Source of the DNA: Bolinopsis microptera
Lineage: Eukaryota > Ctenophora > Tentaculata > Lobata > Bolinopsidae
DNA: 64,000 bases
Assembly: GCF_026151205.1 (NCBI RefSeq)
Contig: NC_087072.1
Coordinates: 10,082,169-10,146,168 of the forward strand
Direction: 5' to 3'
Shown one piece after another: positions 1 through 64,000 of this stretch. The notes under the pieces are model-generated. The model saw nothing but the letters and a program-made list of their open reading frames with translations. It was not told where the DNA came from and did no database searches. Position numbers and translations under genes: made by a program. Every line of letters starts with the position of its first letter. Within the stretch, counting starts at the first letter, position 1.

Positions 1-3000
1 TCGGAAAAGTGCGAGATAACCATATATGGAATAATTGAGCTGATTAGTAGCGACTGTATTACCACATGCTCCATGATGGATGATCTGATTGGCCGGGCGT
101 GGAACCCCCGACCAGCGAGATGCTAATAAGTTAACTACAGAGCAGGCGGCTTGCGAAATATGGCATATCCACAGCGTTATTATTATTATAGGGTATAGGG
201 TATAGGGTTATCGAGCCTCTCTGCTCCACGATCTAGAAGATTGGGATTACTTCACCACGGCGACTAAGAAGGTGTTGCACGGTCAACCCCACCTTTAGCT
301 AGCTAGCACCCCACCTTAAGCTCTTCGTTTCTCTCAATAGGGTTAGTGGCAAGTTCAGTCATGATACTACTCACTTGAAACTGAGGTCTTACTTTGGGGG
401 GAAAGTTAGCTTATTGTTAAAGAGGGGTACACTGCACAGTAGGGGCTAATTTGGGATTTCAGTCACGTGATTGACAGCTGTGATGATTGCATATTATGAC
501 ATTATTATTCCAAAATTAGAAAGTGTTCTGTCCTAAAATAAGATGGGGTAGGGCTGCTAAATTTAGAATACTATTCGATCATAGCAGAATGAATGGTTGG
601 GTTAATAACCGGTATATGAAGTCTACAAAGCAACTCCCAAGTTTAGTATGTTGCAATGATTGAAATATTATCTCCAGAAATATTATCAGTAAACATTGCA
701 CCGCTAGGCGCTAGCTAATAGCTGGCTTTAAGTTGTCATTCTGTCTCGACTCTCAGTCCCTCAATACTCCGCAGCTCAATACTGATGGATCATTTCATTC
801 TAAATATCTCATTATAGATCTTTACTCCACAGCAGCAAGTAAAAAGAGTTATAATGAGTTCCGAAAGTTTAAAAGCCCCCAGAATATTTCCTCAACCGGT
901 CCGAATGACGTAGTAATAGTTTGTTTGACGTCACACGTGGGACGCGCGCCAGCGTCATAGTAAATGGAGGGGCTGTGTTTTGTTGTTGCACAATATCATA
1001 ATATGTTTAAAAGGTTGGTTTATTCCACCCTTTTAATGGCTCTAATTTCAACTCAACTTTATACACATTAACTGTGTGTTTCTGGCTATTCTGGGACAAT
1101 TGTCTCATTGTATACCTCACTTTCTGATCTACACACACAATAGCCGTCTCTAACTCAATGTGAAAGGCCCTGCACAGTTTAAACAACTGTATTAGAGCAC
1201 ACAAGTTTACTCTAATATACGGGCTCTATAGTCCCCCAAAGTAGTATAATGTATGATAGGTCGAGATAGAGGATAGAGTGCCGGGAGGCACTGGACTGCA
1301 GCATACACCGGGCAGCGAGGTTAATTATCAGCGTCCAGGTGCTACGATAATTAGAATGTCATGTGACCCGCAGGCCCAGCCCTATTGGCCTGTCCCGAGC
1401 TGCCCGCACGGTAAATGGTAAAACTATTGTAGCCCGAGGCAACAATTTGACCATACTTGACAAGGGTAATAAAGATAAATACCCTGGAGGGAAGACACGC
1501 GCCCCGCAGATCCCCCGCTAACAGGTGCACGACCTATAATTGGGCATTAAAGGGGTCACCTGACAGACCAGGAGGCAGCCTCATTGGTTACAAATCCGTC
1601 ACGTGGTGGAGAACAGATCACTGATTGGCCAAATAGTTATACAGTAATTATGTAGGTGTGGTAACGATAGTCAGTAGTGCAAGGTCGACAACGTTCTCCT
1701 CGATGGTCGGTAAAATATATTGCACCACGTTTTATATTGTCAGAGAGATGAGACGACAGACGAGATCGAGCCGACCAGTCAGAGGGCTGATATAACTATC
1801 TACCAATGAGGAGGAGGAAGAGTTCTCTGTGCCTGATTTCAACGCATGTAATCATGTGGTCCCCAGTCACTAATGACCCAGAAATATTAAATATTCTACA
1901 AGCACAGACATTTAAATCTCGATTCGAACAATCCACCCACAAATACTGGCCTACATTATATACGACCATCAAATCAGGCTTAAATCTGAATATTTTCAAT
2001 CCTATCCAATAGCATTTTTAAAGAGGTCCATCTGCAATAGATTTCAGACGAATATTCCTCATTCCGCTATATTACAGATACTAAATTATAGTTCAAAACA
2101 TCATGAAATAGTTTTGTTATCCAATGCAGATCACTTCATCCCACACTTAAATGTCCATATCTCTCTCCCAGCCCACATGACTCCCTCAGATCCACATAAA
2201 AGGAGTAGTACTATGTACAGATAGGTCGAGGTACTTGCAATATAAGGCATCATGTCTCAGGTCACGCTACTTGCCGGAAGCCTATAATATCATACCGTAC
2301 TGCGAGCTGTAATTAATTGTTTATAAGAGCACGCTATTATACAACTGTAATGGGCGAGCCCATTGGAGAGTTCAGGTCAGCTGAGCTGGGATGATCTTTG
2401 TTCCCTGCGGTTAGGAGGAAATCACGAGACTAACCTCACACGTGCCCGTTGGAGGTCATCATGTCACGTGACACAACGCCGGACATTTGAGTGGTCCGGG
2501 ACACTCGGCTCGGTGGAAGTGATCCGCAGCACACTCGTACACAGTTCGTGTAGAAATGTCAAGTCAGCTGCCGGGTAGTATACCTGGATTTCAGTGACAC
2601 TCCCTCACTGTGGATACACGAGTGGAGGAAGTCCCGAGTAGAGTGGACTCGGCCCTTACCTTTTAATATAAGGTTGTGGAATGTGGAGCGGAAGTACCAC
2701 TTTCACTACCACTTCCCCTTCAGTTCAAGTTGGTACATGACAGCCAAATGAGGGTACCAAGAAATTAAACACAGAGAATAGGTCAAGTTCAATAATATCA
2801 TGGTTACTGCCACTGCTCTATATTGATTATTGATCCAACAAAATTTCAGAGAACATAAATGATAAAAGACAAACATTATTGCTAAGCCTGGACACTGGAC
2901 AGTTGCAGTGGACATGAAACATGCCTCGAAGCAACACGACTAATACAGCTAAGGGGCGGGGCCAGGGGAAAGTTTACAATGCTCATGATCCCACAAGAAA

Positions 3001-6000
3001 CCTTCGGCCTCATGGAAAAATATCCAACATCACAAAAAGTTTCCTGAGAGCTTTGTCCCCATACTCTGCCAATGGGTTGAACCAAAAGAACTATCACTAG
3101 GTAGTATGTAAGGCCCGGGGACACCACCCCATGTTCACAATTCAAGCAATACAAGTGTCAAACCATAACCGACCAAACTCACAACTTCACAGAAGTTCAC
3201 GTGTGAAAATGATAAGAACTGACAGAAAAACATCCCACGAAACAAGCGAAAGTGCAACTCAGCACAGACACACACAGATGGCCGGGTAGGTGATGAGTTC
3301 TCGTATTCCCTGGGGAGCCCGGGTAATTAATATAACAGTGCAATGTGTGCTGTTGAGTAGTAGACCCCAGGATATCCTATTCCCTCACTGTCTGCTCCGT
3401 TAATGAGACGAGGAACTAGTGCTAGGTTTGTCAGGCCCACTGGTCCGACCGACCGCGGGACTCGTGTTCCGAATCCTTACAATGTCGGGTGTAAACGTTA
3501 GTTATTTAATCCGATATTAAGTGGAACATACTTTGGGTTTAGCAGAGGCTGCAGGAGGGAGTACTCCCAGTTACTGCGGAAAAACCGATTACAGACCGAT
3601 TCCACAGAAACCACTTTAGAGCTTTCAAAATTCTGAACCTGACTAGAGTTAAATGGTTTTCGTGAATAGTTTCCAGTTTTGGACAGTTAAACTCCTGAGA
3701 ATTCTAAGAATCTCTCACGTCACCATCCCACGGAATGAATAAAGTAGCCCTCTAGAAATGCGTCCCAACATTTAGGATAGGAACATTATTGAGGACATTT
3801 ATCCCATGTATAGATTTGATCCAGAGTAATAATAAGAACTCAATATGCGAGTCACTAAAAGCCTGATACCCACCCTGTCAGCACTCCTTACTACACGCCG
3901 CTTTATAGAGCATTCAGGGCGATTAACAATCGGTTACGTCAAACGTACGGTTTGTGCGTCAACCTGACCACTTACTGAGAGGCTTAAAACGACCGAAAGA
4001 AAACTCAAAACCATTGTTCTTGGAATTGAGGGAAAACTTAAACCACATACGCATAATATGAAGAATAGTTTATTAGTCACAAAGAGGAATAATGTGAATA
4101 TTTTAGATAAACTTACAATTCATTTGTTATGATCGTTCTTTGTCTATATCAGATTGTTCAACTCCGCTAATGGTTTTTTCAGATTCACTCCAGATATCAG
4201 GCATTTTCCTGAAAATAACGAGGAATTATTCAGCTGTGAAACTCAGGCAGATTCCACGCCCAGACTTCCGGTGAACTGGCATCCACGGCATCGATAGGAA
4301 TAAACATTAAACTAAATACACAGGAATGCATCTATTGTTTTTCGAATGGAAGGTTAGGAATTTCGACTGTCACCAGGTGTATTGCATACCTGAATATTTG
4401 AGCAGCATTCCAGACTTCAGTCATTCTATGACAGTTGCACTGTCTCCAAGGATCGTGGGTAAACGTATGTGAATCCTTAACCTCTGGAGTTCCTTAACCA
4501 CTGCAGCGTTTCCAAAAAGAAGCTTGGAAACGAAGGGTTAAAGATTACTGTATAAAAACCATGCAATGATTTGACCATAAAGGAACAATTTGACCATTTT
4601 AAATTACCAATTGCTAAAGTCTCCATAAAAATCAATTTTGAGACTGGATATTTTGAGAGGGATGGTAATAATTTTGCCGATTGTTTGAGAGACAAAGAAT
4701 AGTCGGGGGTTGCAAAGCAAACTTTAATAGCATGGGTACTAACTACAGCAATCACCGACCATTAAGAAATTATACTCGAAATCCACTGCATCCAAACGGT
4801 TGGAAATCGCTTAAAAGGCGACGCGTTTCTTGCGTCACATACATTCGAGCATTTTATTTGACTCGGAGCTGTTATTAAAGGCATGTTCTAAATGCAGTGG
4901 ATTTGCAAGAAAAAGTGGTTGCTCTGTTTTCAATTTCTAAATAAATATGAAAGTAACAAATAACAAATATTTCTAATATACATCATTGGTACATATGCAC
5001 TATAAGTAGGCGCGTACTGTAAGCTATAGTACTACATCCCACGATTCGCGAAACTAGAGCTACACGTTACTATGTTAGAGTAGTAAAGCTTTAAAGTGAC
5101 GTCAGAAAGATGATGAGCTTGGAACAGCTTTGCTTTATAAGATGTTTCAATTCAACATTACTGATACATCAGTCTTCACTTTTAAGATAGTTTGATCGAC
5201 ACACATTGTGGATCTCAAATACAGGCCCTGGGCTGTTTGGCCGGTCAGGAGGGGTCAAGACACTGAACGTATAGCACGAGTCGCAAAAATTCATGCATTA
5301 TATTTCCAAATTTGCCCACATAAAATCTTGTATATAAAATATCCACGTATTCGTTCCACAGCCAAGATAAGGAATTCGGTTATAGCTAGTACAGCATAAT
5401 GGTAAATAGGTCTGTAAATATAGGCCTAAACGGGGGTTGGTAACTTTATACTGTACACGCAAAACCGTAAAGCATTTATTTTAGCATACATTATATTTTG
5501 AAATTTCTACACTTAAAGTTAGTATCGAATTACAATAGAAAACATTTGGTGTAAAAGGGTCGTATAAATCATTAGAATTTCTTTAAAACAAACTGATTTG
5601 CTAGAGATATTTTACAAAACCGAGTCAAGCTGTACCACGTGAAGCTACGTGAGACACTCGCGACAATGCGTCGCGTCTGCACGTCACAAAGGCACCTCAC
5701 TGTTCTTACTACCCATTGGCATATCACAAAATATGATGTAAAAATGAAGCCTGTAAATTCCTCATAATAAAAATATATAATAGATACACAGCTTGAATTT
5801 GTAAAGTTCCATCGCACAAACAGTTAGCGAATATAAAAGTTGGAAAAATACCTCAAACACTATATGCACTGGAACCTTTGCTCGGGCATTCAAACCTTCA
5901 TCATCATAATCTGTAGTACAAAATATGGGGCTAGAGGGAAAAAGAAGGACACGAACATAATCAACATGTGCCACATCCGGAGTCTCTTTACATATATATA

Positions 6001-9000
6001 TACTAGGGCCCATATTTAATCAAATATATAGCACAATATATAGCACCATACTACAGTATTAGCCACACCATAACATAACGATTCATATCTACATTGCAAA
6101 TAAAAAACACTAAAGGATAAAGGAATTGAGATGCTTTTAAATGTACTCCACACAGTTAACGTAGAACTATATCTTACAATATGTTATATTATTATCATTA
6201 TGAATTGTTAGAAAAAGGTCAAATGTATTCTAAACCCCTACCTTGAATTATAATATTACGTCATTATGGATGTTTTCAATAATATATCAAATAATGTTGG
6301 TAAAGAAAAGGTTCCTAGTGAAGTGTACTGAGCTGTTGGGCCGAAATGCTTTGAAAATAATATCGATAGCTAGTAAATATATATAATGTAGATTATGTAT
6401 ATTATATATATATAATCGTACAAAATCAGGAAAGTTCTTAAACCCATTAATTTTAAATCATGCAATTCTACAAAAGAGTCTAAATCATAACTGAAATAAG
6501 GAATAAAATTGGAAACTATGAAATTCGATATATTTGAAAAAGAAACCATTGATCAATTTTATCAAAAATCATAATTTAAATATCGGTTGAAGTAGCGTAA
6601 AAATACTATAAAATAATGATAAGAATATATTATATATTGTATAGATGTTAAGCTAGCTTATAATATGATAATATTGATACACTTATAAAGACAAAGAATA
6701 TATTATAATACTTATTAAGACTGCTTTTTTGGGTAAAAAATTTAGTCTTCACCGACTTCAAAAATAGCGATCTATTAAATGCTAGAAGTTAATTCTCAAA
6801 ATTCCTATTATTCCATATTTGTCCACAAAATAGTTGCTGGATGGTAAATGGGCTATCACGTTATAATAGCAAGTGTGCGGTACTATTCACTATGATCGGG
6901 AGTTTGTAGCCCTCTTTGTTAGGGAGGCCATCATGACGACGCAGGAGGACCGCTAACACAGAGCTGTTATACCGCTACAAGGTATAATCACACACACTCT
7001 CTCGTACTCACCAAGTTCGTGTACAATTTAACATTGTTTGGCAACAACTATATACAGGTAGCTCAGGTGAGAGAGAGCGGGTTGGTGACCAATGAAACTA
7101 AAGCAAGCAATGTGTTTAGCCAATCAGAGGACAGGATTCGGAGCACGTGATTTGAGAGTGATAACAGGAACAGAAGGATCACGTTTCCTGTTGCCGAGCT
7201 ACGGTAGAGGCCTCACAGCTAATACTTTTCTCACAGTAACTAGTAGTTGTGTTCAGTTATTCTGTGTACACAGGGCCGTCGGCATGTACTGGAAATTACG
7301 AACATGTATTGGAATTTAGCATGTGAAGGGACAATTTGGGAGTTGGAAATCTGTTTGTTGATAGCTGAAATATGTCCCATTGAAAGCAACAAGGTACATT
7401 ATTAGAGGTAAGTGCACTGTTAGAGGTGTGTGAGACGGAGATCTGGGTTTGGCTGAACCGTTATAATACATTTAAAACATCTGCTTGTCTAAGTAGCATG
7501 TAATAAGATAAATGTGTACCGACGTGTGCCACACACAGCCGGGTGCAGAGCAATGCCCCCCAAGGTTCCTAGCAAGCCAATCAGCGCAGCTCCTGTCACA
7601 CACCGCCCAATCAGGTGGTAGTATGACCTTACACGTGGTGTAGATGTAACGAGAGTTTTCAACCTCCCGTGTGATAACGCTTACATTTACATACCCAGCA
7701 ACAAAATTGTGCACAATATATGGAATGTGTAATACCTTTACATGGACAGAATATCAAAATCTATGTTGCTCTTGGAAAGAAAATTCCGTACAATGTGATA
7801 AGGTTGTGCAGGCTTTCTCAAGAAAACCGTGCAAATCTGGATAACGTTCCAGGAAATGAGATAAAGCTAGAACAATGGCAAGTTTCTAAACCCCGTGATA
7901 ACTGGTCACATGACATGACACGTGACAATGTAACCGAGAAACAGATAACAAGAAATGTGATCCAACATCAACATGTAACCAACAACTATATAAAGTGCGA
8001 TCAAGCTGTTTTATTCAAATAGTATATATTATGCTAACTTCTTTGCCGTAGAAAGATTTAAAAACTCCAAAAATGGCGCAGTTTGGCAGGAACTGCATTT
8101 AAATAACACTATAATGCACCAGTTACATATATAATATATTATGTAGCAATAGCAAACGTGATTACCGTAACATTATAATATATAGTACTTATTATTAATA
8201 AACCACTCTTGACAAATAATATAAAATCAAATACAGATTATCCACTAAAAGAGACAACAAAATATTTGTGTGCTGTTCACTCCAAGATGTAGAGATATCA
8301 AGAGAGAGAAAGAGAGACCTGAGTACTCGCAAACTAACTTATACATATGTTGTTAAGTTTAAATTTCACAAATTAATAAATATAACGTTAAACTAAAGGG
8401 TAACGAAACGTAACGAAACCGTATATAATATTAAATAAAATCTGCAGTAAAAAAGGTGTTTAAAATTCAAATTTACAATGTTTGGAGCTCGCACAATATA
8501 CTGAAGATGTAGTTCATACCACCAAAGTTCTATACAATTTTATCGCTCATCACTTCATCTACAGATAGTTTTAAAAGCTTCAAACCGCAAAAGTTACCGG
8601 GACAGAATCTATTCCATCACCAGGGCAACCGTTGCTGTTTGCCAGTTAAAAGCATATAACTTTACGTTAAAAGGCCGTCAAAGAGGTCTGACCAAGTAAT
8701 ATATTTATTAAGTCTAATTCTCAAATTGCATTCTATGTTGGTTTAATGACTGCACAGTTAGATGAAAATATAAAAAACAGGTTTCACATATCACATACTA
8801 ATCTTTCAAAACGTGTTTTTTCATCAGGTAAAAAAGTGAAAATACAGAATGTATAATAATATATAACAAAGCGCAGCGTCATAGCACATTGTATAACAGA
8901 CAAAAACTACCAGAGGCATTCGTTACCAGACATCTAGATGCTCTGGTAACCAGGCAACTAAGGACCAAGCAACTAGATCTTGAGATTACCAGGCTTCTCC

Positions 9001-9167
9001 AGATGTCTGGTAACCAGACAACTAGATGTTAGTAACTAGGCAACTATATGTAACGAGAATAATGACCACTATCAGACCACGACATTGTTTTTAGAGAGAT
9101 GGAAGTAGGATCATCTACAAAGCTTCTTTGAGAAGGACCGTATAACTTTAACTTTTTGTACACAAGT
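1..9167. other. Region without a recognisable gene; distal part likely CPEB 3' UTR
   Basis: I find no reading frame with recognisable protein similarity, no tRNA or rRNA, and no convincing exon chain. Only short open frames (up to about 100 codons) occur. It is moderately AT-rich, with AT dinucleotide runs near 6365-6415 and scattered CACGTG-type palindromes (for example near 2465 and 7635). Because the CPEB stop codon on the minus strand is at 9168-9170, some sequence below 9168 should be its 3' UTR. AATAAA-like signals in minus orientation occur near 8700, but the real polyadenylation site cannot be chosen from sequence alone. Confidence 0.5.
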
Positions 9168-12100
9168 TTACCATCTGAATGAGTTGAGAGACCTGGACCT
9201 GTCGGCTCCCTCCTTGACCAGGGGTTTGTGGAACTCTCGTCCTGGCTGGGTGTGGGCCACGCTCCAGCAGTGCTCACAGAAGTACCGCAGACAGGAGATG
9301 TGCCCACAGAAGAAGGGTGCGAACTTTCCTCCGCAGTGCTCGCCGTTACACTCGTCACACAGCTGATCGTCTAGAACGTAGGGCTTGACCTCGACCTGTG
9401 AAATGGTAGCAGATGTTTAATAAAGTTTGAAGGGTAAGAATATTGTACGGAACGTTTGTTTTTTTACACTCACTTTGCTCAACTGAGTTACTCAACACAG
9501 CCCTGCTAAGTCTCGTGATTTTATCGCGTGGTGTAACATTAAGAACATTCTAGAGCTATTCTCAAGTCTCAATCTTAGAAGGCTCCAGACAAACACGCCC
9601 ATATTGCTCAACACTAATAAAAATAGATTGCATACATCATCAGCTGTCGAATTCTAAATGATTCGTCGCTTAAACCATGGGAATAAATGCACGGAACCAT
9701 CCAAAGATTAAAACATGAAATTTTGACTAGACATTTCATTATTAATTAAATGCAAATTACCTTTTTGTCAATGTCCCCGATTTTCAGCTGAATGAAGCGG
9801 TTGTTAATAGCGTTGATGTAACTGGTGTGGTTGCTGAACGCAACTCTTCCCGCACCCTTAGGATACTTCAATTCCGGGTCGACATCTATTCCAGCATAGC
9901 AGACACCAGAGTAATACTTGTTCATTATAACCGCCAGCTCAACTGAAAACAGATCATTTAAAATGATGTAATCTTTTTTGTATCAACTTATTTTAAAGTC
10001 GAGTTTCTAGAATAATCTAAACTTAGTACGTCTAGACAAGTTTTTCTAAACCTTTAAGAAATGAACAAATTACCAGATCGGAGAGGTCTGGGGACTCCAC
10101 CCACGAAGATCGTCTTCCGCGGATCAAGGGGCTGAGATCCGTCCATCACAAAGTCAGCGTCTTGGAGACTCCACGGTCTTATTTGAACCTTTTTGAAATA
10201 TATTGTTAAAAATATATAAAACAAAGATCTATCATCTTGGAAAGATGTCTCGAAGTATATGTTATGAGTGGTAGGCTTTGTTATCTAAAATATGTGCTGT
10301 ATCTAGCTATTTAGCCTCTTGAGGTAGCTCGCGTGTATTAAATGATGAAAACTTCTAAATTTAAGGCAGTGAAATCTATTGTTGTGAATTGGTTTACACT
10401 CTGAGTCCCGAGTGTGAGACTGGATGTGTTATTTCCCAAAAGCTAGATTACAGGGTTACACAGCACCTTACTTCCTTCTAGACAAAAGTCTTCATGATTT
10501 ATCATGCCACGCGCCCTTTTAAATCCACCAGAACCGCGTGATTTACATCTTACACCTTAATTAGGACAACAACTCAAGACTGTTCCTCGCGAAACAATGG
10601 GCACCTCAATGGTTCTACTCTTGAACTCTAGTGAGACGTGACTGTGTAAGTGTGTGAACTGTAAAAAGAGCAACTCTTTAGCATGTGGAAGGCGAGATTT
10701 ACAAAATTTTGTGACCGTTTAAAGTATGAAATGTCCTTTACAAGGGGTAATTACACCCTCCCCGAGATTGGAGCAATTCACCTGACGACCTGAACATTTC
10801 CAATTGTTTTGTTCTTGATGGTTGCCTAATGCCAAAGCCAGATCGAGGGCATGTCCCCACATTTTACAATTCGGCCCTCAGTCATGGGTTCGTCCAAACA
10901 GATGTGGTTTCTGTTTTGGTGGGCCCCGTGGGGCTCTGTCCCTTATTATGTCACTCTAATTAAATAGCGGACACGCTTGTTGAAGGACGCTAATAAGCGA
11001 GAGTATATCGGCCCTGCAGGGTAGCCGTGCTCACGTGACCCCTCACATGACCAGTGAGGATGAAAGTAAAGTGTGAACTACAAAGTGTAATAGTTACACA
11101 ACATCCTGTGTGCACTGTTGATGCGGTATAATGACCAGTTGTGTGTGATGTGCGGGATTGGTCGTATTGTGAGTCATCAACACTGCACTCGTTCAACACT
11201 GAGAAGAGCTGCAATTGTTTGACACGTCCACTCTTAAATGAGGGCTGTGGCCTAAAACTAACTATTATTATGTATAATGGCGCTCCCCGGGTGTAAAACT
11301 AACTGTTATTATATATGACAGGGTTTAAAACAAGCTACAATGTGGCATTCTGGGACCTGGGTGAACCAGATGTGAGTTTAGAAACGTGCTAAATAAGTTT
11401 ACATTTAAACTTAAAGCGCACGTTTACGTTTAGTTATTTAGCGTTTAGAGTTTACAGTATCCTAACTATTTGAATTGTCGCTAGGTTACCAGATCCAGAG
11501 GTTGGTAAACATTGGGTAAACATTTTAGCTGATCGAAAATTGACGTGGTTTAAAATAGGAAAGGTATAAATGGAATAATATGTACTAATAATATGAAAGG
11601 AAAAAAACAATAACAATACTTACAAACTCTCGACCCACATTCTGTAAAAGAGAACACTTGATAAATATGGTTGGGAAAATATAATCCAGATTCTGAGCAG
11701 AACATCAAGACAGAAAGGCATGCGCCCAATCAGAAGCAAGGTATTTTGGAAGACAATCAAACGAGCAGCAGAAGGTAGAAGTTTTGCATCTAATTCTAAT
11801 CAGAGACTTCAGCTTATATCACTGAGTTTTAAAAAGGATTTCTCGTATATTCGTTTGTTATCATCATTTTGATCATAAATCATTCTCACTTTCATCGATA
11901 GATCATGCGGACTTTGTTTCTCATTACTCATACACAATGACTTACACGTCAGTACACTTAATAATAGACTAATAAAACCGTACCTACACCTCAACTCTCC
12001 TATTAGCTATACGCACACATACTTGGGACATTCTCTGGCTCCAGCATACTTGCAGCTGATAACCGATGCGGGCCAGATCCGAACTCTCCCCACATACTCC

Positions 12101-15100
12101 CACATGATCCGCACGACGCATAAATTCCTCGCCCACACATGATCCACATAAATCCTCTCGCACGAGTCCGGGCTCACGCAATGACTTGCCCCGTCTCTAC
12201 TTGCTCCAGAATACAATGACCACCACCTAATCGCACGAAACCATCTACATAGTCAGATAGTGAGCAGACGGTCCTTAGCCTTTGTGAGCTGCGAAATAAT
12301 TTGCAGCTATGCAATTAACTTCACAAATCGGCCTCTCTTTCACACTGAACATTGATCTCTCACACTCGCACATTTTCGCATTGGATTGTGTTATTTGGAT
12401 TTTTATCATAAAAACGCTAATAAATGCAGACTATTATGAATATGCGGAGTTTTACTTTTAAGGTTAAGCCCCACCTAGACTCAGCACATGTACAGTGGTT
12501 TGGAAGATAAGATAGATAAGAATGGCGAGAGTAAGATAAGACATGCAGCTGATACCAAGTATTCATAACTGAGGTCTGAGACCTTTAAGTCTCCAGAAAA
12601 ATAATCATAACACCAGAGCTTGAGAGAAAGAAAATCAGCAAAGAAAATCAGGCAAGTTAGATAATATGATGCGGAACTTGCGTCCTATTTCTTCATCATT
12701 CCGCTTAATTATGATTACTTGAATACTACGTAGGATTGAATAACTCCTATAGATCCAAGTACTAATTATTGCATAACTGAATACCATTTAAAACCCTGGC
12801 TCTTGTCTACACACTTAATTACTTCATCTTTTAAGCGGAATCACGATGTTAAATCATCATAATGCAATCTACCTTTCCGAGTTCTTTAAGGCCAAAATAT
12901 TGTTATCTAAAGTACGTGAATGTAATATCCATGCACTAAAACTCTCGTTATCAGATTACAGTTCCAAAGCAGTATAATTATCCCCCACAAGGAAATGTAA
13001 TCATACCATATTAGGTAAAACTTAGCCTTTAATATACGAGTAGAGGGAGGGAAGCTCAGGATTTAATGATCTAGTGAGCTCTAAAAATAGAGAAGTCAGC
13101 GCGAGCAGATGCTTTATATTTCATAATCGATCGGTTATACACTGAAGGATGTAGCTTTTATAGCGTTCCTACTGTTTAAGCAAAGCACTGTTAGAAGCGG
13201 CCAATGCAGCCTAAGTGTAGCAAGGTGAAGTATAATGTAGCAGAATGTAGCAGTGGTAGTGTAGCAAACATGATAGCATAATATTGTTGAATAGCAGAAA
13301 CAGCATTCTATTCTAAACAGGGTGACAGCATGAGCAATATTCTTAACACATATGGAATTGTGTTTTTAATCAATGATGTCAAAAATGCATTCAATGCAGG
13401 TGACATTTCCCAGGGCGATTGTAAATTGCACAAATTAGATAATTTGTCAGGACTCAGGATTGAGCCTGCACATTGCATCAAAGTTGGTTTGGATACTTTG
13501 GAATCATCCCATGTGCACGAGGTTAACATTATTGAGCTAATTGCGATTACAAAAGCTCTGGGAAATGTCATGCTTTAAAAGCCCTAGGGTTGCATATTGA
13601 TATGATAATTTGAAAAATTGGACATGATTGATCACATCAAAATTCAAGGTGGTTAATTGGATAACACTGATCGTGATTATCAAAGAGCAACCCTATGACT
13701 TTGTCATAGCAATTAAATAATATCTTGTAAGATTGGAATCACATCGTACCTGCTTATCCTTGAGAGTGGGGGATGACACGAAGTAGTAATACTTTCCGCC
13801 CTCCTGCTTACACATGCTTATCAGTGCCTGGACACTGTACTCCTCGTGGAACAGCAAGAAAGCGTACCCTGAAAAGGAGATTGGGGGTGAGAATGAGACG
13901 GGCTCTTTTACCCCTCACTACGTTGCAACCTCGACCCGGAGGGTTACAATTTAGCTTCTGTTAAGGTACGAGTGAGTGCTAGCGTTGGTTGTTATTCAGA
14001 TTATGATGGAGTTGAGGGAAAGTGATCAGAGCCGGTGTTTAACCAATAACCATGTATAAAATGGTGAGATGCAAATTGTTAGAGGTTAAAGATGGGATTC
14101 TCGGTATTGATTGAGGCTGGAAGCTACCGTTTAAGTTCGTGTCTTATGTATTTATCTACCCTACAATTCTCCTAAATCATTCCATAACCGTTATAAGGAT
14201 GAGTTTAACCCGGGCCAGACCCTCATGATTATGCTATTATGGTTTGTATGCCCGCGGACAATGCAATAATTAGCACCAGACCACACAACAGCCCGTGGTT
14301 ACTTTATTTATGTTTCCAAGAGACGACTTGTGAATTCACTGAATATTCAGTATCAAGTGGACTGCTTGACCCTCTGCTCAGCACTTGGTCCCGTTTACGG
14401 TCTGCTAACCCTTTGTAACTACAACACTCCTCTAATCACCAATCTGAAGCACGGCTCCCAACCATCTAATTGATGGGTTTCTCTGCTCATAATACTTTTC
14501 TAGGAACTGTATGAATACAAATTCTCTGGACACACAGAGCCATCTTAGCGAGACACTTCTTGTGAATAGTGATTTGTGAATAGAGTCGGGTCACAGCTAA
14601 TCGCTTTCGCCAATCATCTGTTTTGTGAGGTAATCCAGTGCCGGACACACCACCATCCATATCGCCATTGTCAGCAGTGTACGATTAGCGCCGCCTCTCA
14701 TAGCTATATAATATTGAAAAACAACACACAAAGCTTGGAGCTGATCACGTGCTCTGTTCTGCTAACAATGCTATTCGATCGTCTCACCTCCTAATCTCAG
14801 CTATTGGTCCAGCCATCGCTCTAAATCCAATCTAATCGCCGAGAACCGATGACTCTCTCTCTCTCTCGCTCTCTCCGTGCAGGGCCGTGTGAGATTGTAT
14901 TGCACTCTCTCCCTCGCACTACTTCAACTTTACCGTATAAGGCATGATGGGTGGCTAGTTTAGATTGCACAACACTCGCGAGCACCAGGAGAGGAGAGAG
15001 TGGAGATGTGGCCTCATCATGTGATGTCCAGTAGAGCTCGGAGTGTACATTGTGTTACACACTCCCTCTGTGTTGGAACACGGAATAGAACCAGCTAACT

Positions 15101-18100
15101 TGTACACGTTAGGATATTGGATATTGGATGTGGACAGACGATCAACATGTGTTGTGATGTTGAAATTGTAATGGTGATCACATGGAATAGGGAAAATGGA
15201 TGGAAAATGACAAAAATTGGAATATTATGTATCATAACGACAAAAATAATGACCAGTAGTTTTGATAACAATAATTACACAGGTGGTAGTTATTTACATA
15301 CCTTTTGGAGGGAAGGGAGCTCGGCTCTGAGATTTGTGCGGCCAGTCCACGTCGAGACTTCCAAAGTGGCAGAAGCTAGCATGAATCTCTCCTGGGAGGG
15401 AACCGAGTTAGACAGGACAACTTTAATCTGACCAGCTAATCGCAATCTTACATTCACTTTCGCTGCGGGCTATTCCACAAGATGCTGATCAATATTCTGG
15501 GCTGCCAGACAGTAAGTGTAATAATTCTCCTAATTATCTCAATCGTGTAATTGGCACGGTTAAACAGCCCAATTATACTTTTAAAGCATGTCTAAAATTG
15601 CACAGCATTCTCATTTCCCAGTGTAAGGTTACATGTTTCGCCGGATTTCACCTGGGCGGGGAAGGGAACATGCACGGGCTACGATCACACATGTCACGCC
15701 TGATTCATCACACGCAAAATTATAATAGTGATCACACAATCACACAATCACAATCCCACAATATGTAGAGAGGTTACAAGGTAATATATAAGAACAACAT
15801 GCACATGTCACAGAGAAACTACAAGGTAACGGTGAAACATACTATTTTCATGATCTCCTAATAAAACCTGAAAATTTAGAAGTTGTTCATTAGCTTGGTT
15901 GGGAGAAGTAGTAGTTGGAGTGAAACAAAATAATTACAGATATTGTTTGTGGCGCCGTGATCTATTCTAGGACATAAAATTGTCGAACATTCAGACGAAA
16001 TCTTATTTTAGCTTCGTGATGTCAATTTTGTTAGAATTAAAGTCTATTATAGTATAGATGAGACAATGAGGAACGATAATAATACAAGTTTCTTATTTAT
16101 CGAGTGAGCTCGAAACTATAGCCCATTGTTTTGACCTAGTTTGACATTTCAATGAAAAGCATTCCCATTGTTGGGAGTTAACTTCTCAATAATTTCTCAG
16201 CCAGTAATTACCCATAGTAATAATGAGTAATAATGAGAGTCGCAGGGCAACAAGCTCTCTGGTCAACAAAATGGATTGGTCCTGAGCATATGTTTGTGGA
16301 AAACAGCCTGACGCGAACTATGCTCATCTTTATTAGAAGGGCTAGAGCCGGAGATGTGAAAATTGCGGACAAAAGGCGGTGCGGCCAGCTGGCTCATTAT
16401 ACCATATAAGGAGCGCGAGGCAGGCTGAAGATGTCGAGGCGCTGTGATGTGTACTAGCAGAGGTGGGCGTGTCTTTAGAAGGTACGACCTCTGTGAGGAA
16501 TTATAGTCTATTTATAGCCGTATCAACTCTGTGCGTGCAGTTACCGGAGATTAACTCTATTGATGCAAAATGCACATGGGACCCGGCCGATGGTAGTGTA
16601 ATGGCGATGTGTAACAACTACAAGCTTCAAGGACTCTAGTAAAATCAACTGCCATTTCCTTATGTTGGTAAATATGTATGTAACAGTCTGTATGGCGGGA
16701 TGGAACTACAAAATGGCTCAAACACTCCATCTAAGACTGTGGTAAATAGACCTTGTAATTAAGAGCACCAAAGAAATGTAACTCAAGACTCTGGCGCCAT
16801 AATTTCGTGCGTTAACGTGGAATTGCAGGGGGTGCATAGCGGTTGATAAACACCACGATAAACAGTTTTAACTTGCAGTAGCTACACCCTTTAAACTGTA
16901 GAGCCATGTAAAACAGAAGATAAAACACGGATATTTAGCTGAGATTCAGGGACAAAAGCAAATGTTTCAGGCCAGAAAAGCAAGCTAGCAAGAGAGCTGG
17001 AGAAGGTATATAAGCGAGCCTAGCCAAAGCAAGCAAACACCCTGCGACACATAAAGGGATAAGTAAGCACTTACTTTCGTCGATATCTGGGGGAAGTCCG
17101 CCAACAAAAACTTTCCTAGAGTATTTCTCTCCAGGAGGATCGTAGTGAAACTTCCTGATCGGAGAGTCCTGGATTGAGGGGTGGAAGACTTGCTCCGTGC
17201 TGTCTTGATTCAGCAACTCGTACAGCATTGTTTCTGAAGAGGAACGTCGATGAGGAAATTTGTTCACTAATATGATTTCATCCTGGCAACTTAAAACTTT
17301 GATATAATCATAACTGGCTTTATTACTAGAATATGTAGTTAACATGTTATAACGCTATATAAAGTAACACGAACCAGTAGCCGACGAAGCCTGAGGGAGG
17401 AAGTTGAGATTTGGATCTGGAGTTTCGTTCATCCTGCTGCCACCATTGAACTGCATTGGTCTTGGCACTGAGTTTTGCTGAAGAATTAGAATTCGTGTTA
17501 GGTTAATGTTAGATTGGTCTTCACAGCGCTAAGAGCTTTCAAACTTGGGCCTTTTCAATAGAATAATCGGTTGATATAATTAAAACACGAAAGAATTGGA
17601 TTATCATGCAAAAGAGTGTCAATATGAGAAGTTAGAATCCGACCCTTTTGGTCTTGACTTTTAGGCTCTGCATAGTTATTGTCTTATTTCCAGGCTAGGG
17701 GAGTAAACACATGTAATTCTATTCTAATGGTAATCATATGAGACTGGATCGAAATGAAATTTACTCAACCTGTTCATATTACAGTAACTATCTGTTAATT
17801 TGATGAAATTTGATTAAAAGATGAAATACTGTATGTTGTATAGAATTAAAATATGTAACTTCTATTTGAGTAGCATTTCTTTTAACAGAAACGTCATGAC
17901 CGCAACGACATAGATCATGACGTCGAAGTATCTGTCCATTAGGGGAATTTTACTTTCAATGTGTCATGTGAGCGCATTTGTAGTGCTTCTGCCTTATTAA
18001 CTTCGAGATTTGCATTTCAGAAACATTATAGGACTAATGGTGCTCTCAGGCAAGTGGAGCGAACCACAATTAGACCATTTTGGGGCACCAAATACAAACT

Positions 18101-19691
18101 TTTAGGAGCTCAAGGGGATTTAGGGTGCCCATTGAGAGATGATGACACCCCACAAATGCAGGATCCTAATAGGACTTGATTGATCTAATTAATCAGATTC
18201 GACAGAGCCATATTAATTTGGCATGCAGTAAAATCTCTTCCAGAAAGATTGAGCTGGAAAGTGGCTAGTAATGAGTGCACAGGCGAAAAGCTGTAGATCG
18301 TGTCAGAAGAAATGATCTTTTTGTAACAGTATGCAGCAGACAGCAGCTTTAACATGCAAGTAAATAAGGAGTACTTATCAAGATGTTAACGAGAACAAGA
18401 TTACATTGAACAATGTTTACATTGAGACAAGCAATTGTTGCCAAACATCAATTAATGCAGCATGCATATCATTTTATCCATTGATCTTCAGATTCAAAGT
18501 AGGGTTTGGAAAACAAAACAAATCACAGATGAATTAGAAGAGCGCATGCCTCAAGATGCTACATGTAACATTCTGAAGGATTAACTTGCACAGTGCTCAA
18601 CAAATATCAAACCTTTAAAACTTGGTTTCCACCACCCATAAATAGATTTTTTCTCATTGACTGATAATATAGCTGCATGTTTGGATCTTTTTTGCAGCTC
18701 ATAGTGTTAACGGTTGCTATGTCTTCCTCAGTTAGGACAAACGTAGGAACCTGTGTACATCAGGCTTGTAATCTAGAAGAGCTCCCCTACTATATAATAT
18801 ACCATAACACGGGGACTATTATTTTACGGCATGAGCTAGCGCGAAGCTTAGCAGCACTCGCTCAGAGTTTATAGCCTATTCTATGGCAAAATGAATCCAC
18901 AAATTTAAAATGATTGACAGCGAATATTGTTTCAAAATTCTCACCTTGGAAGGGATGACAGACGAATCTCTTCCACCAAATCCAGAGTTGGACCTCCGCC
19001 CAGGGGAGGGCATGTTCTTGAACGCGTTTCTCATCAGGTAGGTCTGCAGATTGTTGTTTACAGCGAGTTGTGCAGCCAAGTTGGAACCCCAACCGTTAGG
19101 GTTGCCGAAAGCAGCCATCGGAGCAGTCGGGCCATTGTTGAAGAGAGGTCTAGAGAGGGAGGGAGGGTTGATTGTTGGAGAGGAGAGGCTCTGAGCAGCC
19201 CAGGAGGAGGCATTTATTGCGGGGTTTGATACCCACTCGTTCAATCTGGACTGGTTGGGAAGGTTGTTGAGCTGGGAAATTGTGTTATTCTGTAAACCAT
19301 TCTGTAAACCATTCTGTAAACCATTTCCCAGTCCCGGTCCGTAGCTGGTCGATGTAGGGGAAGAGTAGGATGAGCTGTAAGCAGAAGATGAGCTCTGATT
19401 ACTTGCCGCATCGTTGTTGGTTGAGATGGTCAGGGACTGCAACACTTGGTTCACGTCATCAAGACTAGAGTTCCAGAACTGCTGCGAGTCGTAGATGTCA
19501 GTTGCAATCTGCTCTGCTGTGCTAGAGTTGTCGTCACTGTTGTTTTCCCGGATTATGTTTTCATTGGAAAGAGGACTACACTTCAGCGGGTCGTTCAGGC
19601 CCGGCCTTTGGAATGTTTGCTGGTCCAACATCGTGGATCCTATGATTTGAGGCATCAAGCTAGGATTGGGTGGTCTAGTAGCGATAATTGC
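9168..19691 (-). CDS. CPEB: CPEB2/3/4-type cytoplasmic polyadenylation element-binding protein (Orb2-like), eight exons
   Basis: This is an RNA-binding translational regulator that binds U-rich CPE elements in mRNA 3' UTRs. Exons read on the minus strand in order: 19691-18945, 17477-17375, 17233-17075, 15391-15302, 13868-13750, 10188-10074, 9942-9761, 9395-9168. All introns are GT-AG and phases agree across every junction; from the ATG at 19655 the product is 568 residues. The first exon is Ser/Asn/Gln-rich with a repeated NGLQ unit. RRM1 starts near residue 312 (KVFVGGLPPDIDE, then DWPHK and YAFLLF), RRM2 near 420 (KTIFVGGVPRPLR, CYAGID, GRVAF). The ZZ-type zinc-binding tail begins near 506 (CDECNGEHCGGKFAP, later HISCLRYFCEHCW) and ends SFRW. 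GGLPPDIDE places it in the CPEB2-4 class rather than CPEB1. Twelve in-frame codons precede the chosen ATG back to a possible acceptor at 19692-19693, so an upstream coding exon is possible. The donor at 17374 (GTTCGT) is weak but needed for phase. Confidence 0.95.
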
Positions 19692-20796
19692 CTATTGCAA
19701 AATAAGGTAGTGGTAACATGATATATCATGATTCAGCAACAGTAATTCATATAGTGAAATAGAATAAATGGCACGGAATAAACACATTTAAAGCAAGAAT
19801 GGACTTGTCGACGCAGAAAAGTACCGTCGGTCAATGCAGTTCCGCTTGAAACGAACTATTGAGATAGAATAATTAAGGGGAAAATTCTAAATTTAATAAG
19901 ATGTTCATAACATCTGCTGTTAGACGATATGGGGTAAACTTAATATAGTAACATTTTAACTTAATATTTGGGCATAAACTACACTTAACTTAACATTCTT
20001 ATGCAACCAACTATTAACCTACTCAACTTAGGATACTCAATGCAGATTGAGGATACTTATCACGTTGTGTCATATGTTTTATCTAGAATTCCGCCGTAAT
20101 AAATGAACCCTTACAGCTGATCGGGCTTTTAGGATACAACTATGTTATCCATTATCATGTGTACGGAGCAGTTTCATATTAAGCGAGAATTCATATCAAT
20201 AACTTATATAACAGCTGAGATATCAAACGATGTGTTAAAAATAATGGCTACGAACAGGTAAAGAGCTTGTCTGAGATCCAAACTAGGCTGAGGACTCAGA
20301 GGAAATGCAGGCAGAGCGATAGTGGTACGCAGCTCAACACCACAGGTCAACACGCCGGATCATAATAGCAAAATGGCTTATAAATCATCTATCCAGTGCC
20401 GAAACTACGTCTCTGTCGCAAGATACACCTCATTAAATACATAGTTTGTGCGCGGCGCTACAAACTTTCCTCAATTTATACCTAATTATTTATCTCAATC
20501 TTGTTAGTGACTCAATTAATGACAATGCATGGAACCAATCAATTAAAACTAAAGGATCTTGCTGCTTTCGTGACGGTTGATGAGGCATTATTGAACCAAT
20601 ATTGATACCTTAATTGTGAATTGGGTAGGTCATAGGTGTGGTGTCTGAACCATCATATCACAGATCGATACTAGTATCGGAGGCCTTTATTGAACATATC
20701 TTCACACTTCATTCGGTTTATAAACACGAAACCAGGGGTCCTCATACCAGGTAACAGAATTAGATCAGGAATAAATTAACAATTGACTTGTTATGT

Positions 20797-21195
20797 CTGT
20801 CACGCGGCTTTTACTAAATCGCTCGCCCAAAAATTTCGCGTGACTTTGGTTTTTTTGGTTTGCAGCCGTACAAAACGGTTTTACATAAACCCTAATCCCA
20901 ACCCTAACCCTACCCATAACCCCGAAGCTATCCATAATCATAACCACAACCCTTACCCTAACCCGAGCCCTAAATAATCGAATTCACGTTTTACTAGCCT
21001 GTCACGTGACCAAAACGGTTTTTTGCCCATAACTCTCCAGGGAAGCATTTTAACCCTAGCTACGTCATGGGGGGTGATTCGGAATCAGCGTCCAAAAATA
21101 CACCGATCCAGATCACTTTCATGCCAAAATGGCCTTTTCACAAGAATTTTCTTAAAATTTGGGCGAGCGATTTAGTAGGAGCGCTGTCACGCACG
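20797..21195. mobile_element. Probable short inverted-repeat element (MITE-like) containing telomere-like repeats
   Basis: The left arm from about 20797 and the reverse complement of the right arm ending near 21195 share the core ACTAAATCGCTCGCCCAAA with imperfect similarity on either side, about 40 bp in all. Between the arms, 20887-20975 is a degenerate run of CCCTAA/CCCAAC/CCCTAC units. I could not define a clean target-site duplication, so the boundaries are approximate and the class is unknown. Confidence 0.5.
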
Positions 21196-21654
21196 ACGTG
21201 TCGTCAGTACAGTGTTCAGGGCACATTTTTAATAAACGTCACGATGTTTCATACTGCGATGTTGGATGTGTGATTGGTGATCTGGAACCAGCGTCCAAAA
21301 TTATACATTAAATTACCAGTGCAGTTACATTTTCAATTAGACATACCCTCTAGGCTTTTTTTCATTTTTTCTCTTTCATATTCTATTCACTTCACAATTT
21401 TTTTAAAATTTAGGCAAACAAGTAAGTTGTAAGTGGGAATTAAAAATTAAAAATTAGTTTATAATTTGTAATTGTTTGTTGCCTTTCCAGAAGGAAAATT
21501 GGAAACCGTGCCACTTGTATGTTGTACATATTTTAATGTTTTACTTTGGGCTAAATATAAATTTTCAAAAATGAATTGTGCAAGTTAAATAATTTTAACC
21601 AACCATGAATCAAAAAACAACAATTAAATAATATTTCATACTTTGATAATTGTC

Positions 21655-22560
21655 TAAATTTCTTCAAAATAGCGCGTGCCGCGTGCAGCTTTTTTTTCCA
21701 AATTATGACCAACGACAAATGACGCCTAATTAATATTTATAACTTACCTAGTCTATTATGTTATTAGAGGCCAGGAAACCTTCCCGGTTTAGTTGGGGCT
21801 TATCTCTAACATCTAACACAATTTAGCCAATCAGTCTTCAGAGGACATGAATCTGCGAAGTTAAAGTTGCAAACTTTTATTTGGCCCAAAATGAGACGTT
21901 TTGCGATACACGATAACCCAAAATCTAAATTGTTTCAAATCTATTACCCCTAGGGGAGTGAGAAGTTAATTTTATATTTAAGAGGCGAATATTTTTCAGG
22001 CGAATATTTTTCAAAAACCGGAACACGGAAGTCTTTAACGAATGTTCAATCATCAATGTTACTCGTCTAAATTTCTTCGAAGTAGCGCGCGTCGTTTTCT
22101 ACTCGACATGTTGCCGAAATGGCCCGATGGCAACAGGCAAGTGCTACGAAGTAGCGCGCGCCGGGCCAGATCATTAACAATGGTCAAGGAAGTCTCTATT
22201 TCTTTTATTTTCGGAGAAAGGCCCCAACCTGTTACTGGGCCGCGCTCAGCCTGTCATCCCGCCAAATCTTTATAATGTTTATGAACATAATAGCCTGGGG
22301 TCCCCAGGTACAAGGTAACCAACCTGCATCAATTGATTCTTCTCGCAATCATGAACCACAAATAGATTCGGTAGATCGGCGAGATCAGATGCACTACTGG
22401 GCCTCGCCGAGCTGCGAAGGATTGACATCGTGAATCAAAGTTTAAGTTTGCTGGTACAGTCTCCACTCTCCACTATCGCTCAGTTCACGTTCTTGACCGA
22501 TGTTACTCGTTTAAATTTCTTCGAAGTAGCGCGCGCCGCTTTCTTCTCGATGGCAAGTTA
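21655..22560. repeat. Dispersed repeat with recurring CpG-rich motif
   Basis: A motif close to AAATTTCTTCGAAGTAGCGC recurs at about 21656, 22070, 22145 (partial) and 22512. A 23-bp segment at 22234-22256 matches 62034-62056 exactly in reverse orientation, and both places have a GGTCCCCAG motif nearby. These are copies or pieces of one dispersed repeat family; I cannot name it. Confidence 0.55.
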
Positions 22561-24439
22561 TACAGCATATGGCATAGGGATTATATTATTACTAGGGAAA
22601 GCGCGCCTGGTTACTGAAGACTGTAATATATATATATAATAAACTTGGGGCAAGAGAAAACATAGTCGCATTCATAGCCCTATACGAAAAGTAAACCTCA
22701 TCTCTATCTACGAGAGGGAGTGTCACTGGTAAGGTGAAAGCTGTCAATTGCCAATACAACCAACACGCCACGGAGATCAAGTTGCAAGTATCCACTGTCC
22801 TTTCTTCAAAGTGGTTGTACTAAATTGGTGGGGATATTTCAGGAGGAGCAGCTTACTGGTTGTCATGGTACATGCGAGAAGTTTCCTAGAACACACTTTA
22901 ATCGGATATGGCTGAGACCATCCTTGGGGTAACGTAGGTAGCAGATACAATCAGGTCACAGAATGCCATGTCACATGTGCTGAATGATATCGGCGATGAC
23001 TTGGTGAAGTTTAACGGCCTTGTACTTTATTGATGCTATGAGAATGGTTGTGTCTCCAAGTCCAATATTACAGATTAAAGCTGGGGCAATGACGAATAGA
23101 TACCCAATACCGGGCCTCTTCCTTCCCCAAAACTTTTAATTAATTTCATTTTCAACTGACATTTTGTGTACTTTTAGGGTTGTACACCTTTGAAGATGGT
23201 GGTTCTTCCGAACCACTCCTACTATGTCGGAACTAAGTCCGATCTACGCCAGATAACCCCCTCCATATATCACTGTCCCGCATCAGGGTTCGCAGTTCGG
23301 AACCAAACTTTGTGAAAGGGTCTAAGCAAGATTCATACCCAGGTTTCTATTTCACATGTGACCAGTACATATATTAATGGTTGAGTTCACACGAGTTCTT
23401 TACAATTACATATTAGCGATGTATGGCAAACCTTCATTTAAGTCCTATTGGGGTTTTATTTAGCCTGTGATTTCTTAGAGAACAATTGAGAGTCACCATA
23501 CTAGAATGTAGGGGAATCCAAATAAGTATAAGTAGTCCGTTAGCGTAACAATAATAAAAAGCACACAATTAATTTAAAATGTAAATCACGTATCAAAATA
23601 CAAAAATAATAAGACTAAATTTTTATGGTACAAACAAATTTAAATATCGGCATACAGACATAGCTGACAAGTTTCATCTAATAAAACTCAGGAGAATTGA
23701 TAAATAGTCATAGAATTAGACATGGGGACATACTTACAAATTAAATGGGACGCAGCCAAGGGAATTGAAAATGTTGTTTTTCCATCGGAAAAGACAGTTG
23801 ACAAAATACTAAGTTGAGCCAATACTGGAACCATCCATTTGTTTGAGATTCGCACATAAATATGTGCATATTGCATAAGAATCAATGTCATTCCCAGGGA
23901 CGAAGATAAGGGTATGCGAGTTTGGACATTTTCCAAATGCCTTTAAATATTGAACCATCGATTTGCGACAATTTCATATTTGGAACTATTTTCATCTAGG
24001 CTTATTTAAAAAGTCAATACAACCACCATGCATTGCCCCAATATCGAACATTTGAGGCCAGTAATGGTTTTAACTAGAAGCCATATGTTGTATCTCTGCC
24101 CCAAATTCGTCCGAAGGAATGAAATCGAATAGAGCGCATATAAAGGTATGATAAAATGGGCTAATTTAATAATTTTTAATGTGCTGTTCATCGAGAATTC
24201 CGTATCCAAAATTTGTTGTACCAACGATTTCAAACTCTAAAATTGGTGAAATATGTTAAACATACAGAGAATGTCACAGCTACGTCGTAAAACGCATGTG
24301 CCTATCGTTTCAGCGAAACTTGATAAAATTAAGGTCGTCTCCCAACCTTTTAAAGAGGTGATTTAATGCCCTGTAGTTCATTTTGTAACCATAATGTAAC
24401 GAGACTTCTTCTTGCTTCAAAGACTGGGCGATTATTTTG

Positions 24440-25135
24440 GGGGGGGGGGGGGGGGGGGGGGGGGGGCCAACCATATTAAAGTATATTAAAATGTAGGATT
24501 TTTCCCGATTTTGACCCGGGGATATACTTTAATATACTTTAATATACCTACAATATACTTTAATATCCCTATCTCCTTGGAGGCCTACTTCAAAAATTGT
24601 TGCCCAAAATAAGCTTGAAATGCAATTCTTAATCTATTCCAAAAAGTTCTTGAAAAAATATTGAAAACTGATGGAGTTATTTCAATTTTAATGAAGTCAT
24701 TTTTGCTAGTATTCCGAACCGAGATATTATGTGCAATTTTCCCAATTTTGTTCATGGAGGTCTTTTTACTTAGTATCTACTATATTCAACAAACACTGAG
24801 TTATATCTTCCACATAGAGTTAGTCTCATTAAAAAATATTGAAATTTTATCGAATTTGGTCAAAAGCGAATTTGGGCAAAAGCGTATGCCCAAATATGGG
24901 CATACTTTTTAAAGCTCATAGCTCAGCCAATTTTTGACCAATCTGGATGGAAATTCATGTACTAGTCCTAAAACAGGCTTATCTTGCGAATCTGAGTGAA
25001 AAATATAGTTCATCATGTAAATCTTAACGAAGAATATAAATCTTCTAATTGTAGGTATATTAAAGTATATTAAAATGTAGGATTTTTTCCGATTTTGACC
25101 CGGGGATATACTTTAATATGGTTGGCCCCCCCCCC
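24440..25135. mobile_element. Non-autonomous inverted-repeat element with poly-G/poly-C ends and 9-bp target-site duplication
   Basis: The element begins in a G run (24439-24466, 28 G) followed by GGCCAACCATATTAAAGTAT and ends with the complement leading into ten C residues (25126-25135). The flanks carry ATTATTTTG on both sides (24431-24439 and 25136-25144), a 9-bp duplication, or 8 bp if the G is counted as element. Each arm also carries a copy of a segment containing CCGATTTTGACCCGGGGATA, in the same orientation. No transposase is encoded; an 83-codon open frame inside is unrecognised. The element lies about 500 bp downstream of the PP2A B stop codon. Confidence 0.8.
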
Positions 25136-25136
25136 A

Positions 25137-25633
25137 TTATTTTGTACGGTTTACTCTCAGGTATTTATTGTTATTAAGCGTTGGAAATATCAGCACAGAA
25201 TAGTACAAGTCTTACATATTACAGAGTGACTCGAGCATTTAAACCACAAGAAACGTCTAAAATAATTAAAAATCGCATGTGTGCTTAATCACAGACTAAT
25301 TCAGAACCCATCCAGAGATTCAAACGATTTACATTGATTTAACCAGTATCCAATTGACGTAATAATCATCAGTATGGAGAGTCTGGACTCGGTTCATTTC
25401 CGTCGCAAAACACAAAACTAATTCGAGTGCAGACATAACTTCATATCCAAGACAGTCACTGCAACTGCAGTTACTTTTTATCGCAGTATTGCTATGACTG
25501 ACGATATTTGTCTTGAAGCGATCAATCTTTGTTCTTCAATTTCAACTTCTAGGGGAAATAGCACGGACAAATAAATTATACATTCCGAATTCTGCATAAT
25601 TAGGAAAGTGTAAAAGCCCCTCTACATCTATCA
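25137..25633 (-). other. Likely 3' UTR of the PP2A B subunit gene
   Basis: This is the stretch immediately after the stop codon (25634-25636, minus strand) and before the poly-G element. In minus orientation an AATAAA occurs near 25163-25168, a reasonable polyadenylation signal. The assignment is inferred from position only. Confidence 0.35.
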
Positions 25634-28600
25634 TTATTTTCCCGTAAATAAGTACAAATTATTAGTAGCAGCCACGGCTATAACATTGTCAGTTGGATGC
25701 CAGTGGGCATGTAATATTTTGTGATTGAAGTCCAGCATTTCCACACTTATCTCATCTTTTCTTCTCTTCGGACCAACTCCTACTTTGCAGTGCTTCAGCT
25801 GAGTTTTGGGCTTGGCTGATTCTCGGCTCGCCTCAAAGCACGCATCTTTGTTGTTTGTTCTGTCAAAGATTCTAAAGAAGTTGTTGTATGAACCTGTCAG
25901 GATTGAGCTATAATACGGTTAAGGAAGATAAATGTTTCAGATTAAGATCTACTTGAATTGTGCTGGATATCATGTGCCATAATTAGATGGTACATAAAAT
26001 AAACTATTGTAGCTGTATTAATGCAGTCATTTGCCACTTAGACTTATTGCTCAACACTTGGTAGTGGGACAAATGTTGAATAGACGGACAACAAATTTGT
26101 AAGAGAGCAGCACTAATGCAGCAGAATCACTTTACAGATCATGGATCATCATTTGTCGGCTATTTCCCGCGTATGGGATTTGATATAATAGAGGGTATCG
26201 CAATATGGTTCCACTATATTTTGTATATCAAGTACTCCCCTGCCAAAAGTGAAACTGCTGCACCTAGTTTCAGCAGGTGTCTGATCTACATTCGCCGGTA
26301 AGATATAATTTTAATAATTTACTTTGAACTGTCCCTGCGACATGGATTACAAGCATACAATGCTCTTAATTTAAAAAGTTGGTTTGTCCAGTTATCGCGC
26401 CGATATTCATCCACTGTACAAACTTAAAAGTTGGATTTATCGAAAAGACGCGCAGGGAGAATGATTGCTGCAAAGTACTTTTTATGCCAATACCCTAGAA
26501 AACTGACACTCTGATGCTTTAATTGCGCGGTCTGCGCGCGGTAGCGGGTCGGTACAATTATTATCGCATGTCATATCTTGCCGTATCGAAGTAGCCCATA
26601 GGCGATAACCATTTCAGATAAAAGTTTGATTGCCAATTCACAATCGGTGTCTAATTTCTAGGCTGATTCTAAAAGGATACTTTGATGGTCCTCCCCAAAC
26701 AACTTCGAACTTGTCGAAGATGCAATCGTTTTCGTAGAGAGAGCACAGTTTCGATCGTAGATACTCGTGAACGTTGTATGTTTCAATAGGTCTGCTGTCC
26801 ATGTTCAGATCCCAAAGCTGAAAGCAGGTTATGTTCAATAGTTTCGGCACTGCAAGCGTTTCATGTACTTTATCTAATAAGAAGCAATCCATGTCATATT
26901 TTAATTATTGTGGGAAGCCGTAGATAATAACCCGTACCTTGACAGTAAGGTAATCTCTAGAAACCATGTATCTGCCACAAGATGAGAATTTTACATCGGA
27001 TATGGAAGATATTATCTCCGAGAAGAAGGACTTTGTTGTCGAATCTTCGGGCTCTTCGAACACTGAGAGATGGAAAATGAAGATAACATTTATTGGTTAA
27101 AATTGACGATATTGTCTTGTGTACCAAGCATCAACACTTCGATAACTTCTTAAACGGTTTCATCGTGATATTAAACTTACTCTTAGCGTGTTGGTCGCAG
27201 AGAGCTTGAGCCCTCATGTCACAGAGTCTGATGGTTCCTTTGCTGCTACTGTAAACGAAGTAGTTACAGTGCTGAGGGTGAAACTTTGCCGCAGTTATAA
27301 CCTGAAATATTATTATTGAGCTAAAAGTGGAGTGAAATTGTTGGGTATCAGTTACAAGGGCTTGGTATGTGATTTGCCTAATGTTGTGCCACACAGTCAA
27401 CTTCCCAGATCATATTACCACAAACAGCTGTATTTTTATATAGAGTAACTAACAATGACCGAACATAGCTACTTTTAACTTTAATGTAGCGATATTTAAT
27501 GGGAGACGATGCATTAGCCCCAGATAAGGTACAACATGGTTTCTCGTTTGAACAGCATGACAACCCATCGCTATTCCCTCTCAAGGGTTGACAGGTATTA
27601 CAAAGTTTGGCGCAAGGTCATGGGGGGACTTCTAGGACAGTTAAAACTAATAAGTTAAAACGGTCTGCGGTACTTTTAGAATGATCTGACAACATCTGAT
27701 CACATACATTTTAAACTCAACAATATAATAATTAAGGCATTGTACGGGACAAACCTCGGTCAATTCCTCCATGTTAACAGGTTTGATATCAACAACATTG
27801 TAGCACTCGGTTGTCGAGTCTAAATGCCACAGATTTATACGCAAATCGTCTGCCGACAAATAAGTTTCGTCGTCACTGTTTAACGATATCGAGTTTATGT
27901 GATACATGTGGGCTTTATCGTATAACCTGAAAGTATGTAGATCATTATAACACTGTTTGAAGCATGTCGAAACGTCGCGTAGGTAAGTTTTATATACCTT
28001 ACCTGAGAACATATAAATATGTTCTGAAAAAGATTTTAAAATATTTGTCTTCTTCTCGATTCAATACAGTTGAATCTGACTGGCAAAAAAGCGTCACAAA
28101 ATTACAAGCGTATCTTCGAAGAAGCAGACGAGAATACGCTTTCTGAAAACTATCAGTATCAATAGCCATACAGTCTTAATAAACATAAAATTACTCACTT
28201 TTTAGGGGTAGCTTCAACAGTAAGTTCATTGACAGGGACTAAATGAGGAATGCGCAATGTGTTAATGGAACGTAGATCACGCTGCGCTCCATACTCGTCA
28301 TACAGGTTAAAACCATCCAGTCTATACCGACGCTCTGATACCTTCCATAACTTTATAGTCTTATCTGAAAAGAAGATATTTATAATGCTTTACTGTACTT
28401 ATAGATGTAAGTAACTTGTGGCCACAGTAGTCCCAAAATATGGTACGTTTTACTTACATTAATAAATTAATAAATATGTAACACATTTTAACGTTTCTAT
28501 AAAGGAATTTGTATTTAGATTCCTAAGAGCACAAATAGGACGTCCCCACTCCCCAGTTCCAGTGAATAAATTTTATAGCCTTTCAAGTGTTCGCGATGTA

Positions 28601-30264
28601 AAATGACACCATAAATAAAAATCGTGTAGGAGAAGTGCATCTGAACTTCGAAAAATTCTTTGACCTTAACAATTTTTGGTGAACTGACTCAATTAAGTAA
28701 AATGCGATTTAGGTTCATAAAATCTAGCTGCAAGTCTCGGTATTTTTCACCAATTTATGTATGAGACCATAGAATCAGATAAATTTACCGGGTTCATCAG
28801 GTTATTAAGAGCAGTGAAATGACCCTGCTAAGTTAGATCGGATTTGCATGAATTTGTACCGCGTTCTAAGTTATAATCTAAGAATTTAAAATAGACATGG
28901 GAACAAGACAGGAATTAAGATTGTTTTGAAAGCTTTACATTCAATATTCAAAAGACAATGGATAATGGATATTTGAGAGGTATTTACAAGTACGTGTGGT
29001 CGTAATCACATAAAAATGCAATTTGGTTGCAATAAGATATCAATGATACTGCCAAAGGATTTGCTTAATTATTTATCGGCTGACTTGTTATCAAATTTGA
29101 TAAATATTCTCGCATTGACATGTGAATACAGTTGAACAAATAATACAGTTGTCATTGGAAGGCAATAGCGAAGATTATTTAGAACCTAAATTTATCTGTT
29201 ACATAACCAGAGTTACTATTTATAACATAATATAATTAGAGATTCCAAGGAAACTGTCGCTAACAACTGTACCATTTGTTCTCTTGTTCAGCCCAGAAGA
29301 TCTATCAAGATTCATTTATAGAGAAGAAGGTTTAATAAGATTTATGTTTGCATTTTTCAGTATTTAAGTTAAAATGTTCATTAGCAAGTAGAGGGAATAA
29401 TTATTAAAAAAATATAAAACTCACCGTTAGTTGATAATAAGAATAAATTATTATTCTGACGTTTTAACCATTGTATTTCATTAATTTTTTCTTCTATTTC
29501 TAAACTCTTCAAATAATCAAATTGAGGTTCGTGACTTTGAAATGTGCTATATACACTATATTCCCCTTTAGCCTGAAAATAATATAGCCGGTTAGAGATG
29601 ATAAATCATAAATAAACCACTTACTAAAGCATGCTTGGAACGCGAATGTAGATCATGTAATTATTCCTCAATTGTGTTATTCAGAACAGCAATCTGACAT
29701 AATATCCGACCATGGCGTCGAATTGTAACAGTTTATTATAAGTGAATTGTGAAACCGGGCAAGAAAAGATAATGCACGTATACCTCACAACGTACAAAGT
29801 TTTGTTAACAGTAAAACATGTGTTATCCATGTTCCAAGAAGAATTTTACGAATGTACATACCCCTAAATCTTTTTGAAATATTACTACTCTGCCCCCTTT
29901 GTCGCCCGTTGCTAAAAATTCCCCATCGTGATTAAACTGTACCGTTGATATGATATCAGCTGAGGGATAAGTTGAATTACATTTTTTTAAACAAATTATA
30001 TACGATAGTAAAGTAGAGCCTTTCTTACTTCTAATTAGAATAAATAAGTTGAATCTGTGATATTTACAAAAGCCCCAAAACTAAACAAACATTTCTTTTT
30101 GATTTGGTGAAAAGAATAAACGAGAGTTTAAATGAACGTTTATTCACTTAGTCAAATAGACTAGACAATAGACATACCATCAGTTATATCTTCCTCGACT
30201 GTTCCTTTGACTTGTGAAAAATACCACTGTAAGTCGTTGCTTGCTATACTAGGTCCATTTGCCC
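25634..30264 (-). CDS. PPP2R2: Protein phosphatase 2A B55-type regulatory subunit (PPP2R2 family), nine of at least ten exons
   Basis: This WD40 beta-propeller subunit directs the PP2A holoenzyme to substrates. Exons on the minus strand: 30264-30178, 29959-29862, 29572-29425, 28364-28199, 27926-27755, 27301-27181, 27062-26938, 26817-26681, 25907-25634. Every intron is GT-AG and all nine exons join in one frame, giving 441 codons plus stop; human PPP2R2A has 447. Family signatures in order are [104 protein letters not shown] and the near-terminal TNNLYLF. The first listed exon opens with two bases of a split codon and no in-frame ATG, so a short initiating exon must lie upstream of 30265; I could not locate it. 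No frameshift or stop is present. Which vertebrate paralogue (A-D) it corresponds to cannot be said. Confidence 0.96.
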
Positions 30265-30454
30265 CTGAGTAATTTTTAAGTTATGTGACCAGAATGATAA
30301 TCTTTCACGACCTTTAAGTTTGATTCGGTAACTAATAACACCGAAGGCGATATAACTAGTATAGTGTAAGTACTTCAGTATTTTCTAAGATAATAAGATT
30401 AATAACATTAATAGGAGACAATGCCCGTAATACACAATATTAAGATTGATTTAA

Positions 30455-31156
30455 GGGGGACAGGGGGGTCTTCATCAAAATTCTCTCGAAATTGACTTTA
30501 TAGTTGTTTCTGATAGAAGAGAGTGATATCTATCAGCTGTTTTTAGTTCCATGGAAAAGTATTGTTCCTAGCCGAAATTATTGCCGGTCAAAGGTCAGGG
30601 CGCGGCTTATGTGTAATTGTATTACGCGAGCGATTTTCAATCGCGTGCCCTGAAAATCGAGTCTAAAAATCTATCTCCTCCTACATTTTTTGAGCTATCA
30701 CCCTGAAACCTTCAGGATATGTTTTAAGATAGGTCTTGAGATAGGTCTTAGAAATTTTTTTATTCGATTTTGAAAATCTTGGACCTCGTTTTTTGACAAT
30801 TGTTTCAGGTCCAAGATTTTCAAAATCAAATAAAATTTGTTCTAAGGCCTATCTCCAAATTCTGGCCTAACAATCTCTTTTAAATGGTCCTTAAAACATA
30901 TCCTGAAAGTTTCAGGGTGATCGCTCAAAAAATGTAGGAAGAAGATAGATTTTTAGACTCGATTTTCAGGGCGCGTGATTGAAAATCGCTCGCGCAATAC
31001 AATTACACGTAAGCGCTGACCTTTGACCGGCAATAATTTCGGCTAGGAACAATATTTTTCCATGAGACTAAGGACAGCTGATAGATATCACTCCCCTCTA
31101 TCAGAAACAACTGTAAAGTCAATTTCGAGAGAATTTTGATGAAGACCCCCCCGGCC
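30455..31156. mobile_element. TTAA-type foldback element, older copy with degraded right end
   Basis: The left end follows TTAA (30451-30454) and begins GGGGGACAGGGGGGTCTTCA. The two halves are long imperfect inverted repeats meeting near 30800; the right half ends with the complementary C-rich run at about 31156 without TTAA. It belongs to the same family as 40387-41116: both share AATTGTATT followed by a GCGAGCGATTTTCAATCG segment and the TCTATCAG end motifs. It encodes nothing recognisable and sits just upstream of the first located PP2A B exon, perhaps in intron 1 or the promoter region. Confidence 0.75.
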
Positions 31157-31175
31157 CACATCCAGAAAGTTAAAA

Positions 31176-31380
31176 ACAGCAGAACCTCCATCCCACAAGA
31201 GAACTTTCTAATGATATGACTGAAGTTTCAGTCTACCTGTCCATCAGCCCAATTAACTTGAAAGGATGTGACCAGGGCGATCTCATTACTGTTGTGCAAT
31301 GCATGGATGAGTTAGAATCTTGAAATTTTGAAAGCCGACTCTGTTTCAAATTGTTAATGCAATGGATAACATTTAAAGGA
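31176..31380 (+). repeat. 205-bp direct repeat, copy 1
   Basis: Reading base by base, this segment is identical to 32628-32832, offset 1,452 bp. Flanking bases differ at once on both sides. It encodes no recognisable protein. Copy 1 begins about 20 bp after the degraded end of the foldback element. Confidence 0.9.
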
Positions 31381-32627
31381 AATTTTTCACTTTCACAATG
31401 TCGGCGAGTGAAGCAGGACAGTTTTTAAGCATTTGGAGCTACGCCCCAGAAAATTTTTTGCGTTTTTGCTTTACTTGGCCACATTAAAATCTGCAATAAC
31501 AAAATATTTGAAGCCCTTCAAAATAGTGTGTTACAAAATGACTTTCTCCTACAACCCACAAGTAAAACATTAAACATGGCCAGCTTGCACCATCTGTTTT
31601 AGTTATCACAAATTATTCTATGTGCCTTGCAGAGTAGAGGCAACCATATCCTGAGAAATGTTAAGTGCATACAACTTAAACTTTCGCACAGACAGGAATT
31701 GAAGATATGTTTGCCGCAGGCAAAAATTCTTCATGATTTTGCCCACACAGAAGGCCTAGAAGCAATTTGGTAATAGAGATCATTTTCAAACACAGTTTCA
31801 AAAACGATTCAAAGAACTGTTCGTTTTTTCCTCTTCCATTTGTCAACAATTTTGGATTGTTTTTGGACCCCAAAAAAATGTATGGTAAAATGTTTCAAAA
31901 TTCAGATCGTAGACTTTGTAAATTTCCTCTTTGGCACCAAAAATTTCCTCCGAAATCGAAAATTTCCTTGCAGATTATCTGCTAGTCTGCTAAGGTTTCT
32001 GGCAGTGGGCCCCCCGGCCCCCGGTATGTTAAAGTTATAAATACAATACTAGGTTTTAATTATAATACTACTGGTGACAAGAATGTTAATACTGTTAATA
32101 CTTAAGATAAAATCTTGTTGATTAGTTAAAAACGTTTTCAATTGATATTAATTTTGCAAAAAACATACCTGTTGCCATGAAATCAAATTAAGCTATGGGG
32201 AATAAAGCATGTTAGGGTTTTTAAGAATACATAATACTTAATAAAGTTATAAATACCTAATATCATTTAATTGGGTACAAAACGATAACAATTTCATTAA
32301 ACAATCGTTTGCAATCCCTCAATTTGAGCCAAAATTTAAGTGAACTAGCACTTGATGAGCATGAAATATAATTAGATTCTAGACATTCATTGATTCCAGA
32401 CATAAGTCGATATAATATGTACATTTTAATGTGACCTCTTTTACCATACAACTCCATTTAATGGAAATATTAGACTGACTTATTTATTGACAAGAGCTAG
32501 AGGTGATGATCACTAATGAACCAGAAAAAACAGAGGCCAGGACAGTGCAGCTACCGTAACTGAAGTTCCTGGCTGGATTGGAGTTGTTGATGTTGTGACA
32601 GATGATGAAAAAGATGGTGTTCTCCAC
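31381..32627. other. Spacer between the two 205-bp repeats; no gene seen
   Basis: AT-rich sequence with only short open frames on both strands, none recognisable. Together with either copy it would form a 1,452-bp tandem-duplication unit, but only the 205-bp ends are seen twice. Confidence 0.45.
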
Positions 32628-32832
32628 ACAGCAGAACCTCCATCCCACAAGAGAACTTTCTAATGATATGACTGAAGTTTCAGTCTACCTGTCCATCAGC
32701 CCAATTAACTTGAAAGGATGTGACCAGGGCGATCTCATTACTGTTGTGCAATGCATGGATGAGTTAGAATCTTGAAATTTTGAAAGCCGACTCTGTTTCA
32801 AATTGTTAATGCAATGGATAACATTTAAAGGA
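32628..32832 (+). repeat. 205-bp direct repeat, copy 2
   Basis: Identical to 31176-31380 over its full length. Perfect identity implies a recent duplication or gene conversion. The following 32833-33273 is unannotated AT-rich DNA with an A-rich run near 32885 and no recognisable gene. Confidence 0.9.
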
Positions 32833-33273
32833 TACTGTGTGCTCAACAGTATCTCCATTTTAACCTCCCTAAACATCCCAATTCAAAAAAAAAGAAAAAG
32901 GGATGCTTAGTGAAAGTAGGAAGTCATCAGGTAAGATTGATTGATTGTAAACTGGGACAGTGGAAAAAAAAACTAAAAAAACACATACAAATAATCCCTC
33001 ACTAGAGCACTGAACTCATAATAAAATATGCCACACTGTGTGGATCAGCACCTTACAATAGAATTAAACAAATTTTGGACAAATTTTTAATAAAACCAAA
33101 TTTTAGTGTGCTCCAATGACCAGATTATATAACTCAACGTATAACAATTTGAGCACAATGGGAGACTGTACAGGTCACAGGAACTGGACAGTGGACAGAG
33201 TTACATAGAACTCTACTGAGTTCCATCACTGGTTCAAGTAATCGAGGGTAAAAAGGATAGTATTAACTAATAG

Positions 33274-33644
33274 GGAGAACATTTTTCGGAGCTATTAAAC
33301 CCTCCTCCCACGAATGCGGATCTGTCTGACCTGGACCATCTTGAAGTGGTTCCATGCTTTCCTTATCTTGGTGATGGTGATGGTCCCCCCACTAGACTTG
33401 AGATTTTAAACTGTCTCAAAAAATTGAAGAACCACAAAAGTGCTGGGATCGACGAAATCTCTAATGAGCAGTTGAAGTATGGGGCAAGTGGTCTTGTGGA
33501 TAGGATGGAGAAATTGGTCTCTAAAGTTTGGAAATCAGAAGCAGTGCCTGACGACTGGTTGAAAGGCATCGTGATAATTGTACCAAAGAAGGGTGATACC
33601 TCTCATTGCTCCAATAATAGGGGGATCACTCTAAGATCCACAGC
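33274..33644 (+). pseudogene. Non-LTR retrotransposon reverse transcriptase, 5' fragment
   Basis: An open frame from just after tandem stops at 33268-33273 reads EHFSELLN, then LKNHKSAGIDEISNEQLKYG and IVPKKGD with NNRGITL. This is the linker and amino-terminal part of a LINE reverse transcriptase domain. The frame breaks at the 8-bp duplication TCCACAGC (33637-33644). The upstream endonuclease region is not recognisable, so the copy is probably 5'-truncated or decayed. The gene continues in the same frame at 46681. LINE clade is uncertain (RTE/Jockey/CR1-like). Confidence 0.9.
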
Positions 33645-33749
33645 TAAGGTTTTTTTTTATAGGGTGCCAAGGGTGCCAGCACCCTTGCCTCAAATTTTTT
33701 CATCGAAAAATTAAAATTGGCTGAAACGAAAAAAAAAACATATTTTCTT

Positions 33750-33777
33750 GGGGGGGGGGGGGGGGGGGGGGGGGGGG
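33750..33777 (+). repeat. 28-bp poly-G tract
   Basis: An uninterrupted G run immediately before the left end of the inner 5.3-kb element; the last G is the first base of the GTCTATA flank. A run of the same length occurs at 24439-24466. Confidence 0.9.
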
Positions 33778-34309
33778 TCTATAGGCGGGGTGCAACACCT
33801 AACCCCGCTAATCCCGCCAAATCCCGCGTAATCCCGCGTAATCCCGCCAAATCCCGCCAAATCCCGCGTAATTCCGCGTAATTCCGCCAAATTCCACGTA
33901 ATCCCGCCAAATTCCACGTAATCCCGCCGATAAAAATAAAGTTAATTTTTTTATGTCACAAATTTTACTCATCAAAGCATAAATACGAAACTCGATCGGT
34001 TTTTAACAATACGAAATGGTTTTGTTAATAACCAAATTTTGCACTTTAGTTTTCGTAAATAGCATAGATAGAAGTTTCCATACTTTGACAGGAAAACATT
34101 AGTTGCTCATTTGGTAAAGGCCACATTTATATTGGATCCCTGAAATATTCCTACAGAGTAGTTGAGTAGTTGAGTAGTTGCAGTAGCGGACCTTTCAAAG
34201 TTCATCTTGAAAGGAGATATCGATTGCAAGTATTGCCACCAGATTTTCAAAACCGGAAGTTTACTAAGATGTATTATCATTGAACTGATTACAAAAGATG
34301 ATCATAATT

Positions 34310-37300
34310 GAGAAAAGAGGAGGAGGAGGAGGAGGAGGACTAAGGAGGAAGACTGAGGAGGAGGGGGAGGACTGAGGAGGAGGACTGAGGAGGAGGACTG
34401 AGGAGGACTGATGAGGAGAAGGAGGTGGATGAAGAGAACTGAGGAGGAGGAGAAGGAGGACTGAGGAGGACTGGTGAGGAGAAGGAGGCGGACTGAGGAG
34501 GAGGAGGAGGAGGAGGAGAAGGACTAAAGAGGAGGAGGACCCAGGAGGAGGATAACTGAGGAGAAGGACCGATGAGGAGGAGGACAGAGGAAGAGGAGGA
34601 GAAGGACTGAGGAGGAGAAGGAGGACCCAGGAGGAGGACCCAGGAGGAGGAGCAGGAGGAGGACTGAGGATGAGGATGAGGGTGGCTGGGGGAGGACTGA
34701 GGAGGAGGAGGAAACCTGAGGAGGAGGTGTACGATGAGAAGGACTGAGGAGGAGGAGGAGGACTGAGGAGAAAGATGAGGAGGACTGAGGAGAAAGATGA
34801 GGAAGAGGACTGAAGAGGGAGACTGAGGAGGAGGAGGGGAGGCGGAGGAGGACTGAGGATGACTGATGAGGAATGATGAGGAGAAGGAGGTGGATGAGGA
34901 GGATGAGGAGGACTAAGGAGAAGGAGGAGAAGAAAGAGGACTGGTGAAAAGGATTGATAAGGAGGAGGATGATCAGGATGACCCAGGAGGAGGATATAGG
35001 AGGAGGATGAGGACTGAGGATGAGGACTGAGGAGGAGGAAGAGGACTGAGGAGGATGGCTGAGGAGGATGACTGAGAGGGAGGAAGAGAAGGAGGAGTAA
35101 AACTGAGGAAGACTGAGAAGAAGGAGGAGGAGAACTGAGGAGGAGGACTGAAGAGGGGGACTGAGGAAGAGGAGGGGAGGCGGAGGAGGATTGAGGAGGA
35201 TGACTGATGACTGGTGAGGAGGGGAAGGAGGTGGATGAGGAGGATGAGGAGGACTAAGGAGGAGGAGAAAGAGGACTGGTGAAGGGGATTGATGAGGAGG
35301 AGGAGGAGGACTGATAAGGAGGAGGAGGAGGAGGACTAAGGAGGAGGGGAAAGAGGTGGATAAGGAGGATGAGGAGGATGAGGAGGACTAAGGAGAAGGA
35401 GGAGGAGAAGGAGAAGGAGGACTGGTGAAGAGGATTGATGAGGAGGAGGACTGATGAGGAGGAGGACTGAGGAGGACTGAGAAGGAGGAGGACTGAGGAG
35501 AACGATGAGGAGGAGGACTGAGGAGGAGGGGAAGGAGGTGGATGAGGAAGATGATGAGGATGAGGAGGACTGAGGAGGAGGAGGACTGAGGAGTAGGAGT
35601 AGGAGGATGACTGAGGAGGGGAGGAGGAAGAGGACAAAGGAGGATCAGGATGACCCAGGAAGAGGACCCAGGAGGAGGAGGAGGACTGAGGAGGAGGAGG
35701 AGGACTGAATAGGAGGAGGAGGGGGACTGGGGGAGGACTGAGGAGGAGGACTAAGGAGAACGATGAGGAGGAGGACTGAGGAGGAGGGGAAGGAGGTGGA
35801 TGAGGAAGATGAGGAGGATGAGGAGGACTGAGGAGGAGGAGGACTGAGGAGTAGGAGTAGGAGGATGACTGAGGAGGGGAGGAGGAAGAGGACAAAGGAG
35901 GATCAGGATGACCCAGGAAGAGGACCCAGGAGGAGGAGGAGGACTGAGGAGGAGGAGGAGGACTGAGAAGGAGGAGGACTGAGGAGAACTGAGGAGGAGG
36001 AGGACTAAGGAGAAATATGAGGAGGACTGACGAGGAAGATGAGGACTGAGGAGGAGGAGGACTGAGGAGGATGGCTGAGGAGGATGACTGAGAGGGAGGA
36101 GGAGGAGTAAAACTGAGGAGGACTGAGGAGAAGTCTCAGAAGAACTGAGGGGGAGGAGGACTAAGGAGAAATATGAGGAGGACTGACGAGGAAGATGAGG
36201 ACTGAGGAGGAGGAGGACTGAGGAGGATGGCTGAGGAGGATGACTGAGAGGGAGGAGTAAAACTGAGGAGGACTGAGGAGAAGGAGGATAAGGACTGAGG
36301 AGAACTGAGGAGTAGGACTGAAGAGGGGACTGAGGAGGAGGAGGGGAGGCGGAGGATGACTGAGGAGGATGACTGATGAGGAATGATGAGGAGGGGAAGG
36401 AGGTGGATGAGGAGGATGAGGAGGACTAAGGAGAAGGAGGAGGAGAAGGAGGACTGGTGAAGAGGATTGATGAGGAGGAGGAGGAGGTGGACTGAAGAGG
36501 AGGAGATGACTGAGGAGGGGAGGAGGAAGAGGACTGAGGAGGATCTGGATGACCCAGGAGGATGACCCAGGAGGAGGACTGAGGAGGATGACTGAGGAGG
36601 AGGAGGACTGAGGAGGAGGAGGACTGAGAAGGAGGACTGAGGAGTACTGAGGAGGAGGAGGACTAAATATGAGGAGGAGGAGGGGGACTGGAGGAGGACT
36701 GAGGAGGGGGACTGAGGAGGACTGAGGATGAGGACTGAGGAGGAGGAGGAGGACTGAGGAGGACTGAGGGGGATGGCTGAGGAGGATGACTGAGAGGGAG
36801 GAGGAGGAGGAGTAAAACTGAGGAGGACTGAGGAGAAGGAGGATGAGGACTGAGGAGGAGGACTGAAGAGGAGGACTGAGGAGGAGGAGGGGAGGCGGAG
36901 GAGGACGACTGATGAGAAATGATGAGGAGGGGAAGTAGGTGGATGAGGAGGATGAGGAGGATGAGGAGGACTAAGGAGAAGGAAGAGGAGAAGGAGAAGG
37001 AGGACTGGTGAAGAGGATTGATGAGGAGGAGGAGGACCGAGAAGGAGGAGGACTGAGGAGAACTGAGGAGGAGGAGGAGGACTGAATAGGAGGAGGGGGA
37101 CTGGGGGAGGACTGAGGAGGAGGACTGAGGACTGAAGAGGGGGAGGATGAAAATGAGGGGAGGAGGAAGAAGACTGAGGAGGATCAGGATGACCCAGGAG
37201 GAGGACCCAGGAGGAGGACCCAGGAGGAGGACCCAGGAGGAGGACCCAGGAGGAGGACCCAGGAGGACTGAGGAGGATGACTGGGGAGGAGGAGGACTGA

Positions 37301-38371
37301 GGAGGACGACTGAGGAGGACTGAGAAGGAGGAGGACTGAGGAGAACTGAGGAGGAGGAGGAGGACTGAATAGGAGGAGGAGGGGGACTGGGGGAGGACTG
37401 AGGAGGAGGACTAAGGAGAACGATGAGGAGGACTGAGGAGGAGGACTGAAAACTGAAGAGGAGGAGGATGAAAAGGAGGAGGACTGATGAGGAGGGGGAG
37501 GAGGAGGAGGGGAGGAGGAGGACTGAGGAGGGGGACTGAGGAGGATGGCTGAGGAGGTTGACTGAGGAGGAGGACTGACAGGATGGAGGAGGAGGAGGAA
37601 GACTGAGGAGGAGGAGGAGGTAAAGGAGTAAGGACTGAAGAGGAGAAAGAGGAGGAGGAGGACCCAGGAGGAGGACCCAGGAGGAGGACTCAGGAGGAGG
37701 ACTGAGGAGGAGGAAGAGGAGGAGGAGGAGGAGGAGGAGGACTGAGGAGGAGGACTGAGGAGGACTGAGGAGGATGGCTGAGGAGGTTGACTGAGGAGGA
37801 GGACTGACAGGGAGGAGGAGGAGGAGGAAGACTGAGGATGAGGAGGTTAAGGACTGAAGAGGAGAAAGAGGAGGAGGAGGACCCAGGAGGAGGACCCAGG
37901 AGGAGGACCCAGGATCGGAGGAGGACCCAGGAGGAGGACTGAGAAGGAGGAAGCTGGAAGAGGAGGAAGAGGAGGAGGAGGAGGAGGACTTAGGAGAACG
38001 ATGAGGAGGAGGACTGAGGAGGAGGATTGAGGACTGAAGAGGAGGAGGATGAAAAGGAGGAGGACTGAGGAGGAGGGGGAGGAGGAGGAGGGGAGGAGGA
38101 GGACTGAGGTGGAGGAATGAGGAGGAGGACTGAGGAGCATGGCTGAGGAGGTTGACTGAGGAGGAGGACTGACAGGGAGGAGGAAGACTGAGGAAGAGGA
38201 GGAGGTAAAGAACTGAAGAGGAGAAGGAGGAGGAGGACCCAGGAGGAGGATCCAGGAAGAGGACCCAGGAGGAGGACCCAGGAGGAGGACCCAGGAGGAG
38301 GACCCAGGAGGAGGACCCAGGAGGAGGAAGAGGAGGAGGAGGAGAAGGAGGAAGAGGAGGAGGAGGAAGCA
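34310..38371 (+). repeat. Purine-rich GGA/GGACTGA minisatellite array, about 4 kb
   Basis: The plus strand is built from GGA, GAGGACTGAG and GGACCCAGGA units, almost all purine apart from CTGA and CCC islands. Larger blocks recur: a run of GGACCCAGGAG units near 37196-37265 and 38236-38325, and similar long blocks at 35505-35635 and 35770-35895. The minus strand is therefore open in long frames of Pro, Ser and Leu, which follow from composition and are not evidence of a gene. The array lies within the inner inverted-repeat element. Confidence 0.95.
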
Positions 38372-39004
38372 TCTAAATTTTATTTCCATTTTTGTTATTT
38401 TTTGTCCGCTCTATTTTTTGTCTGTTTTGAAAATATAGGGTACCGAACGGACAAAAAACATGAGCCTCCCCCCCCCCCCCCTAACATAGCCTGCATGAAG
38501 CAAATTTACATAGCATAAGATGAATTATTGAACGGAATGAACTACAGTCGTTCTAGCATTACAGTTTGAAATAACGTATCTAATGCTTTTAATAACACAA
38601 CTGACGCTTTGAATCTTTGAATAACATAACCCAAGTGAGAGCTTGAAGTAGATCGCAGGGCAATTAGATTTAAAGAACGGTTACAAGTCTTTATGATCTG
38701 ATAATTTGGTAACAACGCTTTTCTTCTTGGTTACTGAACTAAAAGCAACGTCGGTGAATCATCACAAAACCCTCTGGGTAGCTGCTGTTGAAGATAGCTT
38801 GAAAAATAACGGCTCAGTTCCGAGATTTCCGAGGGTCAAGATCAGGCGAAGAGCATTGTGCCACTGTTGCAAAGAATGGTATTATGTTTATACGTGAATT
38901 TTGAGCCTCCAAAGATTATTTGGATTTTTGTCGTTGGAAAAAACAACCAAAATTTTACATTTTCAAAAATTTGAGAAAAATTTTACCTTTCGTCCGATTC
39001 CGCT
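38372..39004. other. Non-array interior of the inner element
   Basis: Sequence between the GGA array and the right subterminal repeats. It contains a C run near 38468-38481 and a short inverted pair around 38400-38460 (TTTTTTGTC with GACAAAAAA). A 63-codon open frame at 38706-38897 is unrecognised. Confidence 0.5.
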
Positions 39005-40386
39005 AATCCCGCCAAATCCCGCCAAATCCCGCGTAATTCCGCGTAATCCCGCCTAATCACGCCTAATTCCGCAAGTGCGGGGTTAGACGGAAATTGGCGG
39101 AGTTATGTGCTGCACCCCGCCTGTCTATACTCTATAAGGTGGAATAGTGGGTCTGTTGATATTGATAGTGGGTCTGTTGTTATTAAGTGTGTGTCTACTC
39201 GCTTAATAGTGGGTCTTTGCTACTCTGAAATGGGTCTGTAGATTGACTTATCGGTCTGTAAGATGAAATAGTGAGCCTGTTGATATTGATAGTGGGTCTG
39301 TTGTTATTAAGTGTGTGTCTACTCGCTTAATAGTGGGTCTTTGCTAATCTGAAATGGGTCTGTAGGTTGACTTGTGGGTCTGTAAGATGAAATAGTGGGC
39401 CTGTTGATATTGATAGTGGGTCTGTTGTTATTAAGTGTGTGTCTACTCGCTTAATAGTGGGTCTTTGCTAATCTGAAATGGGTCTGTAGGTTGACTTGTG
39501 GGTCTGTAAGATGAAATAGTGGGCCTGTTGATATTGATAGTGGGTCTGTTGTTATTAAGTGTGTGTCTACTCGCTTAATAGTGGGTCTTTGCTACTCTGA
39601 AATGGGTCTGTAGGTTGACTTGTGGGTCTGTAAGATGAAATAGTGGGCCCGTTGATATTGATAGTGGGTCTGTTTTTATTAAGTGTGTGTCTACTAGCTT
39701 AATAGTGGGTCTTTGCTACTCTGAAATGGGTCTGTGGATTGACTTGTGGGTCTGTAAGATGAAATAGTGGGTCTGTTGATATTGATAGTAGGTCTGTTGT
39801 TATCAACTGTGTGTCTACTTGCTTAATAGTGGGTCTTTGCTAATCTGAAATGGGTCTGTAGATTGACTTAAGGTCTGTAAGATGAAATAGTGGGCCCGTT
39901 GATATTGATAGTGGGTCTGTTTTTATTAAGTGTGTGTCTACTCGCTTAATAGTGGGTCTTTGCTACTCTGAAATGGGTCTGTAGATTGACTTGTGGGTCT
40001 GTAAGATGAAATAGTGAGCCTGTTGATATTGATAGTGGGTCTGTTGTTATTAAGTGTGTGTCTACTCGCATAATAGTGGGCCTTTGCTACTCTGAAATGG
40101 GTCTGTAGATTTATTTGTGGGTCTGTAAGGTTACAAAGTGGGTCTGTTATTATTGGCAGTGGGTCTCTAAGGTCAAATAGTGGGCCTATTTTTATTAAGT
40201 GTGTGTCTACTAGCTTAATAGTGGTCTTTGCTACTCTGAAATGGGTCTGTGGATTGACTTGTGGGTCTGTAAGATGAAATAGTGGGTCTGTTGATATTGA
40301 TAGTAGGTCTGTTGTTATCAACTGTGTGTCTACTCGCTTAATAGTGGGTCTTTGCTAATCTGAAATGGGTCTGTAGATTGACTTAA

Positions 40387-41116
40387 GGGGGCAGGGGGGG
40401 GGGGTCTTCATGGAAATTTTCTCAAAATCGACTTTTTAGTTGTTTCTGATAGATGGGAGTGATATCTATCAGATGCTTTTAATCCGAAAGAAAAATATTG
40501 CTCCTAGCAGAAATTATCGCCGGTAGAAGGTCAGCGCTTGTGTGTAATTGTATTGCGCGAGCGATTTTCAATCGTGTGCCCTGAAAATCGAGTCTAAAAA
40601 TCTATCTTCTCCTACATTTTTTGAGCAATCACCCTTTAACTTTCAGGATATGTTCTAAGGATCATTTAGAAGGGATTGTCCGGGCAAAATTTTGAGATAG
40701 GCCTTTAAACATTTTTTATTCGATTTTGAAAATCTTGGACCTGGTTTTTTGACGATTTTTCGAGGTCCAAGATTTTTAAAATCGAATAAAAAATGTTTAA
40801 AGGCCTATCTCAAAATTTTGCCCGGACAATCCCTTCTAAATGATCCTTAGAACATATCCTGAAAGTTTGAGGGTGATTGCTCAAAAAATGTAGGAGAAGA
40901 TAGATTTTTAGACTCGATTTTCAGGGCACGCATTCAAAAATCGCTCGCGCAATACAATTACACACAAGCGCTGACCTTTTACCGGCGATAATTTCGGCTA
41001 GGAACAATATTTTTCTATCGGATTAAAAGCATCTGATAGATATCACTCCCCTCTATCAGAAACAACTAAAAAGTCGATTTTGAGAAAATTTCCATGAAGA
41101 CCCCCCCCCTGCCCCC
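40387..41116. mobile_element. 730-bp TTAA-type foldback element in the 124-bp satellite
   Basis: TTAA flanks both sides (40383-40386, 41117-41120). The ends are GGGGGCAGGGGG and its complement, and the whole element is two long inverted arms meeting near 40755. Uninterrupted monomers contain GACTTAAGGTCTG (for example near 39866), which is the empty site. TTAA duplication is known for piggyBac-like and Kolobok elements; the G-rich termini do not settle which. There is no coding capacity. Confidence 0.9.
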
Positions 41117-42108
41117 TTAAGGTCTGTAGGATGAAATAGTGGGCCTGTTGATATTGATAGTGGGTCTGTTGTTATTAAGTGTGTGTCTACTCGCTTAATA
41201 GTGGGTCTTTGCTAATCTGAAATGGGTCTGTAGATTGACTTAAGGTCTGTAAGATGAAATAGTGGGCCTGTTGATATTGATAGTGGGTCTGTTGTTATTA
41301 AGTGTGTGTCTACTCGCTTAATAGTGGGTCTTTGCTAATCTGAAATGGGTCTGTAGATTGACTTAAGGTCTGTAAGATGAAATAGTGGGCCCGTTGATAT
41401 TGATAGTGGGTCTGTTTTTATTAAGTGTGTGTCTACTCGCTTAATAGTGGGTCTTTGCTACTCTGAAATGGGTCTGTAGGTTGACTTGTGGGTCTGTAAG
41501 ATGAAATAGTGGGCCTGTTGATATTGATAGTGGGTCTGTTGTTATTAAGTGTGTGTCTACTCGCTTAATAGTGGGTCTTTGCTACTCTGAAATGGGTCTG
41601 TAGGTTGACTTGTGGGTCTGTAAGATGAAATAGTGGGCCCGTTGATATTGATAGTGGGTCTGTTTTTATTAAGTGTGTGTCTACTAGCTTAATAGTGGGT
41701 CTTTGCTACTCTGAAATGGGTCTGTGGATTGACTTGTGGGTCTGTAAGATGAAATAGTGGGTCTGTTGATATTGATAGTAGGTCTGTTGTTATCAACTGT
41801 GTGTCTACTAGCTTAATAGTGGGTCTTTGCTAATCTGAAATGGGTCTGTAGATTGACGTAAGGTCTGTAAGATGAAATAGTGGGCCCGTTGATATTGATA
41901 GTGGGTCTGTTTTTATTAAGTGTGTGTCTACTCGCTTAATAGTGGGTCTTTGCTACTCTGAAATGGGTCTGTAGATTGACTTGTGGGTCTGTAAGATGAA
42001 ATAGTGAGCCTGTTGATATTGATAGTGGGTCTGTTGTTATTAAGTGTGTGTCTACTCGCATAATAGTGGGCCTTTGCTACTCTGAAATGGGTCTGTAGAT
42101 TGACTTAA

Positions 42109-42582
42109 GGGGGCAGGGGGGGGGTCTTCATGGAAATTTTCTCAAAATCGACTTTTTAGTTGTTTCTGATAGATGGGAGTGATATCTATCAGATGCTTTT
42201 AATCCGATAGAAAAATATTGCTCCTAGCAGAAATTATCGCCGGTAGAAGGTCAGCGCTTGTGTGTAATTGTATTGCGCGAGCGATTTTCAATCGCGTGCC
42301 CTGAAAATCGAGTCTAAAAATCTATCTTCTCCTACATTTTTGAGCAATCACCCTTTAACTTTCAGGATATGTTCTAAGGATCATTTAAAAGGGATTGTCC
42401 GGGCAAAATTTTGAGATAGGCCTTTAAACATTTTTTATTCGATTTTGAAAATCTTGGACCTGGTTTTTTGACGATTTTTCGAGGTCCAAGATTTTTAAAA
42501 TCGAATAAAAAATGTTTAAAGGCCTATCTCAAAATTTTGCCCGGACAATCCCTTCTAAATGATCCTTAGAACATATCCTGAA
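42109..42582. mobile_element. Right-truncated copy of the TTAA foldback element
   Basis: It starts after TTAA (42105-42108) with GGGGGCAGGGGGGGG and follows the copy at 40387 almost base for base through the turn, then stops within the right arm after CATATCCTGAAG and continues directly as satellite (TGTGTGTCTACTCGC). About 250 bp of right arm and the right TTAA are missing. The junction shares AAG between element and satellite, suggesting a short-homology deletion. Confidence 0.85.
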
Positions 42583-42989
42583 GTGTGTGTCTACTCGCTT
42601 AATAGTGGGTCTTTGCTACTCTGAAATGGGTCTGTAGATTGACTTGTGGGTCTGTAAGATGAAATAGTGAGCCTGTTGATATTGATAGTGGGTCTGTTGT
42701 TATTAAGTGTGTGTCTACTCGCATAATAGTGGGCCTTTGCTACTCTGGGTCTGTAGATTTATTTGTGGGTCTGTAAGGTTACAAAGTGGGTCTGTTATTA
42801 TTAGCAGTGGGTCTCTAAGGTCAAATAGTGGGCCTATTTTTATTAAGTGTGTGTCTACTAGCTTAATAGTGGTCTTTGCTACTCTGAAATGGGTCTGTGG
42901 ATTGACTTTTGGGTCTGTAAGATGAAATAGTGGGTCTGTTGATATTGATAGTAGGTCTGTTGTTATCAACTGTGTGTCTACTCGCTTAA

Positions 42990-44391
42990 GGGGACATACA
43001 CCAAAACCTTTTTTGCCGGGACCCGGGATTTGACTTCATATTATGAAAGTATAGATTACAACTGTAAGATTTGAGGCATTGAAAAATTTTTTTGAGAGTA
43101 CGTACATTCGAAAAAAAAATTATTTTCTTTTTCGAAAGTTTTGGAAATTTTGAGAAGTCTGTCACTGTAATACCGATATTTCAGTCATTTTAAACGTTGT
43201 TTGGCTGATTTTTTAACTGAACATTATTTTCAATCCATACAAGAAGCCCTTTAAAGGATTTTATAATTAAAGAATAGATGACGAAGTTACAGACCAAACA
43301 AGGTCGAGAGAAGCAAAATTGAAATTTTTGTAAAAATCAAAGTTGTATATTTTACCATTCACCCAGGTCATAAGATATCGCTTCACAAATTCTTGTGAGT
43401 GTAGCTGATGATCATATCCAACTTTTTGGAACAGGATTTCTCTCAATTTTGAGTGTGAAGGTATGAAATGTGGCCTCAAACGACTTGGTAAAATTCATCG
43501 TAAAAAAGGGCCAAACATGGCAGATTTAAGGCTTAAAATGCCTATAACTCAAAAAGCATCAATTTTTTTGAAATAATTTTTACAGAATCGTAATCAGCTT
43601 GAGAAGACGAATCTTTTAGTACCAAATAGGTTATTTTAGAAGACAAATTGTCTTAAATAATTTTCTAGCTTGAACACAAGGGTCCCCCCTTGTATAAATT
43701 TTGTACAAATTGTACACATTTTTTTACAAATTTTGTGTCTTAAACTATTATAAATTTGGTACTAAAAGATTCGTCTTCTCAAGCTGATTACGATTCTGTA
43801 TAAATTATTTCAAAAAAATTGATGCTTTTTGAGTTATAGGCATTTTAAGCCTTAAATCTGCCATGTTTGGCCCTTTTTTACGATGAATTTTACCAAGTCG
43901 TTTGAGGCCACATTTCATACCTTCACACTCAAAATTGAGAGAAATCCTGTTCCAAAAAGTTGGATATGATCATCAGCTACACTCACAAGAATTTGTGAAG
44001 CGATATCTTATGACCTGGGTGAATGGTAAAATAAACAACTTTGATTTTTACAAAAATTTCAATTCTGCTTCTCTCGACCTTGTTTGGTCTGTAACTTCGT
44101 CATCTATTCTTTAATTATAAAATCCTTTAAAGGGCTTCTTGTACGGATTGTAAATAATGTTCAGTTAAAAAATCAGCCAAACAACGTTTAAAATGACTGA
44201 AATATCGGTATTACAGTGACAGACTTCTCAAAATTTCCAAAACTTTCGAAAAAGAAAATAATTTTTTTTTCGAATGTGCGTACTCTCAAAAATTTTTTTC
44301 AATGCCTCAAATCTTACAGTTGTAATCTATACTTTCATAATATGAAGTCAAATCCCGGGTCCCGGCAAAAAAGGTTTTGGTGTATGTCCCC
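42990..44391. mobile_element. 1.4-kb near-perfect palindromic element with TTAA duplication
   Basis: TTAA lies on both sides (42986-42989, 44392-44395). The left end GGGGACATACACCAAAACC is exactly complemented at the right end, and the arms of about 650-690 bp are nearly identical inverted copies around a short centre near 43690. The empty site CTCGCTTAATAGTGGG is present in uninterrupted monomers (for example near 39208). Each arm contains the same 70-codon open frame in mirror orientation (43267-43479 minus, 43902-44114 plus) with a few substitutions. That follows from arm symmetry, and the frame matches no family I recognise. The termini differ from those of the 730-bp family. Confidence 0.9.
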
Positions 44392-44857
44392 TTAATAGTG
44401 GGTCTTTGCTAATCTGAAATGGGTCTGTAGATTGACTTAAGGTCTGTAAGATGAAATAGTGGGCCTGTTGATATTGATAGTGGGTCTGTTGTTATTAAGT
44501 GTGTGTCTACTCGCTTAATAGTGGGTCTTTGCTACTCTGAAATGGGTCTGTAGATTGACTTGTGGGTCTGTAAGATGAAATAGTGAGCCTGTTGATATTG
44601 ATAGTGGGTCTGTTGTTATTAAGTGTGTGTCTACTCGCATAATAGTGGGCCTTTGCTACTCTGGGTCTGTAGATTTATTTGTGGGTCTGTAAGGTTACAA
44701 AGTGGGTCTGTTATTATTAGCAGTGGGTCTCTAAGGTCAAATAGTGGGCCTATTTTTATTAAGTGTGTGTCTACTAGCTTAATAGTGGTCTTTGCTACTC
44801 TGAAATGGGTCTGTGGATTGACTTGTGGGTCTGTAAGATGAAATAGTGGGTCTGTTG

Positions 44858-45030
44858 TTGATGATGTTTTTGATGAAATTGTTTTTAAATATTGTATTTG
44901 ATAATTAATTAATGTTGGTGGGGAAATATTTATTATATATTTTTTCACACAGTGCGATGATAGTTTGTAGACATGTGTGATGATGTGATGTCATAAATTT
45001 TACTCTACTTTTACTTTCTACTCTACTTTG
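44858..45030. other. About 170-bp interruption of the satellite by unrelated AT-rich sequence
   Basis: After GTCTGTTGTTGAT the satellite is replaced by AT-rich sequence and resumes at TTGTTGATATTGATAG. GTTGAT is present at both edges and could be a short duplication or part of the monomer. The segment holds repeated TGATGATGTGATG and TTTACTCTAC motifs. Type unknown. Confidence 0.5.
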
Positions 45031-45835
45031 TTGATATTGATAGTAGGTCTGTTGTTATCAACTGTGTGTCTACTCGCTTAATAGTGGGTCTTTGCTAATC
45101 TGAAATGGGTCTGTAGATTGACTTAAGGTCTGTAAGATGAAATAGTGGGCCTGTTGATATTGATAGTGGGTCTGTTGTTATTAAGTGTGTGTCTACTCGC
45201 TTAATAGTGGGTCTTTGCTACTCTGAAATGGGTCTGTAGATTGACTTGTGGGTCTGTAAGATGAAATAGTGAGCCTGTTGATATTGATAGTGGGTCTGTT
45301 GTTATTAAGTGTGTGTCTACTCGCTAAATAGTGGGCCTTTGCTACTCTGAAATGGGTCTGTAGATTTATTTGTGGGTCTGTAAGGTTACAAAGTGGGTCT
45401 GTTGTTATTGGCAGTGGGTCTCTAAGGTCAAATAGTGGGCCTATTTTTATTAAGTGTGTGTCTACTAGCTTAATAGTGGGTCTTTGCTACTCTGAAATGG
45501 GTCTGTGGATTGACTTGTGGGTCTGTAAGATGAAATAGTGGGTCTGTTGATATTGATAGTAGGTCTGTTGTTATCAACTGTGTGTCTACTCCCCCATGGT
45601 CGCCTGGTAACTGGGCTGTGTTTATGACTGCAGTCAGTCAAAGATTTGAACTGTGGATTAGTCATTAGTAAATATCTGTCATAACATCCAAGCAAACATT
45701 CTAGAAGACTTCTATAAATAGTCAATAGTGTCCCCTAGACCGTAGGAAATGTAAAAATTTTAAGACGATGAGGCCTGAGTAAGTCGTAAATTCTGATTGG
45801 AGAATGCAGATTGCTGTTGTGAAGTTACCAACTTT

Positions 45836-46300
45836 ACGTGAGTACTTGATTCTTTTCAATCCCAGTTTATTGCTGTCCTACAAATTTCTTTAATGCCAAA
45901 TGTCGTCTAAAACACCCTGTTTCGCAAAAAATTTCCGGGGGGCTGCGCCCCCTAGCCCCCGCCAAGGGGCTCTGCCCCTGGACCCCGCTGGGGGCTGCGC
46001 CTCCAGACCCCTGCCACAGCTTGCTCGCTTCGCTCGCTGCGCAGCTGGATTGGACACATCGGCTCGCTTCGCTCGCCGACAGCTCCCCTCAAAGAAAAAT
46101 CCTGGCTACGTCGCTGTACGTGAGTACTTGATTCTTTTCAATCCCAGTTTATTGCTGTCCTACAAATTTCTTTAATACCAAATGTCGTCTAAAACACCCT
46201 GTTTCGCAAAAATTTTCCAGGGGGCTGCGCCCCCCAGACCCCTGCCACAGCTTGCTCGCTTCGCTTGCTGCGCAGCTGGATTAAAAAACCTGGCTACGTC
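45836..46300. repeat. 282-bp-offset duplication with CpG-rich GCTTCGCTCGC blocks
   Basis: A segment beginning near 45836 (ACGTGAGTACTTGATTC) is repeated at offset 282 bp (from 46118) with few changes. It includes GTCGTCTAAAACACCCTG and a GC-rich block with GGGGGCTGCGCCCC and TTGCTCGCTTCGC motifs, in contrast to the AT-rich surroundings. A 91-codon open frame at 45900-46175 spans it but looks compositional. It lies near the right end of the 13-kb insertion. The stretch 46300-46680 has no gene and ends in the right inverted repeat. Confidence 0.7.
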
Positions 46301-46680
46301 CCTGACCTATACCTACATCTTTATACTATAAGTATAAAGCCAGCATTTTAAGAGGTATTTGTAAGTTTTCCACATATGTATGAGTGGACTTTGGAAATCA
46401 AATTATCAACCAAAATGTGGTGGAATATTGCATATATGAATAGTACATATATAATTATTCTGACGGAAGAAGGTCATCAACTTCAAGTCCTAAATTATTA
46501 GTCCAATCTCTAAGATTGTTGATAGGGAAAGTTCAAAAAATTGGATTAAAAAATTTGCGAAAAAAGTTACTGCGAGCGCAGCTCAGCCAGCGAGCCACAT
46601 TCAATGGAAAAGTGGGTCTTTAACCCAAAAAAGTCAGCACCATTGGGTGGGTCTGTGGCACCCAGAAAAAAAAAACCTTA

Positions 46681-47724
46681 TCCACAGCATCTAAACTGTA
46701 TCAAATCATCATATTACAACGCATGAGTGACGGTTTAGAAAGTTTGCTACGAGACAATCAGTGTGGGTTTAGAAAGAACAGATCATGCATTGATCAGATT
46801 TATTCACTCCGCACCATTATACATAACTGCATTGAATATAATCTCCCCCTGTATGTAAATTTTGTGGACTTCAAGGCAGCTTTTGATTCCATCGACAGGA
46901 ATTATATTTGGAAAGCTTTCAGTCATTATGGCCTGTCATGTAAATACATTCGAATAATACAGGCATTCTTTAATGGAACTGTTAGTGCTGTTAGACACAA
47001 TGGTGAACTATCAGAATGGTTTGAAGTAAGTTCAGGCAGTGGCCAAGGAGACATTCAGGGTCCCCCACTTTTTAATGTCTGCCTCAATGTGGCTGCTGAG
47101 AGAACAGAAAGCAACAAAGTGGTGTCCCACGGAGCGGTTCTTCAAAGATCTATCAGTCCGCTTGTTGATGATATCACTGTGTTAGATACAGATTATGCAG
47201 ATGACATGGCTGTACTGGACAACAGCGAGGAAGGTCTTCAAGAAACAACTGACCTTTTCTGTATGTATGGTGCCCAGGGAGGTCTTAGAATCAATGGTAA
47301 AAAGACTGAGGCTATGGTCATTGGTAAAGCAACCTCTCAACGGCCATACACGAAAGAAGCCACAGTGAACATCACTGTTGAAGACACGCCAGTGCAGCAA
47401 GTTAGTGACTTTACGTACTTAGGTACAATTATTTCCAGCGACGGTACTATCGACCGTGAGCTGTCAGCTAGGATTCAGAAAGCTTCCGGAGCCTTCAATC
47501 AACTGAGTAATATATGGAAAAACCGCAACATCCAGTATTATACAAAGATCAGGATTTATAAGGCAGCGGTTTTGACAATATTGTTATATGGTAGTGAGGT
47601 TTGGAACACAACCAAAAAGCAGCTACATTTCTTTGAGGTGTTCCATCAGCGTTGCTTGAGGAGAATACTTAGGATAAGATGGCTCGATCGGGTTAGAAAC
47701 ACTGAAGTGCTGGAGCGTGCAAGA
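46681..47724 (+). pseudogene. Non-LTR retrotransposon reverse transcriptase, catalytic fragment
   Basis: The frame continues from the duplicated TCCACAGC through codons for SKLYQ into a long open stretch; the first internal ATG is at 46723. Counting from that ATG, motif A FVDFKAAFDS has its Asp at residue 49, motif B GSGQGDIQGPPLFN is at 105-118, and the catalytic YADD is at 158-161 in YADDMAVL. LLYGSEVW follows at 288-294 and QRCLRRILRIRW at 309-320. No stop interrupts these 348 codons, so the element was still open when the 13-kb insertion landed. The frame ends at TAA (47725-47727), where unrelated sequence begins. Confidence 0.95.
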
Positions 47725-48786
47725 TAAATCCAGTAGAGTGAAACAAATTTTAGTGAAACAAATTTAAAATTTTATCCTTTATTTTACAATCATAATATAA
47801 TAATATTTATAAGCCTCCGTTTTGAAAGTTTTAAATTTTAATACATTCACATTTCTATTTAAAATTCAATTTTATGTACAAGTCAATAACTGGCCGCCAA
47901 AGCCGCGCATTCTTGAAAACAGGATTAACTTGATTATAGTTATACGACTATGTAAATTTAAAACTATCCGTGGTTTTTTCTTTAAAATAAATAAGTTATA
48001 ATTTTACCTAAGTCCAAAGCCAGCTTTGAAAAATTTACTATTAAATCTAATCATAATATATCGTCAACTTTAAATATTTACAATGCAACAATTCATTAAT
48101 CTGTAAACACGCGTACTCCAGCCCCTAAACGCATAAATTGTTATGCGGCGCGGCTCAAGCCGCGCACGCACGTATTATTTTATACTGTTTGCTTTCTAAT
48201 AAATATCGTGCCAATGTGTACGACTAAATTGTAAACGTTCATGTTTTGTGTAAAGTGAATCCAATTGGGACTAGTGACAAGGATAAGGACCCAAGTGCCT
48301 GTACGGCTTTTTCGGACCCCTGTGGACCACTACTCTTGAAATCACTCTACAACATTGAACATCTATATCTACTACGTCATTTGGCAATTATTGTCATTAG
48401 TCTAACTTTCTAATTAATTGCCGAGGGGGAAGAGTAAACGCTTCACATTAAAATTCAATATACAAAATTCAATATACAAAATTCAAAACCATCAATACGG
48501 TATCAAATATTATGGACAAATCTATAGATCTATTTCGTAGTCATATATTCACATGATTTGCTTTATATTATCTTAATACTGTAATGAAGTACAGTAGGAT
48601 TTGTGTTTCGAGAAAGAAAGGTTGCGGTTAAATTATTAACAAAAGTAAACAAAAGTCCATCAGGGACTCCGTGGAGTCGAAAAAGGTACACGGCCGCTGT
48701 CTGGTGCTGCTAGGCATTTATTGATCAAGATGTTTTATTGTATTGATTTATAATGATTCTATTGTTCGTGACTAATCAAGTTCTAA
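47725..48786. mobile_element. Unidentified insertion of about 1.06 kb in the reverse transcriptase
   Basis: The retrotransposon coding sequence stops after GAGCGTGCAAGA and its C-terminal part resumes at about 48787. The intervening AT-rich DNA has no recognisable gene or clear terminal inverted repeat. AAGA is present at both edges but is too short to call a duplication, and joining there would leave a frame offset, so a small deletion may also have occurred. GCCGCGC-type motifs resemble repeats near 50.0-50.3 kb. Confidence 0.55.
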
Positions 48787-48873
48787 GAGACGTACATAGG
48801 AGCAAACCGCCTGCGTTGGTTTGGCCATGTCACCAGAATGCCAGACACTAGGCTTCCTAAGTACCTGCTTAAC
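48787..48873 (+). pseudogene. Non-LTR retrotransposon, C-terminal fragment 1
   Basis: The translation includes NRLRWFGHVTRMPDTRLPKY, the characteristic segment after the reverse transcriptase thumb in many LINE proteins. It ends at the 15-bp duplication AAGTACCTGCTTAAC (48859-48873), where a 117-bp insertion begins. Confidence 0.88.
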
Positions 48874-48990
48874 AAAAGAATATTCAAACAATATACACAT
48901 AATATAGCAATGGCCAATTGGCTGACTATAAGGTCATGGCCTGAACAAACAATTTTTTTTATATAGTCAAGTGATGCTTAAGCAGAGCAC
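48874..48990. mobile_element. 117-bp insertion with 15-bp target-site duplication (SINE-like or short retroposon)
   Basis: AAGTACCTGCTTAAC occurs immediately before (48859-48873) and at the end (48991-49005). Removing the insertion and one copy restores the reading frame. A long target-site duplication is typical of LINE-mobilised retroposons. The insert has an A-rich left edge and a T-rich run near 48952; no tRNA promoter boxes could be confirmed. Confidence 0.75.
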
Positions 48991-49005
48991 AAGTACCTGC
49001 TTAAC

Positions 49006-49209
49006 TGGACCCCTGCCCATGGGAGAAGATCTAGGGGCCGTCCAAGAAAGAACTGGAGGAAATGTTTGCTGGAAGATGCTGCAGCGTTTACAGGAAACAC
49101 TGACATAGACCTAGAAGGAGCGAGCGAGATGGCTAGTGACCGCAAACTTTGGAGGGAGATGATACGTCACAAACGGGAGTTCATTGGTGCAGGCCACTTG
49201 AATGATTGA
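49006..49209 (+). pseudogene. Non-LTR retrotransposon, C-terminal fragment 2 with stop
   Basis: Continuing in frame from the duplication, this reads HGRRSRGRPRKNW, LLEDAAAF and DRKLWREMI, ending in TGA at 49207-49209. The basic RGRPRKNW segment and the terminal Trp-Arg motif match the C-terminus of LINE proteins of this type. The following AAGTACAAGTAAGTAGAGC may be the simple-repeat 3' tail. Confidence 0.88.
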
Positions 49210-49274
49210 GGAGACCTAATCAAGTACAAGTAAGTAGAGCAAAGAGTTACAGGGTAAAATAACGGCCAATGTAG

Positions 49275-49547
49275 CAGTGGCGTAACGTTGCCTGTTGGCA
49301 CCCCCCCCCCCCCCCCCCTGCCGAAAAAGCGCCCCACTTTTGGCACCTTTCCCTAAAATTGGACAAATTGTGTAATTTTAGAGGATACGCTAGTGAAATG
49401 TGTGTTTCTAAAGCAAAACGTGCAGTTTTGCTAGTACCTCAGTTAAGTTTTTGTCCCACATTCAAACGACGATTTGGCTCCCCCCTAAGATGGCGCCCCT
49501 CCCCCCCTCTGCACAGTGGGGTCAGCGGGGCCTTTCGTTCGCCACTG
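49275..49547. mobile_element. hAT-like MITE with 18-bp poly-C tract
   Basis: The ends are CAGTGGCGTAACG and CGTTCGCCACTG, and the flanks are CAATGTAG (49267-49274) and CAATGTTG (49548-49555), an 8-bp duplication with one mismatch. CAGTGGCG ends with 8-bp duplications are typical of hAT non-autonomous elements. Inside are 18 C residues (49301-49318) and further C-rich runs. It encodes no transposase; an 88-codon frame crossing it is not convincing. Confidence 0.8.
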
Positions 49548-49919
49548 CAATGTTGCACTTGCAAGCAAAGCAAAGTTGACAAAGCATATTGTCAAATATC
49601 GGAAATGTCGTTGAAGGAGAGGTAATCATTTTATAAAAAATTTTAAAGGATTCGTTAAAATAATTCTTCAGATTGTAGTTCAGAAATTTAAAAAGTTATT
49701 CATTGTTTTATTTCAAAGAGAACGAGAATGAGAAGAAGAACGAGTACTTGGAGAGTGTTGAATGTGGAGAAGGCTACCTTCACCCCGGCTGTATTCCTCA
49801 CATCTGGAGGAGTGTCAGCAGTTTGTCAACAGAGTAGCAGACCTCATAGCAAGAAAAAGGAAAGTAAAGTAAAGTAAAGTAAAAATTATGACATAACATC
49901 ATCACTAATGTCTACAAAG

Positions 49920-50660
49920 TAAAACAAAATTTTTATTTACCACAATATTTACATATTTAATATTATTATACATTTACAAATAAATCTAAATTTAAATTCA
50001 GCTATATACACAATACACAGCCCGCCGCGCAGACAGCCACACATTGCTGAGAGATTCTCAGGTGCAGATGTAAGCGCCGCGCGCGCGAGGTTTGTTATCT
50101 TACAATTACATGTCACGATATATTATTAAGGAAAGAAAAATTTTTAGGAAAGAAAAATTTTTTATTTACCACAAAACAATCAATACATAATGTTATATTC
50201 ATAAATAAATTCAAATTTCAATTTCAAACACATATACAGTACGCCGCGCACACAGCCACAATTTTCAATTGTTCAGAAATTCGTAGGTCAGCTGTAGGCG
50301 CCGCGCACAGGATCTATTTAATTGTTATCTTACAATTACATGTCGCATTTCTTAATTACTAGAGCCAAAATTTCAGAAGCAAAATAATTTAAAACATATT
50401 TCTGTCGTTCCCGCAGTACAGGCCGTGAGCACTGCGATCTAATTAATAGATCGAAAAATATTAATGGAGAAATTCCAAAAACCGCGCGCTCGTTATTTGT
50501 GATTAAATTGAGTGCTATTATATGCGCGCCTCTGTGAACAGCAGTACCGCTCAAGCATGAAGTACTAAGCGGTACGCAGTTCTGCGTGAGGCGTAGACAT
50601 TTGTAGCACACGTTTCATTCAACTAATTTGACATACGTTGCATGCCACTTTTCGCGCGCG
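49920..50660. repeat. Tandem pair of diverged about 220-bp repeats plus related sequence
   Basis: 49925-50125 and 50150-50350 share TTTTTATTTACCACAA, a CGCCGCGC-rich core with ACAGCCACA, and GTTATCTTACAATTACATGT at their ends. The sequence after the second copy (50345-50640, with CGCAGTACAGG) is similar to 59640-59790. They belong to a dispersed repeat family also found at 58-60 kb. No gene is seen. Confidence 0.6.
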
Positions 50661-51097
50661 AAGCGCGCGCCGCCGAAGGCGGAAAAAGGGGCATACCATG
50701 AAGGGAATCGGGCTTTTTAGAGGGACGCATATTCTGCGTCCCTATTATCCTATTTGACCAAATATGGGAGTAATTGACTGAGATGGCGCGCGCGCGCCAC
50801 CAAAACAGTTAAATGCATTGTTTTTAACCAAGTTGCAATATCTGTGAGTTTACTTGGTATCTTTGTAGTATTTTTATTATCTAAACGACTTTATTAAGTC
50901 ATTAGAACCTTCATGCAAACAAAAATTGAAATGTTTCAATATTTCTGAAAACTGAAAACTTGTAATTTTGTTCCAAACTGCTTAATTTTTGTACGGCGCT
51001 ACTAATTCATGAAAAACGCGCTATATTTATATTTCGCATTGGATATATAGATGACCAATGATATCGTGGTATTAAAGTCATGTGACACCGCGATGAG
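50661..51097. other. Gene-free stretch
   Basis: Starts with a palindromic CGCGCGAAGCGCGCG cluster near 50655, then an interval with CGCGCGCG near 50786-50795 and AT-rich sequence to 51097. No gene or RNA is recognised. Confidence 0.45.
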
Positions 51098-51314
51098 CTA
51101 GCTGGCGTCTAGCTGCCTAAGATCATATCTATGCTTTAACACTATTTTATCACTCAATAACTTTTTACACATGCTTTTTTGTTCAACCTGTTGTTCAATT
51201 TGTTTAACATCTCTCTGGTTATTGCAAACCACTTCAATCCCCAAATTTATACATCTAACCATCTCTCTGGTTGCTTCCAACTCGTTAAAGCCAAGGCTCG
51301 ACCAGGACCGCTTT
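51098..51314 (-). other. Short open segment of unknown origin beside the 91-bp satellite
   Basis: On the minus strand about 70 codons are open from the satellite edge to a stop at 51098-51100, with text such as LGFNELEATREMVRCINLGI and LKHRYDLRQLDAS. The composition is protein-like (charged and hydrophobic residues mixed, predicted helical), but I recognise no family. It may be the last exon or a fragment of a mobile-element protein, or chance. Confidence 0.25.
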
Positions 51315-54300
51315 TTTGGGGCTAATATTAAATACTAGTGGACTCTTTGCAGCTCTTCCAGCACCCCTAAATTTACTGATCTGGAGGTCACATTTTATTG
51401 AGCCAGTACAGGCTAATATTAAATACTAGTGGACTCTATGCAGCTCTTCCAGTACCCCTAATTTTACTGATCTGGAGGTCACATTTTACTGAGCCAGTAC
51501 AGGCTAATATTAAATACTAGTGGACTCTATGCAGCTCTTCCAGCACCCTTAATTTGACTGATCTGGAGGTCACATTTTATTGAGCCAGTACAGGCTAATA
51601 TTAAATACTAGTGGACTCTATGCAAATTCTTCCAGCACCCTTAATTTAACTGATCTGGAGGTCACATTTTATTGAGCCAGTACAGGCTAATATTAAATAC
51701 TAGTGGACTCTATGCAGCTCTCCCAGCACCCCTAAATTTACTGATCTGGCGGTCACATTTTATTGAGCCAGTACAGGCTAATATTAAATACTAGTGGACT
51801 CTATGCAGCTCTTCCAGCACCCCTAATTTTACTGATCTGGAGGTCACATTTTATTGAGCCAGTACAGGCTAATATTAAATACTAGTGGACTCTATGCAGC
51901 TCTTCCAGCACCCTTAATTTTACTGATCTGGAGGTCACATTCTATTGAGCTAGTACAGGCTAATATTAAATACTAGTGGACTCTATGCAGCTCTTCCAGC
52001 ACCCCTAATTTTACTGATCTGGAGGTCACATTTTATTGAGCTAGTACAGGCTAATATTAAATACTAGTGGACTCTATGCAGCTCTTCCAGCACCCCTAAT
52101 TTTACTGATCTGGAGGTCATATTTTTTTGAGCCAGTACAGGCTAATATTAAATACTAGTGGACTCTATGCAGCTCTTCCAGCACCCTTAATTTTACTGAT
52201 ATGGAGGTCACATTCTATTGAGCCAGTACAGGCTAATATTAAATACTAGTGGACTCTATGCAGTTCTTCCAGCACCCTTAATTTTAATGATCTGGAAGTC
52301 ACATTTTATTGAGCCAGTACAGGCTAATATTAAATACTAGTGGACTCTATGCAGCTCTTCCAGCACCCTTAATTTTACTGATCTGGAGGTCACATTTTAT
52401 TGAGCCAGTACAGGCTAATATTAAATACTAGTGGACTCTATGCAGCTCTTCCAGCACCCTTAATTTGACTGATCTGGAGGTCACATTTTATTGAGCCAGT
52501 ACAGGCTAATATTAAATACTAGTGGACTCTATGCAAATTCTTCCAGCACCCTTAATTTAACTGATCTGGAGGTCACATTTTATTGAGCCAGTACAGGCTA
52601 ATATTAAATACTAGTGGACTCTATGCAGCTTTCCCAGCACCCCTAAATTTACTGATCTGGCGGTCACATTTTATTGAGCCAGTACAGGCTAATATTAGAT
52701 ACTAGTGGACTCTATGCAGCTCTTCCAGCACCCCTAATTTTACTGATCTGGAGGTCACATTTTATTGAGCCAGTACAGGCTAATATTAAATACTAGTGGA
52801 CTCTATGCAGCTCTTCCAGCACCCTTAATTTTACTGATCTGGAGGTCACATTCTATTGAGCTAGTACAGGCTAATATTAAATACTAGTGGACTCTATGCA
52901 GCTCTTCCAGCACCCCTAATTTTACTGATCTGGAGGTCACATTTTATTGAGCTAGTACAGGCTAATATTAAATACTAGTGGACTCTATGCAGCTCTTCCA
53001 GCACCCCTAATTTTACTGATCTGGAGGTCATATTTTTTTGAGCCAGTACAGGCTAATATTAAATACTAGTGGACTCTATGCAGCTCTTCCAGCACCCTTA
53101 ATTTTACTGATGTGGAGGTCACATTCTATTGAGCCAGTACAGGCTAATATTAAATACTAGTGGACTCTATGCAGTTCTTCCAGCACCCTTAATTTTAATG
53201 ATCTGGAAGTCACATTTTATTGAGCCAGTACAGGCTAATATTAAATACTAGTGGACTCTATGCAGCTCTTCCAGCACCCTTAATTTTACTGATCTGGAGG
53301 TCACATTTTATTGAGCCAGTACAGGCTAATATTAAATACTAGTGGACTCTATGCAGCTCTTCCAGCACCCTTAATTTTACTGATCTGGAGGTCACATTTT
53401 ATTGAGCCAGTACAGGCTAATATTAAATACTAGTGGACTCTATGCAAATTCTTCCAGCACCCTTAATTTTACTGATCTGGAGGTCACATTTTATTGAGCC
53501 AGTACAGGCTAATATTAAATACTAGTGGACTCTATGCAGCTCTCCCAGCACCCCTAATTTTACTGATCTGGAGGTCACATTTTTTTGAGCCAGTACAGGC
53601 TAATATTAAATACTAGTGGACTCTATGCAGCTCTCCCAGCACCCCTAATTTTACTGATCTGGAGGTCACATTTTATTGAGCCAGTACAGGCTAATATTAA
53701 ATACTAGTGGACTCTATGCAGCTCTTCCAGCACCCCTAATTTTACTGATCTGGAGGTCACATTTTATTGAGCCAGTACAGGCTAATATTAAATACTAGTG
53801 GACTCTATGCAGCTCTTCCAGCACCCCTAATTTTACTGATCTGGAGGTCACATTTTATTGAGCCAGTACAGGCTAATATTAAATACTACTAGTGGACTCT
53901 ATGCAGCTCTTCCAGCACCCTTAATTTGACTGATCTGGAGGTCACATTTTATTGAGCCAGTACAGGCTAATATTAAATACTAGTGGACTCTATGCAGCTC
54001 TTCCAGCACCCTTAATTTTACTGATCTGGAGGTCCCCTTTTTTTGAGCCAGTACAGGCTAATATTAAATACTAGTGGACTCTATGCAGCTCTTCTAGCAC
54101 CCTTAATTTGACTGATCTGGAGGTCACATTTTACTAGTGGACTCTATGCAGCTCTTCCAGCACCCCTAATTTAACTGATCTGGAGGTCACATTTTATTGA
54201 GCCAGTACAGGCTAATATTAAATACTAGTGGACTCTATGCAGCTTTTCCAGCACCCTTAATTTTACTGATCTGGAGGTCACATTTTATTGAGCCAGTACA

Positions 54301-54467
54301 GGCTAATATTAAATAATAGTGGACTCTATGCAGCTCTTCCAGCACCCCTAAATTTACTGATCTGGAGGTCACATTTTATTGAGCCAGTACAGGCTAATAT
54401 TAAATACTAGTGGACTCTATGCAGCTCTTCCAGCACCCTTAATTTTACTGATCTGGAGGTCACATTT
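51315..54467 (+). repeat. 91-bp satellite array with a 911-bp higher-order period
   Basis: The monomer contains GGCTAATATTAAATACTAGT, GGACTCTATGCAGCTCTTCC and CTGATCTGGAGGTCAC. The anchor GCTAATATT recurs at 51321, 51412, 51503 and so on, a 91-bp step, about 35 copies. Rare variants recur at exactly 911 bp: TGCAAATTCTTCC at 51621, 52532 and 53443; CGGTCAC at 51750 and 52661; CATATTTTTTTGAGCC near 52118 and 53029. This is ten monomers plus one extra base. One shortened unit occurs near 54134 and a 3-bp insertion near 53887. No gene is encoded. Confidence 0.97.
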
Positions 54468-54640
54468 TCCCTCAGTAGCTACTCTCCCACTCAGTATTAA
54501 TTCTCTGTCTTCATCAGTGATACTCTACATTTCCCTCAGTAGTTATTCTCCCACTCAGTATTAATTCTCTGTCTTCATCAGTGATACTCGATATTTCCCT
54601 CAGTAGCTACTCTTCCACTCAGTATTAACTCTCTAAATAA
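54468..54640 (+). repeat. 64-bp tandem repeat, about 2.6 copies
   Basis: Units starting CCCTCAGTAG at 54469, 54533 and 54597 include CCACTCAGTATTAA and TCTTCATCAGTGATACTC. The 64-bp repeat directly abuts the 91-bp satellite, joining within a monomer. A later TCTAATCTAATCTAATCT microsatellite lies at about 54777. Confidence 0.9.
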
Positions 54641-54848
54641 ATTATGACAATTATGTTAGTTATAGAATTTGTTTGTTTTTTAATGACGAAGGCTGTGAAA
54701 TGTTCACAGTTCTGATAATGAGGAAATCAGAAAGATTGTTTGAAACTAGTGATGATGTTTATGTCATTATTCTTAATCTAATCTAATCTAATCTTTGCTG
54801 CAGGTGCTTGTCACGTCACATGCCTTAGGCTAGGATGATATCCAGGTA

Positions 54849-56898
54849 ACCATTTTATGGGATCATTTGAAACATAAGCACCCTTCTAAACACAAGGAAG
54901 CAACTGCAATACGTGAATCACAGAGGGTCAAGACTCAAGAGACAAAAGTCTGATGAAGTCGAAGCTGAGCGGAGATCGATGTATCAACTGACAACATCTA
55001 ATCAGCCCACACTGGGGGCAGTCTGGAGCGGCGCCACTGTTACTAGACTGATGAACGTCAAAAAGATCTAAAAAGTTGCTCCTGAAATGGATTATTGATC
55101 AGATGCTCCCATACACGACTGTTGAGAATGAACAATTTCAACAGTTTGTTGACGGTAAGATTGATTTGGGACGTTTTTAATAACTTAGCTCAATAAAAAA
55201 ACAACTTTTCTAGGCTCGAGCTGTGATGACTCCAGATTAAAATTCCAATTGAGTTCTTTGTGATGATAAAATTGATTGCTATTAAGTAAATTAGCAGCAG
55301 ATTGACAATCATTTGTTGGATAATCATTTACAGATAAATTAAGATCATCTGACTTCCGGCTCATTCAGGTTTGAACAAGAAGTTTGACATACCCTCAGAG
55401 AAGGTGCTGCGCACAAAACTGTTTCCTGAATTATATGATAGAGTACAGTTTAAACTGAAGAAATTTATTGACTGAAAGGAGCTGATTACAGTCTGAGCTG
55501 TGATGTTTGGTTGTCAAAAGCGCTGGATTCCTATTTGGGGGTCATAATACACTTCGTAACTACAAACTTCGAAAGAAAAGTTATTGTACTGAGATGCCTT
55601 CCCTATAACCGAGCACATACCGGTAAGTTCTATCGTTAAATCTGAATAATTTAGCTCATATATATATCTAATTTGTGTCATTTCTAACCCCATGATCAAA
55701 GTTCAAACTCAGAACTCAGGACTGCCAATGCCATATAGATTGTAAAATTCGAAATACATGCTCATTTCGAGTTCATCAGATTGCGCTTAGCTTTTTGATA
55801 GTAGAAAATATTAACCGTTAGCTGCCCACATAGTTTCTAATTACAAATTATTACGTGACTCGTTAAAGAACAATGTGTCATTTGTACTGCAGGCATGGGG
55901 TCTGTCCGAAGAGAAACTTCACTGCGTTATCAGCGACACTGCTTCAAACATGAAAAAGGCTTTGTCCGCCTGGATCCTGTTTTCTCCATCTACTGAATCT
56001 CATCGTAAAGAATTCTGTTTTTCTCAAAGTGGAGTTAACCGGCTTATCAAAAAGATCAAGAGTCTTATCAAGGAGTTTAGAACCCCTGCAGGTGAGAATC
56101 ACTACATTTACCTTAGGTTTTCTGTTTGATGATTTCATTGTCACATACTTAATCTGATAATAACGGCTGATTCAAAATATTTTCTTACTGAAATGTACAG
56201 TGTACACATTAATAACGTTTGATTAAAATGTTGCCGTAGGTACATGTTCGTTGAGTGACATAATCTTGGCAAAACTATCATTGTTACGACTTGCGTTTAT
56301 CATTTCTTAACTATCATATTATGTTAAACTATCCCGCACATGCAGGTAAACGTCTACTGAATGAAAATCAAGCAGTAGAGGCAACTCTCATCAGACCAGT
56401 TGCAGTGGACACGAGATGGAACAGTTATTACATGATCTTCCAGGCCTTTCAGAATAAAAAATATGCAATAACAATCACCGCTCAAAATGCAGAGTTATCG
56501 TTGTCTGCATCTCAACAGGTCAGTTTACATGCAGCTCTTTTGACTCATCTCTTATTTTCTGAGTAGCACTAGTTAACATCAAGTTTAGAGAATCAATGTC
56601 CCTGGAATGTAACTGGAACAAATTCTTGTCCGCTGGACCTCCTAATTCCTAGCTCACTTCTCAATGTACAGGCTAAGTATTGATCAACTGAATTTTGCAG
56701 ATGACTCCTCACGATTGGGATCTTCTGACCAAAGCTATTGCGGTACTGAAGTCATTCTACATCACCACAAAAGCGGCGGAGGGGGACATGGTTTCTGTTT
56801 CGGAGGTTATCCCAAATATAAAGAAACTGGATTACGCTATCAGGAGCATATCCTCAAGTGGAGTCGGAACTCTGAAACCCACGCTGCTTTCCGAAATG
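54849..56898 (+). pseudogene. Decayed BED zinc finger / hAT-superfamily transposase gene with introns
   Basis: Likely exons: 54849-54950, 55055-55154, 55369-55472, 55893-56091, 56346-56518, 56701-56898. They encode, in order, the end of a BED finger (LWDHLKHKHP with its His pair), LKWIIDQMLPYTTVENEQFQ, IPSEKVLRTKLFPELY, HCVISDTASNMKKAL (the hAT first-Asp region), VDTRWNSYYM and DWDLLTKAIAVLKSFY. These match ZBED/hAT proteins in order and spacing. Junctions 55154/55369 and 56091/56346 are GT-AG and in frame. An in-frame TGA closes the third exon at 55473-55475, and the RNase H end and hATC dimerisation region are not recognisable after 56900. I therefore call it a decayed transposase or a domesticated relative that has decayed. 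Confidence 0.85.
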
Positions 56899-58490
56899 TA
56901 AAACCAAGTATGTGATATATGAACTTGCAAGTGACCCATGCAACAACCATGTCACCATGTGGTCAAATATTCATTTTTAACCTCCGGTTTGTGCTACCAA
57001 GCATTGATTCAGGCGTTATTGGTCGCTCTGCATGTCGTTTTAAGTTACTTTTCAAATACATCCTAATGTTGGGGTTTTTATAAGCTATTAATGTAAAAGA
57101 AATATTTTTGGGTATGCAAACAAATCAACAATCATGGATTGCCTGTACAGTATCTTTACGTATCATCTAATGATCTATTGTGACATAATATATTTCAGGA
57201 GACTGAAGAAATCCAAAGATAGTGCAGCGATCTAAAGAGAATGAGTTAGAAGACCTTCGGAATCTGAAAGTGGAGTCGCTCTACCTTGACGGGAGAAAAG
57301 ATGCAGCATTGTGATGAGCTTAGGATCGACATTAGACAACTCGCCACTAAGATCTTGTGGCTGTTACGCCACTAACGTCAACACCGGACGTCACAATGGG
57401 ATTATAGCCCTCTTAGAGAAGAATTTTGGATGGGAATTGCAAAGATTTATTTGGTGCCTTCACAGGATAGACCTGCCATTAAAAAATTTAAGGGGTTCTG
57501 AGTCCTGAACTGTCGAGAGAACGAATTGGTCCTCTCAGCCACGCAAGGTGGATTATAATGCAGTAGAGTTAGTTATATTATCAATATTTACTTACCGCTT
57601 GATTTGAATATGAAGTATAAAAGCTCATTCCGAGTTGTGTTCTATGAGTAAGCTAGAAGGTAGCATATTTATTTTAAAGGGATTAGATTTATTTATGTTT
57701 TGTTTTAGAACCATCTACTTCTGAGCTGCCCTGTCAAAATTAAAAGGGTGTATAGGTTGTCCCGGCAAAAGCCTCCTTAAATTATTAATGGACGATCCTA
57801 AAGACCGTAATTTGGTCATGAACACTTCAGAAGAATTGAATGAAATAAAGGATATTGCCCGCTGTAAACAATGTCGGAGGAACCGTTATTGTAGCTTTTG
57901 CCCATTTTACGGTGTGAAGATGTTTTTACCATGGTAGATTCGGTACACGTACCCCAATACAAGTTCGACACGCACTCTAGTTCGTCACTTATACCATGTA
58001 GTTCGACAAACCCTGAGGTTCGACTCTGTCGAACTAAAGTGCTCTATCTGGAGTCAAGTTCGATACGCACTAAAGTTAGACAAGAGAACTTTGACTGTCG
58101 GACTACAGTTTTGAAATCTCCAATATCCAGCAACGATCCTTTACGAGCTTGAAATCTATTCGTTTGTTAGTTTTCCACTTGTCTCATGCTGTTCAATTAT
58201 GTGTTTATATAATTTCTATAATCCATATCTATGGACATTTAATTGACCTCATACTCCATTGTTAGTTATTAGAATTGTAGGCTTAACGGAGAAATAAAAG
58301 AGTAACGTGGTAACTCTTACTTCGCATTGTAGATTATGTTAGTGAAGTAGTTAGCACTCCCGGCGCGAGAACAAAGCGCCAGGAAAATAAGACAATTTTT
58401 CGCGCGAACTTGTAAATTTACTTACGCCGCGCAGAGATGTTCCTTCATGGTGTATCCATAATATCTCTGATATTTGGATACGAAACATGT
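56899..58490. other. Gene-free stretch with short inverted motifs
   Basis: May contain unrecognisable remnants of the hAT gene's 3' part (57200-57540) but nothing assignable. Around 57940-58090 the motif GTTCGACA/GTTCGATACGCACT and its complement TGTCGAAC recur, a small cluster of direct and inverted repeats. No gene is supported. Confidence 0.45.
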
Positions 58491-58499
58491 ATCAACAAC

Positions 58500-59260
58500 T
58501 AATCAATTATGTGACATGTAATTATATTAAAGCAAAAAGAATATTAATTTTAGTAATAATTGACGTAAACATATGTGTTTAAATAACATTTATAATCTAG
58601 CGAGTTACCAATAATATAATACTATTTGTTTGTATTATTGATTATATATGTTTACACTAGCCTATATTATGATGGAGATATACATTATATAATTGCTCCA
58701 ATATTCAACACCGCTAAACAACAAATACCTACTCGCCCATCGATGAAGCAGTCGCCAAAACAAAGCTCAAAGTTAATATACCTTCGTACTTCGTTTTGGA
58801 AACTGTAGAATGCCAGTAAATAATTAGTGTTTCAATCGTGTATTCGATGGGCAAGCACTCGCCACTCGAGGCCGAGACAAACGGCACCGGCTCCGCCCTG
58901 CAACCATGAAGTAATGTAAGCAGTAAGGCGGGGCGGTGGTGTGCGCCGTTTATACGGCCCACAGCACGAGACATTTTGAGCTCCAAGACTTAAGACTATA
59001 AAAGTCCCGAGTTAAACGTAGCGACTTACCATCGTCAGCCGTCAAAAATTTAGAATTTGTATGTTATAAACTCTACATCTGATATCAGTATAACATGTAA
59101 TTTAGTTTGTTATTGGCTAAATTTTTAACTCGATTAAGCGATGCAGACGGATGAACTAGGCTCCTCCTCCGTCAAAAACACAATGAGAGGGGATTGTGGA
59201 AGGACACGAACACTATTCGTTAACTCGTACCCCGGGTACCCCCTAGAACTATATGTCCCA
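58500..59260 (+). repeat. Diverged duplication, copy 1
   Basis: Similar in order to 59800-60410: GTGACATGTAATTATATTAA, then AACAACAAATACCTACTCGC with GCAGTCGCCAAAACAA, then CGATGGGCAAGCACTCG, then ACGGATGAACTAGGCT and TCGTACCCCGGGTACCCCC. In this copy the ATG-initiated frame at 58847 ends at a TGA (58907-58909) after 20 codons. Confidence 0.75.
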
Positions 59261-59639
59261 TCAGAGAGAGAGCCCATCACCCGTCAGATCGAAAACAGTG
59301 TTTTAATTTTGATATATGCTGTACCAATTACAATAAATGGTAAGTCAAGGCTGACGTTGGTAGCAAATAATAAAGTGACACGTTACAACAAAATAACCAC
59401 TACACACTACACACTATACGCTATAACTATTGTACACAGTACACAGTATAACTAAAATATAAAATATAAACAAGTTACAAGAGACAAAAGAGTTTACAGA
59501 AGAGTTTTACATCGGCTCAGCACCGCCAGGACATTGGCTATACACGTGGGTCAATTAGTTTGATTTGGTATGGTTCGACCGGGAAAGTGGTCGAAATTAG
59601 TGCTCTTAATGAGTCATCACTGTCGTCTGAATATTAGAG

Positions 59640-60410
59640 CGGGAACAGATTATCAGAGAATTTTAGAAGCAAAATAATAATTGCATATTGGGAAAATTTC
59701 GGTCGTTAACGCAGTACAGGGCGTGGACACTGCAATGCTAATAACGGAAAATTTTGAGGCACGAGTTTCATTCAGCTACCCAATTTATATGTGACATGTA
59801 CTTGTATTAAATTCAGATAAATGTTAGTAACAATCGACATTAACATTGTGCAACTGTAAACTGCAAAATGTTAACGTCGATTATCACTAAATCAGATCTC
59901 GCAAGTTACTAATTCTTTGCACTATATATGTTACGTCACTATAGCATATGTCATTCATATTGTACGTTATATAAGATAAAAATAAACATTTTATAATTGT
60001 TTCAATGTTCAACACTGCTAAAAAACAAATACCTACTTGCCCATCGATTAAGCAATCGCCAAAACAAGGCTCAAAGTTAATTTACCTTCACACCTCGTTT
60101 TGGAGACTGAAGGATGTCAATAAATAAATAATGGATAGCATTAATACTGAATATGATGGATAATCAGTAATATCAATAAAATCCACAATCACTAATCATG
60201 TTTTCGATGGGCAAGCACTCGCAACTGGATGCTGAAACAAACGGCGCAAGTCTTGCACCGTTCATGCAGCATACGTCGCGAGATATCATGAGCTCCGCTA
60301 ACTCTGCGATTCTAACGGATGAATTAGGCTACCCCGAGAGTTACACAGGTAACAGGGGGTTGTGGAAGGACACGAACACTGTTCGTTAACTCGTACCCCG
60401 GGTACCCCCA
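59640..60410 (+). repeat. Diverged duplication, copy 2
   Basis: Homologous to copy 1 from about 59800 on; its beginning (59640-59790, with CGCAGTACAGGGCGTG) also resembles 50345-50640. Copy 2 keeps a longer open frame after the shared ATG. The pair could be two copies of a dispersed element or a local gene-fragment duplication. Confidence 0.7.
60207..60348 (+). CDS. Candidate first exon of an unrecognised gene or element protein
   Basis: From ATG 60207 the frame reads MGKHSQLDAETNG and continues to DELGYPESYTG, ending at CACAG|GTAAC, an acceptable splice donor at 60348/60349. In the duplicated copy at 58847 the start reads MGKHSPLEAETNG. Over these 13 codons the changes are three synonymous third-position changes plus Q/P and D/E, a pattern more like coding than neutral drift, though the sample is tiny. 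No downstream exon was found and no family is recognised. Confidence 0.3.
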
Positions 60411-61831
60411 AAGTATCATCACACTACATGGAAAAATAACTATTTCTCCATCAAATTTAAAGGTAATAATTTATCAAATATTAATCATGAATAAATAGCG
60501 TAGAACTTGAAGGAGGGATAATGTGACTGGAAGGAGAGATACTGTGATGTAGTAAGGAATGTGAGAACGGGGATAAGATTTGCAATGTTGAGAACAACTC
60601 ATATTGCTCTACGCAGGTACCGAGGAAAGAAGGTGGACACCAAACATGAGATCCGTCTATCAGAAGTCTCACAAAACCTCATCCCTGCCCCTATAATGGA
60701 GTAGATCGTGTGTTTTGAAACTTGTATATATTTAATTGTTAAAGTTTTAAAATATTGGTAGCAAAGTGTTGTGCTCTACCAATTGCAACACTAAAAATTT
60801 GATTGTGTTTCACTGCCTTATTTAGTTTATAATTTAATTTATTTTTATTGTTTTAATCTAACCGCTCCCACTAAACTGCTAACCCGAATTCGCTTTCGAA
60901 ATGGCCCTTAGGATCTCGATACATTATCTTCAAAGAAGTATACACTTTCACTACACACTATCACTGCTCACGCTATCACTAAAATTGATAATCAGTGTCC
61001 GTATAAATGATAAAACTAATAACGGTCGATTCTAAAAAGTGAAAAGTTATTTTGTTGCTCTGGTGGGCAGTCAGCTGTGCAAATATTAAATATCTATTTC
61101 AAAAATTCGAATATTAAAATTATGAGTTAAAAATATTCACTTATTATAATTATATAATTACATAATTCATTAATATTATAAAAATTGAAAAACTGATCTC
61201 ATCCGGCCAGCTGGCTAAGCTATGTTCTGTGTTCAGTGTCCAAAGTAAGCTGAACAATTGGTTAGCTCTATAATCAATAATATTTATTGCTTGTAATCAA
61301 TAAAAAACGTTGCATGTCGCCTTCATCATTCAAGGCTAAAGGAAAACCCGCAGGCACGTGTGCTTTGCGCTTTAATTTCACATAGCCATGTGTCTACGCG
61401 TACTGTGTGACGCGCTTGTTTCGGCGGTCGCGCGCTACTGCAATAGCGAGAGGGCTCTGGTTAGAGCAACGCTTTAATATTACGGATAATACTCATTTAA
61501 TGTTTAATATTTGTTCAGGACCGTCGACGAGTCGCGCTTCTTGGTAGGTTATAAACCTACAATTTCATTCATGATAATTTATATATTACTTTTACATAAC
61601 CATCAATCCTGTAATACGCTTGTTGTTTTTGTTGTTCATTGTTGTTGTTGCTACTGCAAGCGCGACCAGTGGGCTCTTTCTCATACGTTGTATGACCCAC
61701 CGCGCACCAATGCGCGGCTCCCCCTGTATCGTAAAAACTCTACAGTGAAACGAAAATGGGGGTCACGACGTGATACAAAGGGCTCTGGTTAAAGGAATAC
61801 GTTATTTTATATTTTACTATACTACATCTAC
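60411..61831. other. Gene-free AT-rich stretch
   Basis: No recognisable gene or repeat structure; only short open frames. A CGCGCTTGTTTCGGCGGTCG-type CpG-rich patch lies near 61410-61435. Confidence 0.45.
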
Positions 61832-61965
61832 ACAGGAGGACTATAGTGCAAAGAAACTGCTGCTAACTGCTGCTGTCGCGCGCGCGCCCATAGCAGCCGT
61901 GAGCAGCAGTTAGCAGCAGTGAGCAGCAGTGAGCAGCAGTTCCTTTGCACTATAGTCTCCGGTGT
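61832..61965. repeat. Imperfect hairpin with GCAGCAGT repeats
   Basis: GGAGGACTATAGTGCAAAG on the left is complemented by CTTTGCACTATAGTCTCC on the right. Between them are repeats of AACTGCTGCT and GTGAGCAGCAGT around a CGCGCGCGCG centre. A related single arm (GGAGGGGCTAAGTGCAAAG) occurs near 62361. It is probably a small foldback repeat. Confidence 0.7.
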
Positions 61966-62033
61966 CTAGCGTGCGGCGCGCGCCGCGACTTGACGGTGTT
62001 AATATTTTAATTGTTAATGTTAATATTTCGATG

Positions 62034-62400
62034 TGACAGGCTGAGCGCGGCCCAGTAATACTTCGACTAAATTTTAAATACTGTACGAGTTTAAGTGCCA
62101 TTTGTTTAACTGCGCAAATTTTATTCAAATTCAAATTTTGTCAAATAATCATCAAAAAATATTTAAATGTTGATTTAATAAATACGACGCGCCGTGCATA
62201 TAATTTTTGTTGGATGATACTCACTTAAATTTTTCCAAAGTAGCCCACTTAACTTTTTTCCTCGAGGCAAAGTTTTTCTTGAGGCAAATTGCTTCGAAGT
62301 ACGACTTACTGTGTGGCACTCATCCTATTTATGATCATTATCAGACTGGGGTCCCCAGCACAGGAGGGGCTAAGTGCAAAGAAACTGCTGCTCACTGCTT
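62034..62400 (-). repeat. Reverse-oriented copy of the 22.2-kb dispersed repeat
   Basis: 62034-62056 is the exact complement of 22234-22256 (23 bp), and GGTCCCCAG and a diverged form of the TTCTTCGAAGTAGC motif (near 62227) occur nearby as at 22 kb. Boundaries are not resolved. Confidence 0.5.
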
Positions 62401-63095
62401 CTACTTGGATTTTGGATTTTGATTTTAATACCGCTGATCTGATACTATCTACATTCTAATAAAGATGTATTTTTTGTAAACCTTGTAAACCTAGGAGATA
62501 AGGCAGAACCACTTCTTAACCACCATCTTAAATATTCTAAAGGAGGGCAGAGGAAAACCTCAAAAACGCTTCATCTGCTTCTTAGTAGTGTTTCAGACTA
62601 TGCATAACAGGATTGCAGTAACAGCAGTTTTGTAGATGCAAATTGTGGTAGGTGTTATTATAGCTATAGGTCTCCTTGTCCAAATCTTCCAGAGCTGCAG
62701 CCAGGTTGAATGCACCATTGGCAACAAGAATTGCGCCCGTTGTTTCGTTTTGGCGGACGCTAGATTTCCATTCACTATAACTTTAAGTATAAGCTCCAAT
62801 CAGCTCACCTCATAATAATAATATTGATAAATTATGCATTAAATAGGGGAAACATTTGAAATTCAATTCAAATGCAAGAAACTGTAAGCAAAAGTAAACT
62901 ATACTCAAGAACCATGCATGATTAAGTCTCCGGAGGTGTCTCAAAATCAGTAATAGAAACTGTGGATGGTTAAACTTGCACATGAAAGGGATCGGCTGAA
63001 AATTTTGGCATAGCTTCCGCTGTCCCCGAAGGATAAAACTGTCACGCAGTCCCTATCTAAAGCTGGGAATAGCCATACTGATTCGATACTTGTTC
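62401..63095. other. Gene-free stretch
   Basis: No gene, RNA or clear repeat is recognised. Confidence 0.4.
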
Positions 63096-63236
63096 AACGT
63101 TCCTTTTCTGGCAAGGAACCTGCCGACGCGTAGATTGCTCCTTTACCGGCAAGGAGTCTGCCGTTTAATGTTCCTTTACCCGCAAGGAACCTGCGGTTGA
63201 ATGTTCCTTTACCCGCAAGGATTATGGAACCTACGG
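63096..63236 (+). repeat. Short tandem repeat of about 33-38 bp, four units
   Basis: TCCTTTACCCGCAAGGA-like units start at 63101, 63139, 63172 and 63205 with drift between copies. Each unit has the small inverted pair TTCCTT...AAGGAA. They make part of a Pro/Gly-lacking open frame on the minus strand that I do not accept as a gene. Confidence 0.7.
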
Positions 63237-64000
63237 TTGGGGTGAGGTGTAAGAAATGTGGAGAAGAAAAAATGAATATGATAGTATAATACACTGTTGC
63301 CAGCTGACTCACCAGCAACAGTGCATGTCCAAAGGGGAGGCAGAGGGAGAGATACCACCAACAACCTGGGTGACAGGCCACCAACAGTGCACCCCACCTC
63401 TGTGGGTCTGAGGGCGACAAGTCCAAGAACCAGGTGTGACGGATGGCATCCAATCCCCTACCTCGGTGGTTAGCTTGAGAATGACAGGACAATGCCATTC
63501 TCCAGGCCAATCTGTTCAGTTACCAACTGACCCGGTTACCACAAGTGGAACTGTGGTTCGGTATTGAACTTAAACCAGGCTTTGTTCTCGGTTGGGCTGG
63601 GACGAACCAATTTCCCATCTTGAAACCTGCATATGGGAGTATGGGTCACGTGGCTAATGTTCAGAACTTATGAACACGCTAGATTAATAGATGCTAAAAT
63701 TAAGCCCCTATCGTCGAAAACGCTATTTTAGAAATTTACCAATATCCTCAAACTTCAATGAACGTGTCCATATACTAATATGACCCTTCGATGAATATTG
63801 AAACAGCTAGAAAAATAAGTCACAAACAACAAGGCTAAAAACCTGCACGCGCGCGGCTTTTTCGTTACATGGTAACGAACGGAAGGAACACGACATACTC
63901 AGACCCACCTACTGCTATCTCCAAAATCCACGTTTTTCTGCAAAAACCTCCATTCGTAACCTTTCACTATTGCCTTTTTACAAAAGGGTGTGAACGGAAA
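63237..64000. other. No accepted gene to the window end
   Basis: A 138-codon minus-strand frame (63094-63510) overlaps the tandem repeat and includes Cys/Trp-rich text. It resembles the conceptual translations that dispersed repeats often give, but I cannot assign it. Sequence beyond 63510 shows nothing identifiable. Confidence 0.4.

Follow-up and report, generated by a model that had tools for sequence, protein, structure and literature searches.

The data support the 13,036-bp insertion at 33645-46680 of the window (the whole stretch of 64,000 nucleotides analysed here) as one copy of a real transposon family, family A, which is defined by paired ends and 8-bp target-site duplications. The sister family B demonstrably has a different satellite, which is built on the same GTGGGTCT core. 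Taken as a whole, we consider it likely that A is a non-autonomous cut-and-paste family that a hAT-type transposase probably moves in trans, with arrays amplified from the core of its own terminus.

Insertion into a LINE reverse transcriptase frame

The element interrupts a LINE copy, and the following features were located around the two junctions.

33421-33644, + strand: LINE reverse-transcriptase frame, upstream part, the stretch used in the empty-site test
33637-33644, no strand: left target-site duplication TCCACAGC, adjoining the left tip TAAGGTTTTTTTTTATAGGGTGCCA
33645-46680, + strand: the complete family-A copy of 13,036 bp; 21 loci, this one among them, have the two ends as a pair
46681-46688, no strand: right target-site duplication TCCACAGC, adjoining the right tip TGGCACCCAGAAAAAAAAAACCTTA
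46689-47727, + strand: LINE reverse-transcriptase frame, downstream part, with the empty-site match and the RVT_1 profile match

The first-pass annotation had reported the same 8 bp at both junctions, matching inverted termini and a coding frame resuming in register, and had dated the insertion after the LINE copy. All four observations held: TCCACAGC stands at 33637-33644 and again at 46681-46688, both tips read TAAGG, a T run and then GGGTGCCA, and one frame is stop-free across the joined sequence 33421-33644 plus 46689-46860, with many stops in the other two. The downstream LINE part matches RVT_1 with an E value of 1.3e-23. For the empty-site test, 40 places were scored out of 348 first-look candidates, and none of these LINE copies lacked the joined sequence: all 40 match the joined 396-bp flanks end to end (39 over 1-396 and one over 1-395) at 97-99 % identity and with spans of 394-396 bp. 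Because empty sites exist at the joined flanks, the insertion is later than the LINE copy, which supports insertion of the element into a LINE copy that was already present.

Ends, copies and coding capacity of family A

33645-33749, + strand: left end; the inverted tip TAAGG-T9-ATA-GGGTGCCA occupies 33645-33669, and GGGTGCCA occurs a second time; 22 genome places match from position 1
33750-33776, + strand: poly-G tract; at least 14 G here in 20 of the 22 copies having the left end
45592-46680, + strand: right region; its GC-rich tandem (45832-45964 and 46114-46247, 94.8 % identical) is also present in family B
46611-46620, + strand: subterminal motif AGTGGGTCTT, with the core as in the satellite; seen in copy L016, position read here
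46647-46658, + strand: subterminal motif GTGGGTCTGTGG, with GGGTCT beginning 32 nt from the tip, a spacing that most right ends of family B also have
46656-46680, - strand: right inverted tip TAAGG-T10-CT-GGGTGCCA, from the tip-pattern and end-pairing searches

The annotation had proposed a search for other copies by their ends, and the two terminal segments do occur as a pair elsewhere. Ends of family A pair at 21 genome places, 18 of which have perfect 8-bp duplications, and the exact tip pattern gave 42 matches against one for a reversed control pattern, which is well above what chance would give. The tips match each other over about 25 bp. The remaining paired copies (n = 20) measure 469-6,808 bp (0.47-6.8 kb), so that 13 kb is an exceptional length within the family.

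In agreement with the annotation, which had seen no transposase, no transposase ORF was recognised in the family-A and family-B copies examined, and family A is supported as non-autonomous. The long ORFs of copies L007 and L017 are reverse transcriptases (coding inserts) and a 180-aa ORF in L023 matches 7tm_1. No Pfam match was obtained for the 229-aa ORF of L010, the 159-aa ORF of L021 or the 262-aa ORF of the family-B copy L059, and the copies may therefore hold a short transposase fragment of an unfamiliar type. The suggestion of an undescribed non-autonomous family stood as to the paired ends and the lack of autonomy; as to its novelty, our literature searches showed no description of a family like A, nor of such an element in comb jellies. 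The host is probably a comb jelly; of two ORFs used to place it, L054 pointed to a phylum, and the iGluR ORF L053 pointed to none at the cut-off applied.

Native satellite and nested inserts

The interior of the 13-kb copy consists of segments of a 124-bp satellite and of several inserts, listed here from left to right.

33783-39122, + strand: nested transposon E2, terminal inverted repeat AGGCGGGGTGCA, with the 6-bp duplication GTCTAT at 33777-33782 and 39123-39128
34317-38367: GAGGAG array inside E2, which also holds AATCCCGC subterminal repeats
39131-40384, + strand: native satellite segment A1, whose units each hold six GTGGGTCT-type modules of ~21 bp
40387-41116, no strand: nested palindromic insert P1, TTAA on both sides
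41121-42106, + strand: native satellite segment A2, with 981 bp aligned to part of A1 at 98.2 % identity
42109-42580, no strand: P2, a truncated second copy of P1 (98.7 % identity over 477 bp)
42581-42989, + strand: native satellite segment A3, from the array survey of copies
42990-44391, no strand: 1.4-kb foldback insert, TTAA on both sides, arms 94 % complementary
44391-44865, + strand: native satellite segment A4, from the array survey of copies
44866-45028, no strand: short AT-rich insert within the array
45029-45591, + strand: native satellite segment A5, matching part of A1 at 98.8 % identity

Each 124-bp unit is made of six modules of about 21 bp of the GTGGGTCT type. The array was found in each of the 22 copies that have the left end, at lengths of 185-5,470 bp (about 1.5 to 44 units). 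The 77 genome matches recovered by a lower-bound search all lie inside family-A copies; the array is thus a native, length-variable part of the element. It runs mostly in one orientation in 20 of the 21 paired copies. Array length changes fast, as shown by four copies with right regions at least 99.4 % identical, whose arrays range from 958 to 5,470 bp. In two near-identical sister copies the repeat offsets were 1,301 and 1,990 bp, and no 31-mer was multicopy in both and absent from other copies, which suggests that their arrays grew separately. The array of the 13-kb copy was enlarged by a duplication of about 1.99 kb that includes the nested palindromic insert.

The length of 13 kb has two causes: growth of the array, due in part to this 2-kb duplication, and insertions into the copy, namely E2 (5.3 kb), a palindromic TTAA insert (later duplicated) and the foldback insert. 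The view of the element as a container in which arrays expanded was therefore only partly right. The 124-bp array is native (22/22 copies, 77/77 matches within the family), and the GAGGAG array and the AATCCCGC repeats belong to E2, a separate nested transposon. What stands is the growth of the array of the 13-kb copy by duplication and a GGAGGA-type array in an unpaired family-A copy at C3, where the E2 ends are absent; with such arrays in E2 and in an A copy lacking E2 ends, GGAGGA-type arrays do enter these elements.

A search with the E2 interior gave six genome places, and 6-bp duplications were found in six of six copies examined, the five others each having their own, read by eye. Dada, with its 6-bp duplications, was considered for E2 and rejected: in the available descriptions Dada-U6 and Dada-U1 have no terminal inverted repeats and Dada targets small RNA genes.

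Terminal motif and sister family B

The terminal motif and the family-A array have nine 9-mers in common, a number reached by none of 5,000 shuffles and none of 7,126 window stretches (maximum 5). The left end has no 9-mer in common with the array, and a binding role would therefore be one-sided in the long forms. Even the 469-bp A copy keeps some array, in an inverted arrangement that points the motif inward from either tip.

Family B has 36 paired copies, with perfect 8-bp duplications in 31 of the 35 checked. Its tip plan, duplication length and GC-rich tandem are as in A, but the satellite is different. GTGGGTCT recurs about every 21 bp in both satellites, and in either family GGGTCT lies at a distance of about 32 nt from the right tip (in most B right ends); beyond the core the two arrays have little in common. 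The array repeats are related to their own terminus in both families, by 9-mers for A and by motif distance and core for B. As in the smallest A copy, B copies of 321 and 324 bp keep some array, inverted with the motif inward from both tips. The family-A copy L021 has a perfect duplication, yet its right tip has no GGGTCT; the motif was not essential there, unless its deletion came after insertion.

Relationship to hAT elements and search for an autonomous partner

Tips of hAT elements start with YARNG, and the target motif is nTnnnnAn for Ac-type hAT and nnnTAnnn for the Buster group. A and B have YARNG-type tips, TAAGG at both, and may resemble the Buster group in a preference for central TA: in 49 duplications it was found 11 times against 4.0 expected (p 0.0017), whereas nTnnnnAn, with 6 against 4.4 (p 0.28), was not enriched, both with family-A flanks as background. 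The 8-bp duplication of hAT is perfect in 18/21 A pairs and 31/35 checked B pairs. The target bias is palindromic, C-Y-T-T-A-A-R-G (p 0.0001). When the consensus CCTTAAGG, derived from A, was scored on B with the background from family-A flanks, it had 96 matches out of 248; the samples had a mean of 62, and none of the 20,000 reached this number. The p value of a fixed consensus on family A alone was circular and was dropped. Tips and target bias thus appear hAT-like, and membership is putative.

Domains for hAT dimerisation are common in the genome (150 scored), and one such locus, L038, has CAAGG/CAGGG tips and an 8-bp repeat. The autonomous relative that the annotation had proposed to look for was not found in any of our searches. 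There was none among 16 hAT loci inspected out of the 150 scored hits, none of which had TAAGG-T-run tips, and when the 150 hAT places were compared by eye with the ends of A and B, none lay within 10 kb. The large family-B copies L059, L125 and L126 gave no partner either. The 3-mismatch tip search yielded two new places, C6:2834353 and C208:4355; leaving these aside, neither it nor the exact search gave a new paired element. A search for related tips, TAAGG-N3-16-GGGTGCCA, gave 245 matches against 17 in the control, with TAAGGCAGGAGCTC... and TAAGG[CT]AGCTTTCTCC... as abundant types among the matches listed. These types were rejected as related elements, as three loci showed no inverted partner or repeated flank within 2.2 kb; two of the three have common upstream sequence and therefore look internal to other repeats. 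Because no autonomous partner or transposase was found, hAT mobilisation is something that we infer.

Origin of the arrays

The arrays are probably amplified terminal motifs, putatively transposase-binding. The A elements would be mobilised in trans, probably by a hAT-type transposase, with the GTGGGTCT core as a presumed subterminal binding site for it. Within the element, copies of the core may have multiplied into tandem arrays, either independently in A and B or in a single event after which everything except the core diverged. Unequal exchange or replication slippage would afterwards lengthen and shorten the arrays where they stand, and the element would carry them along.

Several other readings have to be weighed against this. 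That the clan belongs to another superfamily with duplications of about 8 bp (P, Mutator or Zisupton-like) we regard as unlikely, if a serious contender: the TAAGG tips fit YARNG, the duplications have a length of exactly 8 bp, there is an excess of central TA as in Buster, and the genome has many hAT domains as well as the L038 locus. Its case lies in the palindromic target bias, the unenriched nTnnnnAn and the copies examined, in which no transposase was found. Duplications of about 8 bp in longer target motifs are given by both P and hAT elements (PMC3706591), and that of Zisupton is 8 bp (PMC12730594). It is very improbable that collapsed or misjoined repeats produced the nested structure, since exact duplications at 18/21 A and 31/35 B loci and the 6-bp duplications of E2 are unexpected from misjoins; still, poly-G tracts and long tandem arrays are difficult to assemble, and the array length of any single copy is open to doubt.

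As to the arrays, the ancestral element could have captured a satellite that already existed in the genome, with the likeness to the terminus arising by coincidence or conversion. Transposons are reported to take up satellite arrays, as CACTA of Chenopodium does (PMC8978399), and GGAGGA-type arrays occur in E2 and, without E2 ends, in another A copy. We nevertheless hold capture to be quite unlikely, as the lower-bound search placed the 124-bp unit only at family coordinates, the terminal-motif likeness is far above shuffles and control stretches, and the different array of the sister family has the same core, with the terminal motif at about the same distance. Selective neutrality, with growth by slippage and no role in transposition, comes only slightly short of an even chance. 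Near-identical copies differ widely in array length and have different duplication units, as unequal exchange in place would give, and L021 lost the terminal motif while its duplication is still perfect. Against neutrality, it is the core and little else of the module that A and B arrays and termini have in common, and some array, inverted with the motif inward, is kept even by the A copy of 469 bp and the B copies of 321 and 324 bp. Chance survival of the largest part of the element could also explain the persistence of the array in all copies.

Amplification from the terminal core remains the preferred origin. A more speculative extension, which we find rather doubtful, is that enzyme-less elements would compete for a limited hAT-type transposase by multiplying GTGGGTCT, at least twice, making two satellites from one motif, and that shrunken copies would keep a minimal flipped array. 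If so, satellite birth would be a by-product of rivalry between transposons. The origin of satellites is an open question, and A and B show intermediate stages in one genome. One terminal motif, two satellites and several-fold length differences between near-identical copies make the origin directly testable, and the tempo too, with array expansion within less than 1 % divergence.

Comparison with known systems

The nearest parallel is Tetris/DAIBAM of Drosophila virilis, as described in PMC4079207: like A it is non-autonomous, with no autonomous partner reported there, and has internal tandem repeats in arrays of variable length, the repeats matching about 37 bp of its terminal domain. Family A likewise has paired ends, duplications (8 bp, against 8-10 bp in Tetris), no coding capacity, variable internal repeats and repeats related to the terminus. 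In contrast, Tetris is a foldback element with arrays inside long inverted repeats, assigned to Mutator by its authors (PMC4079207), whereas the array of A is internal and one-sided, the tips are of the TAAGG-T-run type and match over about 25 bp only, and arrays of one orientation prevail in 20/21 paired copies. Tetris repeats also form larger satellite arrays (PMC4079207), a trait not needed for the wider kind; our lower-bound search with the family-A unit met it only at family coordinates, with no free array. In Galileo (P superfamily, Drosophila) internal tandem repeats carry extra transposase-binding sites, as proposed here, but Galileo resembles foldback elements and has both long inverted repeats and a THAP-domain transposase, and its binding rests on work cited in PMC4079207, whereas that of family A is putative.

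With the hAT Buster group, A and B have 8-bp duplications and short inverted repeats in common (PMC3942097). Hermes has subterminal repeats, bound by BED domains, as A and B have subterminal repeats, but its motif is AAGT/AAGC and not GTGGGTCT (PMC10368747). On the side of the differences, no transposase was recognised in the A and B copies examined, and the Ac-type target motif is not enriched. The satellite-bearing MITEs Xmix/Xstir, miDNA4, CvA/pearl and BIV160 resemble A in having tandem repeats that were amplified inside a non-autonomous class II element or derived from one by amplification, and differ in superfamily and host (PMC9659126). The sections of that account on these MITEs mention no two sister families whose satellites differ yet are built on one terminal motif (PMC9659126). 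The traits of the element are those of a satellite-bearing non-autonomous DNA transposon.

Insertion site and copies of the element

The 13,036-bp insert at 33645-46680 is flanked by the 8-bp duplication TCCACAGC (33637-33644 and 46681-46688) and starts with TAAGGTTTTTTTTTATAGGGTGCCA on the left and, read on the other strand, with TAAGGTTTTTTTTTTCTGGGTGCCA on the right. The duplication, the inverted tips and the resumed coding frame are all present as the first-pass annotation described them: the joined LINE flanks give an open frame, and the downstream part of the LINE encodes a reverse transcriptase (Pfam RVT_1). The annotation had also placed the insertion after the LINE copy. We searched the genome (264.65 Mb, 232 contigs) with the joined 396-bp flank and scored 40 of 348 first-look candidates, which are 97-99 % identical (39 full-length, one covering 1-395). 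These matches represent empty sites, so the insertion is later than the LINE copy.

The suggestion that both ends might recur elsewhere as a pair was borne out. The first 200 bp matched 22 genome places from position 1, the other 47 of the 69 matches being mostly AATCCCGC repeats of E2, a second transposon nested in the insert. For the last 340 bp, 21 genome matches extended as far as the right tip region. An exact tip pattern resulted in 42 matches, against one in the reversed control, and yielded one further right end. By position we paired 21 copies of this non-autonomous family (family A), the 13-kb copy included; the left end at C6:16876268 and the right end at C3:12472788 have no partner. 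Of the 21 pairs, 18 have perfect 8-bp duplications at their borders; loci L008 (6/8), L017 (7/8) and L011 (shifted) are imperfect. The other 20 paired copies are 469-6,808 bp long. As already noted for the insert, no transposase was recognised in the family A copies examined. L007 and L017 contain reverse-transcriptase ORFs, located in segments without a match in the plain copy L016, and the 229-aa ORF of L010 had no Pfam match.

The native satellite and its turnover

In the plain copies L009 and L016 (1.8-1.9 kb), a ~105-bp left end is followed by a G-run, a short spacer, 124-bp units in tandem and finally a right region of ~1.1 kb. The poly-G site has at least 14 G in 20 of 22 copies and fewer in L016 and L019. 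Each of the 22 copies that have a left end contains the array, at sizes of 185-5,470 bp (3,687 bp in the 13-kb copy). A 500-bp array query gave at least 77 genome matches, all within family-copy coordinates as judged by eye, if C3:12477174-12478112 is assigned to the unpaired right end C3:12472788. The 124-bp satellite is native to family A. The earlier picture of the insert as a container of arrays is thus not supported for this satellite.

Over 634 right-region columns compared in 19 copies (those having both segments), identity to the 13-kb copy is 99.8 % for L006, 99.7 % for L005 and 99.7 % for L002, with arrays of 964, 5,470 and 958 bp, respectively. The main array repeat offset is 1,301 bp in L005 versus 1,990 bp in the 13-kb copy, and the two arrays have no 31-mer that is multicopy in each yet absent from the rest, which indicates that the two long arrays expanded separately.

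Nested inserts in the 13-kb copy

The size of this copy is explained by E2, a palindromic TTAA insert duplicated along with the array, and a 1.4-kb foldback:

33783-39122, transposon E2, tips AGGCGGGGTGCA
40387-41116, P1, palindrome at TTAA
42109-42580, P2, truncated duplicate of P1, 98.7 % identical
42990-44391, foldback insert of 1.4 kb at TTAA

The array preceding P2 is 98.2 % identical over 981 bp to that preceding P1: array and insert were duplicated as one. The palindromic inserts at 30443-31152, 40387-41116 and 42109-42580 start with GGGGG(A)CAGGGG, P1 and P2 both lying at TTAA; identity to P1 is 82-84 % for the copy near 30443-31152.

E2 is a low-copy element of 4-8 kb with AATCCCGC repeats adjoining both tips and, in the window copy, a long GAGGAG array; GAGGA repeats were also seen in the fetched ends of several sister copies. 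The interior of E2 matched six genome places. Its sister loci are C4:15469730, C8:15144340, C3:4587188, C8:14101274 and C3:12670554, and further AATCCCGC matches lie at C7:9411821, C7:14024772 and C14:33084. In the six copies examined by eye, 6-bp duplications are GTCTAT in the window and TTACAA, TACTAA, TGCTAA, GTATAA and TTCTAG elsewhere. The unpaired family A copy on C3 (L020 and L022, C3:12472388-12480400) carries, in the opposite orientation, an array rich in TCCTCC (GGAGGA-type), with both E2 tips and AATCCCGC repeats absent; such arrays therefore have more than one route into these elements.

Terminal motif and a sister family

The 124-bp unit comprises six modules of ~20-22 bp, mostly centred on GTGGGTCT, and two copies of this core lie in the element's final 120 bp (46611-46620 and 46647-46658). 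In L016, the terminal stretch and the array have nine 9-mers in common (mean 0.11 in 5,000 dinucleotide shuffles, none at nine); the maximum elsewhere in the window is five across 7,126 stretches. The right region outside the terminus has at most one 9-mer in common with the array and the left end none. L021 (C9:1294543-1298367), a copy with a perfect duplication, has lost its right-hand motif copies and usual subterminal region, and its right tip abuts GC-rich sequence.

One E2 copy, on C3, sits in a different GTGGGTCT array, at whose boundaries lie TAAGG-T10 tips and the duplication GCCTGGCA. The element that holds this array belongs to a sister family (family B). For a pattern with the motif near the right tip, 75 matches were obtained (control, 7): 20 from family A, 54, diverged variants included, from family B, and one apparently by chance. 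With a family B left-end query, 40 left ends were scored of 62 candidates, and 36 could be paired by position with right ends (321 bp-11.9 kb, 27 of them at 3.3-5.4 kb). Among the 35 pairs checked for duplications, 31 were perfect and four imperfect. In one imperfect copy (L115/L116; C7:3710402, C7:3702820) the flanks, GACCAGTG on the left (one base from the tip) and CACTGGTC on the right, are reverse complements of each other, which might reflect an inversion between two copies. At L060 and L061 (C1:19022900-19028000, C5:5126400-5131500), two diverged right ends resembling those of family B have an identical 14-bp flank, so this element may have travelled inside another duplicated or mobile sequence.

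The two families share a 39-bp block (97 %) immediately following the array and a GC-rich tandem (about 78-92 %), and in both the distance from the right tip to the start of GGGTCT is 32 nt, given an A-run of ten. In family B the array repeats a 42-bp unit made up of two modules, overlapping with the A array mainly in the core and, more weakly, in the AATA preceding it. Some array was present in every B element examined (L058, L059 in part, L062-L064, L125, L126 and the C3 copy). The array is inverted, with the motif facing inward from both tips, in the 321-bp and 324-bp B copies and the 469-bp A copy, a sample of just three.

Classification and origin of the arrays

With their 8-bp duplications and TAAGG tips, both families look hAT-like. 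Across the perfect duplications (18 from A and 31 from B, 49 in all), the target bias is palindromic, C-Y-T-T-A-A-R-G (p 0.0001). The central TA is enriched (11 vs 4.0 expected, p 0.0017) and nTnnnnAn is not (6 vs 4.4 expected, p 0.28). The consensus CCTTAAGG, derived from family A, predicts B targets (96/248 vs 62; 0 of 20,000) and equals the two element tips, CCTTA and TAAGG, merged with a two-base overlap. We take this preference to be nearest to that of Buster. Domains of hAT type are common in the genome (150 scored of 366 candidates), and A or B tips were found at none of 16 hAT loci inspected.

Under the most parsimonious account, a putative subterminal recognition motif would have been amplified into an internal array, in the A/B ancestor or separately in each family, and all but the core would have diverged afterwards. 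Arrays would then alter their length in place, with copies moved by a transposase provided in trans. The array may aid transposition or may simply tolerate slippage. According to PMC10368747, BED domains of Hermes (hAT) recognise short subterminal repeats; Galileo and Tetris, as described in PMC4079207, have terminal sequence amplified into tandem repeats and so provide precedents for such amplification. Besides these precedents, we found no description of the family A element in the literature searched (subscription papers, Repbase and Dfam lying outside its scope).

Other features

The best solved-structure match of one glutamate-receptor ORF is the ML032222a iGluR, presumably from the comb jelly Mnemiopsis. 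For the glutamate-receptor domain, 13 of 32 matches fall within uninterrupted frames 654-989 aa long; the receptor genes are thus seemingly largely intron-free. The large contigs among the search matches are C1-C13 and higher-numbered ones show low coordinates only, which suggests thirteen chromosomes; "Thirteen chromosomes in B. ovata" is a section heading in a comb-jelly genome paper (PMC11184263). The host is probably a comb jelly. Outside the element, a 91-bp tandem array of ~31 units with 95 % matches occupies 51320-54468 of the window.
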